A DNA stretch of 48,070 nucleotides, taken from contig JAWBSH010000011.1 in the NCBI GenBank assembly GCA_038843015.1, forward strand, positions 1-48,070. The letters are read 5' to 3'. Made by a program: the position numbers and the translations under genes. Shown one piece after another: positions 1 through 48,070 of this stretch (positions are counted from its first letter, which is position 1; each line of letters starts with the position of its first letter). The notes under the pieces are model-generated. The model saw nothing but the letters and a program-made list of their open reading frames with translations. It was not told the DNA's origin and did not search any database. The stretch comes from Zestosphaera sp. (lineage in GTDB: Archaea > Thermoproteota > Thermoprotei_A > Sulfolobales > NBVN01).

Positions 1-42
1 AAGCTTATAAACTCTGAAAACATTCTCTTTTTGGTGTGACAC

Positions 43-1347
43 GTGTCAAATATTGAAGAAAGAAAAATAGAGCTCGTTAAGAGTTTGCTTAAGAAGCTTC
101 ACGAGGGTGTTAAGCCTGAAGAACTAAGTAGAGAGTTTAGTGAGGTTCTTAAGCAAGTGTCTCCTTTCGAGGTAGTGCTTATAGAGCAACAATTAATTAA
201 GGAGGGTTTTAGAGTCGACGATATTCTTAAACTTTGTGACCTGCACGTTCAGCTCTTCAGGAAGTACTTAATCTCTAGGGAGCTGAAGGGGGTTCCTGAA
301 GGACACCCACTAGACCTCTTACTCAGAGAGAATGAGTTGATTCTTAAGTGGAGTGAGTTGTTAGGGGTTTATGCGGGTGCTACCCTCAAGACTACTGGCG
401 AGGATCTCGTGAGGATACTTAATCAGTTAGCAGGAGTCGTGGAGAACTTGAGGAACTTGAGACTACACTACAGGAAGATACAGATGTTGGTCTTCCCGTA
501 CTTAGAGAAGAGGGGGATTATAGCAGTGCCGAGGGTTTTGTGGGGTCGTGAGGATCAGGTGCTTCAGAAGGTGAGGGAGCTTAAGAAGCTTGTTGAGGAG
601 GCTCGCGTGAAGAGCGAGTTAGTTAGTGAAGTAGCTAGTAAAGCTTTAGAGTTGTCTAGAGAGGTTAGTGAGTTAGTCTTCAGGGAGAATAAGATATTGT
701 TCCCTGCCGTATGGGTTCTCTTAACTGAGGGTGAGTGGGCAGCTATAGGCGAGATTAGCGAGGAGATGGGTTACTTAGTACCAGTAACTAAGGAGTGGAA
801 GCCTAGCGCGCGCCCCGTAATGCCTTACGAGATAGTTCCTGAAGTAACTAAGGAGCAAGTTGATGCTCTACCTCCTGAGTTTAGAGAACTAGCTCTCAAG
901 AAGCTTGAAGCAGACACTTACGACGTGAGGGTGGGTAGCGACATAGAGTTAAGTACTGGTTTCCTGAGTAAGAAAGAATTAGAAGGTATTCTCAAGTCAC
1001 TACCTCTAGAATTAACGTATGCCGACATGAACGATAGAGTGAAATTCTTTACTGAGAGCAAGCTGTCTAGAGGATTCGTGAGGACTAAGACAATATTAGG
1101 GCGTAGACTACTCTACTGTCACCCACCAAGACTTGAAGGCATGGTTAGAGTTAACGTTGAGAGACTGAAGAAAGGTGAGGAGTACAGAGAGTACTGGACT
1201 AAGCAAGGTGATAGAATAATTAGGGTTCTCGTAGTAGCTGTTAGGAGCGAGAGTGGAGAGTATTTAGGCACGCTAGAAATAGTTGAAGACCTTACTGAGG
1301 TAGTTAAGAACCCTGATGAGGTTATGAAGAAATTAGTGGTGCTCTAG
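43..1347 (+). CDS. DUF438 / hemerythrin-like / PAS sensor protein
   Basis: Cytoplasmic protein with no membrane segment or signal peptide. Residues about 10-75 match the DUF438 helical domain. Residues about 90-250 resemble the HHE-type helical bundle (GHPLDLLLREN, LHYRKIQMLVFPYLEK, ENKILFP). Residues about 335-430 match the DUF438-associated PAS domain (FFTESKL..GFVRTKTILGR, CHPPRLEGMV, VRSESGEYLGTLEIVEDLTE). In this family such proteins are thought to sense a small ligand, gas or redox cofactor; no catalytic motif is visible. The GTG start follows GGTGTG by 4 nt. The stop codon abuts the ATG of the HTH gene, so sensor and regulator are probably co-expressed. The family is clear; the signal is unknown. 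Confidence 0.85.
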   Translation: MSNIEERKIELVKSLLKKLHEGVKPEELSREFSEVLKQVSPFEVVLIEQQLIKEGFRVDDILKLCDLHVQLFRKYLISRELKGVPEGHPLDLLLRENELILKWSELLGVYAGATLKTTGEDLVRILNQLAGVVENLRNLRLHYRKIQMLVFPYLEKRGIIAVPRVLWGREDQVLQKVRELKKLVEEARVKSELVSEVASKALELSREVSELVFRENKILFPAVWVLLTEGEWAAIGEISEEMGYLVPVTKEWKPSARPVMPYEIVPEVTKEQVDALPPEFRELALKKLEADTYDVRVGSDIELSTGFLSKKELEGILKSLPLELTYADMNDRVKFFTESKLSRGFVRTKTILGRRLLYCHPPRLEGMVRVNVERLKKGEEYREYWTKQGDRIIRVLVVAVRSESGEYLGTLEIVEDLTEVVKNPDEVMKKLVVL

Positions 1348-1767
1348 ATGTCGTCAGTTTTTGAGTTAGGGTATAGGTACCTGGTCCCCTCACTCAAGAA
1401 AAGACTCGCAGAAATAATGAATAAAGAGCTAAGAATGAGTGAAGTAGAAATAGCTAGAAAACTCAAAATAACTCCGTCAGCAGTATCGAGGTACCTGAGC
1501 AGCGAGAGGGGTACTGCGATAGACTTAACTAGATTCCCAGACTTAGACAGAGAGCTCTCGAAACTGGCTAGAGACTTGATCGCGCGAGACCTAGACTGGC
1601 TAACCATAGAAGCAAGACTCCTAGAGATATCTCTGCTAGCTATGAGTAAGAAGTACTTATGTGGGCTACACCACAAACTACAGCCAATAATAGACCCCAT
1701 GAAGTGTAGGATATGCCCTGAATTCTTCTCAACATCAAAAACACACCTTAGTAATTTCTCTGAATAA
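1348..1767 (+). CDS. Small HTH transcriptional regulator with C-terminal cysteines
   Basis: 139-residue protein. Residues about 25-55 form a helix-turn-helix of the Cro/XRE or sigma-like kind (SEVEIARKLKITPSAVSRYL). The C-terminal third carries a Cys/His cluster (CGLHHK ... CRICPEFF) that could bind zinc, heme or an Fe-S cluster. The ATG follows the stop of the DUF438/PAS gene with no gap, and GGTG lies 6 nt upstream inside that gene, so translation is probably coupled. The pairing suggests the PAS protein and this DNA-binding protein act on one signal. The nearest target could be the convergent AOR/symporter operon, but this is inference. It is not a recognised named regulator. Confidence 0.75.
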   Translation: MSSVFELGYRYLVPSLKKRLAEIMNKELRMSEVEIARKLKITPSAVSRYLSSERGTAIDLTRFPDLDRELSKLARDLIARDLDWLTIEARLLEISLLAMSKKYLCGLHHKLQPIIDPMKCRICPEFFSTSKTHLSNFSE

Positions 1768-1778
1768 AAGCAAACCAA

Positions 1779-3674
1779 TTATTTGAGTTTCCCATACTTT
1801 TCAAGCTTACTCACTATGTCTTGTAATCCAAGCTCCAGTAACGTTTCTCTTTTTTGTAAGCCTGTATTCTCATCCCACCCATGTAGATTATAATACTCAC
1901 TAAGCATCTCGTCATACTTCTTTCTATCTATCTTTAGACCCTTTAACTTACCACTTTTCACTTCCTCTACGAAAACTCTAGGCGGTGGCATGTCGTCAGT
2001 CCTTGTGAAGTTAGCGTGGATGGTGTTGAATGCCTTCTCATATTCTCGGATTTTTCTTCCAATTAAGAGTAGCTCAGACGACGTGATTTCCTCGCCTGTC
2101 ACAGCGTAGTAAAGCTTCGCGTAGTCGTCAGGCCCTAATAGCTCTAATGCATTACCCCAATAGGTTGCGAAGTAGCATATGCCTAACGCGTCTGTTACCG
2201 CTTTAAAATTCTCAAACCAGAAGACTAATCTAGCCTTTCCCTCGTAAACTGTTTGAAGAGATGCTGTCGCTACTCCAAATAGCTTAAGAGACTGATCTGG
2301 CGTGTAGTCTCTGGCTTCAGTTGTTGGTGATCCGTCTAGGTGTCTAGCGCCTCTAATTGATGTGAAGTGACCGAACCCCCATGCTACGGCTGTCCTGACG
2401 GAATCTATTATTCCTTGATTCTTAACCTGCATGGCGTAATAGCCTGAGCCCCTATCTATTAATAGGGTTGCTTGTTTAAACCCCATTGCTAATATGTCTC
2501 CAATACCTTCCCTGTAAGCAAGCTTCCTAAGCATCTCAAGAAGAGCGTCTCCACAACCCCACGTAAGTTCTAAACCATCAACCTCCTCTCTGCTTATTAA
2601 TCCCTTGTTATAAAGTTCGAAAATCCATGAGATGATCGTCGCCGCATTATCTATGTCGAGTCCTAACTCATTACATAAGGCGTTAGCCTTGATAATTACT
2701 GAAGGGTCATCTATATCGAATCTAGGACCGAATCCATATCCTGCATTAGCCTGGAGCCCTACACATCTAGTGCCAGTATGCTTACCTTCATGTATCTCTA
2801 GAACGTTCATGCAAGGCATATGGCAGAGAGGACATCCCTTCATATCTACTCGATATTTCAAAGCGTCAAGTAGCTTATTCAGCTTATCTTCATCCCATAC
2901 ATCATCTTCATAGTTTCTGACAGGAAGCATTGAGAGTTTCTGGAATCTAGGTAACACCCTGCCGAAAGAACCAAGATTCTTGTGAGTTTTTGCAAAGCTA
3001 GATTTTTCTATCCTGCCAATTATTTCCTCTCTCAACTTACTGAAGACCTCTGGGTGAGCTACCTGAATTTCCTCATCACCGTAAGCGCTTATAGCCTTCA
3101 GCTTCTTAGAGCCTAGAACGCTGGCTATGCCGCAACCACCAGCGGCGTTTCCTTCATCTACTATGATGGCTGACGCAAATACTAGGTTCTCCCCGGCCGG
3201 ACCTATAGTCATGACACTAATGTCGCTCCCTAGTTCTTTCCTTAAATATCTTAAGGTCTCCGTAGTAGTTAAGCCCCATAAATATGGGGCGTCTCTTATC
3301 TCTATGGTGTCCTTCGTGATTAATAGGTAGGCAGGTTTTTCAGATTCACCGTATATGATTAGATTATCTATTCCAGCACACTTTAGTCTATAGCCGAAGA
3401 ACCCGCCGACGTTGGAGTACCCTATTCCTTCTGTAATGGGGCTTTTTGACGATACGTTCGTCCTATTTGCTTCGGGGCATGCAGTGCCTACTAAGCGACC
3501 GGGTGAGATTACTACTATATTAGCTGGGTCAAACGGCTTAATTTTTGGTTCTAAAAAATGAAATAATAGATACGCCCCAGTACCTCGTCCGCCGATTAGG
3601 CGGACGTAATTTCTTGAGTCTTCTAACTTAACTTTCTTCTTAGATAGGTCTATAAAGGCAGTCTTTCCAGCCAA
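1779..3674 (-). CDS. aor: Aldehyde:ferredoxin oxidoreductase (tungsten, AOR family)
   Basis: Oxidises aldehydes to carboxylic acids and passes electrons to ferredoxin, using a tungsto-bispterin and one [4Fe-4S] cluster. Full family length (631 residues from TTG). Cluster ligands are visible as C281, C284, C288 (CPLCHMPC) and C500 (ALGICYF), matching the spacing in Pyrococcus AOR. Pterin-site landmarks include the GGRGTGAYLL and GPAGEN segments. It is the second gene after the symporter, 13 nt past its stop if the upstream start is used. The TTG at 3674 has no well-placed ribosome site. An ATA at 3695 lies 7-8 nt after AGGAGGGAT and adds the residues MKEAYGG, which fit the usual family N-terminus. 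The exact aldehyde substrate is not evident. Confidence 0.93.
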   Translation of the reverse strand: MAGKTAFIDLSKKKVKLEDSRNYVRLIGGRGTGAYLLFHFLEPKIKPFDPANIVVISPGRLVGTACPEANRTNVSSKSPITEGIGYSNVGGFFGYRLKCAGIDNLIIYGESEKPAYLLITKDTIEIRDAPYLWGLTTTETLRYLRKELGSDISVMTIGPAGENLVFASAIIVDEGNAAGGCGIASVLGSKKLKAISAYGDEEIQVAHPEVFSKLREEIIGRIEKSSFAKTHKNLGSFGRVLPRFQKLSMLPVRNYEDDVWDEDKLNKLLDALKYRVDMKGCPLCHMPCMNVLEIHEGKHTGTRCVGLQANAGYGFGPRFDIDDPSVIIKANALCNELGLDIDNAATIISWIFELYNKGLISREEVDGLELTWGCGDALLEMLRKLAYREGIGDILAMGFKQATLLIDRGSGYYAMQVKNQGIIDSVRTAVAWGFGHFTSIRGARHLDGSPTTEARDYTPDQSLKLFGVATASLQTVYEGKARLVFWFENFKAVTDALGICYFATYWGNALELLGPDDYAKLYYAVTGEEITSSELLLIGRKIREYEKAFNTIHANFTRTDDMPPPRVFVEEVKSGKLKGLKIDRKKYDEMLSEYYNLHGWDENTGLQKRETLLELGLQDIVSKLEKYGKLK

Positions 3675-3708
3675 CCCGCCGTAAGCTTCTTTTATAGTTT
3701 ATCCCTCC

Positions 3709-5169
3709 TCAGAAGTAGGGCTTAATGAGTTCCTCTGAGGGTGGTTTAGTTAGCAGCGATACTATCACCGTTAAAACGAAGCTGGTTATGACGCCCATGC
3801 CGACTGGTGGGAGACCATAAATGCTAAAGCCCCATAAAGTCTGCCATGCTATGAATACTAAGACTCCCGCTATCGTGCCTACTGCTACGCCGAGTGCCGT
3901 GGTTCTTTTCCAGTAGAGGCCGAGCAACACTGGAGCGAAGTAAAGCACGCCCATGAGACCCAGTGTATACCCGCCTAAAGCTAGTATCTCTGCCGCGGGA
4001 TATATTGAGTAGTATATGGCTGCGGCAACTAAGATCGCTGTTACTGCCCTAGATATTAGAAGAGCGCTCTTCTCTGAAATTCCTCTCATTAAGTTTCTTA
4101 CGACATCTATAGATAACGATACTGAAGCTAAGTGTATTTGTGTGTCTAAAGTTGAAGCCGCAGCCGCTATTATGCCGGCGAGAACAGCGCCGGCAATGAT
4201 CGGGTGTGTATAGTTAACCATGAGGTAAGGGAATATCCAGTCAGACTTATATCCTTCGGGCATCGTAGGTACTAAGACCCTACCTCCTAGACCTATTACT
4301 ACGAAGAAGAAGTATATGACAGTCAATGCTAACCAAGAATACACGTACATACGTAGCGAGAGCTTAATATCTTTAGCAGCTTGAATTCTTTGCAGATATT
4401 GTGGGTGAGCTCCAGTGCCTGGAGCCTGAGTGAACCACTGAGCTATGAACCAAGGTAGTGTTAAGAAGGATGCTACGGTTACTAAAGCTCCTGGAGGTGT
4501 TGGTGATAAACCTACTTCAGGAGGTGTGGATATTGTGGCAGCATTAGTGATTATGGTGTCTAATCCGCCACATAACTGTAAGACTGTTATGCCACCCACT
4601 ATAGCGCCTGCGGTAAGCACAAATCCCTGAATAACGTCTGTCCAAGCAACTGCTACTATGCCTCCTAAGACTGTGTAGAGAGCTACGATTATACCACCTA
4701 TTATGACGCCCTCACTGAAACTTCTACCAGTAGCTAGCGTGTAAACGGCGCCTAATGCATTTAATTGAATTATGAAGAACGGTATGAGTGCCACACACGT
4801 TATTGAGGCTATAAGTATGCGTAAGCTCCTACTTCCAAATCTTTTTTCAAAGTATTCTGCCGGGGTGATTAAAGCCACTCTCCTGAATTTATAGGCTATT
4901 ATAGGACCTATCGCGCTTCCAGTAGCCCACATGATGGGGTATACGACGTTAGTGATACCTACTCTGTATATGCCACCAATACCGCCCAGAAACGAGAGAG
5001 CGCTTATAAACGTCGCGAAGTATGTGCCAGTTAGCGCTATTAAGCCCATTTTATGTCCTGCCACTGCATAATCTTCTAGAGTCTTGATCTTCCTAGCTGC
5101 AAGTAGGCCTACCGCCCCGTATATTATGAAGTAGGCTATGATAGTGTAGATTATTGTTTCAGAATTCAT
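3709..5169 (-). CDS. Sodium:solute symporter (SSS family)
   Basis: Polytopic membrane protein of 486 residues with about 13 hydrophobic segments. It has the SSS pattern: an early GGIGGIYR-type glycine-rich helix, YKFRRVALITPAEYFEKRFGS after TM3, the TVLGGIVAVAWTDVIQG segment in TM5, and AAAASTLDTQIHLASVSL in TM8, where the Ser/Thr residues usually bind Na+. It imports an organic solute (acid, amino acid, sugar or similar) with sodium. ATG follows GGTG by 7 nt. It is first in an operon with AOR, which suggests the imported solute or its product feeds an aldehyde/acid step. The substrate cannot be assigned from sequence. The promoter lies in the inverted repeat at 5238-5273. Confidence 0.9.
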   Translation of the reverse strand: MNSETIIYTIIAYFIIYGAVGLLAARKIKTLEDYAVAGHKMGLIALTGTYFATFISALSFLGGIGGIYRVGITNVVYPIMWATGSAIGPIIAYKFRRVALITPAEYFEKRFGSRSLRILIASITCVALIPFFIIQLNALGAVYTLATGRSFSEGVIIGGIIVALYTVLGGIVAVAWTDVIQGFVLTAGAIVGGITVLQLCGGLDTIITNAATISTPPEVGLSPTPPGALVTVASFLTLPWFIAQWFTQAPGTGAHPQYLQRIQAAKDIKLSLRMYVYSWLALTVIYFFFVVIGLGGRVLVPTMPEGYKSDWIFPYLMVNYTHPIIAGAVLAGIIAAAASTLDTQIHLASVSLSIDVVRNLMRGISEKSALLISRAVTAILVAAAIYYSIYPAAEILALGGYTLGLMGVLYFAPVLLGLYWKRTTALGVAVGTIAGVLVFIAWQTLWGFSIYGLPPVGMGVITSFVLTVIVSLLTKPPSEELIKPYF

Positions 5170-5237
5170 TTCTATTCACCTTTTTCAACTTACGTAGTAT
5201 AATCGTTGCTACTATAACTGGGGTCAGACAACCGAGA

Positions 5238-5273
5238 GTCTGTAACAAACTGAAGATATATACAGTTTCAGAC
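5238..5273 (-). promoter_or_regulatory. TATA box inside an inverted repeat, symporter/AOR promoter
   Basis: Two arms, GTCTG-(TAAC)-AAACTG and CAGTTT-CAGAC, are exact inverted complements flanking the sequence AAGATATATA. On the minus strand this core reads TGTATATATCTT, a good archaeal TATA box for the symporter/AOR operon, predicting a start site near 5230 and a leader of about 60 nt that includes the GGTG ribosome site. A palindrome around a TATA box is the usual layout of an archaeal repressor operator. Confidence 0.5.
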
Positions 5274-5359
5274 AATACGAGTGTCACCCATGAATAACCT
5301 TATTAAAGGTTAATAAACTTTAAATAAAAGTTTGATACCGTATAAGTCAGGTAATGAAG

Positions 5360-5380
5360 CATGCTTTAGCTTTTAGCATG
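5360..5380 (-). terminator. Hairpin over the PfpI stop codon
   Basis: CATGCT and AGCATG form a 6-bp stem around a 9-nt A/T-rich loop. The loop contains the TAA stop of the PfpI gene on the minus strand. It lies between that gene and the promoter of the next operon, so it may help end transcription. Weak evidence; archaeal terminators are mostly T-runs. Confidence 0.25.
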
Positions 5381-5887
5381 TTTAATCAGTTTAATGAATT
5401 CTTTCATCCAATATGGTAGGTCTGGTGGTGTTCTAGCTGTTACTATGTTTCTGTCTACGACTACCGGTTGGTCAACCCATTCACCACCTGATACTCTGAT
5501 GTCATCGGCTATTCCTGCGTAGCTAGTTAGTTTTAGTTTCTTGACGACGCCTGCTGATATTAGTAGTTGGGGTCCGTGACATATTGCCGCGACAGGCTTT
5601 CCAGACTCTACGAAGTGCCTCACTATCTTGACTGCTTCTTCTCTTGCTAATACCCTAATTCTCTCAGGGCCTCTACCGCCAGGAATTACTAGAGCTATGT
5701 ATTCTTCAGGATTCACTTTACTCAGAGGTACTGCATTCACTACATAGCCGTGCTTACCCTCAACCCTGCCCTCACTAGGTGCCGCAACAACAACCTCAAA
5801 ACCTTCCTCAACGAGTCTATAGTAAGGATACAGAACCTCAATATCCTCAAACTCCGGACCAACTATCATGAGGACCTTACTAACCAC
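5366..5887 (-). CDS. pfpI: PfpI / DJ-1 family protein (protease I-like deglycase)
   Basis: Intracellular class I glutamine amidotransferase-like protein, 173 residues from the chosen start. Hallmarks are the nucleophile elbow AICHGPQ (Cys followed by His), GPEFEDIEVLYPYYRL near the N-terminus, VIPGGRGPERIR with the family Glu, and AGIADDIRVSGGEWVDQPVVVD. The family includes Pyrococcus PfpI, described as an ATP-independent oligomeric protease and as a protein/nucleotide deglycase acting on glyoxal adducts. The GTG at 5887 was chosen because it follows GGTG by 8 nt and aligns with the PfpI N-terminus; the frame opens at 5896. A TATA element lies at 5901-5910. Confidence 0.92.
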   Translation of the reverse strand: MVSKVLMIVGPEFEDIEVLYPYYRLVEEGFEVVVAAPSEGRVEGKHGYVVNAVPLSKVNPEEYIALVIPGGRGPERIRVLAREEAVKIVRHFVESGKPVAAICHGPQLLISAGVVKKLKLTSYAGIADDIRVSGGEWVDQPVVVDRNIVTARTPPDLPYWMKEFIKLIKHAKS

Positions 5888-5967
5888 TACAAACACACCA
5901 ACTTATATACGCTAACCACAAATAAATTTGTGTGAGTATCTAAGAGTTTCTTAGTAGAGAACTCGCG

Positions 5968-6666
5968 TTAGAGAGACTTAAGTATATTTAACATGACTCT
6001 AGCGTTCTCAAGCATCCAGTGATTGTTGTTGAAGAATACGTAGATTTTCTCTGGGTATAGGTTGAGTATCTTCTCAGCTAGTTCTTTTAGCTCGTCGTAG
6101 CTGTATTCGTAGGCGTACCACTCTCCACGCCCGTGTAGTCTTAAGTACACGTTAGTGTTAGTTCTGACAATCCATGAAGTCTCTGGTGAGTCTATAGAAA
6201 CTAGTGTTAGTCTTAAGTTACGCCCCCACTCAGCTACCCTCTCAGTAAAACATGAGGGATGCCTGAACTCGACAGCAAACCTCTGCTTAAGTCTTGTTTC
6301 ATCGTAGAATACTTCAACTCTACTCAGCAACTCTTCTCGACAAGTGAAGTTAGGCGGTAGCTGGAATAAGTAGAAGTCTATGTTTTCTTCCAGCAACTTA
6401 AATAATTCATGAAACCTAAACCAAGTTTCTAAAGTTCTCTCACTCATTTTGCCCGCGTGAGTTATGCCTCTGTAGACTTTAACAGACCACCTGAGACTAC
6501 TGCCTCTCCGAGACCAGCCCAAGACTTGATTCCTGTAAGGAAACCTATAAAAACTTGCGTTGAGCTCTACTGCGTTAAGACCTGAGAACTTGACATACCA
6601 GTCTAGAGTCCCGCCTAAGTTCCAGTCATAAACCCACCCACTAGTACCTACGAAAACCTCCGGCAC
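5968..6666 (-). CDS. DUF72 family protein
   Basis: 232 residues, matching the conserved DUF72 TIM-barrel-like family: FVGTSGWVYDWNLGG at the N-terminus, LNAVELNASFYRFP, the LPPNF motif, FAVEFRHPSCF, and the C-terminal VYVFFNNNH segment. The function of the family is not established; it is sometimes placed near the endonuclease IV-like TIM barrels and is widespread in thermophiles. The GTG start has only a weak G-rich site upstream. It is divergent from the transporter at 6806, and an IS605-like hairpin lies in the shared upstream region. Confidence 0.85.
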   Translation of the reverse strand: MPEVFVGTSGWVYDWNLGGTLDWYVKFSGLNAVELNASFYRFPYRNQVLGWSRRGSSLRWSVKVYRGITHAGKMSERTLETWFRFHELFKLLEENIDFYLFQLPPNFTCREELLSRVEVFYDETRLKQRFAVEFRHPSCFTERVAEWGRNLRLTLVSIDSPETSWIVRTNTNVYLRLHGRGEWYAYEYSYDELKELAEKILNLYPEKIYVFFNNNHWMLENARVMLNILKSL

Positions 6667-6716
6667 GAGAGAGCCCCAAAGAATACGTGTATTACGTAGT
6701 AAAAATTAACCCTATC

Positions 6717-6760
6717 TCTGACCTCCTCCCAGCCCTAAAGGGCAAAGCTTTCGGATTGTA
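6717..6760 (-). repeat. IS200/IS605 right-end-like hairpin, copy A
   Basis: Starts TCTGACCTCCTCCC, followed by the perfect stem GCCCT-AA-AGGGC at 6732-6743 and ends GGATTGTAA. It matches copies near 14118, 14298 and 45051 in order and orientation, and matches the GC-rich hairpin typical of IS200/IS605 (TnpB) right ends. It stands alone in the divergent promoter region, next to a TATA-like CTTTATTAC (about 6765) that probably drives the transporter at 6806. Confidence 0.55.
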
Positions 6761-6805
6761 AAGTCTTTATTACCTCACCCCTTCTTAACAGTTAGGTAGC
6801 AACCC

Positions 6806-8092
6806 ATGCTGTACGAAGACGTAGTGCGTAGTGAGTGGGTAGGTTTAGGAATAGTAGTGTACTTAGTTACTTCATTAATTGTGAGGAGCAGGAAAACCCA
6901 CGTACCGGTATGGAGTCTCATGGCTTTCTCAGCCTTCATAACAGTTATTACGGGGCTAGTTAGTTTCGATGAGGTAGGCTTAGTCATAGATATAGACGTC
7001 ATACTATTTTTGATTGGCATGTTCAGCTTAGTAAGTCTCTCAGAATCTTCCGGACTCCTCTCAGCCATCTCTGCTTGGTACGTGAGTAAGTTTAAGAATA
7101 AACACTCACTAATCTACGCTTCCTCACTTCTCTTCGGCTTCTTATCGGCTTTCGCAGTAAACGACACAGTAGCTCTCATGGGTCCTCCCATAGCTTACGT
7201 AATCTCTAGAGCTGCCGGCCTAGACCCTAAATTCATGTTTTTGCTCCTAGCATACTCACTAACTATAGGTTCCGTAATGACGCCTATAGGGAACCCGCAG
7301 AACGTCTTAGTAGCTATACAGAGCGGTATCCCAGCACCATTCATAATATTCATTAAGGAACTCACAATACCGACACTCATTAACTTAATTGTGTTGCCGT
7401 TAATTTTAATAAAGATTTTTAAAATCAAGAATGAGCCAGTCAAAATAAGCTTGATACCTTACGAACTCATCACAGATAAGCGAGACGCCTTACTCGCAGG
7501 AGCCGGACTACTCGCAACAGTGGCAAGTCTGGTAGCGAATGACTTGCTAGAACTCTTAAGCTTACCTCACGTAACTCACAGAGGCTTCATACCTTTCATA
7601 GTAGCGGCCGGCACATACCTTCTCTCCAGGAACCCTAGGAAAGTGCTCGCAAGCGTTGATTGGGGGACTATAGTCTTCTTCATAACAATGTTCGTAACTA
7701 TGGAGGGAGTATGGAGGAGTGGGGTCCTGCAACCAATCCTGACTTTCTTAATGTCTGGCAAACTCGGGAGTGTGGAAAGCGTGTTATCAGTGACAGTAGC
7801 TTCACTGCTCTTGAGTCAAGTACTCAGCAATGTTCCGTTCGTGAAGCTCTTCATAACTTTCTTGAAAAATGTTGGTTATGGGCCAGCAGACGTTAATATA
7901 TGGTTAGCCCTAGCTGCTATGTCAACTATAGCCGGCAACCTAACTATATTGGGCGCTGCCTCTAACATAATCGTGTTAGAGACGTTAGAAACTAAAATGA
8001 AGACCTCAATAACTTTCATAGAATTCTTTAAAATAGGTCTTTTTGTAACAGTCGTTAACACACTAATATACTTAGTCTTCCTGCTCACGTAA
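6806..8092 (+). CDS. ArsB/NhaD-type ion transporter
   Basis: 428-residue membrane protein with about 11-12 hydrophobic segments. It belongs to the ion transporter superfamily containing ArsB, NhaD and SLC13/DASS. Signature stretches are DVILFLIGMFSLVSLSESSG in the first half, AVNDTVALMGPPIAYVISRAAG, VMTPIGNPQNVLVA, and in the second half the inverted repeat counterpart SQVLSNVPFVKLF and AGNLTILGAASNIIVLE. The paired NxP/N-containing re-entrant loops (IGNPQN and LSNVP) typically bind Na+ or the anion. The substrate (Na+/H+, arsenite, dicarboxylate or phosphate) cannot be decided. ATG follows a GGTA-type ribosome site by about 7 nt. Confidence 0.85.
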   Translation: MLYEDVVRSEWVGLGIVVYLVTSLIVRSRKTHVPVWSLMAFSAFITVITGLVSFDEVGLVIDIDVILFLIGMFSLVSLSESSGLLSAISAWYVSKFKNKHSLIYASSLLFGFLSAFAVNDTVALMGPPIAYVISRAAGLDPKFMFLLLAYSLTIGSVMTPIGNPQNVLVAIQSGIPAPFIIFIKELTIPTLINLIVLPLILIKIFKIKNEPVKISLIPYELITDKRDALLAGAGLLATVASLVANDLLELLSLPHVTHRGFIPFIVAAGTYLLSRNPRKVLASVDWGTIVFFITMFVTMEGVWRSGVLQPILTFLMSGKLGSVESVLSVTVASLLLSQVLSNVPFVKLFITFLKNVGYGPADVNIWLALAAMSTIAGNLTILGAASNIIVLETLETKMKTSITFIEFFKIGLFVTVVNTLIYLVFLLT

Positions 8093-8211
8093 CTATCATC
8101 ATAAAGTCGTGGAAGCTAGCCCTCCAAAAGCGGTAACTGAAGCATCTCTAACTACTAATAAGGTGTAGTATTAAAACTTATGAAGAAGACAAAAACATTA
8201 ACTACTTGTTC

Positions 8212-8457
8212 TTACGAGATTATCCTTTGCTCTACTACTATCATAGTAGTAGTTCCTCGTACTTGAGGAATCTTTCTAATCTTGTTTATTATTAAGTCTC
8301 TTAAAGCTTCGTGTGTAGGAGCTTCTATCTTGACTACGACATCATACATGCCGTAAACTTCGTAAATTTCTTTAACTCCCTCGATATTAGCGAGAGCGTT
8401 TAATACGTCAGCTTCAGACCCTATCTCAGTATTTATGAGAACTATAGCTACAGGCAT
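8212..8457 (-). CDS. Stand-alone Lrp/AsnC ligand-binding (RAM) domain
   Basis: About 81 residues from ATG at 8457. The sequence follows the alpha-beta RAM fold: PVAIVLINTE, a helix, VKEIYEVYGMYDVVVKIEA, a helix, then VRGTTTMIVVEQ. There is no HTH. Stand-alone RAM proteins form oligomeric rings, bind amino acids and can modulate full-length Lrp regulators. The open frame extends upstream, but the extension runs into the TATA-like TTATATATAT at 8467-8479, so the ATG was preferred; the transcript is probably nearly leaderless. The bound ligand is unknown. Confidence 0.85.
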   Translation of the reverse strand: MPVAIVLINTEIGSEADVLNALANIEGVKEIYEVYGMYDVVVKIEAPTHEALRDLIINKIRKIPQVRGTTTMIVVEQRIIS

Positions 8458-8865
8458 GCTGATCCACAATATATATAATGTAATCAAAGTTAAAAAACAT
8501 TAATACGTGAGTAAAACGAGTTTTATTAAGAGCTCTATATGAGCGTTAAGTCAGTGGAAGTGTTGTGTGAGGTCAGCATATCATGTTTAGAAATCATAAC
8601 CTATTACTTCACGAGACTCATATCTTTTTAGTGTGAAAAGTGTTTTCAGTGTGGAAGTCTTCGTTAACTCCCACATTCTTAAATAAATGCTGGAGTATCC
8701 TCTCTGAAATCCTAGAAAGAAAGTCTGCGAGACTAGAAGAAAAGAGCTGATATAACTAATTCCTAGGCCTCGTTATAGTTCTCTAGTTAATAGAAGAAGT
8801 AGTAAAATTCTCTGGTTCGTATCAGCACTTGATCTCTTGAAGGAGGTAGAGAAATAGCTGTGAGT
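8458..8865. other. Intergenic region, no gene recognised
   Basis: About 400 bases between the 3' end of ribK and the RAM gene start. It is A/T-rich, with stop codons in all frames at short intervals and no convincing tRNA or C/D-box pattern. The only element that can be supported is the TATA box of the RAM gene at its edge. Confidence 0.5.
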
Positions 8866-9279
8866 TTAAATAGGTATGAAGTCAGCGCAGAATATCTTAA
8901 TACTTACTAGCTTTCCATCTTCTAGAGAGAGTTTCTTTCTTAGGTTGTGCCCTGAAATTACCTCTATGATGTTTGGCTTGTGTTTACTTAAGTACGGTCT
9001 AATCACTAAAACCCACTCATCCGAGAGTTCGGGGATCTTGCCAAACCAGTAGTAGAAGCCTCCTCTCTCAGTCCCGTCAACTATGAGGCTTCTTATCATT
9101 GAGGGAGTGCACTCTCTAATTAACTCCTCGTAAGTTTTGTTTATTTCTATGTTGAGGGTTCCTGGATATGGCTCCTCATCTATCAACTCTGTCAGAATTA
9201 TGTTGTAAGGCGGCATAGAGACGTACTTAGCTCCAACTCCTAAACCAGTTATTACCTTACCTTCGAGTACTACGTGCAA
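8866..9279 (-). CDS. ribK: CTP-dependent riboflavin kinase
   Basis: Phosphorylates riboflavin to FMN using CTP, as in the archaeal MJ0056 family. The 137-residue cradle-loop barrel is complete: GKVITGLGVGAKYVSMPPY near the N-terminus, PYPGTLNIEIN (the conserved PGTLN), GGFYYWFGKIP, and VLVIRPYLSKHKPNIIEVIS towards the end. The TTG start is supported by AGGTGAGGA 8 nt upstream. It overlaps the end of the endonuclease V gene by 23 nt, so the two are translated from one transcript. No functional link between FMN synthesis and DNA repair is implied; this looks like a housekeeping operon starting at the proteasome gene. Confidence 0.93.
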   Translation of the reverse strand: MHVVLEGKVITGLGVGAKYVSMPPYNIILTELIDEEPYPGTLNIEINKTYEELIRECTPSMIRSLIVDGTERGGFYYWFGKIPELSDEWVLVIRPYLSKHKPNIIEVISGHNLRKKLSLEDGKLVSIKIFCADFIPI

Positions 9280-9904
9280 TCTTACTCCTCACCTGCTTAG
9301 AGATCTTGTCAGCGGTATATATTGGTTCCGGTAATTCGTGGTCTTTAAATAGTTTTGGCGTGACCTCAACTATGAATTTCAGACTCACTTTATGACCTAT
9401 ACTCAAGTATGTTTTAGATGTGCCTCTCACAAACACGTAAGCTCCTAACACTCCATTATTTTCTAGGTACTTCTCTCCATTAATTACTACCTCTCTTCCT
9501 GAAAGGATTCTCTTAGCAACGCCTATAGTCGGCTTGTCGAGAACCACGCCCACATGTGAAGCTATGCCGAAAGACCTGGGATGCGTTATGCCATGTCCGT
9601 TAACTAGAATTAAGTCTGGGTCTATGTCTAGCAGTTCATAAGCAACAAACATTAGAGGCGCTTCTCTGAAAGCTAGTAGTCCGGGCACGTAAGGGATGTG
9701 AACTTCGTCGGAAGCCACAGAATACTTCACTAGACTCATATCTGGATACTTATGCAATGTTGCTATAGCTATCCCTATATCGCCGACATACGATAAGTCT
9801 AGCCCTACTATCGTGTCTATCCTGTCAGGCTCGTACGAGGTATCAACTAACTCAGAGAGTTTCTTCTGTATTGCTGACGCTCTGTAGTGGTCGAAAAGAA
9901 GCAT
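9257..9904 (-). CDS. nfi: Endonuclease V homolog with Asp to Asn at a catalytic site
   Basis: 215 residues, the normal length for endonuclease V, which nicks DNA (or RNA) 3' of deoxyinosine. Family motifs are in order: VGLDLSYVG with D36, IPYVPGLLAFREAP with the strand-separating PYxP wedge and E81, the NGHGITHPRSFG block at 102-113, and the Lys of TIGVAKR. The three metal ligands in Thermotoga enzyme are D43, E89 and D110. The first two correspond to D36 and E81, but the third is N102 here (LVNGHG in place of the usual VDGHG). This could weaken or abolish metal-dependent cleavage while keeping inosine binding. ATG start; 13 nt downstream of the proteasome gene. Confidence 0.9.
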   Translation of the reverse strand: MLLFDHYRASAIQKKLSELVDTSYEPDRIDTIVGLDLSYVGDIGIAIATLHKYPDMSLVKYSVASDEVHIPYVPGLLAFREAPLMFVAYELLDIDPDLILVNGHGITHPRSFGIASHVGVVLDKPTIGVAKRILSGREVVINGEKYLENNGVLGAYVFVRGTSKTYLSIGHKVSLKFIVEVTPKLFKDHELPEPIYTADKISKQVRSKIARSTRR

Positions 9905-9917
9905 AAGAACTTATTCC

Positions 9918-10526
9918 TCATGTTGTGAGACTCACGAACTTCTCAGTTACTCCCCCAGGTCTTATCAATACTACGTCTACACCGTCTCCTGAGAGAGCGT
10001 CTCTCTTTATAGCTGCGGAAACAGCTTCTACGGCTATCTGCGCAGCTTCTTCTAGGGAAATCCCCTCCCTATACTTAGATTCTATGATGCCTATAGCTAT
10101 CGGTGCTCCAGAGCCTATAGCCGCGTACACGTCCTCTATTAGTGATCCGAGCATGTCCATCACGTATAGGTGTGTGCCAGTCTCGTCAACTCCTCCGAAG
10201 ATTACTTCAGATATGAAGGGTAGCCACTTATTCTGGTATAAAATGATTGACAGTAGCCTGGCTGCTGAGTGAACACTTATTGGTCTTCCATTCTCTAGCT
10301 CGTAAGAATGTATTAATACGTTCATGGTCCTATTCAGTGTTTGTATATCAGAAAATAGGCCCGCAAACGCTAAGCCAAACCTGTCTTTAATAGCGAATAC
10401 TTTCTTACCGCCTCTACTCATAACAAACCCGCCGTAAGATACTCTCTTCTCGGCAGCCAGTACTACACCCTCTCTAGTCTTGATACCGACTGCTGTGGCG
10501 CCAGTCCCTATCCTCTCGTACGACAT
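9918..10526 (-). CDS. psmB: Proteasome beta subunit, non-catalytic (PsmB1 type)
   Basis: 20S proteasome beta subunit of 202 residues. The fold is clear: GVVLAAEKRVSYGGFVMS, KKVFAIKDRFGLAFAGLFSD, PFISEVIFGGVDE, AAIGSGAPIAIGIIES and SGDGVDVVLI. Active beta subunits are cleaved before Thr1 in a G-TTTVG context. Here the aligned segment is G-ATAVG, with A10 in the Thr1 position. This matches the inactive beta1 of Sulfolobus (ATAVGLK), which assembles with a catalytic beta partner. No catalytic beta gene is in this window. ATG follows GGTG by 5 nt. It heads a minus-strand operon with endonuclease V and ribK. Confidence 0.94.
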   Translation of the reverse strand: MSYERIGTGATAVGIKTREGVVLAAEKRVSYGGFVMSRGGKKVFAIKDRFGLAFAGLFSDIQTLNRTMNVLIHSYELENGRPISVHSAARLLSIILYQNKWLPFISEVIFGGVDETGTHLYVMDMLGSLIEDVYAAIGSGAPIAIGIIESKYREGISLEEAAQIAVEAVSAAIKRDALSGDGVDVVLIRPGGVTEKFVSLTT

Positions 10527-10551
10527 ACAAACACCTAATTAATTGAGTTAA

Positions 10552-10568
10552 ACACATAATATAAAGGT
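10552..10568. promoter_or_regulatory. Shared TATA region of two divergent genes
   Basis: The sequence ATAATATAAAGG can be read as a TATA box in both directions. On the minus strand it lies about 34 nt before the psmB ATG; on the plus strand about 45 nt before the UPF0248 GTG. The 81-bp gap has no other good candidate, so the two operons probably share this element or have overlapping ones. Confidence 0.35.
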
Positions 10569-10607
10569 TTAATACCGTGTATAAGGAGTAAATGTTTATG
10601 GTGTGAG

Positions 10608-10862
10608 GTGCACGCGATTAAGAAACTAGAAAACTATGAGTTGATTAAGAAGATAATTCACACTGTACCGGCTGAAGAGCTAGGAGACTACGTTATAGTA
10701 GTCTTAGATAGGAAGGCTAGTAACTCTCTAAAAGAAATTAGAGTTAGTGAGGTTACTAAGTTAATGAAGGATAGGTTAGTCTTGGGAGATACTATCATAC
10801 CTCTTCATAGGATAGTAGAGATTAGGAGGTTAGGTGAGGTTCTGTGGAGAAAGAATGTTTGA
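10608..10862 (+). CDS. UPF0248 / DUF504 family protein
   Basis: 84-residue basic protein with no membrane segment. It matches the small archaeal UPF0248 (DUF504) family: DYVIVVLDR in the middle and the C-terminal IPLHRIVEIRRLGEVLWRK with the conserved HRI and W. The family is often found near RNA-processing or ribosome-assembly genes and is suspected to bind RNA; no activity is established. The GTG start lies just after GGTGTGAG. It overlaps the NOG1 gene by 19 nt, placing it in one operon with a ribosome-biogenesis GTPase. Confidence 0.8.
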   Translation: MHAIKKLENYELIKKIIHTVPAEELGDYVIVVLDRKASNSLKEIRVSEVTKLMKDRLVLGDTIIPLHRIVEIRRLGEVLWRKNV

Positions 10863-11884
10863 GTAATGCTTTAAAGAGTGTTAGAGTGTGGAACTACGCT
10901 GAGGTCAGAGAAGTACTAATGAGTATATACTCAGAACCCGTCACTCTAGCTAAGAAAGTTAAGAGGAGGAACGTGATGAGATATTTAGTTAAGCTAGATA
11001 AGACGTACGAGGCGCTCAATAAAGTTTTCGAAGTCTTAAACACTCTGCCAGACCCAAACACGTTAAACCCCTTCTACGCTGAACTCTTAGCTATTTCAGG
11101 AATAACAGACTATAAGTCACTCTATCTCAGGTTGAGAGGCTTCAAGAAAGTTGTGAGGAAGTTGTGGAAGTATTATAGGATCCGAGTAAAGCTCGCCCTA
11201 ACTAGTGAGGAAGCCAAGAAAGACTTAAGAGAGTTTATTGGTAGGTCTTTATCTATTATTAGAAGACTTAATAAAGACTTAAAGAAACTTGAGGTAGCCG
11301 TTAATGAGTTGAAGAAATTACCTTGCATCGACTTCGCTAGTCTTAAAGTCGTTGTTTCTGGGATGCCTCAGGTAGGTAAGTCAACGCTAGTTGGCAGAAT
11401 CTCGACATCAAAACCGGAAGTATCTCCGTTTCCCTTCACAACAAAAAACATAATTTCTGGTCACCTTCAGCTAGACCACATGAGAATACAAGTTTTTGAC
11501 ACTCCAGGAATACTTGATAGGCCTATCTCAGAACTCAACGAGATAGAGAAGAGAGCTTTAGTAGCTATTAAGTTCCTTGCTGACGTAATAATATACTTGG
11601 TTGACCCAAGAGAGTCTAGTTACTACACTATAGGTCAGCAGATAGACTTGCTCCAGATGATTAAGGCGATGTTTAGCGACAAGCCTCTCTTAGTAGTCGT
11701 AAATAAAATCGACGAAACTTCGGAGGAGAGAATATCAGAAGTCTCGAAGCTGATTAAGAAAGTTTACGATAGCGAGCCATACAAAATAAGCGCTCTTAAG
11801 GGAATTGGTGTAGACGCTCTACTAGAGTGGGTTAAGAGTAAGTGTCTTGAGTTTTACGAGTCTCGACACCAGTTAACTCCTTGA
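10844..11884 (+). CDS. NOG1-type GTPase (ribosome assembly)
   Basis: 346 residues: an N-terminal four-helix bundle of about 160 residues typical of NOG1, then an Obg-like G domain. G motifs are complete: G1 GMPQVGKST, G2 in PFTTKN, G3 DTPG, G4 NKID and G5 SALKG. Eukaryotic NOG1 acts in assembly of the large ribosomal subunit and the archaeal family is thought to do likewise. GTG at 10844 follows GGTG by exactly 7 nt. It overlaps UPF0248 upstream and nearly abuts the PP-loop protein downstream. Archaeal NOG1 lacks the long C-terminal extension of the eukaryotic protein, as here. Confidence 0.9.
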   Translation: MEKECLSNALKSVRVWNYAEVREVLMSIYSEPVTLAKKVKRRNVMRYLVKLDKTYEALNKVFEVLNTLPDPNTLNPFYAELLAISGITDYKSLYLRLRGFKKVVRKLWKYYRIRVKLALTSEEAKKDLREFIGRSLSIIRRLNKDLKKLEVAVNELKKLPCIDFASLKVVVSGMPQVGKSTLVGRISTSKPEVSPFPFTTKNIISGHLQLDHMRIQVFDTPGILDRPISELNEIEKRALVAIKFLADVIIYLVDPRESSYYTIGQQIDLLQMIKAMFSDKPLLVVVNKIDETSEERISEVSKLIKKVYDSEPYKISALKGIGVDALLEWVKSKCLEFYESRHQLTP

Positions 11885-11925
11885 ATGCCGTAGTTATGTG
11901 TGAGAGCTTCAGCGGGGGTAACGTC

Positions 11926-13950
11926 TTGACGAGAAGATGGGGTGTGAGGCTTAAGCTCTACTGGTGTAGTAACTGTAATGTGCCTATCAGAGACCAGATT
12001 TGCAGTAAGTGTGGGGCTGCTGGAAGGGAATTACGTGTAGGAGAGCCTGGTGACATAAGACCTGGTTTCTATGGTGACCTGAAGATAATTGAGGAAGGGA
12101 TTGTTAACGAGTTCGGCACTGCTAAGTTAGTTAGTCTTCTTGATTTAGAGTCGAGTTTATTCTTCTTGAATAAGGTTCCTCACGTAGATGATATGAGAGA
12201 AATCATAGTTGGCGGGGTTGTTGTAGGTAGACTCCACTTTGACCCTGATTTGATGTGCTGGAGATGGAGGTTAAGTAAGTATAGCTCCCTACTAGCACTT
12301 AATGAAGGATTAGTTAAGAAGTTCGTTGTAGACAGGCCTAAGCCTCTAGAGCCTGTAGGTGATGAGGGAAGAGATGGTGAGCAAGCAGTCATAGTAGATA
12401 AGTCTGGCTATCCAGTAGCGCTAGCGGTGGCTAGGAAAGGTAAGTTTAGAGTGCAGACTCTGTTTAAGGGAGAACCTGAAGAACCTATAAGGAAGAGAAC
12501 TACCTTTGAGGACTTAATAAAGAGTAATGACTTCTGGCTTAGAACGAGAATCTCGAAGGGAGTGAAGAACGTCGCTATAATGTCTAGAAAGACTGGGCTG
12601 CCTATAGTTGTCTCTTATTCTGGTGGTAAAGATTCGTTAGTAGCTCTTCACTTAGTTCTTAAAGCTGGTATAGAACCTACGATGTTATTTAATGATACTG
12701 GTTTAGAACTTCCTGAGACTCTCAGGAACGTCAGGGAAGTTAGTGAAGCTTACGGCTTGAAGCTGATTAACGCGGACGCAGGTAATAAGTTCTGGGAAGC
12801 CGTAAGAGTATTCGGTCCTCCCGGGAAAGACTATAGGTGGTGTTGTAAGGTAGTGAAGCTAGTTCCTATATCTAGAGCGTATAAAAGCAGTTTTCGAGGA
12901 AGTGTCTTGTCTATTGTTGGGCAGAGAGCTTTTGAATCTATTGATAGGTCTCTTTCAGGCAGTGTGTGGAGGAATAGGTGGCTACCCGGAGTATTGTCTA
13001 TGTCCCCCATACAAGAATGGGACCAGATAAGTGTGTGGTCGTATATACACGTCAATAAACTGCCTGTTAACCCACTCTATTTTGAGGGGTTTGAGAGACT
13101 TGGTTGTTATTTGTGTCCGGCAGCTAACGTCGCAGAATACCATGAAATAAAAAAGAAGTACCCGGATTTATGGTGTAGGTGGGAAGAATTTCTCAGGACG
13201 TGGGTCGCTGAACGTGGACTACCTGAGTATTATGTCTCAAAACATTTATGGAGGTGGCATAACCCCGAAGCTCAAGGGAGGAGAAGGGTTGAGAAGTGGG
13301 CGGGCATTACTGCTACTTCATGGGTCTCAGAATTCATTAGGAGGTCGGGATTTGAGGCAACACTACTGAAGAAAAATAGTGAGGAAGTTTCTGTTAAGAT
13401 TACTCCTAGGCTACCGCTAGATTCTCTTTTGAGTCAGTGGAGAGTTCTAGGATATAAATACTCACTAACTAACGAACTACTAGAGATTAAGTCGGTTAAC
13501 GGCATCTTACAAATAAACTCAAACGGGCTCATAAATGCTGTATCGAGTGATGCGTTCGAGGAAGTAATCACTACTATAAAGCTTGGTGTTAGGTGGCTTA
13601 AATGCGTTAATTGCTTAAGTTGTGTTAATTGGTGTCCCCGCGACGCTATTAAGATAGTTGATGGGAGACCTCAAGTAGATTCTTCAAAGTGTTCAGGTTG
13701 TAGGATATGCGTTGACGCATGCCCGATCGCTGAGATGTTAGTTGAGAAAAACATAGTTACTCAGTTGTTAGGGAATCCTAGGAGTAGGGGGAGGAGAAAA
13801 GATGTTGTTACTAAAGCCCTCTCAATACTCTCTGGTGAGGGTGTTAGGAGAGTAAGTAGGAGAAGTATACTCTACACTGAGGAGGATTTAGGAGGATTTA
13901 TAGACTTTCTTAAACACATCGATACCGCGCCCGAGGATGAGAGTCCTTAA
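11926..13950 (+). CDS. PAPS-reductase-like PP-loop protein with zinc ribbon, PUA-like and ferredoxin domains
   Basis: About 674 residues and four parts. First, a zinc ribbon (CSNCNVPIRDQICSKCG). Second, a PUA-like RNA-binding region at roughly 100-190. Third, a PP-loop ATP-pyrophosphatase of the PAPS-reductase family (VSYSGGKDSLVALHL, YRWCCKVVKLVPI, RLGCYLCPA). Fourth, two [4Fe-4S] sites near the C-terminus (CVNCLSCVNWCP and CSGCRICVDACP). The combination points to a ferredoxin-coupled sulfur or nucleotide reaction, possibly tRNA thiolation or sulfur relay, rather than simple PAPS reduction; this is inference. The frame is open from TTG 11881, but TTG 11926 has GGGGGTA 5 nt upstream and was preferred. 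It is the last gene of the UPF0248/NOG1 operon. Confidence 0.85.
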   Translation: MTRRWGVRLKLYWCSNCNVPIRDQICSKCGAAGRELRVGEPGDIRPGFYGDLKIIEEGIVNEFGTAKLVSLLDLESSLFFLNKVPHVDDMREIIVGGVVVGRLHFDPDLMCWRWRLSKYSSLLALNEGLVKKFVVDRPKPLEPVGDEGRDGEQAVIVDKSGYPVALAVARKGKFRVQTLFKGEPEEPIRKRTTFEDLIKSNDFWLRTRISKGVKNVAIMSRKTGLPIVVSYSGGKDSLVALHLVLKAGIEPTMLFNDTGLELPETLRNVREVSEAYGLKLINADAGNKFWEAVRVFGPPGKDYRWCCKVVKLVPISRAYKSSFRGSVLSIVGQRAFESIDRSLSGSVWRNRWLPGVLSMSPIQEWDQISVWSYIHVNKLPVNPLYFEGFERLGCYLCPAANVAEYHEIKKKYPDLWCRWEEFLRTWVAERGLPEYYVSKHLWRWHNPEAQGRRRVEKWAGITATSWVSEFIRRSGFEATLLKKNSEEVSVKITPRLPLDSLLSQWRVLGYKYSLTNELLEIKSVNGILQINSNGLINAVSSDAFEEVITTIKLGVRWLKCVNCLSCVNWCPRDAIKIVDGRPQVDSSKCSGCRICVDACPIAEMLVEKNIVTQLLGNPRSRGRRKDVVTKALSILSGEGVRRVSRRSILYTEEDLGGFIDFLKHIDTAPEDESP

Positions 13951-14117
13951 TTCTCGTGTAGTCGTGAGTTAGTAGCTTGCGGTAAAATTAGGAGAATTAA
14001 TCAGCTTGTGGTCCTTCAATCACCGCTCAGGCAGGACACCACTCATCATTTCGTGTGAGTAGGTCCTTACAGTAGCTATATTTGTGCTTGCTTGATGTAC
14101 ACGCTACCTAGACTTGC
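13951..14117. other. Spacer before the IS605-type relic
   Basis: No supported gene. On the minus strand the open frame of the TnpB-like tail runs into this stretch and stops at 14076-14078. If the relic once produced an omega RNA, its guide segment would have been copied from the bases just below 14118. Confidence 0.4.
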
Positions 14118-14340
14118 TCTGACCTCCTCCCCGCTCTGAAGTGTGAGGATTCCGGGGAGGTTTAGAGCTACATCCCCATCGAAAGCGGGTTTAGCTCTGC
14201 ACCCGGTCTCAGGCGCTTTACCCCTACCCCGTGTAGAGCGGGGCTCAGGGATATGACTTCACAGTACCTAAAGAATGCAGAGCTTATAAACCTTACTACA
14301 TCATCCCCGCCCTAAAGAACGAGGCTTTTGAGATTGTAAT
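14118..14340 (-). mobile_element. IS200/IS605 (TnpB) element relic
   Basis: A compact unit bounded by two right-end-like hairpins in one orientation (14118-14160 and 14298-14340). On the minus strand a 60-codon open frame (14258 down to 14079) reads PEPRSTRGRGKAPETGCRAK followed by PAFDGDVALNLPGILTLQSG. From memory this resembles the C-terminal tail of archaeal TnpB proteins, in the zone where tnpB overlaps its omega RNA. The rest of tnpB and all of tnpA are missing. The outer hairpin supplies the last codons and stop of the gene at 14312. This is a deletion derivative, not an active transposon; family assignment rests on end sequence and tail only. Confidence 0.6.
14160..14285 (-). ncRNA. 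omega-RNA-like structured segment of the IS605 relic
   Basis: Exact complementary arms are dense here. AGAGCTA (14164-14170) pairs with TAGCTCT (14192-14198); GCTCTGCA (14194-14201) pairs with TGCAGAGC (14276-14283); CCCCG (14227-14231) pairs with CGGGG (14239-14243). The first two pairings share bases, so they are alternatives or part of a pseudoknot. The GC content is well above the surroundings. Position and orientation match the scaffold of a TnpB guide RNA read from the minus strand. Expression is unknown. Confidence 0.45.
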
Positions 14341-14659
14341 CACTAAGTACTCGTAAGACCTCGTTTGTTAGTTCCTCGTTAACGTATGGGAAGACAGTTA
14401 TTATTTCTTTCTCTATTAGTTCTTCACCAACCCACTCACTCGAAGGACTTAGCACGTAGATGGGTATTGACTCCTTAGACTCGCTTATCTCGCTTGACTC
14501 ATGCCTAGTTATTATAAGGTCGTGTTTTTCAGGGTCCCACTCCTTAAGAATATCAGAGACTACCTTCTTAATAGCTTCCCCAACACTCTCAACTTCTATT
14601 ATGTCTAGCGACTTGATTTTCCCTTCACTTATTCTTGCTATTACTGTTTTTACGCTCAA
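14312..14659 (-). CDS. Small hypothetical protein
   Basis: About 115 residues, acidic, without membrane segments or cysteine motifs; not recognised. Alternating strand-like and helical stretches (KTVIARISEGKIKSLDIIEV, VGEAIKKVVSDILKEW, DLIITRH, IPIYVLSP) suggest a small alpha/beta domain. GTG 14671 lies inside the GGTGTG ribosome site, so TTG 14659 (9 nt after it) was chosen; an ATT at 14662 is also well spaced. It starts just after the stop of the gene at 14675, so the two are co-translated. The last nine codons and stop lie in an IS605-like hairpin, so the native C-terminus may have been replaced. Confidence 0.6.
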   Translation of the reverse strand: MSVKTVIARISEGKIKSLDIIEVESVGEAIKKVVSDILKEWDPEKHDLIITRHESSEISESKESIPIYVLSPSSEWVGEELIEKEIITVFPYVNEELTNEVLRVLSDYNLKSLVL

Positions 14660-14674
14660 AATATTACACACCTG

Positions 14675-14992
14675 CTAGCCTAAGTAGTTCTTTAGTATTT
14701 CTAGGGAAGCCTTATAATCTCTTTCTTCGTCGAGGTAGCCTGTCTCGCTTAAGTTGGGCTGTGTCAAGACTTTAATTACCGTCCCGTCATCTAATTCTGC
14801 AAATAGTTGGGGTAGCCAAGTAATGCCTAGTTCGTCGGAATCACCGTATTGTGACACGTAGACGTAGTCGCCCCACCTGTACTCAAGCGGTATGTTGAGT
14901 TCTTTAGATATTTTCTCGGCTATCCCGCTGAAATGCTTATGTAGTGCGTGGTCTTTGTCCGTAACTAGTACTAGTTTCTTGAGCTTAGACAG
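14675..14992 (-). CDS. Small hypothetical protein with non-canonical (CTG) start
   Basis: About 106 residues, not recognised; a compact alpha/beta pattern (LKKLVLVTDKDHALHKHF, IAEKISKELNIPLEY, WLPQLFAELDDGTVIKVL) is compatible with a thioredoxin-like fold, which is only a guess. The first ATG/GTG/TTG in frame is at 14857 and would remove 45 residues of well-formed protein. Upstream, an in-frame TGA at 14999-15001 overlaps GGTGAG; 7 nt after GGTG comes CTG at 14992. A TATA-like TATTTATTA lies near 15021-15031. Either CTG is the start or one base is extra: dropping an A from the AAA at 14994-14996 would restore GTG AGT AAG. Confidence 0.6.
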   Translation of the reverse strand: MSKLKKLVLVTDKDHALHKHFSGIAEKISKELNIPLEYRWGDYVYVSQYGDSDELGITWLPQLFAELDDGTVIKVLTQPNLSETGYLDEERDYKASLEILKNYLG

Positions 14993-15048
14993 CTTTACTC
15001 ACCAATAGATACTAGTAGTAATAAATAAATAGTTTAGCTTCGGCAAGT

Positions 15049-15651
15049 CTAGAGAGTAACTGAGGCTCTAGAAGAAGTGCCTAGTAAATTAACTAATTTT
15101 AAGAGGCGCTGAAGCACCGTTATAGTATTAAGTAGTATGCCGACAGCTATTAATAACTCGGCATAATGCATCATGTTAAGTAATAGTAATGCTGTTGATG
15201 ATATTAACAGCAGACCTCTTTCACCTCTCTCCATGAAACCAACGCCTTCTAGATTAATCCTATATTGTGAGGCTATAGCTCTTAAGTAACTTATGAGAAA
15301 TGAAGTGCCGAGAAACAGTATTAACGTGATCCACTCAACTCCTATAATTCCTAAACTTAAGACAAACATTAACTCCTCGACTCTATCACTGAAAGAGTCT
15401 AGGAGAGCTCCCTTAGGTGTTGCGAGGCCAGCTACTCTAGCTACGGCGCCATCAAGCATGTCGCAAGCCAGACTTAAAATCATTAACGTTAAGACTGCTG
15501 AGATTACCTTAAAAAATGCAAAGACAGGTGTTGCGAGACTTAGCACTAGTCCACTTAAGGTGAGTATGTTGGGAGATATTCCCAGCCTCCATAGAAGAAC
15601 GCCTAAGTGCTTTAGGAGCGGCGTTATCGCGTCCCTAACTCTAGTAAGCAC
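15049..15651 (-). CDS. CDP-alcohol phosphatidyltransferase family protein
   Basis: Integral membrane enzyme of 200 residues with about six hydrophobic segments. It carries the full family motif D-G-x2-A-R-x8-G-x3-D-x3-D in DMLDGAVARVAGLATP-KGALLDSFSDR, which binds the CDP group and metal ions. In archaea the family makes archaetidyl-inositol-phosphate, archaetidylserine or archaetidylglycerol phosphate from CDP-archaeol or CDP-alcohols. The length and position fit the archaetidylinositol phosphate synthase type, but the headgroup cannot be decided. GTG start with GGTGAT and a 5-nt spacer. No other lipid gene adjoins it. Confidence 0.88.
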   Translation of the reverse strand: MLTRVRDAITPLLKHLGVLLWRLGISPNILTLSGLVLSLATPVFAFFKVISAVLTLMILSLACDMLDGAVARVAGLATPKGALLDSFSDRVEELMFVLSLGIIGVEWITLILFLGTSFLISYLRAIASQYRINLEGVGFMERGERGLLLISSTALLLLNMMHYAELLIAVGILLNTITVLQRLLKLVNLLGTSSRASVTL

Positions 15652-15834
15652 AGCGCATCACCAGGACTACTTAGAGATATTTCCATCTTTCACAGTTATC
15701 ATTATTCATTTCTTTCTCCTCCTGAGTCTCACGTAGGTATTCATCCTACCTAACTAAATTCCTGTAGTGAGGACTATTTTCTCTTTTATTTCTTACTTGA
15801 GGTTTTATAAGCTCATGGTCCTATCTCTATGGAT

Positions 15835-16010
15835 ACGTAGTAGTAAGGACCTGTATAACCCGTAAGAATTATAAGGCTCTGAAGTCTGTGAACTCTTCAG
15901 CGACCCCGGGTTTCCGAGACCTGCGGTAGACCGTGAGGAGAGTGGTTCGGTAAAAACCGTGACGAACCACCCTAGGAAAACCCGCGAAAGCCTAGAGCAG
16001 GAAACGGTTT
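15835..16010 (+). ncRNA. Possible structured non-coding RNA
   Basis: This GC-richer block lies in a gap of 467 bases. Exact arms: CTGAAG (15879-15884) with CTTCAG (15895-15900); GGGTTTCC (15908-15915) with GGAAAACCC (15975-15983, one bulged A); GTGGTTCG (15942-15949) with CGAACCAC (15963-15970); CCTGC (15920-15924) with GCAGG (15997-16001), which would cross the second helix. A TATA-like TTTATAAGC is centred near 15807, about 27 nt before the proposed 5' end. No RNase P, SRP or C/D-box consensus was found. Strand is chosen from the TATA element. It could also be a leader of the secreted-protein gene. Confidence 0.35.
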
Positions 16011-16118
16011 AATAAAAATCTTATAACCTACGACTATTTCACAAGAATAACTGAGCTTGTATGGTCTCTTCACCTAGCAAAGATTAGTAGTGTTAGGAGG
16101 AGCAAACATTTATTAGTT

Positions 16119-18182
16119 ATGAAATCCCGAGAGTTGAAGGAGATAATGAAACATATTGGTATAGTTATTCCCCTCTTAGCTATTATGATTCTCTCAGTTG
16201 TAGTGTTGCCTTCCTGGTTCGCTCTCCAGCCTCTCCCATCCTACGGTATCGTTCTAAGATTTGAGGGTGACGAGCTAGTTATTAATGGTGAAGAAGTCTG
16301 TAAAGATATTGTAGGAAGTGTGATAATCAAGTTTGGGAATGAATTTAAGTCAATAGACGTTTGCGAGTTAATTAGTAAGAAAGTAATTCACGTATCATTT
16401 AGTGAGGGAGTGAAAGACTGGATCAATAGACTTGAGGAGTTAGGAATAAAGCCTGGAATGAAGGCTAGCGTAGTTCTTGGAGTTCTGGAGAGTAGGGGTT
16501 ATGGTGGTGTGGTGATGCCTACAGTATCAATAACTTTCTGGTTAATTAGTGAGGACATACACTACATATCTAACGGCATGTTTACATCACTAGATTACTT
16601 CGCGTCTATAGGTTACGATTATTACAGAGCCTTCCTGAAAATGCTTGAAGACCCACTAGCAATAGTTAAAGAACACGCAATGATACTAATCAAGTCTGAG
16701 GACTTAGCTAAGAGTCTAGCCTCGATAAACGTGACGAGAGCTCTAGAGAAGATCCGTAGAGAGTTAGGCCTTATAGAAACCACCTCCAGTGATGTTGTGA
16801 GTAATCCGTTATCATGGAGAGGTTGCCCACCAGGCACTAAAACCGTTAGTACTGGCGTCTGCGAGTGGGAGAATTACTGGGACTTCTCAGAAGACCCGCC
16901 TGACTGGTTCTATAATAGGATTATCGTGAGGAGCGGTGATAAGAATTATGTGGTTGGAGAGCTGTGGCGAAGCTTCAAAAAATACTTCAGTTCAGCCTAC
17001 CTTTTCCACAAAGATACTTATTCAACTAAGGAGGAAGCGGCGGACGCGTTATGGCACGTATGGTCTAACCCCTGCTTCAGATCATGGAGTGATTTCGGGA
17101 AACTCATAAACATGAGCACCACACTCAAGACTTGCATAAACCCCGGCTCCAACTACCAGGTTGACTGGAACCACACAAGAATCTTAGGGAGTGAATTCAC
17201 CATGTATGAACCCCTCGCAATAAAAATAGAATCATCTGTGGGTGAGATGCCACCTATAAATATCCAACTAGAGTATGTAAACTTCATGTCTGGATTCAAG
17301 AAAACTGGTTTCTCGTTAATGGGTATAATGATATACGGTAATCAAGGATATAGCGTGAGTGCCGCCGATTTCGGAACTATAACATTTAATCCTTCTGATT
17401 GGAATAATGGAGCCCGTAGTTCTGCATTGATAATTCCTACGCATATGAAGTACTTATTTGATTCTCTCATATTCACTTGGAATATAAGGAGTTATTACTG
17501 GGATGCTTACTATGGTTCATTCTGGTTGTTTGAACCCGTACCCATAATCACTCCATACTATGAGGAGAAGGGGCGGACTTTAAGTGACTATTGGGGTCAC
17601 GCCTACTACAACGAGCACGGGAACTGTATATATGGTGGTTGTCAATATCCTCAAAATATTTATGAATTAATTGAGGAAGCGACTGGGACGCTAGATAGAG
17701 TTTATTATGTAATTAATAGCACGAGATTCAATGATGTGCCGATGTATTATGTAATCGTGGATAAATCTAACATAACTAGCGTAGGGTATTCAGATTCTCT
17801 AGGGTCTATTATCTTCGGCATAGCAAAGAATATAGTAACAGAACTCTTTTATGGAAGCATTTCGAGACCTCTCGGCAAACTCCTAAACTTCCTAGACTAT
17901 ACAGACACAACGTTTAGTGCGTCTGTAGTAAAACAGCATCTTTGGTGGTGTAGGACCAATCAAACTCAAAACAATGTCTGGGTAGAGATATGGAAGAGAT
18001 CAAAAAGTGAAAGCTATCTTAGCGACTATTATGATGAGATAGATAAAAAACCACTTGCAGCCGTATATAGCATTAATTTCTTCACAGTAGGAGGGGAATC
18101 TCCTCCACCACCAGGCGGAGAATATCCACTTAGAGAATCCGGAATACGCATAGAAGCCGGCAAACCCGCGCAATATAAATAG
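16119..18182 (+). CDS. Large secreted or membrane-anchored protein, unknown function
   Basis: 687 residues, not recognised. One hydrophobic segment at about residues 12-35 (HIGIVIPLLAIMILSVVVLP) is a signal anchor or signal peptide; the rest is predicted outside the cell. The exterior is rich in Trp, Tyr, Asn and Ser and has spaced cysteines (RGCPPGT, GVCEWEN, NPCFRSW, KTCINPG, GNCIYGGCQYP, WWCRTNQ) that could form disulfides. There are several N-x-S/T sequons. Near the C-terminus a proline linker (GESPPPPGGEYP) precedes a short tail. The AGGAGG site is 18 nt before the ATG, unusually far, and no canonical codon lies between. It faces the peptide importer convergently. Confidence 0.7.
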   Translation: MKSRELKEIMKHIGIVIPLLAIMILSVVVLPSWFALQPLPSYGIVLRFEGDELVINGEEVCKDIVGSVIIKFGNEFKSIDVCELISKKVIHVSFSEGVKDWINRLEELGIKPGMKASVVLGVLESRGYGGVVMPTVSITFWLISEDIHYISNGMFTSLDYFASIGYDYYRAFLKMLEDPLAIVKEHAMILIKSEDLAKSLASINVTRALEKIRRELGLIETTSSDVVSNPLSWRGCPPGTKTVSTGVCEWENYWDFSEDPPDWFYNRIIVRSGDKNYVVGELWRSFKKYFSSAYLFHKDTYSTKEEAADALWHVWSNPCFRSWSDFGKLINMSTTLKTCINPGSNYQVDWNHTRILGSEFTMYEPLAIKIESSVGEMPPINIQLEYVNFMSGFKKTGFSLMGIMIYGNQGYSVSAADFGTITFNPSDWNNGARSSALIIPTHMKYLFDSLIFTWNIRSYYWDAYYGSFWLFEPVPIITPYYEEKGRTLSDYWGHAYYNEHGNCIYGGCQYPQNIYELIEEATGTLDRVYYVINSTRFNDVPMYYVIVDKSNITSVGYSDSLGSIIFGIAKNIVTELFYGSISRPLGKLLNFLDYTDTTFSASVVKQHLWWCRTNQTQNNVWVEIWKRSKSESYLSDYYDEIDKKPLAAVYSINFFTVGGESPPPPGGEYPLRESGIRIEAGKPAQYK

Positions 18183-18444
18183 ATCTCTCGAGATAGTGAT
18201 AGGGTGATTTATAGATTTTGGGAATAGTGTGTTGAAGCTAATAATTGACGTGCGGGATAGTAGAAACGTAGAAATATGATTGAGTAACGTAGTAAAGGAT
18301 CAGTTATGTAAGAATATTTGGTAGGAAATAAGAAGGATTTAATAAAGCCAAGAACGTTCTTAACCACGTGAATTAACTCATAAGAATTCTCTAGGAACCA
18401 TCCAGAACTGGCCGTGAAATATGACGTCTATATTGTTCCGGCAT

Positions 18445-19242
18445 TTAAATACTTGCTTTGTAGCTGGCTATAAGTAAGCTCGTGTATTCGTGTCTCGGTT
18501 TTGTGATTATGTCGTCTATGTAACCTTCTTCGACTATGTTTCCTTTATAGAGTATTATTGCTCGGTCACTTAGGTATTGCGCTACGCCTAAATCGTGTGT
18601 TACTGTGAGAATAGCTAGTTCTAGCCTCTTATGTATGTTATTAATTAGTTCTATGATTTGAGCCTGAATAGAGACGTCAAGAGCTGACGTAGGCTCGTCA
18701 AGTATCAAGATTTCTGGATCGTGTATTATGGAGCGTGCTATTAGTACTCTCTGCATCATCCCCCCGCTAAGCTCACCAGGGTATTTATCCAAGATCTTAT
18801 CACTTAATTGAACCATCCTAGCGACTTCCCGTACTCTCTCCTCAATTTCTTCGGGCTTGACTCTCATGGACTCTAACGGCTCGCTTATTATGGTCTTAAC
18901 ACGTAGTTTAGGGTTTAGAGCCTTGTAAGGATCTTGAGGTACGTAACCTATCTGCCTGAGTATGCGCACGCGCTCACTCCACGAGAACTCGTAGATTTCT
19001 TTGCCTAAGACCTCAACCTCCCCCCTCACGGGCTTAAGTAGCCCCAGAATTACTTTAAGTAGCGTTGTTTTTCCTGAACCACTCTCACCTATTATGGCTA
19101 CTCTCTCTCCATCATATATTTTCAGATTTATGTTCTTTAGTACTACGTTGACGTACTTAAATAATGATCTCAATCCCTTGCCTGTAGTCGGGTAACCTGC
19201 TATGACGTCTTTGAGTGAGACTATCGCGTTATTGCTTAACAC
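18445..19242 (-). CDS. Oligopeptide ABC transporter ATPase (OppF/DppF-like)
   Basis: ATP-binding subunit, 265 residues. Walker A GESGSGKTT, Q-loop in IGYVPQDPY, signature LSGGMMQR, Walker B ILILDEPTSALD and the switch histidine in LTVTHDLG are all intact. It lacks the long C-terminal oligo/dipeptide Cys-rich region of its partner. GTG follows GGAGGT by 9 nt and overlaps the OppD gene by 14 nt. It is the last gene of a five-gene minus-strand operon in the order SBP, permease, permease, ATPase, ATPase. The operon probably imports peptides, a likely food source for this kind of organism; oligosaccharide import by this family in archaea cannot be excluded. Confidence 0.92.
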   Translation of the reverse strand: MLSNNAIVSLKDVIAGYPTTGKGLRSLFKYVNVVLKNINLKIYDGERVAIIGESGSGKTTLLKVILGLLKPVRGEVEVLGKEIYEFSWSERVRILRQIGYVPQDPYKALNPKLRVKTIISEPLESMRVKPEEIEERVREVARMVQLSDKILDKYPGELSGGMMQRVLIARSIIHDPEILILDEPTSALDVSIQAQIIELINNIHKRLELAILTVTHDLGVAQYLSDRAIILYKGNIVEEGYIDDIITKPRHEYTSLLIASYKASI

Positions 19243-20194
19243 TGCTGACGTACCTCCAGCACGCTACTTCCCCACCATATGCTTTGAAGTATGGTGGTGG
19301 CTCGACACACTTCTCGAAAGCTAGGGGGCATCTAGGTGCGAACACGCATCCAGTCATTTCTTCATCAGGTTTTGGTGGCTCGCCAGGTATTGACTTAAGG
19401 CGTCTCTTAAATCCTAGGAGTGGTACCGCGTCTGCTAACATCTGAGTGTATGGGTGTAGTGGCTCCACTATCACGTTACTCCCCGAGCACTTCTCAAGGA
19501 TTTTACCTGCATAAACTACTGCTACTGTGTCGCATATCTTGCCTGCAGCCACGAGATCGTGTGTTATCATGACTAGAGTTAATGACTCAGACTCTTTAAG
19601 TCTCATCAAGAGCTTAATTAGTTGTAGTCTTAAGTGAGCGTCTAAAGCTGAAGTAGGTTCGTCGGCTACTATGATTTTAGCACCTGTCGAGAGTGCTATG
19701 GCTATAGCTGCTCGTTGCTGCATCCCCCCGCTGAGTTCGTGTGGGTAGCGGTCGATAGTGTCTTCCGGGTCTAACTCAACTAGAGATAAGTACTTCTTAG
19801 CTACTTCGAAAGACTTCTTCTTATCAAACCCGTATATGCTGTTTAACACGCGATAAAGTTGTGTCCCGATTGTCTGGTAGGGGTTTAAGCTAGTACCGGG
19901 GTTTTGCGGAACGTAAGAAACAACTCTTCCTCTAATACCTGAGTAGTCTCTCTGATTACCTTTAACTACAAGCTTGTCGAAAACGTACAGCTCCCCCTCA
20001 GTCACTGCGTAAGGGGGTAGTATCCCTATTATGGTGTTTCCTATAGTTGACTTACCACACCCGCTCTCACCAACTAAGCAAAAAACCTCGCCTTGACTAA
20101 TGTCGAAGGAAATATCCTTAACAGCCCAGAGGATATTCTCTTCTTCGTCCATGTAACCAACTTTAAGATTTCTGGCTTTGATAGCTAAAACCAT
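19229..20194 (-). CDS. Oligopeptide ABC transporter ATPase (OppD/DppD-like)
   Basis: ATP-binding subunit, 321 residues. Walker A GESGCGKST, signature LSGGMQQR, Walker B IIVADEPTSALD, switch His in MITHDL. The C-terminal family region is present (EPLHPYTQMLADAVP, IPGEPPKP, CVFAPRCPLAFEKC, ACWRYV) with the four cysteines that in some members hold an Fe-S cluster. The frame opens at GTG 20203, but ATG 20194 is 6 nt after GGAGGTG and gives the normal N-terminus (MVLAIKARNLKVGY). It overlaps the OppC gene by about 10 nt, indicating coupled translation. Confidence 0.93.
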   Translation of the reverse strand: MVLAIKARNLKVGYMDEEENILWAVKDISFDISQGEVFCLVGESGCGKSTIGNTIIGILPPYAVTEGELYVFDKLVVKGNQRDYSGIRGRVVSYVPQNPGTSLNPYQTIGTQLYRVLNSIYGFDKKKSFEVAKKYLSLVELDPEDTIDRYPHELSGGMQQRAAIAIALSTGAKIIVADEPTSALDAHLRLQLIKLLMRLKESESLTLVMITHDLVAAGKICDTVAVVYAGKILEKCSGSNVIVEPLHPYTQMLADAVPLLGFKRRLKSIPGEPPKPDEEMTGCVFAPRCPLAFEKCVEPPPYFKAYGGEVACWRYVSSVKQ

Positions 20195-21117
20195 AATCTC
20201 CACCTCCTCCTCAGTCTCGGGTCTAGCTCTTCACGGAGTGTATCACCGACTAAGCTGAAACCTAGCGCTGTTATGAGTAGGAAGAAGCCTGGGTAAGCAC
20301 TTATCCATGGAGCAATCTCGAGGACGCTTAAGCCCTCAAACATTATTACTCCCCATTCAGGCGAGTTTAGTGGTAAGCCTAGGCCCAGGAAGTTTATAGT
20401 GCTCGCCTCAAGAAGCACGCTACCCATATCAGTCACTGCTTGAACTAAGACAGGTGTTAAGACATTCCTCATAACATGTCTAGTCATGATCTTTAAGGGG
20501 CTTAAACCGCTGAGTCTAGCTAACGTGACGTAATCCATCTCCATGATACTCCTAGCATAGACGTAAGTTACGCGTGCGTACCAAGACCACCAAGTAATTA
20601 CTAGGCTGGCTATTACGGTGAGTAATCCGGGACCTAACGCTAGCCTCAAAACTAGAGCTATTATAACTGCGGGAATGCTGATGAATAACTCGATTAGGTA
20701 GTTGAGAACAGTCTCTACAACGCCTTTGAAATAAGACGCTAAAATACCTACGACGAGACCTATTAACAGGCTTAGTGAAATAACAGTAACTATTTGTAGG
20801 ACAGCTGACCTAACACCCATAATAACTCTTGAGAACAGGTCTCGCCCTCTAGTGTCAGTACCGAAGAAAAACTTAAGACTCGGGGGTTCTTTCTCTCTTT
20901 GAGATGCTTCAGGCGGGACGTACCCGGCACCTTCATCAGGGTAGGGTACTACCCAAGGACCTATTAGTGCTAGGATGAATACGGCCAGAGTTATTATGAG
21001 ACCTACTCTAAACTTAGTCCTCTTCAGGTACCTCTTAATACTTATTGTTAAGTCTTGGAAGGACTTCTTGTTTGAGGACTTGAGTGACTTCATAAGATCG
21101 CTGAGTGTCGCATTCAA
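20185..21117 (-). CDS. Oligopeptide ABC transporter permease (OppC-like)
   Basis: 310-residue inner permease with about six transmembrane helices. Typical OppC features: N-terminal helix followed by FFGTDTRGRDLFSRVIMGVRSAV, then the EAA coupling loop (ARLSGLSPLKIMTRHVMRNVL), and NSPEWGVIMFEG near the C-terminus. It pairs with the OppB-like protein to form the channel. The TTG start is 3 nt after the OppB stop; AGGTGAGG inside the end of OppB serves as ribosome site. Confidence 0.92.
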   Translation of the reverse strand: MNATLSDLMKSLKSSNKKSFQDLTISIKRYLKRTKFRVGLIITLAVFILALIGPWVVPYPDEGAGYVPPEASQREKEPPSLKFFFGTDTRGRDLFSRVIMGVRSAVLQIVTVISLSLLIGLVVGILASYFKGVVETVLNYLIELFISIPAVIIALVLRLALGPGLLTVIASLVITWWSWYARVTYVYARSIMEMDYVTLARLSGLSPLKIMTRHVMRNVLTPVLVQAVTDMGSVLLEASTINFLGLGLPLNSPEWGVIMFEGLSVLEIAPWISAYPGFFLLITALGFSLVGDTLREELDPRLRRRWRLWF

Positions 21118-21120
21118 TCT

Positions 21121-22149
21121 CTACAACCTCACCTTAGGGTCTATTAAAGCTTGTATGATGTCTGTTAAAGTGTTGATTATTAGGTAAAACACAGCAACTA
21201 CGATAATTAGACCTATTGCTAATCTGAAGTCACTGTAGTTTAGTGAGTCTATTAGTAGGCTGCCTAACCCTTCTCTCCCGAAAACTACGTACTCGACGGC
21301 CATAGCGTCCACTAAGCTGTACGCGAAAGCTAAGCCAACAACCTGCACTAAGCCGGGCGTTATAGCTTTGAGTGTATATCTCCATATGATTACAGACCTG
21401 TTAACACCCCAGGCTACAGAGGCTCTTATATAGTCTTCAAGCAGTGTGTCAGACACTAAAGCTCTCGTGAGTCTGACTAAAACTCCTATGGGGTAGATAG
21501 CTATGGCTATAGCTGGTGGTATGATCTTACTTAAGACGTTCGTGAAGACCTGTAAATTACCTTCAATTAAACTATCGATTATGTAGAAGCCTGTTATCGG
21601 GTAGAAGCCTGTCACTGTAGCTATCTTGGGGTCTACTCTCCCGTAAGGGTATGCGCCTAAGAGTATTAAAGTGAGGAATAGCCACGCGCCGAGCCAGAAA
21701 GTCGGCGTGTTAGCTAGTATTGTGCCTAGAGACTGCAGTATAGTGTCTAATCTTCCGTTCCTGTGAAGTGCGGACTCAATACCTAGGAAGACTCCTAAGG
21801 GTATGGCTATCAAGTAAGACACTAGGAGGAGTTCTAGCGTAGCTACTAAGCGTCTTGATATGACTTCAAAAACTGGGATCTTGTAAGCTATGCTTAATCC
21901 TATGTTGCCTGTGAAGACGTCTGTCACGAACTTCAGTACTTGAATTAGTGGTGGTTTATCTAATCCTAATTCCTTGCGAGCTAGTTCTATAGCTAGTGAG
22001 GCGTTAGGTCCTCTAGGGTTGCCCGCCCACTTAACTGCTGGGTCGCCGGGAGACAAGATTATTGCAGCGTAAGAGAAAATCACTACACCAACTACTACTA
22101 AGAATATCCAGATGATTCTTTTTGTTAGGTAGTTTAGGCTGAGGGGCAA
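21121..22149 (-). CDS. Oligopeptide ABC transporter permease (OppB-like)
   Basis: 342-residue permease with about six to seven transmembrane helices. OppB/DppB signatures: MPLSLNYLTKRIIWIFLVVV, LSPGDPAVKWAG, AIPLGVFLGI, and the EAA loop (RLTRALVSDTLLEDYIRASVAWGV) followed by GREGLGSLLIDSLNYSD. The TTG start lies directly beyond the stop of the binding-protein gene (TAG ATTG), with GGGAG upstream, so it is coupled to it. Confidence 0.92.
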   Translation of the reverse strand: MPLSLNYLTKRIIWIFLVVVGVVIFSYAAIILSPGDPAVKWAGNPRGPNASLAIELARKELGLDKPPLIQVLKFVTDVFTGNIGLSIAYKIPVFEVISRRLVATLELLLVSYLIAIPLGVFLGIESALHRNGRLDTILQSLGTILANTPTFWLGAWLFLTLILLGAYPYGRVDPKIATVTGFYPITGFYIIDSLIEGNLQVFTNVLSKIIPPAIAIAIYPIGVLVRLTRALVSDTLLEDYIRASVAWGVNRSVIIWRYTLKAITPGLVQVVGLAFAYSLVDAMAVEYVVFGREGLGSLLIDSLNYSDFRLAIGLIIVVAVFYLIINTLTDIIQALIDPKVRL

Positions 22150-22150
22150 T

Positions 22151-23776
22151 CTATGCTCCCACTCTCACGTACTGGAAGTATATCACGTACATGTATAAAG
22201 GATTCATACATTCGGGGGGTAACTCAACCCTAGTATTGTATATGAAGGGTCTTACCTCGTCCCATAAGTTAATTCCAGCTACGTCGTTAAAGAGTATTTC
22301 TTGAGCTTTCCTGTACAGGCTTAAAGCCTCAGAATAGTTTGTTCCTTCTATTTCCCACGCGTAATCTATTATGTTCTCGAACTCCTCATTCTCGTAGCCC
22401 GCGTAATTCCATTCTTTTGAATCGCTGTGGAACATCGTGTATAGGTAATCGTATGGTGAGGGTATTGTAGGCCACCAATCAGCTATTATTAGGTGCGGAG
22501 TGTTTTCAGGGTTTTCCCAGACACCCTTCGCTATCTCCTTGAGTTGCGACCACGGCTGCGGGTTAAGAACTAACTCTATGTTGATGTCTCTCAGCCTAGA
22601 CTGAAGAGTCTCAGCAAATATTCTTGTTTCTTCATAGTCTACCTGGTACAGTATCTCCATCCTTACTGGCGTCTGAACGCCTGACTCGTTAAGATACTGT
22701 AGAGCCTCACTTAACCCGCACTGGTGGTAGAGTCCTTCAGCAAACCCTGGGAACCCGTGTGGTATTATGCCGCTCCCTTTTAATGCGAAGCCCTTCATAG
22801 CTAGTCTTATAGCCTCGTCTAAGTTAAGTGAACACGCTATTGCTTTCCTGAACTCAAGTATGTTTGTTGGGTATCTCCTCACGTTAAAGAACATTAGGTA
22901 GTTGTGATATGTTGTTAGGTTGTATACTTTGAAACCTCTATTAAGTAGTAAGCTGACGTAGTCTCTGGGAACGCTAGAAGCTATATCTATCTCGCCAGAA
23001 ATTAAGCCGTTATACTGTGATTGAGGGTCTGGCAATATCTTTATGATGACGTAGTCAGGAGCTTGGTCGTTGTTTACTAGAGACCAGCCCCACCACTTAT
23101 CAAATTTCTTAAGCCGTATTTCTGAGTCTGGCTTATAGTATTCTATAGTGTAGGGGCCGGTGCCGGCCTCATTACCTCTGTTAAACCACTCCTCAAGTTT
23201 TCTGTCTAGGTATGATGACGCGCCACTAGATGAGAGAGCCTTAGGAGAGAAGATGTAGGCCGCGTAAGTAGCTGCTACCAGGAGGTCCAGCCTCTGCGGG
23301 TACTCAAGCTTTATCTTGAGTGTATACTCATCTAATACTTCTATGTCTGTTACGGCATCCCATATGTAGCCAGCACCTCTGCCGGTCTCCCTATATATGT
23401 CTCTAGCCCTCTCAATACTCAGCTTAACTGCGGTAGAGTTGAGTGGTGTGCCGTCATGAAATACAACACCTTCTCTAAGGCGGAAAACCCATTCAGTGCC
23501 GTCCTCACTACTATTCCACGCAACAGCTAATACAGGTTTCAACTCTCCAGTAACGGGGTTATAGTGTAGTAGTTGTTCATAAACTAAGCCTATAATAACG
23601 AGGCCTGTATCATCTTCTATACTTGGGTCGATGCCTGTAATTCTGTCGTTATACGCGTAAACAACTACTCTCTGCTTAATTTCTGGAGTCCCCCAAATAT
23701 AGTGGTAAGCAATAAAGCTAACAACTATAAGCACAACTAATGAAATAGAGACGCCCAAGAAAACACTTCTTCGCAC
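22151..23776 (-). CDS. Oligopeptide-binding protein, family 5 SBP, membrane-anchored
   Basis: 541-residue extracellular solute-binding protein of the peptide/nickel family. After an N-terminal hydrophobic segment (about residues 5-27) come NDRITGIDPS, GLVYEQLLHYNPVTGELKPVLA, WVFRLREGVVFHDGTPLNS and YTLKIKLEYP, all typical. There is no lipobox cysteine after the hydrophobic segment, so the N-terminal helix is probably kept as anchor. The GTG start is 9 nt after GGTG. It is the first gene of the operon and has a well-formed promoter just upstream. The specificity is not readable from sequence. Confidence 0.92.
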   Translation of the reverse strand: MRRSVFLGVSISLVVLIVVSFIAYHYIWGTPEIKQRVVVYAYNDRITGIDPSIEDDTGLVIIGLVYEQLLHYNPVTGELKPVLAVAWNSSEDGTEWVFRLREGVVFHDGTPLNSTAVKLSIERARDIYRETGRGAGYIWDAVTDIEVLDEYTLKIKLEYPQRLDLLVAATYAAYIFSPKALSSSGASSYLDRKLEEWFNRGNEAGTGPYTIEYYKPDSEIRLKKFDKWWGWSLVNNDQAPDYVIIKILPDPQSQYNGLISGEIDIASSVPRDYVSLLLNRGFKVYNLTTYHNYLMFFNVRRYPTNILEFRKAIACSLNLDEAIRLAMKGFALKGSGIIPHGFPGFAEGLYHQCGLSEALQYLNESGVQTPVRMEILYQVDYEETRIFAETLQSRLRDINIELVLNPQPWSQLKEIAKGVWENPENTPHLIIADWWPTIPSPYDYLYTMFHSDSKEWNYAGYENEEFENIIDYAWEIEGTNYSEALSLYRKAQEILFNDVAGINLWDEVRPFIYNTRVELPPECMNPLYMYVIYFQYVRVGA

Positions 23777-23810
23777 TCTTCATATCACCGCATGAAGTTA
23801 TCGCTAAGAG

Positions 23811-23827
23811 TTTAAAAACTTTTTCAC
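23811..23827 (-). promoter_or_regulatory. BRE/TATA promoter of the peptide importer operon
   Basis: On the minus strand GTGAAAA (BRE-like) is followed directly by AGTTTTTAAA (TATA). It is centred 39 nt before the GTG of the binding-protein gene, giving a predicted start near 23790 and a short leader that includes the GGTGAT ribosome site. Confidence 0.55.
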
Positions 23828-23842
23828 GCAAGCTTCTGAAGA

Positions 23843-23856
23843 ACAAATATATTTGT
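23843..23856. promoter_or_regulatory. Perfect 14-bp palindrome, possible operator
   Basis: ACAAATATATTTGT is a perfect palindrome lying 16 bp upstream of the BRE/TATA element of the peptide importer. Size and position fit a dimeric HTH regulator (Lrp or TrmB type) acting from upstream. No second copy was seen in this window. Confidence 0.35.
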
Positions 23857-24394
23857 TTGAATTAATTATGGAGAGAAGAATAAAACAAATTTACATCCAC
23901 TTAATGAAAGAATAGAAAAAATTAAACTTGCTAAAAAACACCTATTATTTATTTCGCTTCTCGCATAATTCAAAATCGTAGAGAATTTAATGCTTGATCT
24001 ACGGGATAGTGAGTCGGGAAACACTACTTGTTATGCTTTTCTTCTTGCTTGAAGATGATCTATGCTTAAGTCCTGGGCTTCTTGAGAGACACAACTTAAT
24101 AAGCTCTCTACAGTAAATCTTATTGAGGACGAGCACAACATATTTAGTCGAAGATGAAGAATCCGGGATCTGAATGACGTGATGAGAGCGTACTTCACTG
24201 AAGCAACCTCAATCTAATTTGTAGTGAGGCTTAGGTCTTGAGTTTCTGTGTTACTTAATTATTGATTTTTATTGTCATAATGTCTTATAAAAGTTTTTCT
24301 CTTATATTGATGATTGACTACATGACAATTAATTCTAAAATAAGTTTTTATGCGTGACTACCTACTTATATATAATTGTTTAAGGTAGTGAGCG
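23857..24394. other. Long divergent intergenic region
   Basis: More than 500 bases with no supported gene, A/T-rich with stops in all frames. It holds an inverted repeat (24271-24278 and 24322-24329) and the TATA box of the glutamine synthetase gene (CTTATATATA at 24364-24373). One perfect box C followed 12 nt later by CTGA (24179-24201) was seen, but the second C'/D half is missing. Confidence 0.45.
24271..24329. promoter_or_regulatory. Spaced inverted repeat upstream of glutamine synthetase
   Basis: ATTGTCAT (24271-24278) and ATGACAAT (24322-24329) are exact inverted complements with centres 51 bp apart, close to five helical turns, so a regulator could bind both on one DNA face. They end 34 bp before the TATA box of the gene at 24395. 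A nitrogen-responsive Lrp-type regulator is a reasonable guess only. Confidence 0.3.
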
Positions 24395-25753
24395 ATGCGT
24401 AATTACGTCGAGACTAGAGACTTAAGATGGGTTAATCTTCAGTTCACAGATTTAGCAGGCTTTCTCAGACAAGTTACGGTGCGTGTCAACCCAAGAAGTG
24501 AGTCTCTAGATGAGCTTATTAGTAAGCTTGATGGGAGTAGCGTTAAGGGATTTACTGGAGTTGAAGAAAGTGATCTACTTCTTAAGCCCGATATTAATAC
24601 CTTCGCTAAACTTCCCTGGAGTGACGGTTTCGGGAGACTTATCTGTGGTGTTTACGTAAATAATGAGAGATTTACTAAAGACCCCAGATACGTGGCTGAG
24701 AAACTTGATAACATACTTGCATCTACTAACTTAAGTCCTTTCGTTTCTGCGGAGCTAGAGTTTTTCGTGTTTGATAAAGTATCTGTTGAAGTGAGTCCCT
24801 GGAGACAGTTGTTTGAAGTTAGTAGTTCTGAAGCGCCTTGGGGGAGTCTCCCCTTCGCTAACAGGATTAAGGAAGGGTATTACGTAGCATACCCTAAAGA
24901 CAAATTCGTTAGTCTGAAGACAGAGCTTGCAGAAACACTAATTAATTATTTTGGTCTTGCCGTAGAAGCACTGCATCACGAAGTTGCTGCTGCGTCACAA
25001 CATGAAATATCTTTTAGAGGAGGTTCCTTAACTTATGTCTCAGACTCTATTCAGACAGTCAAGTACGTTGCTAGAGTCCTTGCTTCGCTCAAGGGGTACA
25101 CGGCCACCTTCATGCCTAAACCTATTCACGGCGATAACGGTAGCGGGATGCACGTGCACATAAGCTTGTGGAGAGGTAATGAAAACTTATTTTACGATCC
25201 TAACGACGATTACGCGTGTTTAAGCCAGGAAGCAAGATACTTTATAGGTGGGTTAATCGAACATGGTAGAGCGCTCTCAGCTATAGTTAGCCCTACAACT
25301 AACAGTTACAGAAGGCTTGTTCCAGGTTATGAAGCCCCAACATACTTGGCTTGGGGTGCGGGGAACAGAAGTGTAGCTATAAGGATACCAATCTACGAGA
25401 GGTGTAGTAGGTTTGTGAGGATAGAGTACAGGCCTCCAGACCCAAGCGCTAACCCCTACTTAGCAACAACAGCTATAATGCTGGCAGGTCTTGACGGCAT
25501 TAAGAAGAAGTTAGAGCCGGGGGAACCAGTTAAGGATAACCTGTATGAAGCCTCAATAAAGCATAACGACATTAAGAACCTGCCCGAAAGTCTTGACGAA
25601 GCGTTAGACGAGCTTGAGTCAGATAATGAGTGGCTCAGTCACGTGTTTCCTAAAGAGCTTCTAGAAGCATATATTGAAATGAAGAGGGAAGAGTCTAGAA
25701 CACTCAGGTCTTACCCAACCCCCGCAGAGTTTTACTATTACCTAGATCTTTGA
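24395..25753 (+). CDS. glnA: Glutamine synthetase (type I)
   Basis: Makes glutamine from glutamate, ammonia and ATP. 452 residues, normal for GSI-alpha. Domain order is normal: an N-terminal beta-grasp (LRWVNLQFTDLAGFLRQVTV) then the catalytic barrel. Active-site stretches: SAELEFFVF, VAAASQHEISF (usually EVATAGQHE), NGSGMHVHISLW, NSYRRLVPGYEAP with the latch-type region, RSVAIRIP, and RIEYRPPDPSANPYL with the metal-binding Glu and Arg. The Q/H substitution pattern in the second motif is conservative. ATG follows GGTA by 7 nt; a TATA box lies 26 nt upstream, so the leader is very short. Monocistronic. Confidence 0.95.
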   Translation: MRNYVETRDLRWVNLQFTDLAGFLRQVTVRVNPRSESLDELISKLDGSSVKGFTGVEESDLLLKPDINTFAKLPWSDGFGRLICGVYVNNERFTKDPRYVAEKLDNILASTNLSPFVSAELEFFVFDKVSVEVSPWRQLFEVSSSEAPWGSLPFANRIKEGYYVAYPKDKFVSLKTELAETLINYFGLAVEALHHEVAAASQHEISFRGGSLTYVSDSIQTVKYVARVLASLKGYTATFMPKPIHGDNGSGMHVHISLWRGNENLFYDPNDDYACLSQEARYFIGGLIEHGRALSAIVSPTTNSYRRLVPGYEAPTYLAWGAGNRSVAIRIPIYERCSRFVRIEYRPPDPSANPYLATTAIMLAGLDGIKKKLEPGEPVKDNLYEASIKHNDIKNLPESLDEALDELESDNEWLSHVFPKELLEAYIEMKREESRTLRSYPTPAEFYYYLDL

Positions 25754-25845
25754 GTACAGCATCTCTTACTATCATAGGCTTCCCTACAATTAAGAGCTTA
25801 ACTTTATATAAGTCGTCCTTAAACATATTATTGTGAGGTGGTCAA

Positions 25846-26148
25846 TTGAGTCGAGACCAGGTTATAGGGTACTTACTTCTCGCGGCTTCCGCAGTAGTGA
25901 TAGTAGTTTATGGGTGGTTAGTTTTCGCGACTGAGTACGCGTTGTTGATACTGAAACTAACAGGCTTCATAGCAGTAGCAGGAGTTTTCGGTATTCTTGC
26001 TTGGATTGGCTACACACTAGCTACGACACCTCCCCCCAAACCCATAGAAGAGATTGAGAAAGAGATAGAAGCTGAGCTAAAGAAATTAGAGAGTGAGGTT
26101 ACTGAGAAGGGAGTAACTAGCACAGAGAGATCTGAAGAGAAGTCTTGA
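25846..26148 (+). CDS. Small two-helix membrane protein
   Basis: 100 residues, not recognised. Two hydrophobic helices (about 6-30 and 33-60) are followed by a proline break (TTPPPKP) and a charged helix rich in Glu and Lys (IEEIEKEIEAELKKLESEV) that may form a coiled coil in the cytoplasm. The TTG start is supported by GAGGTG 5 nt upstream. Similar short membrane proteins with a charged tail occur in other Crenarchaeota, but no function is known. It stands alone between glutamine synthetase and a convergent glycosyltransferase. Confidence 0.7.
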   Translation: MSRDQVIGYLLLAASAVVIVVYGWLVFATEYALLILKLTGFIAVAGVFGILAWIGYTLATTPPPKPIEEIEKEIEAELKKLESEVTEKGVTSTERSEEKS

Positions 26149-26195
26149 CCGATTATTTCTAAATAAAGCAATCTCTTACGAAGGAGGTTTATTGA

Positions 26196-27146
26196 TTAGA
26201 GCTTCTTAAGCGTCTCTCTTAATTCATCGAGACAAACTTTTATCTCGTTGATCTTGTGTATTGTCCTCATTTCTATTCTTTTGGTGTAGATGGACATTAT
26301 CGCCATTAACAGTGACTGGAAGCCTGCTAGCGTGAGTAGTATTGCTACTAACCCCTTAAGGTAGTAGTTAATTCCCGTAAAGAAGTAATGGTAGGCAACG
26401 TAAGCTCCTAAAGTAATGCCTGGTAGTAGGAGGACGGCACCTAACAGGAATATCAGATAACTAGGGTTATACCTCCAAGTTAACCTAATTAAGTCCCAAG
26501 TTATTTTAAATCCGTGTGATATCCCTAGTTTTTTAATTCCTTTTCTCTTCCTATACTCGATGGGGACCTCAGACACTCTGCCTGTCATGTTAGCGACGTG
26601 AGAGAATATCTCGACTTCTATGCTGAAATTTTTCGCTTCATAGAAAATTTCTTTCAAGATGTTTGACCTGACTACGTACATGCCTGTCAAGACGTCAGAG
26701 ACTCTTGTGCCGTAAAGAATGTTGACAAATCTCGTTATAATCTTGTTCCCGAACCTGAAGATAGGGTTCATAGCGCCTTTCTCAACGTATTTTCTGTAAC
26801 CCAAGACTAGGTCGTAGCCTTCACGGATCTTGTTGAGTAGGTCGGGCACGCGCGTAGCTGGGTATGTGTAGTCGCCGTCCATTATTAAGGTGTAGGTTGT
26901 TTTAACGAACTTAGAACCGGTTTTGATAGCGTCTGCCTTACCAAAACCCTCCTGTAAGACTACCCTGACACCTTTGCTCTCAGCTATTTCACGTGTTCCA
27001 TCATCGCTAAAACCATCAACTACTAGTATCTTATCTGGTGGAATACCTATTGAGAGTAACTCATCTAGTACCAGACCTATGCCCTCAGCTTCCTTAAGAG
27101 TTGGTATGATTATTGTTAAGTCATCGTACGTAGTCTCATACACCAA
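26196..27146 (-). CDS. Membrane-anchored GT2 glycosyltransferase (dolichol-phosphate sugar synthase type)
   Basis: 316 residues. N-terminal GT-A fold with LTIIIPTLKEAEGIGLVLDE, ILVVDGFSDDGTRE and the metal-binding DGDYTYP (DxD motif), then LTGMYVVRSN and VPIEYRKRKG. Two to three hydrophobic segments follow (about 220-245 and 255-280). This layout is that of dolichyl-phosphate mannose/glucose synthases, which charge the polyprenol carrier used by GT-C enzymes. It is divergent from the surface operon at 27190, which contains a GT-C-like protein, so it may supply its donor. TTG/GTG start near a TATA element at about 27 nt, so probably leaderless. Confidence 0.88.
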   Translation of the reverse strand: MVYETTYDDLTIIIPTLKEAEGIGLVLDELLSIGIPPDKILVVDGFSDDGTREIAESKGVRVVLQEGFGKADAIKTGSKFVKTTYTLIMDGDYTYPATRVPDLLNKIREGYDLVLGYRKYVEKGAMNPIFRFGNKIITRFVNILYGTRVSDVLTGMYVVRSNILKEIFYEAKNFSIEVEIFSHVANMTGRVSEVPIEYRKRKGIKKLGISHGFKITWDLIRLTWRYNPSYLIFLLGAVLLLPGITLGAYVAYHYFFTGINYYLKGLVAILLTLAGFQSLLMAIMSIYTKRIEMRTIHKINEIKVCLDELRETLKKL

Positions 27147-27189
27147 AAATAATAATAATGAATTCCAGTAATAAATTTAGGTAGTGTGG

Positions 27190-27468
27190 ATGCTCTCCTC
27201 AAGAGTTTTGTTGTTATTGACTCTACTCACTCTCATTTTATTACTGGGTTTTATCTCGTCATCAGTTATAGCGGTACGTGAGGACTCCTACAAGAAATTT
27301 CTGAACGTATATAGTGGAACCGTGAATTTAGTGTTAAGGAGTATTGACGTGAGTCAGTACGTCACGTCCTTAAATGAGGCTCAGCAACTCCTTAAATTGA
27401 GTGTGTTTTGGGAAGTCGTAGAGTTAATGAGCAGGGTCAAGTCTGGCTTAAGTCTCGAGCAAGGATGA
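27190..27468 (+). CDS. Small membrane-anchored protein, first gene of the surface operon
   Basis: 92 residues, not recognised. One N-terminal hydrophobic helix (LLLLTLLTLILLLGFISSSV) followed by about 65 mainly helical residues, predicted outside. The frame opens at GTG 27184, but ATG 27190 is 6 nt after AGGTAG. Its stop is 4 nt before the next gene, so it is translated with the two permeases. Its size and position fit an accessory or adaptor subunit of the ABC system, which is inference. Confidence 0.6.
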   Translation: MLSSRVLLLLTLLTLILLLGFISSSVIAVREDSYKKFLNVYSGTVNLVLRSIDVSQYVTSLNEAQQLLKLSVFWEVVELMSRVKSGLSLEQG

Positions 27469-27472
27469 GATC

Positions 27473-28453
27473 ATGAAGAGGTGGCACGAGCTTACTGTCT
27501 TACTATATTCTCTTTTTAGAAAGAGGCTAGCCATGATTGTTTTGCTAGCTATATTACCACCAACACTCATTCTCATCTCATTTTCACTCTCTATTAACGT
27601 TATCGAGACGTATTCAGAGAGATTACTAGAATACGCTAGCAATACTGCAATAACTATTAGTGAAAAAACAGATTCACTAAGTTGTTGTCTCTCGATAAGG
27701 TACGGCCTAATGACTATAGTCTCACGTGACGCCTCGCTACGAGCACAGGTTATCATGGTAGATGATGTAGTGAAGTTGAAGAACCTTACAAACATTAATT
27801 TGAGAATTGCTGGGAGTGGTTGCGAGCATGTGAGGGTTTCTGTAAGTCCTGTATTGATTGAAGTACTGAATATCTCTCTAGGAGAACCTATTAAAGTATG
27901 TGCTGATAATGAGTGTTTCGTTGCTTGCGTAGCGTATTATCACGATAAGAGGCTAAAAAACTACTTAATAATTGAAGGCATAAACGAAAGCACGAGACTC
28001 AACGAAGGTTTCTTATGTGTACGTGACGCAAGAGAAGTCGACAAATCTCTCATAAGGTCTCTAATTAATGAGCTAACAGAGTTTTCTAAAAATTTTGTCT
28101 TGATAGTGCTCTCGACTTACGTGCCCGTACTTTACTTAGCAGACGTTAAACTACTTGAGGAATTAAGTAAAGAGTTGAAAATCCTGAGTACTCAGGGCGT
28201 GAGCGTATCTGACTTGCGCTTAGTCTTCGCATTGTCTACTTCGTTAATTACTGGGCTCGTAACCATATACTCTACTGCGTTAGGCTATCTAGTAGTAAGT
28301 GCTGGAGTTGCTATACTAAGAGTTTTCGGTAACCAAATAATACCTACGCCAGAACTGCGTGTAGAGCACGTCACACTAGCGATTATCGCTACTCTCTTAA
28401 ACTTTCTGATAAGTTACTTAGTTTTCAGAGGTGGTCGCCGTGTTATTAGCTAG
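27473..28453 (+). CDS. FtsX-like permease subunit 1 of a MacB-type ABC system
   Basis: 326 residues. Topology fits type VII ABC permeases: one N-terminal helix (about 20-42), a large external domain with several cysteines (SLSCCLS, GSGCEHV, KVCADNECFVACV), then three C-terminal helices. The stretch KELKILSTQGVSVSDLRLVF just before the second helix is the FtsX/MacB coupling motif. Such subunits do not pass substrates through the membrane but transmit ATP-driven motion to the outside. ATG with GGATGAG upstream. The external domain matches nothing recognised. It pairs with the permease at 28440 and the ATPase at 31057. Confidence 0.72.
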   Translation: MKRWHELTVLLYSLFRKRLAMIVLLAILPPTLILISFSLSINVIETYSERLLEYASNTAITISEKTDSLSCCLSIRYGLMTIVSRDASLRAQVIMVDDVVKLKNLTNINLRIAGSGCEHVRVSVSPVLIEVLNISLGEPIKVCADNECFVACVAYYHDKRLKNYLIIEGINESTRLNEGFLCVRDAREVDKSLIRSLINELTEFSKNFVLIVLSTYVPVLYLADVKLLEELSKELKILSTQGVSVSDLRLVFALSTSLITGLVTIYSTALGYLVVSAGVAILRVFGNQIIPTPELRVEHVTLAIIATLLNFLISYLVFRGGRRVIS

Positions 28454-29567
28454 TTTTAAAACTACTGTTAAGTCTCTCTCGCTAATCACTCACTTGAGTC
28501 TTGTGGTCTTGCTAGCTCTACTAGCGTTAGTTTCTTTGAGTATCTTAGGTCTTTTTACATCTTTGTATAATTTCTACGATAACCTGCTCTTAATCAACGG
28601 TGACGGCTTAGTTATCTCCAGTTACGCTGTGTCGCCATTAACTTCCGTAGTTAGTGAGAAATACGTCAAGGACTTAATAAGTGGTGTTGAGGGGGTTAAG
28701 GTAGAGCCTCTAGTATTTTCTCTCGTGCACGTCAAAAACAAGATAGTAGTCGTTAGAGGAGTTGAAAAGACAGTATTTTCTAGTTTTTATCATGGCTTAG
28801 AAGACAGTGCTTACTGTGTTCTCGTGGGTGAGGGTTTGGCTAAGGAATTAAATCTTAGTGAAGGAGATACACTCGTGTTATACTCGCCTTTTGTTAAAGA
28901 GCCTGTCATCGCATCTGTTTGTAGTGTTAAGTACTTACCCTCACTCCTAAACTACGAGATTATAGCAGATATTGAGTTTTCTAGAACTATTAGAGGGTTA
29001 GGTAGTGATTATTACTCAGTCGTGATTTTGCGGGCAGATAACTTAAGTGTCTTAAGCGGTATAAGCATGAAGATGGGTCTTAGTTCTGAGGACATAACAC
29101 TTCTTAGAAAGGCTTTGTTAGTCTTATCGCAGCAAGGTGGTGTCTTAGCTTACGAGTTACGTAGCGAGATTCCTGAAGTATACGTAGCTAAGCTAGGTAT
29201 ACACAAAGACCTAATCTTCACACTATCTTACACTGTCGCGGCTTTAGTAATAATTAGTGACTTGCTTATCGGCGAGCATATCTTTAGGTTGGTTAGAGGG
29301 TGTATTGAGATACTTAGATTTTTGGGAGTTTCTAAGAAGAGAATCTTCATTACTCTGGTTATACAGACTCTCGCTTACGTCGCGGCGGCAGTCTTTATCG
29401 CTATCACGTTACTTCACTGTCTTAGTAGTTTGATTAGGTTAGAAGTACTTAGTCATTATGTGGGTCCGCAGATATCCTTCTCACGCGATTCTTTGTTTGT
29501 GTTCTCTTCTAAGACTTTCTTGTTGCTTGCAGGTATCTTGTGGGGGTTCGTGAGGTATGAAAAGTAA
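28440..29567 (+). CDS. FtsX-like permease subunit 2 of a MacB-type ABC system
   Basis: About 375 residues. An N-terminal helix (LITHLSLVVLLALLALVSLS), an external MacB-like periplasmic core domain (LVGEGLAKELNLSEGDTLVL, a typical segment), then three helices. RGCIEILRFLGVSKKRIFIT is the family coupling helix. The frame opens at GTG 28431, but GTG 28440 is 6 nt after AGGTG. It overlaps the preceding permease by 14 nt and the following gene by 11 nt. The substrate could be a lipid, lipid-linked sugar or surface protein. Confidence 0.78.
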   Translation: MLLASFKTTVKSLSLITHLSLVVLLALLALVSLSILGLFTSLYNFYDNLLLINGDGLVISSYAVSPLTSVVSEKYVKDLISGVEGVKVEPLVFSLVHVKNKIVVVRGVEKTVFSSFYHGLEDSAYCVLVGEGLAKELNLSEGDTLVLYSPFVKEPVIASVCSVKYLPSLLNYEIIADIEFSRTIRGLGSDYYSVVILRADNLSVLSGISMKMGLSSEDITLLRKALLVLSQQGGVLAYELRSEIPEVYVAKLGIHKDLIFTLSYTVAALVIISDLLIGEHIFRLVRGCIEILRFLGVSKKRIFITLVIQTLAYVAAAVFIAITLLHCLSSLIRLEVLSHYVGPQISFSRDSLFVFSSKTFLLLAGILWGFVRYEK

Positions 29568-31050
29568 ATTTCTGTTTGCGACTATTCTAGTCGCGCTCTT
29601 GATTAGGCTAATCCCAACCTTAACGACTAATCAGCCTTTCTCAACAGATACTTGGCCTCTAATAAGGCTAAGTAGGGTTCTTCTAGCAAATCCTGAGTAT
29701 AAGATATGGGACGACTCCCTACTAGGTGGGTACCATAATAGGTGGCCTGCAGTAATTCTTGAGAGTACTTTGTTCGCCACACTCACTGGCTTAGAGCCGG
29801 CTTACTTCTTCAGATTTGTGGGAGTCATCATTACTCAAACTTCTATGTTAGTCACTACTTACGCCTTAATCAGGAGGTATAGGGGGGCCTGCACTGCTCT
29901 ACTGAGTACCTTAACTCTCACTTCTCTACCCTCGCTAGTTATTTTTACATCAACTACACTGAAGGAGGTTTACGCTTACCCCCTAGCCTTACTGTATGTT
30001 CTGACAATTACTGAGGGTTCTTTAAACACTTTAGTATTGACTCTTTTAATAGCAATCTCGTTAGTAGCTTCACACCCGCTGACTCCTCTGATGATGATTG
30101 CATTCTTAAGTAGCTACTTATTCGTGTCGTGGGTAAAGCGTTTAGAAAATCCGTTTTACTCAGCGGATTTCAGGAAATACTTGCTTGCGTTTTTGTTACT
30201 TAGCATTACCTACACTATTTACACAGCGTTTTACGGGTGGGAAGGACTAATATTTAAGTTTGGTTTAAGGGATTTCACGGCTTTGTTCATTGTAGGAGTT
30301 GCAGTGTATGGTTGGTATGTGTTAGTGGGGAGAGATTTTATTAAATCTTTACTGATTCTTATTCCGGGAATCACGACAATCTTGGCGTCGAACTATAGGT
30401 TTCTAGAGTCTTCCCTCATGCTACTATATGTGGTCCCCTTCATAGTTCTGCTCCTCTTCTATATGTGGGGGAGAAGTGGTGAGAGTGGTGAGGCCGTAGT
30501 AGCGCCTATACTCCTCCCTATATTAGTAGGGGTTCAATACGTCGTTATAGTGTCGCCACTTCTTATGGTTATATTGCATAGACTACTCAACTACTTATTT
30601 TTTGCTGTAGTCGCGATTACAGCATCTCTAAACATACGTCACGAGAGAACTAGGAGGTACGCAGTAGCTGCACTCACCATCTCTTTAGTTATCACGGCGT
30701 TAATATTAGCTAACTTAACGTTCTACGGCGACTCGCTCGCCCATTACTGGAGGTATGGAGATCGTGAAGTAATTGGAGTAAGTAACTTAGTTAAGTACGT
30801 GAGTAGCGAGAAAGTATGTGGTGACGTTAAGATAAAGTACTTAATCAATGATGTTGTTTCGGTAGACCTCCTCTGCGGTCTCAGACTTCACGAGAGTGAT
30901 TCCGGGTACCCCACTATACTCTACTCTGATAATTTCAGGTTTGGCTATGTTTTATCCCCTGTTGACACCCACTCACTTCGAGAGTTAAGTACTCTCAATT
31001 CTATTAAGAACGTTATTTACAGCAACGGAGTCATTTACGTGATGAGGTGA
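29557..31050 (+). CDS. Polytopic membrane protein, GT-C glycosyltransferase-like
   Basis: 497 residues with about 11-12 hydrophobic helices and a C-terminal soluble domain of about 85 residues. After the first helix comes a loop with acidic and aromatic residues (QPFSTDTWPLIRLSRVLL, KIWDDSLLGGYHNRW). In GT-C enzymes (STT3/AglB, PMT, ArnT) the catalytic Asp and carrier-binding residues lie in exactly this first external loop. No exact family could be named. It sits inside an ABC exporter operon between the second permease and the ATPase, which is unusual and suggests joint action on a lipid-linked sugar or surface glycan. Confidence 0.6.
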   Translation: MKSKFLFATILVALLIRLIPTLTTNQPFSTDTWPLIRLSRVLLANPEYKIWDDSLLGGYHNRWPAVILESTLFATLTGLEPAYFFRFVGVIITQTSMLVTTYALIRRYRGACTALLSTLTLTSLPSLVIFTSTTLKEVYAYPLALLYVLTITEGSLNTLVLTLLIAISLVASHPLTPLMMIAFLSSYLFVSWVKRLENPFYSADFRKYLLAFLLLSITYTIYTAFYGWEGLIFKFGLRDFTALFIVGVAVYGWYVLVGRDFIKSLLILIPGITTILASNYRFLESSLMLLYVVPFIVLLLFYMWGRSGESGEAVVAPILLPILVGVQYVVIVSPLLMVILHRLLNYLFFAVVAITASLNIRHERTRRYAVAALTISLVITALILANLTFYGDSLAHYWRYGDREVIGVSNLVKYVSSEKVCGDVKIKYLINDVVSVDLLCGLRLHESDSGYPTILYSDNFRFGYVLSPVDTHSLRELSTLNSIKNVIYSNGVIYVMR

Positions 31051-31056
31051 TATTAA

Positions 31057-31716
31057 TTGGACTTACTGCTTGAGTTGAGAGATGTTAGTAAAGTAGTAGG
31101 TAATGAGTTTGTTCTGGCAGGCGTATCTCTTAGTTTGAGACGTGGTGAAGTTTTAGTAGTTAGGGGGAGGAGTGGTGTCGGCAAAACAACGTTAGCTAAG
31201 ATAGCGTCATTACTGCTAACGCCTGATAAAGGCTTCGTGAAATTCATGAGTAACGACTTAAGTAACTCAAGTGATAATCTTAAGTCACTTCTAAGACTTA
31301 AGTACATCGGTTACGTCGACCAAGAGTACGCTCTCCTACCAAGACTTACTGTCTACGAAAACGTTGAATTACCTCTAGCCTTACTCGGGACCCCGAAAAT
31401 AGAGAGACGAGGTAGAGTTAATGAAGTTCTTAATCAAGTTGGTTTAGGAGGGCTAGAGAATAGGTATCCTGCTGAGTTAAGTGGCGGTGAGAGACAGAGG
31501 GTAGCTATAGCTAGAGCATTAGTCAAGAAACCTAGGCTACTAGTTGCTGACGAGCCATTCTCAAACCTAGACGAGATTACTACGTCTAATATAGTACGTC
31601 TATTTAAGACTCTAGTTTCAGAGACAGAAGCCGCGATACTAATAACCACTACAGACCTAAATACTGATTACGGAATAGGTACTAGTAAGTTCTTAATACA
31701 TGGTAAACTCATTTAA
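31057..31716 (+). CDS. ABC ATPase (LolD/MacB type) lacking the switch histidine
   Basis: 219 residues. Walker A GRSGVGKTT (37-45), Q-loop glutamine Q89 in GYVDQEY, signature LSGGERQR (141-148), Walker B LLVADEP with E166 and D-loop SNLD are present. The switch loop, normally THD, reads TTD (residues 198-200), so the usual histidine is T199. This could slow hydrolysis or change coupling. TTG follows GGTG by 7 nt; the gap to the previous gene is 6 nt. It is the ATPase partner of the two FtsX-like permeases. Confidence 0.88.
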   Translation: MDLLLELRDVSKVVGNEFVLAGVSLSLRRGEVLVVRGRSGVGKTTLAKIASLLLTPDKGFVKFMSNDLSNSSDNLKSLLRLKYIGYVDQEYALLPRLTVYENVELPLALLGTPKIERRGRVNEVLNQVGLGGLENRYPAELSGGERQRVAIARALVKKPRLLVADEPFSNLDEITTSNIVRLFKTLVSETEAAILITTTDLNTDYGIGTSKFLIHGKLI

Positions 31717-32055
31717 AGAGTTCACAAAACGCGAAGACCGCGTCACGCACCAAACTTATTCTAGCGTCTGTAATACCTAAATAACTTAAAGTATTGAGTG
31801 ATGTGCATAATCTAGTTAATGAATGCGGACAACCACTACAGCGCGCTATCTAGTCACTCGCAAGAAAACACAATACTCAAGAGCAGAGAAGGTCGTGGTA
31901 GCTAGGAATAGAGCAAGTTTATGAGTAACTCTAAACACTACTTACTTCCGCACCTCAAAACATCACGAAATAAAAGTTCTGTGAAGTATTCTCGCATATC
32001 TCGATAGAGTTAACACTCAATAATTTATGTCTGTGAGTGGTTTCGGTGAGGACTA
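31717..32055. other. Intergenic region before the GT2 gene
   Basis: About 340 bases without a supported gene. A TATA-like AATAATTTAT lies near 32020-32030, about 30 nt before the GGTGAGG ribosome site (32045-32051) of the following gene. No repeat or RNA gene was recognised. Confidence 0.4.
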
Positions 32056-32841
32056 ATACTTGCACGAAGCTCTAAGGACGCTAGACCTAAGATAATAGCT
32101 TTCATACTAACGTATAAGGAGAAACCATTAAGAGTCTTATCATGTCTAGCTTTTCAGACTATGAAGCCAGATAAGGTGGTAATTGTTGCTGCGATGAAGG
32201 AAGCTTGCTTAAGTGATTATGTGAACTTAGGACCAATAGACTGCCTAGTAGTAAAGCCAGACACCTCACTATCCGTTGGCGAGAGGGTTGGGATCGCTCT
32301 CACGGTAGCTTTAAGAAGGTACGCTGTAGGTAACTATGACTACTTCCTCAAACTAGACGATGACGTTATGTTCGGTCCTAAATTCGTAGAAACTAACGTT
32401 AGAAGCCATTACGACTTGATGGGACGTGGCGCGGCTATGGTGATCAACGCCAGGAAATATGTTCAGTTATTTAACCATAAGTGGCCCGTGTGTCCGGCTG
32501 ACGACACCTACGTCATCTACAGGTCAGTCGCGAGTGGTCTTAGAGTGCTTGAGTGGAGGTGGGTTGAGAAAGCTTTTCTGCTTAAGGAACCCGCATATAG
32601 TGCGCGTAGACGTTTTCTGTTAGGAGTAGAACTATATAAGTTCGGAGTACCGCTTGCTTACGTGGTCCTCAGCTCGTTGAAGAGCGTAGTTAAGAGCGGG
32701 GTTCTCTCTCATTTAATTACTGTTTATGGTTATGTAGTAGCGCTAATTGTTAGGAGAACTAAGTATGAGTTTAGCGACTTTGTGCGAGACTATCATAAGA
32801 AGAAGCTAACATACAAGGTCCTAGAATTTATTCGCAAGTAA
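32056..32841 (+). CDS. GT2-type glycosyltransferase, apparent ATA start
   Basis: From the first ATG (32161) the protein would lack its first strand. Reading upstream in frame gives KIIAFILTYKEKPLRVLSCL, the classic N-terminus of a GT2 domain, so the gene starts further up. No ATG, GTG or TTG exists between the in-frame TGA at 32047 and 32161. An ATA at 32056 lies exactly 7 nt after GGTG (GGTGAGGACTA-ATA), giving 261 residues. The metal-binding motif is FLKLDDDVMFG. The C-terminal part has one or two amphipathic or membrane-seeking helices (GVPLAYVVLSSLKS, VYGYVVALIV). It lies between the ABC operon and the S-layer pair and probably adds sugars to envelope glycans. Confidence 0.7.
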   Translation: MLARSSKDARPKIIAFILTYKEKPLRVLSCLAFQTMKPDKVVIVAAMKEACLSDYVNLGPIDCLVVKPDTSLSVGERVGIALTVALRRYAVGNYDYFLKLDDDVMFGPKFVETNVRSHYDLMGRGAAMVINARKYVQLFNHKWPVCPADDTYVIYRSVASGLRVLEWRWVEKAFLLKEPAYSARRRFLLGVELYKFGVPLAYVVLSSLKSVVKSGVLSHLITVYGYVVALIVRRTKYEFSDFVRDYHKKKLTYKVLEFIRK

Positions 32842-32915
32842 GCTTTAGTTATGAGGAAGTGACGTTAGAAGTATTTTTATAAGGCTTATTGAATAAGATA
32901 ACATGAGGTGTAATC

Positions 32916-35900
32916 TTGAAAAGAGTCTTAACCCTAAGACTCGTATCTATACTCGTGGTTGTCTTGATACTAGCTCCAGTAGCTTCAGTAGTCACGCAAT
33001 CAACTGCTTCAAGCTCCTTAAGTAATTCAGGCTCTTCAAGCGAGTTAGCTTATGTTAGTCCCGCACTATACGATAGTAACTTCTGGAAATATGGTGCGTA
33101 TGTTGAGGACCAAGCCTACTTATCATTCGAGAATCCGATAGATGAGGACGCGGGGTTCAGCGTAATCAATAATGTTGAGGTAGGAAGGGTCATAGTAGTT
33201 CTTGAGAAAACCATGACTCCTACGAGCTTAAGAGGTAAGGTAAGAGGTTTGTTAGGGATTCTTCCAACACACTTGTATAACGTGGTCTTTGCCCTAATAT
33301 CAAAGAGTGATTTAGAGGAACTCGCTAGCACTAAGGGGGTCCTAGCAATACTACCCGATATAAGGATTGACGCGCTCATAAACAAAGAAATGGAGTCTCT
33401 TAAGGATGTGGAGGGAGCTATCCAGGAACTAAATAACGTCTACCAAGCTGCCGCGGAGGGTAGCTACCACTATACACTCAACATAACTAGGTCTATAGAT
33501 GTGTGGTTAAACTACAACATTATGGGCGAAGACGTAAAGCTAGCTATAATTGACACAGGAGTTGATTACGGGTCACCCGGGTTAGGGCTGGACGCAATAG
33601 CTAGAGACGAATACGGATACCCACTAATATTTGACGCTAGCAGTCTAGGACTAGTTTTAACGCCTGTTGAGGCCGTGGATACCGAAGATGGTTATATATA
33701 CGTAGACCCCAGCCAACTATACGTATTCCAGCCACCCTACTACGTGTGGAAGTGGACTGACCAGCTGTATGTTAGAGTATCTGGTTGTAGGCCTTCTCCT
33801 CCTTATACTTATACTGCCTGGGTTCCGTTCCCAGAAGACAATAAGTGGTATGTTGGGAACATACCTAGGTACGGCGTCACTAAATTCGGCTTGTTATTCC
33901 AGTACATGACTGCAAGTGTTGGCGGTACCTCAACGACGATCTGGTATACTATCCCGATAATATTAGTTGACAGTGATGGGGATGGATTCTACGACACTTT
34001 ATACGCTGACACGTCTACAGCACTTTACTTACTAGGAGTGGCTTTATCCCCATCGCCCTGTAGCGTCACTATACCTGGTGTTCCAACATCACCAGATTTC
34101 TCGTTTGCTGATGAGGTGCCAGCATATTACGGTAATGAGGTCATAGCTAAAGACCTTAACGGTGATAACATCACTGATTACTCTGTCGGAACGCTGGCAG
34201 GGTATGTGTACGACGCAGCCTTCACGATATTACTTAAGAAGATTGGGTGGTTAGACGCGAATGTACTGCCTCTGGACCCACTGTATGGTTATCAAACCAC
34301 TAGCGTAGTGAACTTATATGATGTGTGGGAGTATGAGCCAGTGTCAATGATATGGCCGGGTCTAGACCCCTACGGAGATTACGTTGTTATAGAGTATGAC
34401 TATAATAGTCACGGTACCTTCTGTGCTAACACTGCTGCCGGGAGAGACTACTACGCTCAGACAGGATATGGAGTTAGAAGCATTGCAGGACAAGCACCAA
34501 AAACAAAGATAGCGGTTGCACCCGCCTTATATTACGGTACTGTGGCTACCTCAATATACTTCTTCAGCGGGTTTGATCTAGTAACGCCGTACGGTGATGG
34601 TTCTGTTTATGTGTGGCCGACACTACTTACTAACCCGTGGATAGCTTTTGAGGGCTGGAACTGGAGTTGGAATTACTTTGGTGAACATCAAGTAGACATA
34701 ACGAGCAACTCATACGGCGTTAGTGGGTGGGCGCTTTGGGGCTGGGCTTCGGGTATGGATCCCTCTAGCGCAATATTTGACTACACCACCTTGAGGTCAG
34801 GGACTGCCCACTTCGTCGCTGTAGGTAATGGTGGTCCTGGATGGGGCACTATAGCGTCACCCGCTTCTTCAACGCTAGCTATTGGTGTGGGCGCTGCTAC
34901 AGAGTTTACCTACAGACCACTTTACGGTTATTACTGGCCTGGCTCTAGTAGGCAGGTCGTAAGCTGGAGTAACAGAGGTCCTACTGAGTTAGGCGTGACC
35001 AAACCAGACGTAGTAGCCGTTGGCGCTTTCGCGTGGAGCATAGGGAGAACGTGGGAGGCACTAGGTTCAAGAACACTAAATGGTGTTTTAGTGCATGGGC
35101 TATTTAGTGGCACTAGCCAAGCTACTCCGATGGCTGCTGGAGTAGGCGCTTTAGTCGTGTCAGCTTATAAGAGTCTGGGAGGCTCCAGGATGCCGCCCTA
35201 CCTACTCAAGACTGTGTTGATGAATACTGCTCAAGACATGGGATTTGACGAACTATCTCAAGGTGCTGGATTCGTAGACGCGTATAAGGCTGTCACAGCC
35301 GTCATAGATCCAAACTTCCCGAAAGTATATTCTCCAAACATCTTGAGCGACTTAATCTCAGAGATGGGTGAAACTCACAAGTCCTTCACTTACGGAGGAG
35401 CACTTGATGGCGTTTGGTACGAACCTAAGATATTCGTGCCTTCAGTTAAGTCAGGCTCCAGAGTTATGAGACAGTTAATAATCGAGGGCACAGGTAGTTA
35501 TAAGATTTACCCGGTCAGACTACAGAGTGTCGGTTCTGTAGGGCTATGCGATATCACTTTAAGAATTATCGAGCCAGCAACGATAACCTCCTGTACTGGT
35601 GAAGACATATCGTTTAATGTTGATGCAGCAACACGTTACGGACACTTAGTCATAGATATGGAGGCTCTCAAGCAGTACGACTTCTTCGAGATTGAAGTAG
35701 TGTTCCCGTTTGAGTATTTCGAGAGTGGTGGTAGGACAGGAGCCTATAACGTAAGGATACCGACTACAGTTTTAGAGCTTGCTTACTGGATTGACGTGGG
35801 AGGAGATAATGTCTTCTCATGGTCCGAGACTGCCAGGATGTATTACGACATCAGGAGAGCTAATGCTGTGAGGATTCAAGCAGGTGATTTAGAGAGGCAG

Positions 35901-37145
35901 ATCGAGGAGATAGAGAATCTAGTTATGGCTTATATGGGTGTTAACCCAACCCAACTCCCGAGGTACCTTGTCGTAAGAGTTGGTGTGTCGGGCGCTACCT
36001 TCAGAGGTAGCCTGCCAATTAAGGCTAGAGTCGTAGGTTATAAGTATGTCTCATGGAGTGACGTGACAGTCATACCTTCAAGGTTTACTAGTTCGGGTTC
36101 TGTAAGAGCTAACGTCATCGTTAGGGGTCCTGCGAGACCAGGATTCTACAGTGGTTACATAGTTGTTGAAGAAACTACACGTAGTCATAAGTCTTTAGTG
36201 CCTGTCTCGTTCTTTGTGCCAATAGAGCTCAGAACACCGTCTAGGTATGTGTTATCTCCTTACACCGAAACGAGACAATACAGGAACACGTACCTCAGAG
36301 GCGCCTTCGACTACACTTGGAGGTATGAGTCGGGTGACTGGAGGGTCTTCAAGGTTTACATACCACCTACGTTTAAGAGTTTATGGGCTCTAGGACTTAA
36401 GGTCACGTGGCCTACGCACGACAAGCCAGCATACGCTAGCAACTTAGACGTGCACTTATATGGTCCATACACGTACTACATGGTTGAGGAGGAAACAAAC
36501 CTTGTGCGTCAGTATAAAGTGTCTGGGGCTCAGTTAGCAGCTGAGCTCAGCAGAGACCCAAGTGGAGGTGGTAGCTACAACCCAACAAGATTCTGGGACT
36601 CTGTAGGTCCTGGCGAATCACTAATTATATCTCCAATAATGTCTACAGGCACTTACAGAGTAGTTATCAGGAATATTCAGTTTAGTGGTATGAGTTATGA
36701 AGAACCCTTCACTCTAGAGTTGATACCGATGACTCTCAGCGTTAAGTATAGCTATACAGCATCGACGAGAACTGGAGTAGCTGAAGTAACCATAACTGGG
36801 GTGAGTGAGTTATTCCCTGCGGGAGTCGCTGTAGTCGGTGACGGGATAGTCAGACCGTTAAGCGAGAGTATGTATTATTACATCTCAAATCTTACGGAAT
36901 ATGGAATAACCATGACGATTAGCTCGCCCGTAATTAGTGACAACACCTATAAATTCAACGTAACTATGAGTTTCTCGCCTGGCGTGAGTAGAGGACACTA
37001 TATTATACCCTTAGACGCTACTATGTCATTCCCAGTAACTACTGTAGGTTGGATCAGTGCAGGCACTCCTACAGTATACTTCAGTTGGTATGAAGTACCT
37101 GTATACCTGAAATTTACTTTAAGCTATAACAGAATAATAGGGTAA
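32916..37145 (+). CDS. Giant secreted subtilase, STABLE protease/pyrolysin-like
   Basis: 1409 residues with a signal peptide (about 1-27). A propeptide precedes the S8 domain. Catalytic residues are D213 (AIIDTGVDYG), H499 (NSHGTFCAN), oxyanion N638 (VAVGNGGPG) and S734 (FSGTSQATPMAAG). The Asp-His interval holds about 285 extra residues, as in pyrolysin and the STABLE protease, and includes two calcium-loop-like motifs (DSDGDGFYD at 352-360, DLNGDNITD at 413-421). About 650 beta-rich residues follow, without a C-terminal membrane helix. In Staphylothermus, STABLE is bound to the tetrabrachion stalk; the next gene here encodes a comparable stalk. TTG follows GAGGTG by 5 nt, with a TATA box at about 32873-32882. 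Confidence 0.93.
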   Translation: MKRVLTLRLVSILVVVLILAPVASVVTQSTASSSLSNSGSSSELAYVSPALYDSNFWKYGAYVEDQAYLSFENPIDEDAGFSVINNVEVGRVIVVLEKTMTPTSLRGKVRGLLGILPTHLYNVVFALISKSDLEELASTKGVLAILPDIRIDALINKEMESLKDVEGAIQELNNVYQAAAEGSYHYTLNITRSIDVWLNYNIMGEDVKLAIIDTGVDYGSPGLGLDAIARDEYGYPLIFDASSLGLVLTPVEAVDTEDGYIYVDPSQLYVFQPPYYVWKWTDQLYVRVSGCRPSPPYTYTAWVPFPEDNKWYVGNIPRYGVTKFGLLFQYMTASVGGTSTTIWYTIPIILVDSDGDGFYDTLYADTSTALYLLGVALSPSPCSVTIPGVPTSPDFSFADEVPAYYGNEVIAKDLNGDNITDYSVGTLAGYVYDAAFTILLKKIGWLDANVLPLDPLYGYQTTSVVNLYDVWEYEPVSMIWPGLDPYGDYVVIEYDYNSHGTFCANTAAGRDYYAQTGYGVRSIAGQAPKTKIAVAPALYYGTVATSIYFFSGFDLVTPYGDGSVYVWPTLLTNPWIAFEGWNWSWNYFGEHQVDITSNSYGVSGWALWGWASGMDPSSAIFDYTTLRSGTAHFVAVGNGGPGWGTIASPASSTLAIGVGAATEFTYRPLYGYYWPGSSRQVVSWSNRGPTELGVTKPDVVAVGAFAWSIGRTWEALGSRTLNGVLVHGLFSGTSQATPMAAGVGALVVSAYKSLGGSRMPPYLLKTVLMNTAQDMGFDELSQGAGFVDAYKAVTAVIDPNFPKVYSPNILSDLISEMGETHKSFTYGGALDGVWYEPKIFVPSVKSGSRVMRQLIIEGTGSYKIYPVRLQSVGSVGLCDITLRIIEPATITSCTGEDISFNVDAATRYGHLVIDMEALKQYDFFEIEVVFPFEYFESGGRTGAYNVRIPTTVLELAYWIDVGGDNVFSWSETARMYYDIRRANAVRIQAGDLERQIEEIENLVMAYMGVNPTQLPRYLVVRVGVSGATFRGSLPIKARVVGYKYVSWSDVTVIPSRFTSSGSVRANVIVRGPARPGFYSGYIVVEETTRSHKSLVPVSFFVPIELRTPSRYVLSPYTETRQYRNTYLRGAFDYTWRYESGDWRVFKVYIPPTFKSLWALGLKVTWPTHDKPAYASNLDVHLYGPYTYYMVEEETNLVRQYKVSGAQLAAELSRDPSGGGSYNPTRFWDSVGPGESLIISPIMSTGTYRVVIRNIQFSGMSYEEPFTLELIPMTLSVKYSYTASTRTGVAEVTITGVSELFPAGVAVVGDGIVRPLSESMYYYISNLTEYGITMTISSPVISDNTYKFNVTMSFSPGVSRGHYIIPLDATMSFPVTTVGWISAGTPTVYFSWYEVPVYLKFTLSYNRIIG

Positions 37146-37202
37146 TTTTAAATCTATAAAGCTTTTTTATTTTTGTTCATATAATTATTTGTGGTGTGTC
37201 TC

Positions 37203-40200
37203 ATGAATAAGATAAAGTCTCTAGCCTTACTTATGACTTTAATTATATCACTACCACAATTAGGTGTCTTAGTATACGCTCAGGTAATTCCTGAATTGTA
37301 CGTTAGTCCTAGTAGTGGGTACGGGATAGATGAAGAGCCTGTGATTGTTAGTGGGTGTTACTTTAGGCCTAACTCCTTAATAAGCAAGATAAGCCTGTAT
37401 AACACAGTCACGGGGCAGACATACGAATTCTTAGTGAATGAGCCTACAGACGAGTCAGGCTGTTTTGGCCCCATAGACCTGAAAACGTATTTAATGACTA
37501 ACATGAGTTACGGCACGTACTACGTGATAGTCTATGAGACGCCGGTTGAGCAACCAGAACCTTTCGTGGTAACTGATACTGTAGCATTCAACGAGTCCAG
37601 CTCGTTAATTGTAGACGCGTCAGTTCTTGGGACACCAGCAACTATAACAGCAGAATTCTATGTGGAGGGGTTCTTCGGCTTTAACGGCCACACTTACGCG
37701 TATTCTAGTGACGTCACCACCACCATAGGAGTTTTATTTACTGGGGAAGACGAAAAGGCTTACAGACTTAATGCGTGGAGAGTTGATGTCACTCGAGTGG
37801 ATAGTCCTGTTATGTTCCAGCTAATTGATATGGAAACGAATTCTGTAGTTTTCAGTGAAGAAGTTGTTCCTGAAGAAGTGGATGGGGTGTTCGTAGCTAC
37901 ACTTACCTTCGATTTAGGCGGTAGGTTAAGAGAAGACTTACCTAATAATATGGCCTTATTTACTAGTGCTGAAGACTTCATAAGACTCGACCTATATTAT
38001 GGTGGTAGACACGTGGAGGTTCTGTATGCGTTGCTCAGTATAACGTACTACAATGAAGAGACAGATACTTACTGGGAATACCTCTATGAGTATCCAGGCA
38101 ATCTGTTAGTAGATCCGGAGACAGGTATAGTGTATGTTGAGCAGTATTTAGGTATAGACGCAGACATAGAGTGGTCCTCAATATTCGAGTGGGATGCTAT
38201 AAGTGAGGACGTAATCTTCGTAGTTTACGCAACCTATCTGAGTAGAACCCTCTACTTCTTGGAAGACCTATATACGGTTACCCCACTCCTTTACATTAAC
38301 GACATGCCTGCAGAGAACGGGGAAACATATGATTTCGGTGTATTGACTGCAGGACATACATTCGAACTAACTATCTACGGTTCTGCACCATACTCGCCCG
38401 TCACCGTAATAGTTGACGGCACCTTAACCTTATATAACGGCTTAACAGGAAAAGACGGTAACTCGTCATTCACGATTCAAGTCCCGTACCTAATGCCCGG
38501 CGAAGAACATCTAATAACTATTGAGTTTCAGTATGATACTAACGTATACAGAGTCTACGTAATCTATACTCAGTATTGGTACGCGTATTACCAGATACTC
38601 AATCCAGTCACGGGCGAGTACTTGCCCGTAAATAAGGCTTCAGCATCTTATTATAATGAAACATTAATAGCGTATCTTGACGGCGAGCCTTTTGACTATT
38701 TAGGAGACGTTATTGAAGTATATGCTGAGGGCTTGTTACCAGGCGCTGACGTAGTTCTTAAACTTGACGGATACTCAGATTTCGGTGTATGTTCTGGGAG
38801 AGCTAGTGAGAACGGAGTGTTAAGCCTGGTCTGCACTATACCATCAGTGCCGAGAGATAACTATGTTGTTAAGCTTGCAGTAACTGATGACATAGAAGTA
38901 AGTATACCTTGGTTTGACGGCTCAGAATATGTTTACGAGCCACTGGAGATTTACCCGAAGATACTGGTACTCAGGGTAAGCTCTGATGAAATTCCGGTAG
39001 TAGTTGGTAACACCGTGGTCAGAGTAGTTGGTACAGGTTTCCCCGCCTACCTCAGTGGCTTCTTAGTATTGCTTAACGGGACAGACGCGCTAGTTTCAGT
39101 AAACCTGCACACGGGGATTTGGTGGGGAACTAACAAGTACGGCATACTCGTTAATGTCTTGGGAGCTACTCCAGGTCTCACAATACCAGTTCTAGAACCA
39201 GGAGTTTATGAGTTAAGGTTGGCAGGAAATGATGTAGTATCAGAGCCTGGTTATGTCTTTATAGTGAATGAGTTAAACAATGTAGCTACTAAGGAGGATA
39301 TAAACAACCTCATAAGTAATACTACCGACTTAGTGAATGGGTTGAGGGAAGATATATATAATGTTAGGGACAGCCTCGCTACACAGTTAGCAGGTATTGA
39401 GGCGCAGTTGATGAGTATTGAAACGTCTCTAGCTAGCGTTCAAGACATACTTACCTCAATATATTCTGAGATGGTCACCAAGGAAGATTTAATGACAGCC
39501 TTAAATACTGTCTTGTCAGAGATAAACTCTTCTAAGATGGAGTTGCTGACTACATTGCTAGAACAGTTCTCGTTAATTTCCAGCAGTATTGATGGTCTCT
39601 ACGTAAGACTTGACGAGATTGAGGCAGTAATTTATGATGTGTCAGACAATATTATCAATGAGTTACTGATACTTCAGGAAGGACTTAATGAAACACTACA
39701 AAAACTGGATATCATACTAGAGGATATGGTGACAATGGAGGACTTAGCTGCCGTCTACGAAGGACTCTCAACCCTGATAGAGTCTGTTCATGACTCGATA
39801 ATTACCAGAGTAAACGAGCTTGAGTCAAACATTATTAACAGGATAGGTGAAGCCGAGAGTAACCTAATTGCTGGCATGGAGACTTTGAGAAGTGACGTGT
39901 TAGAAGCGATATCAGGAGTTAATTACACGATAGTTTCAAAGATAGAGTCTGTTCATGACTCGATAATTAGCAGAGTAAACGAGCTTGAGTCAAGTCTGAC
40001 TAATGAAATGAGCCTGTTACGTGGTGAGATCTCGTCGAGTACTGCGGAACTCGCTGGACTAGTAAATGAGTCTACTAGCATGGTTATGAATAAGCTTAAT
40101 GAGTTAACTACTAAAAACGACTTACTGAATGCTGTTGAAGACTTGAGTACTAGGATTGACGGGGTAGAATCTAATATTCTTGATAAGGTGGACTCGTTAG

Positions 40201-40598
40201 GCAACATGTTGCTGGACGTTAATACTACGTTATCAGAGTCTATTTCCGTAGTAGAGAGCAGGATAGTTAGTGTTGAAGATAAGATTACAGAGCTTGAGAA
40301 ATCTGTTAGTGAGTTAAGTGAGATTATTTCAGGTATTGGAGTGGATTTAGCCGGCGTTAACGAGAACTTAAGCAGTAAGATTGACGAGCTTGAGAGTAGC
40401 ATCTCAGAGAAAATAACTCAAGCTAAGAATGAGGTTAAGACAAGTTTTAGCGATAGCTTAGCCATTGTTGAAGAGAGAGTTGAAGGTGCTACGGGAGTAG
40501 CTAGCAACGCGTTCATGTTTAGTTTGCTGTCGGCAGTCTTCGCCATTATCGCTACAGTAGTAGCTATAGTGATACTCGTTCAGCTCAGGAGATTTTAA
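37203..40598 (+). CDS. Tetrabrachion-like S-layer protein with hendecad coiled-coil stalk
   Basis: 1131 residues. Signal peptide (about 1-24), then about 660 residues of acidic, beta-rich repeats of immunoglobulin-like character (PVIVSGCYFRPNS, VVRVVGTGFPAYL). From about residue 690 to 1100 it is alpha-helical with 11-residue periodicity, for example IESVHDSIITR, VNELESNIINR, IGEAESNLIAG, METLRSDVLEA, with hydrophobics at positions 1, 4 and 8. The C-terminus is a membrane helix plus basic end (VILVQLRRF). This is the plan of tetrabrachion: beta-rich arms, a right-handed coiled-coil stalk and a membrane anchor. Hendecads favour a right-handed, four-stranded coil. At 0.15 nm per residue the stalk would be about 60 nm. 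ATG 37203 is 6 nt after GGTG; the frame opens at 37191. Confidence 0.88.
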   Translation: MNKIKSLALLMTLIISLPQLGVLVYAQVIPELYVSPSSGYGIDEEPVIVSGCYFRPNSLISKISLYNTVTGQTYEFLVNEPTDESGCFGPIDLKTYLMTNMSYGTYYVIVYETPVEQPEPFVVTDTVAFNESSSLIVDASVLGTPATITAEFYVEGFFGFNGHTYAYSSDVTTTIGVLFTGEDEKAYRLNAWRVDVTRVDSPVMFQLIDMETNSVVFSEEVVPEEVDGVFVATLTFDLGGRLREDLPNNMALFTSAEDFIRLDLYYGGRHVEVLYALLSITYYNEETDTYWEYLYEYPGNLLVDPETGIVYVEQYLGIDADIEWSSIFEWDAISEDVIFVVYATYLSRTLYFLEDLYTVTPLLYINDMPAENGETYDFGVLTAGHTFELTIYGSAPYSPVTVIVDGTLTLYNGLTGKDGNSSFTIQVPYLMPGEEHLITIEFQYDTNVYRVYVIYTQYWYAYYQILNPVTGEYLPVNKASASYYNETLIAYLDGEPFDYLGDVIEVYAEGLLPGADVVLKLDGYSDFGVCSGRASENGVLSLVCTIPSVPRDNYVVKLAVTDDIEVSIPWFDGSEYVYEPLEIYPKILVLRVSSDEIPVVVGNTVVRVVGTGFPAYLSGFLVLLNGTDALVSVNLHTGIWWGTNKYGILVNVLGATPGLTIPVLEPGVYELRLAGNDVVSEPGYVFIVNELNNVATKEDINNLISNTTDLVNGLREDIYNVRDSLATQLAGIEAQLMSIETSLASVQDILTSIYSEMVTKEDLMTALNTVLSEINSSKMELLTTLLEQFSLISSSIDGLYVRLDEIEAVIYDVSDNIINELLILQEGLNETLQKLDIILEDMVTMEDLAAVYEGLSTLIESVHDSIITRVNELESNIINRIGEAESNLIAGMETLRSDVLEAISGVNYTIVSKIESVHDSIISRVNELESSLTNEMSLLRGEISSSTAELAGLVNESTSMVMNKLNELTTKNDLLNAVEDLSTRIDGVESNILDKVDSLGNMLLDVNTTLSESISVVESRIVSVEDKITELEKSVSELSEIISGIGVDLAGVNENLSSKIDELESSISEKITQAKNEVKTSFSDSLAIVEERVEGATGVASNAFMFSLLSAVFAIIATVVAIVILVQLRRF
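39776..39993 (+). repeat. Internal near-identical repeat in the coiled coil
   Basis: A 53-bp unit at 39776-39828 recurs at 39941-39993 with one mismatch. The copies are 165 bp apart, exactly 55 codons or five hendecads, so the repeat keeps the coiled-coil register. It encodes IESVHDSII(T/S)RVNELES. Nucleotide identity beyond what codon usage requires implies a recent duplication or gene conversion in the stalk. Confidence 0.85.
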
Positions 40599-40672
40599 AG
40601 ATAACAAAATTGTTTTTGTTTATTGAAACTTAAAAACAATTAATTATTCCTTGGTAGTAATAAGTTAGGTGA

Positions 40673-41590
40673 GTGTGTCTGGAGAAAGAAGTATTAATTA
40701 GATTTACGTTTAAAGACTTCATGTGGGTCGCTTCCCTAGCAATTTTACTGGGGGTATCTCTCTACGTAATCTACGTTGATTACAACACAACATATACTTG
40801 GGTTTACCCATTAGATAAAGCTAGGCTAGCGGGTGAGTGGTATCCGAAGTCAACAGTGGGTGTTGGGATAATTGATTTAAGAGGTAATATGACTCTCTTG
40901 ACTGTGTATAGGGGATTCTCTACGTCAGTGATACTTGACGAGTACTCTTCCGGCTATGCCTTAATTGTTGCGCGAGGCTTCAATCTCTATGTGTTAACTC
41001 TCACGATATTCTCAGTAGTTTTTTACGTTTTGATTTCCCGACTACTGAAGAAAAAGGCTGGCTTGTTGTGTACCTTGCTTTTGTTAGTATTCTTCTTTGT
41101 TGTGCTCGCTTCAGTAGCTTCTCTCATACCATACGTTAGTGCAGGTAGTGGGTTAGGGTATGTGTACAGGTCTTCCAAGATAGTTAGAGAGCTTAACTCA
41201 CTAAATTTCACGAGTCTTAAAGAGCCGTTTTTGAACGTGTTAGGTTACGCGTACTTATTCAGAGATAGCTTTGAGGGAGTTACTCTAGTCAATACCAAAC
41301 TTGAAGTTAAGAACTCGCTAGCTCTAATGGTTCTAAACAGGTCTGGAGTTCCTGAAGTAACATACAATACAGCTTTTTACGAGGTTGCTGGCAAGCAATT
41401 ACTGATATACTTGTTCTCGTCATCACCTAACCCCACAGGAAGTTTTACTTACGTAAAGATAGAGTTCATGCCCAGAAGCACATACCCTCAAACTATACTA
41501 TTTGCAGTTCCTCTAATACTCAGTTTGACGACCTTGATACTAGGGTTAGTAAGCGTGTTTGTAACGAGACGTTTACGTTCCCTACGCTAG
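40673..41590 (+). CDS. Membrane protein downstream of the S-layer gene
   Basis: About 305 residues, not recognised. Helix 1 at about 16-34, an external domain of about 80 residues, two helices with a short loop (residues about 102-160), a second external domain of about 115 residues and a C-terminal helix ending in basic residues. The external parts contain N-x-S/T sequons. GTG 40673 is only 1 nt after AGGTGA, too close for initiation; CTG 40679 is 7 nt after GGTG and may be the true start. Position directly behind the stalk gene suggests an envelope role, such as anchoring or assembly. Confidence 0.65.
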   Translation: MCLEKEVLIRFTFKDFMWVASLAILLGVSLYVIYVDYNTTYTWVYPLDKARLAGEWYPKSTVGVGIIDLRGNMTLLTVYRGFSTSVILDEYSSGYALIVARGFNLYVLTLTIFSVVFYVLISRLLKKKAGLLCTLLLLVFFFVVLASVASLIPYVSAGSGLGYVYRSSKIVRELNSLNFTSLKEPFLNVLGYAYLFRDSFEGVTLVNTKLEVKNSLALMVLNRSGVPEVTYNTAFYEVAGKQLLIYLFSSSPNPTGSFTYVKIEFMPRSTYPQTILFAVPLILSLTTLILGLVSVFVTRRLRSLR

Positions 41591-41648
41591 AGACCTTGGT
41601 TACAAAAAGTTTTCTGTTGAAAGCTGGTCTTAGCTACTGACGTAGATA

Positions 41649-42425
41649 TTAGGGTATTTCCTTGACAAAACGAGACGTAATGATGTAGCCTGTGTGAGTC
41701 ACACCAATTGACTTAGGTCTGAGAGCTTCTTGATTTGCTTGATATTCTCTGAGCATCAACTCTGTCACACTGATGTTGATAAGTTTTTTAGATTCTTTCA
41801 TGTAGTTCAGCGTTCTTAATACTTGATTTACTGTAGGGACGAAAATTACTACGCTACCTGAGGGCTTTAGAGAGCTTTGTAGGTGAGGGAAGACGTCCCA
41901 GGGGTTGGGCATGTCAAGGAATAGAGCGTCTAAATCACGCTCATCAATTCCTTGAGTAATGTCTTTATTCTTTATTGTTACTCTGTTAGAGAGTCCCGCA
42001 ATCTCTAGATTTCTTAAAGCGACCTCAATATATTCTTTGTTGATTTCGTAACCGTACACATGACCACTAGAGCCTACTGCCCAAGCCAAGACAGCCGTTA
42101 AGAAGCCCGTGCCCACCCCCGCCTCAGCAACTCTAGAACCCTCTCCAATACCTGACTGCATCACTATGTAGGCTAAGTCTTTAGGATATATCACTTGTGT
42201 GACTCTCTTGAAAGACTTAAACATAAGGTCTACTAACGTCGGCTTCAAGACATACGCCGTGACACCAGTGCTTAACCTAACCTTAGACCCCCACTCAAGA
42301 CCTACCAAATCATCGAGGTTCAGATATCCCCTATCAGTATGTAGAGTCTTGCCCTTAACTACCCTAACGACTTTAGACCTCTTCTCATCCACGTATATTA
42401 ACACCAAATCTCCTATATTGATCAA
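41649..42425 (-). CDS. trmI: tRNA (adenine-N1)-methyltransferase TrmI
   Basis: Methylates N1 of A58 (and A57 in archaea) in the tRNA T-loop. 258 residues: an N-terminal beta domain (GDLVLIYVDEKRSKVVRV) then a Rossmann methyltransferase with motif I EAGVGTGFLT, VYGYEINKEY at the AdoMet ribose site and LFLDMPNPWD as catalytic motif IV. In Pyrococcus the enzyme is a tetramer. The TTG start has GAGGG 6 nt upstream and a TATA-like ATTATTTAG 27 nt before it. Monocistronic. Confidence 0.92.
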   Translation of the reverse strand: MINIGDLVLIYVDEKRSKVVRVVKGKTLHTDRGYLNLDDLVGLEWGSKVRLSTGVTAYVLKPTLVDLMFKSFKRVTQVIYPKDLAYIVMQSGIGEGSRVAEAGVGTGFLTAVLAWAVGSSGHVYGYEINKEYIEVALRNLEIAGLSNRVTIKNKDITQGIDERDLDALFLDMPNPWDVFPHLQSSLKPSGSVVIFVPTVNQVLRTLNYMKESKKLINISVTELMLREYQANQEALRPKSIGVTHTGYIITSRFVKEIP

Positions 42426-42561
42426 CCTAAACCCTCAAACTAAATAATCAAGTAATTCTTAAGCTATTAGCTTTTTGTCAGATCCGGTGTCACTCGTCAC
42501 GAGTCCGAAATACCTGCCCTCATCATCTAATTAATTATTTCTTTAAACTCATTATTTATTT

Positions 42562-42897
42562 CTACTTAGTAGTCAGCGACTCAAGTATCCAGTTAAGGTA
42601 TTCGGGGTTTCCCGTGTTTATCTCTAGTCCTATCACTTCAGGTACTCTATACGGGTGATTACTCCTCACGAAGCTTATTAGCTCTTGTGCTTTGCTGGAC
42701 TCGGTCTTGATTATCAGTAATGACTCAGTGTCTTCACTGACTTTACCCTCCCACCAATAAGTGGACTTAATTCCGTTGATCAAGTTAACGCAGGCAGCAA
42801 GTTTTTCCTCGACTAACTTCCTAGCAAGCTCTCTCATGTGGTCCTCAGGTCCTGTCACAAAGAATAGTAGGTACTTGCGAGAACCGCCTGTAGCCAT
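42562..42897 (-). CDS. cutA: CutA1 divalent-cation tolerance protein
   Basis: 111-residue trimeric ferredoxin-like-fold protein. Family motifs: LLFFVTGPEDHMRELARKLVEE, LAACVNLINGIKSTYWWEGKV (the conserved CVN and YWW), ESLLIIKTESSKAQEL and HPYRVPEVIGLEI. It is linked to copper and divalent-metal tolerance in bacteria; in hyperthermophiles it is a highly stable protein of uncertain role. ATG follows GAGGAGGG. It begins 5 nt after the M20 peptidase stop, so the two form an operon. Confidence 0.93.
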   Translation of the reverse strand: MATGGSRKYLLFFVTGPEDHMRELARKLVEEKLAACVNLINGIKSTYWWEGKVSEDTESLLIIKTESSKAQELISFVRSNHPYRVPEVIGLEINTGNPEYLNWILESLTTK

Positions 42898-42902
42898 CTT
42901 TA

Positions 42903-44177
42903 TTAACCCTCCTCAAGCACTGCTAGCGCGGCCATAACCTTTGAGTCCTCAATCATGTTGTCTATTTTGGAGTATTCGTTAGGTTGATGCGCGGTTTCGT
43001 CTATGGTAGACCACACTACGGCTGGGATACCTAGCTTCCTGAAGTACGCGGCGAAGGTTCCACCACCTATGCCACCAATCTTAGGTTCTTTTCCTCTTAA
43101 TTCTTTAACAGCTCTTACGAGCAACTTAACTATTAGGCTGTCAGGCGGTGTAGGAGGCGGTGCGTCAAGCCTCTCCACCACCTCAACCTTAATCACTGGA
43201 AGTTTCTCGCTACCTACTAGTCTGTAGTGCTTGCCTTCAAGCTCTTTTGCTATGTCTTCTGCATCACGCAGAACGTTGTCGAGGCTATAATTGGGGAGTA
43301 CTCTACAGTCAAAAACCACCTCGCACTCACCAGGTATTATGTTTGGTGCGTTGCTAGTACTCCTCCACAACGTCGGTTCAAACGTGCTTACTGGTGGCTC
43401 GTATAGGTCGTCTCTTAAGGAGTATTTCTCGTGAAATACTCTACTTAATACATTCACGTACTCAGATAACACGTTGTTGGGGTTGAAGCCTAAATGCGGC
43501 ATGCTCGCGTGAACCTGCTTTCCTCTAACTCTGACTCTAAACCACAAAATGCTTTTTTCTGCAACTTCTATGAAGGTGCCCTCGCTATTTCCTGCGTCAG
43601 GAACTAACACTAAGTCGTCTCTTCTGAAGAGATCTGGACGTTTATTAACTAGCCAGCCCAGCCCGTACCTGCTCCCGGTCTCCTCGTCACTTACGAAAGC
43701 CAGCACTACGGTTCTCTTGGGTCTGATCCCCAAGCTCATTAAAGCTTTGACAGCGTATAGTGACGCGACCATACTCTGACCGTTGTCTTCACTACCTCTA
43801 CCGTAGACTCTCTCTTCCTTAACTAGGGGCTTGAAAGGTTCCGTAACAGTCCACTGGCTGAGGTCGCCTGGCGGCACCACATCCAGGTGGGTAAGTATCC
43901 AGAGTCTTGGAGATTCACGACCTGCTTCCCCGTAATAATATGCTAGAATATTAGGTCTGACACCACCCTTAGCTCTCTGGTCTGGCACATCAACGCGCTC
44001 GATCTTATCGAAAGACCAATCACGGATTATTTCTTGGAGTCTTAAGGCCTTGTCAAGCTCGCCCTCGCCGCCGTTATCAGGGCCTATAGCAGGTACTTCA
44101 ATAAGCTTCATTAACGTGCTAACCATCTCATCTTTGAAAGACTCAACAACTCTCGCGAGCTCTTTAACAGAGACCAT
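42903..44177 (-). CDS. M20 family metallopeptidase (ArgE/DapE-like)
   Basis: 424 residues from ATG 44177, which is 6 nt after GGTA; the frame opens at TTG 44192. The zinc ligands and catalytic residues of M20 are present: THLDVVPPG (His, with Asp two on), GRGSEDNGQ (bridging Asp), SDEETGSRYG (catalytic Glu pair), VPDAGN (Asp) and DETAHQPNEY (His near the C-terminus). A dimerisation (lid) domain lies at about 195-320. Substrates in this family range from dipeptides and acylated amino acids to LysW-linked intermediates; with a peptide importer in this genome, dipeptidase activity is plausible. Confidence 0.9.
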   Translation of the reverse strand: MVSVKELARVVESFKDEMVSTLMKLIEVPAIGPDNGGEGELDKALRLQEIIRDWSFDKIERVDVPDQRAKGGVRPNILAYYYGEAGRESPRLWILTHLDVVPPGDLSQWTVTEPFKPLVKEERVYGRGSEDNGQSMVASLYAVKALMSLGIRPKRTVVLAFVSDEETGSRYGLGWLVNKRPDLFRRDDLVLVPDAGNSEGTFIEVAEKSILWFRVRVRGKQVHASMPHLGFNPNNVLSEYVNVLSRVFHEKYSLRDDLYEPPVSTFEPTLWRSTSNAPNIIPGECEVVFDCRVLPNYSLDNVLRDAEDIAKELEGKHYRLVGSEKLPVIKVEVVERLDAPPPTPPDSLIVKLLVRAVKELRGKEPKIGGIGGGTFAAYFRKLGIPAVVWSTIDETAHQPNEYSKIDNMIEDSKVMAALAVLEEG

Positions 44178-44258
44178 ATAAACTACCCTCAATAATCTTA
44201 GCCTTAATCACTTAATAAGGTATTCGCTACGTATTGATTGACGTCGTTGGGTGAGAGT

Positions 44259-45050
44259 GTGAGAGACTGGAAAGCCTGGATCTTCACACTAGGTACAGAA
44301 GTAGTTAGTGGTAGGGTAGTAAACACTAACGCAGCGTATCTTGGTAGGAGACTCACGTTGCTAGGCTTCAACGTGTTAGGTATTGTGTCGTTAATTGATG
44401 ACGTGAAGCTCATATCAGAACTAATATCTTACGTTCTAGCTAGCAAACCAGACTTGCTAGTGACTACTGGCGGTCTAGGACCCACATACGATGACGTAAC
44501 ACTAGAAGCGCTAGCTAAGGCCTTAAAAGTTGAGTTACGTCTTAACGAAGAAGCCTTGAAAATCATTAAAGAAAAATACGATGTCTTGAAGTTGCCCTTA
44601 ACTCCTGAGAGAATTAAGATGGCTTACATGCCTGAAGGTAGTGAGATAATACCTAATGAGGTTGGGACAGCTCCTGGTTGCATAGTGAAGCACGAGGAAA
44701 CACTAATTATTTCATTACCTGGAGTTCCAAAAGAGCTTGAGAGCATGTGGGAATCTTATGTTGAGCCGAAACTTAAGGAGCTTGGCGTGAGGAGAGTCTT
44801 CGCAGAAAGGTCCTTCAGAGTTTCAGGAGTTCCTGAGTCTTCCGCGGCTAGAGTTATTAAAGAAATTCTCCGGAAGTATGGGAATGTCTACATAAAGACA
44901 CACCCTAAGGGGCACGAGATAAGCGCCCCCGTTCTCGAGGTCTACGTTCAGGCGTTTAGTGATAGCTTAAGTGAGGCAGAGGAGACAGCTGATAAAGTCT
45001 TAGAAGAACTTAAAAAGAGCTTAGAGAGTATTGGAGGAATTATTACTTGA
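44259..45050 (+). CDS. CinA-type competence/damage domain (molybdopterin-binding-like)
   Basis: About 263 residues with the MoCF-like domain of CinA: FTLGTEVVSGRVVNTNAAYLG, LLVTTGGLGPTYDDVT and EVGTAPGCIV ... SLPGVPKELESMWE. The C-terminal NMN-deamidase domain of bacterial CinA is absent, as usual for archaeal members, which may act as nucleotide or ADP-ribose pyrophosphatases. The frame opens at TTG 44238, but GTG 44259 is 5 nt after GGTG and gives a family-like N-terminus (MRDWKAWIFTLGTE). It is convergent with polB; the IS605-like copy D fills the gap. Confidence 0.9.
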   Translation: MRDWKAWIFTLGTEVVSGRVVNTNAAYLGRRLTLLGFNVLGIVSLIDDVKLISELISYVLASKPDLLVTTGGLGPTYDDVTLEALAKALKVELRLNEEALKIIKEKYDVLKLPLTPERIKMAYMPEGSEIIPNEVGTAPGCIVKHEETLIISLPGVPKELESMWESYVEPKLKELGVRRVFAERSFRVSGVPESSAARVIKEILRKYGNVYIKTHPKGHEISAPVLEVYVQAFSDSLSEAEETADKVLEELKKSLESIGGIIT

Positions 45051-45095
45051 TCTGACCTTCTCCCCGCCCTAAAGGACGGGGCTTTCACGTTGTGA
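45051..45095 (-). repeat. IS200/IS605 right-end-like hairpin, copy D
   Basis: TCTGACCTTCTCCCC begins at the base after the CinA-type stop. The stem CCCCGCCCT-AA-AGGACGGGG (one C/A mismatch) follows, then CTTTC. The polB stop codon (TGA, 45087-45085) lies at its far end. It has the order and orientation of copies A, B and C. In its present place between convergent genes it may act as a terminator for both. Confidence 0.6.
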
Positions 45096-47868
45096 AGTGA
45101 GTCAGTCCTACCCCACCAGCAACTTCTTCCCAAGATATGTTGAATGGCATTAGTAGTTGCTGGAAAGTCGACTTAGCGGTCTTTAGATACTCGGTTATGT
45201 CTACGTCGTCTATCTTAGTTAGCTGAACAGGCTTGACACCGCTAGAGCCCTTAACTTTAACGTATAGTATGGTGACGCCCTTCTCTACAGGCACGCCATG
45301 CCTTTTGAGGTGAGTTGCGGCTTTAACATGAATTGGTGTTGTCTTAACGTATTCTTCAAGGTCTTTACTTAAGGTAGTCTTGAAGACTACGTCGTCTAGA
45401 GTAAAGTCCTTGTTTTTGAGTTTCATGTATAGTTCTCTAACCTCACGTCTTATCTCGTTCTTCACTTTTTCTAGAGATTCTGCTGTACCTTCTATTCTGC
45501 TAATTAGCTCGAGGATTCTTACGAAAGAGTCTTGAAGTATTTTAGGGACGTTTTTCTTCTTGCCTACAAGACCCTTCACGTCTACTTTACCTCCTTCTAA
45601 GACGCCTACATAGTTTTTCTTGAGCGCGAAAGCCACGTATTTGTAGGTCTTGTCTTGTTCTATTTCTAGAGATAACTCTTTCTCAACCCACTCACTAAGC
45701 TTGTTTAAGGTTTCCGGGTCAGGGCTCCACACGAAGAGTGAGTCAGTGTCTCCATAGAGGACTCTGAGACCAAGTTCTTCAGCTCTAGAGAGTGTTTTCG
45801 TTATTACGTATCTCCCGAGAGCAGTGACAGACTCTGCTAGTGATGGTGTGTAGAGGGGGAAGGACTCGTGACCGAAGACGCCGTAGCTGGCGTTGACGTA
45901 CACCTTGAGAGCTTTCTGAACAACATCATACCAGTTCTTAACTTCCTCTTCTCTTGCTTGCTTAGCGAGTTTCTTGTAGACTCTGACTCTAAAATCTCTT
46001 AATAAACCTACTAGGGCTGAGGTTATCCCCTTTCTAGACTTGCAGACTCTATGGAGTATCTCGCCTTTCTCGTCGATGACGTCTAGTAAGTCATCGTCTC
46101 TACACCACCCTCCTGGCGGGTCTATAGTCTCGTAGCTGAGATTCCACACCTTAATTATGCTTGGATACAGTGAAGCGAAATCTAGAACTACCACGTTGAA
46201 ATAGACGCCAGGTATGGGGTCAATAACTATGGCTCCAGCATACCTCTTACCACCGATCTTAGCAGCCGTCTTGACTTCTCCTTTCAGCCTCTTCAGTTCT
46301 TCTCTCTCAGGAATCAAATAATTGTTTCTTCTGTGCTCCCAGTACATCAGGTTCTTAACCCACGCAGAAACTTTACGCCTAGTGACGTCTTCTAGAGACA
46401 TCTTGGCTAAACGCATTATCAGGACTATAAGCTTCCACACGAGCTCGTTGTTGAATGTTGTTAACGTGAGTGATAATTCAGCGTCTTTTATGTTGTATTC
46501 AGCTAGCCTGTCTAGAGGTAAGTCACTGACGCTTGCTTCAATAACTACTTTAGTCTCTCCTAATAGGGCTTGAGCTATCGCGTCCAGAGTCTTCTCCTTA
46601 TATGCTTGACTGAAAGCGTAGTTTTGTATTGCTTCGATACTGAAGAACTTGTAGAGGTCTATGTGGAAGCCGTGTCTGACACTAACGAAGTCTCTCACTT
46701 CTTCTATCGGTATGTATGTTGGGTCTATGCCTAAGATTAAGGCTCTGTTGTATATGTAAGGTAAGTCGAAGTTATCTCCGTTAAACGTTACGATTAGTGG
46801 GTACTCATTCATTACTCTAAATAATTCTAGGATTAGGGCTCTCTCGCTGTCAAATATCTCTATTTCAGCTTTAAGTTTTTTCAGTCTATCAGCGTTCTCA
46901 ACGCTTGCTCCATCTCTGTAAGTCAAGAAGATTTTTCTTAAGTCGTCTGTACCTGCTAGAGCTACGCTTATGATGGGGTAGTGAGCGTCGGAGGGGTCGG
47001 GTATTCTGAGTCTGGTGGGTGTGTAGACTTCTATGTCGATAGCTAGCCTCTTCATCTTAGGAGGTCTTTCTTCGAATAGTGGAGCCATCCTAAGAGCTAG
47101 TTCTAGGAGTTCCTCCTCATCTTCAACGACTTTCTTGTATAGGCTTAACACGTCTTCCCCAAGCTTAGGTTGTATTGGCGTGATTCCTCTCCCGTTAATC
47201 CTGTACTTCATGCCTGGTATGAGTCCGTTGTCGAACACGTAGCAGTCATGGTATTTTATGTTGGCTTCCCAAGCGTTAGAGACTAAACCTCGCATTCGAG
47301 GTACTGCAAGAGGGTCTTTAACGATTATCTTAGTTAGAGACACTTCCTTACCTCTTAAGAGGTCGTACTTTTTAATCACCTCAACTTTCTCGAAAGACTT
47401 GTCTCTGATTATTTTCTGGTCGAGCTCGTCAGGCGGTGTGTCGGTCAGGAAGTAAGGCATGTGTCCAGTCTTATCAACCCACACGTAGGTCTTGCTACTA
47501 GAATCATCATAGAATTTCAGGTATGCTTTTCTGAGCTCCCCACTATAGTATGAGCCAAGCAAGTACGACTCAGGAATCTCATCAACTAATTCAAAATTAC
47601 TGAGTGACTCCGTGTAGGTAGTAGACTTCATAGAACTCAAGAAAACATCAAACTCAACACCATTAACGACAACGTTGAAGTCAGGCTTCTTACCGAGAGA
47701 CTCCTTAGAAACTAAAAATTCACTACTATTTAAGACGCTAGGCTCTTCTGGAACCACAGAACTCCCGCGAAGACCTCTAGAAACATTCTTAGCGAAGTCA
47801 GTGAGCTTCTTAGAACTACCTCTAGAAGAACTCACTACAGAGTTGCGCTTCACGCCATTCTTAGGCAT
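45085..47868 (-). CDS. polB1: Replicative DNA polymerase B1
   Basis: Family B polymerase of about 927 residues, closest in layout to crenarchaeal PolB1 (Sulfolobus Dpo1). Proofreading motifs: Exo I AIDIEVYTP, Exo II FNGDNFDLPYIYNR, Exo III EYNIKDAEL. Polymerase motifs: A DFASLYPSIIKVWNLSYETI, B KVYVNASYGVFG, C YGDTDSLFVWS; all catalytic acids are present. The PolB1-type insert after motif A (GWCRDDDLLD ... HRVCKSRKGIT) is seen. A basic, Ser-rich N-terminal stretch of about 45 residues may be unstructured. ATG 47868 is preferred over TTG 47874; a TATA-like GTTATTTAG near 47900 predicts an almost leaderless transcript. The stop lies in hairpin copy D. Confidence 0.95.
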   Translation of the reverse strand: MPKNGVKRNSVVSSSRGSSKKLTDFAKNVSRGLRGSSVVPEEPSVLNSSEFLVSKESLGKKPDFNVVVNGVEFDVFLSSMKSTTYTESLSNFELVDEIPESYLLGSYYSGELRKAYLKFYDDSSSKTYVWVDKTGHMPYFLTDTPPDELDQKIIRDKSFEKVEVIKKYDLLRGKEVSLTKIIVKDPLAVPRMRGLVSNAWEANIKYHDCYVFDNGLIPGMKYRINGRGITPIQPKLGEDVLSLYKKVVEDEEELLELALRMAPLFEERPPKMKRLAIDIEVYTPTRLRIPDPSDAHYPIISVALAGTDDLRKIFLTYRDGASVENADRLKKLKAEIEIFDSERALILELFRVMNEYPLIVTFNGDNFDLPYIYNRALILGIDPTYIPIEEVRDFVSVRHGFHIDLYKFFSIEAIQNYAFSQAYKEKTLDAIAQALLGETKVVIEASVSDLPLDRLAEYNIKDAELSLTLTTFNNELVWKLIVLIMRLAKMSLEDVTRRKVSAWVKNLMYWEHRRNNYLIPEREELKRLKGEVKTAAKIGGKRYAGAIVIDPIPGVYFNVVVLDFASLYPSIIKVWNLSYETIDPPGGWCRDDDLLDVIDEKGEILHRVCKSRKGITSALVGLLRDFRVRVYKKLAKQAREEEVKNWYDVVQKALKVYVNASYGVFGHESFPLYTPSLAESVTALGRYVITKTLSRAEELGLRVLYGDTDSLFVWSPDPETLNKLSEWVEKELSLEIEQDKTYKYVAFALKKNYVGVLEGGKVDVKGLVGKKKNVPKILQDSFVRILELISRIEGTAESLEKVKNEIRREVRELYMKLKNKDFTLDDVVFKTTLSKDLEEYVKTTPIHVKAATHLKRHGVPVEKGVTILYVKVKGSSGVKPVQLTKIDDVDITEYLKTAKSTFQQLLMPFNISWEEVAGGVGLTHFTT

Positions 47869-47980
47869 ACCCAACCCTAAGATTATTAGCGAGTAACACT
47901 AAATAACGTCTCACAGCAATAATTCAGTATAAACTAATGAAAACAGAAAACACATAAAACAGTGGAAACAAATGAAACAA

Positions 47981-48055
47981 GGGCCCGTGGCCTAGCCAGG
48001 ATAAGGCGCCGGCCTTCGGAGCCGGAGACCCCGGGTTCAAATCCCGGCGGGCCCG
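47981..48055 (+). tRNA. tRNA-Arg (anticodon TCG)
   Basis: Complete cloverleaf: acceptor GGGCCCG/CGGGCCC, D-arm GCC...GGC with loop TAGCCAGGATAA, anticodon stem CCGGC/GCCGG with loop CTTCGGA (anticodon TCG), T-arm CCGGG-TTCAAAT-CCCGG and discriminator G. The 3' CCA is not encoded. No intron. It reads CGA codons (Arg). The flanking bases are A-rich, but no clear TATA box was found. Confidence 0.96.
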
Positions 48056-48070
48056 CATTCTTTCTTTGAT

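Follow-up and report, generated by a model that had tools for sequence, protein, structure and literature searches.

We find that an operon of Zestosphaera sp. places a multi-TM protein of predicted GT-C fold between the permeases and the ATPase of a Type VII (mechanotransmission) ABC system. This gene arrangement is not chance, because the order recurs in deep relatives. Our favoured reading is a Type VII motor of the LolCDE/MacB/FtsEX class with a built-in glycosyltransferase, in which a GT-C transferase dependent on polyprenyl-phosphate sugar would act on a membrane-anchored surface acceptor handled by the motor. We hold it tentatively, at somewhat less than an even chance. The cassette goes together with a predicted surface machine of archaea, made of MoxR, DUF58, DUF4350 and DUF1616 proteins, here also with an archaeosortase, and this little-understood machine appears to build the cell surface.

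The window, meaning the whole stretch of 48,070 nucleotides analysed, is contig C11 of an assembly with 20 contigs and 95.9% completeness. Its source is a hot-spring archaeon. Five plus-strand ORFs of 94, 326, 378, 497 and 219 aa follow one another in it. The first two are separated by 4 bases and the last two by 6, and the junctions in between overlap by 23 and 11 bases. A preliminary description of this DNA had proposed five abutting or overlapping genes with a GT-C-like gene inside an ABC operon, and the ORFs, the folds and the recurrent order all agree with it. Below, G000 denotes the own genome, other G numbers its relatives and L numbers the loci. The genes and codons of interest are these.

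26196-27146, minus strand: AglJ-like GT2 enzyme, divergent, likely donor maker (PF00535; TIGR04182 below cut-off)
27184-27468, plus strand: SA remnant, N-terminal two thirds of a small anchored protein, 94 aa (SA profile 1e-10)
27473-28453, plus strand: PERM1, LolE/MacB-type (Type VII) ABC permease, 326 aa (PDB profile search, predicted fold)
28431-29567, plus strand: PERM2, LolC/LolE-type (Type VII) ABC permease, 378 aa (PF02687 below cut-off, PDB profile search)
29557-31050, plus strand: GT-C-fold membrane protein, 497 aa (AF2 model and Foldseek)
29647-29649, plus strand: D31 codon, candidate catalytic base in external loop 1 of the GT-C protein
29962-29967, plus strand: K136-E137 codons of the GT-C protein, at about the place of the AglB second acidic (metal) motif
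31057-31716, plus strand: ABC ATPase, FtsE/LolD-like, 219 aa (PF00005 1.1e-33)
31651-31653, plus strand: T199 codon of the ATPase, H-loop position

PERM1 and PERM2 are LolC/LolE/MacB-like permeases of the Type VII ABC class, and the mechanotransmission ABC with two FtsX-like permeases first suggested for this locus is borne out. PERM1 has no Pfam match; its profile finds YbbP (4.5e-11) and LolE (1.7e-8) in the PDB, with LolF and LolC also matched, and its model (pLDDT 87.2) is matched by Foldseek to MacB, LolCDE, YbbAP, HrtBA, BceAB and FtsEX. PERM2 hits the FtsX-like PF02687 at 4.2e-4, below the cut-off, and by profile YbbP (2.8e-7), LolE (4.3e-7) and LolC (1.7e-6) in the PDB. An FtsX/MacB/LolC-like fold with an extracytoplasmic domain after TM1 is assigned to PERM1 by fold and profile and to PERM2 by profile.

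The ATPase resembles FtsE (3.1e-48) and LolD (9.1e-48), both below the equivalog cut-offs. ABC ATPases have a switch histidine at the H-loop position. This histidine is absent from 39 of the 41 aligned cassette ATPases, the window copy having T199, yet Walker A, Q-loop, signature and Walker B are intact in nearly all of them. The counts are from the alignment, and a regex over-called four cassettes through stray SH/TH pairs. The two cassettes with the histidine, L118 and L119, are both rearranged loci and with L125 represent a variant of altered gene order whose ATPases carry it. Other ABC ATPases in the same loci as the cassettes retain the histidine. Since its loss may weaken ATP hydrolysis, a pump is not favoured.

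Such a loss beside otherwise kept motifs would suit a control function like that of FtsEX, which is among the structural matches of PERM1. The ABC part would then move no substrate, and ATP binding or slow hydrolysis would shift the outer domains to switch the GT-C protein or the DUF1616 trio described below, for instance with envelope growth. However, the best sequence matches of the permeases are YbbP, LolE and LolC, not FtsX, and PERM1 and PERM2 are two different proteins, as in LolCDE. We consider this kind of control unlikely, though by no means far-fetched.

Conservation was examined within Thermoproteota, in 79 genomes including the own one and in a phylum-wide sample of 398. The GT-C gene is present in 22 of the 79 genomes and PERM2 in 17, all of them among the 22. 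Hence PERM2 occurs alone in none, and the co-occurrence has a Fisher p of 3e-13 over the 79 genomes with phylogeny ignored. In the phylum-wide sample, 65 of 398 genomes match the GT-C profile, some of the weakest matches likely being other GT-C proteins, and a profile scan of genome contigs with a narrower GT-C alignment yields 10 named loci. In the tree of 56 GT-C proteins, 33 loci have the exact permease-permease-GT-C-ATPase order, and several further ones break off where a contig ends or carry the ATPase nearby in inverted orientation. The neighbourhood comparison called for by the preliminary description thus excludes a cluster that is not conserved in relatives.

The distribution is patchy. 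G004, of the same genus and 99% complete, has no GT-C cassette, so the module is accessory. Most of the relatives are draft genomes and absence is therefore soft, as with G074, where the contig runs through the trio into a permease and then breaks off.

Some GT-C genes (L048, L055, L104 and L120) have no adjacent permeases. They would be accounted for if the operon only co-transcribes a MacB/Lol-type exporter with a surface glycosyltransferase that acts on its own, both serving the envelope with no mechanical coupling. Against this stand the presence of GT-C in every PERM2 genome (17/17) and its place between PERM2 and the ATPase across deep branches, with overlapping ORFs. Co-transcription as the whole explanation appears improbable to us.

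The 497-aa protein has zero matches in the Pfam and NCBIfam profile scans. Its AF2 model, from a 48-sequence alignment of relatives, has pLDDT 89.5 and pTM 0.91. A Foldseek search of the PDB returns at ranks 1-23 nothing but GT-C enzymes, alone or within complexes, namely human, yeast, bacterial and archaeal oligosaccharyltransferases (STT3/AglB/PglB), ALG12, ALG9, ArnT, AftA and AftB, and the probability is 1.00 through rank 23 and 0.21 thereafter. By this model, the protein is a multi-TM GT-C-fold protein, in agreement with the GT-C-like polytopic protein read earlier from its first loop. The proposed comparison with STT3, AglB and ArnT had set this fold against a clear transporter, an outcome that the Foldseek ranks exclude.

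D31 in the first external loop is Asp in 47 of the 48 family sequences. K136 is kept in 45, E137 and H173 each in 47, and R342 and D423 each in 44 of them. The top PDB sequence match of the family profile is A. fulgidus AglB, a weak one (E 0.015), with D31 aligned to D47. We take D47 to be a metal-binding active-site residue of that enzyme and its second acidic motif to lie near residue 161. In the alignment with this weak match, an almost invariant Lys-Glu falls at about the place of the second motif.

GT-C enzymes using polyprenyl-monophosphate sugars are generally metal-independent, and a Lys-Glu in place of the metal motif therefore argues for a dolichol-phosphate-sugar donor. The sequences thus point to a monophosphate sugar as the probable donor, not a pyrophosphate-linked oligosaccharide. 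The C-terminal part of the model is only about 95 aa with no large globular domain, and WWD of the WWDYG motif is not found in the window protein. With a true AglB elsewhere in the genome, this lack of WWDYG indicates that the GT-C protein is not the oligosaccharyltransferase. A PF02516 scan of the own genome gave no AglB match, this Pfam model being insensitive in the clade. The idea that the GT-C enzyme replaces a missing AglB was rejected, as searching with the AglB of a relative recovers the own copy at G000:C5 (E 4e-186).

That the protein is a non-catalytic lipid- or glycan-binding scaffold, holding a lipid-linked substrate for the ABC motor, would fit its distance from known enzymes (PMT_2 is matched in only 4 of the 48 family members) and the Lys-Glu. 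But deep divergence has left D31, K136 and E137, the candidates for the active site, nearly unchanged, and we rate the scaffold as very improbable.

The divergent GT2 enzyme matches PF00535 at 4.1e-20 and TIGR04182 (AglJ) at 8.6e-59, below the cut-off. It has the same divergent position at the cassette head in the congener G002, and AglJ-like GT2 genes lie within 7 kb of 17 of the 59 GT-C loci. What was first called a dolichol-phosphate sugar synthase beside the operon is accordingly kept as a polyprenyl-phosphate-sugar-synthase-like gene. No GtrA- or Wzx-type flippase is found among the neighbouring window genes scanned.

The small protein fares differently. Full-length SA relatives are 133-149 aa with a signal/TM segment, a helical region and a C-terminal TM (TM counts are from hydropathy, except in the modelled GT-C and PERM1), and are followed by SB (~165 aa, the Ig-like part of DUF1616) and SC (~190 aa, the DUF1616 membrane part). 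The window SA aligns with the first two thirds of the family and ends at 94 aa, before the C-terminal TM; SB and SC are absent between it and PERM1. An intact paralogue lies on contig C13 of the own genome (L169:269-685), with the adjacent SB cut by the contig end. Judged from these alignments, the window SA is probably what truncation has left of a larger partner, and the earlier view of it as a working subunit does not hold here.

The membrane domain of DUF1616 is fused to the GT-C N-terminus at four loci; L108, L109 and L117 exceed the Pfam cut-off for DUF1616, and L056 falls slightly short of it. All the fused members fall in one GT-C subclade of the tree, and we rejected independent fusion events. 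DUF1616 is present in 18 of the 22 GT-C genomes, with p = 3.6e-6 for co-occurrence and 5.9e-4 for genomes at least 90% complete, both with phylogeny ignored. The DUF1616 protein HVO_2173 is reported to be N-glycosylated.

In the own genome, MoxR, DUF4350, DUF58/vWA and DUF1616 are together on C13, a different contig from that of the cassette. The order there is archaeosortase (PF09721 5.7e-13), MoxR, three small membrane proteins, a 588-aa secreted protein, DUF4350, DUF58 and then the trio. In G002, the GT2 gene diverges from the head of the set as in the window, and 15 genes form a single same-strand run of 14.3 kb: SA-SB-SC-PERM1-PERM2-GT-C-ATPase-archaeosortase-MoxR-221-235-84-595-DUF4350-DUF58. 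The archaeosortase adjoins the cassette in G002, G018 and G440 and is found in 8 of the 22 GT-C genomes.

Within 7 kb of GT-C at the 59 loci, SA/SB-type genes occur at 19, MoxR at 18, DUF4350 at 15 and DUF58 at 10. In a 1.5-Mb genome, a single-copy gene would be expected this close by chance with a probability of about 1% per locus. The neighbours of GT-C occur on either side and in many families. The link to this machine and the archaeosortase was absent from the preliminary description and is invisible from the window alone.

From the computed folds, gene set, linkage and residue conservation, we infer a donor, an acceptor, a direction of force, a coupling and a physical complex. The neighbouring GT2 enzyme would charge dolichol phosphate with a sugar. 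Once this had been flipped, the GT-C protein, with D31 as the base, would transfer the sugar to a membrane-anchored acceptor outside the membrane. PERM1 and PERM2, powered by the ATPase, would extract this acceptor or present it. Lipid- or membrane-anchored surface proteins may be matured by the module together with the DUF1616 trio and MoxR/DUF58/DUF4350, joined in this genus by an archaeosortase.

This motor-coupled glycosyltransferase is favoured by the GT-C fold with near-invariant D31, K136 and E137, the Type VII permeases and the recurrent exact order, together with the GT2 genes near the loci, the G002 run, and the DUF1616 fusion and co-occurrence. YbbAP-TesA, as described in PMC12646458, sets a precedent, since there too a Type VII ABC is paired with an enzyme on the outside. 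Against it are the GT-C genes that lack adjacent permeases, the scanned window genes with no flippase and the missing H-loop histidine. The incomplete presence of archaeosortase and DUF1616 among the GT-C genomes and the separate contigs of cassette and DUF1616 in the own genome also count against it.

A bolder version is a long shot. It would be an archaeal counterpart of GPI-anchor assembly, in which GT-C builds a glycan on a lipid anchor from dolichol-phosphate sugars, archaeosortase attaches surface proteins to this anchor and the Type VII motor either extracts the resulting glycolipid-anchored protein or passes it on, all in one complex with DUF1616, MoxR and DUF58.

Known partners of Type VII ABC motors include hydrolases, lipoprotein carriers and efflux partners. 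If the conserved glycosyltransferase is a true partner as well, it would add a new class to these. A machine known so far from comparative genomics gains five candidate components (two permeases, the ATPase, GT-C and archaeosortase), and its role in surface-protein maturation becomes open to direct tests. The almost invariable absence of the H-loop histidine poses a sharp biochemical question.

Among known systems, the arCOG01314-associated putative secretion system was predicted from the DUF4350, MoxR, vWA and DUF1616 families (Makarova, Galperin and Koonin 2015, PMC5898192). Its MoxR AAA ATPase, DUF4350, DUF1616 (pfam07760) and small membrane proteins are repeatedly met next to the cassette, whereas Table 2 of that paper lists no Type VII ABC permeases, ABC ATPase, GT-C or archaeosortase. 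The E. coli YbbAP-TesA is described as joining an external lipid hydrolase to a Type VII ABC (PMC12646458). It likewise pairs a Type VII permease with a dedicated outer-face enzyme, and YbbP is the top PDB match of both permease profiles. However, that enzyme is a soluble hydrolase and not a GT-C membrane protein, its permease is one long protein instead of two short ones, and the ATPase here lacks the H-loop histidine.

LolCDE shares a heteromeric C/E-like permease pair with one ATPase, in sequence and fold, but no outer membrane or LolA counterpart was identified here and the GT-C gene is inside the operon. The multi-component transmembrane glycosylation systems combine GT-A, a GtrA/Wzx flippase and GT-C (PMC8035078). 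They are the precedent for the sugar-transfer step proposed here and too have a GT2 polyprenyl-phosphate-sugar synthase beside a GT-C transferase, whereas here an ABC motor is present and no flippase is recognised beside the genes. AglB/STT3 has the GT-C fold and the first-loop Asp in common with the window protein and differs in WWDYG, the large C-terminal domain and the second acidic motif, where Lys-Glu stands here; a separate AglB is encoded in the same genome. The closest named record to the GT-C protein is from an 'uncultured Sulfolobales archaeon', at 72% identity.

The following features of the Zestosphaera genome (G000) are considered here, the last three lying in the window.

Contig C5, 122497-124614: AglB of this genome, detected with a relative's protein as the query
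Contig C13 (locus L169, 1-9245): archaeosortase, MoxR, small membrane proteins, DUF4350, DUF58, SA and SB
Window 25846-26148: 100-aa membrane protein
Window 32161-32841: 226-aa glycosyltransferase-like gene
Window 32916-40598: 'S-layer pair', a 1409-aa S8 subtilase, then a 1135-aa protein

The Pfam STT3 model (PF02516), run against the same genome, missed the AglB gene that the relative's protein finds. Absence calls based on PF02516 are unsafe in the clade of this organism.

Seven loci, those of the congener G002 and of G440 among them, carry relatives of the 100-aa membrane protein no more than 7 kb from the GT-C gene. In L056 and L059, homologues of the 226-aa gene directly precede the cassette. 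The subtilase assignment downstream comes from PF00082 (2.4e-31), and its 1135-aa partner has a C-terminal TM and a long coiled coil. The pair is reminiscent of the Staphylothermus STABLE protease/tetrabrachion pair or of Sulfolobus SlaB.

At C13, which holds a second locus of this genome, the small anchored protein SA is intact and the Ig-like SB is interrupted by the contig end. SA and SB are fused into a single protein in L045, L047, L096, L099, L100 and L121, so the trio is possible as two genes.

The cassette of L053 (G011) is decayed, with a fragmented GT-C gene, a short ATPase and no permease found in it. The gene order is rearranged in L118, L119 and L125: either the opposite strand carries the ATPase and permease, or the GT-C gene lies upstream of the permeases. 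The ATPases of these variant loci retain the H-loop His.
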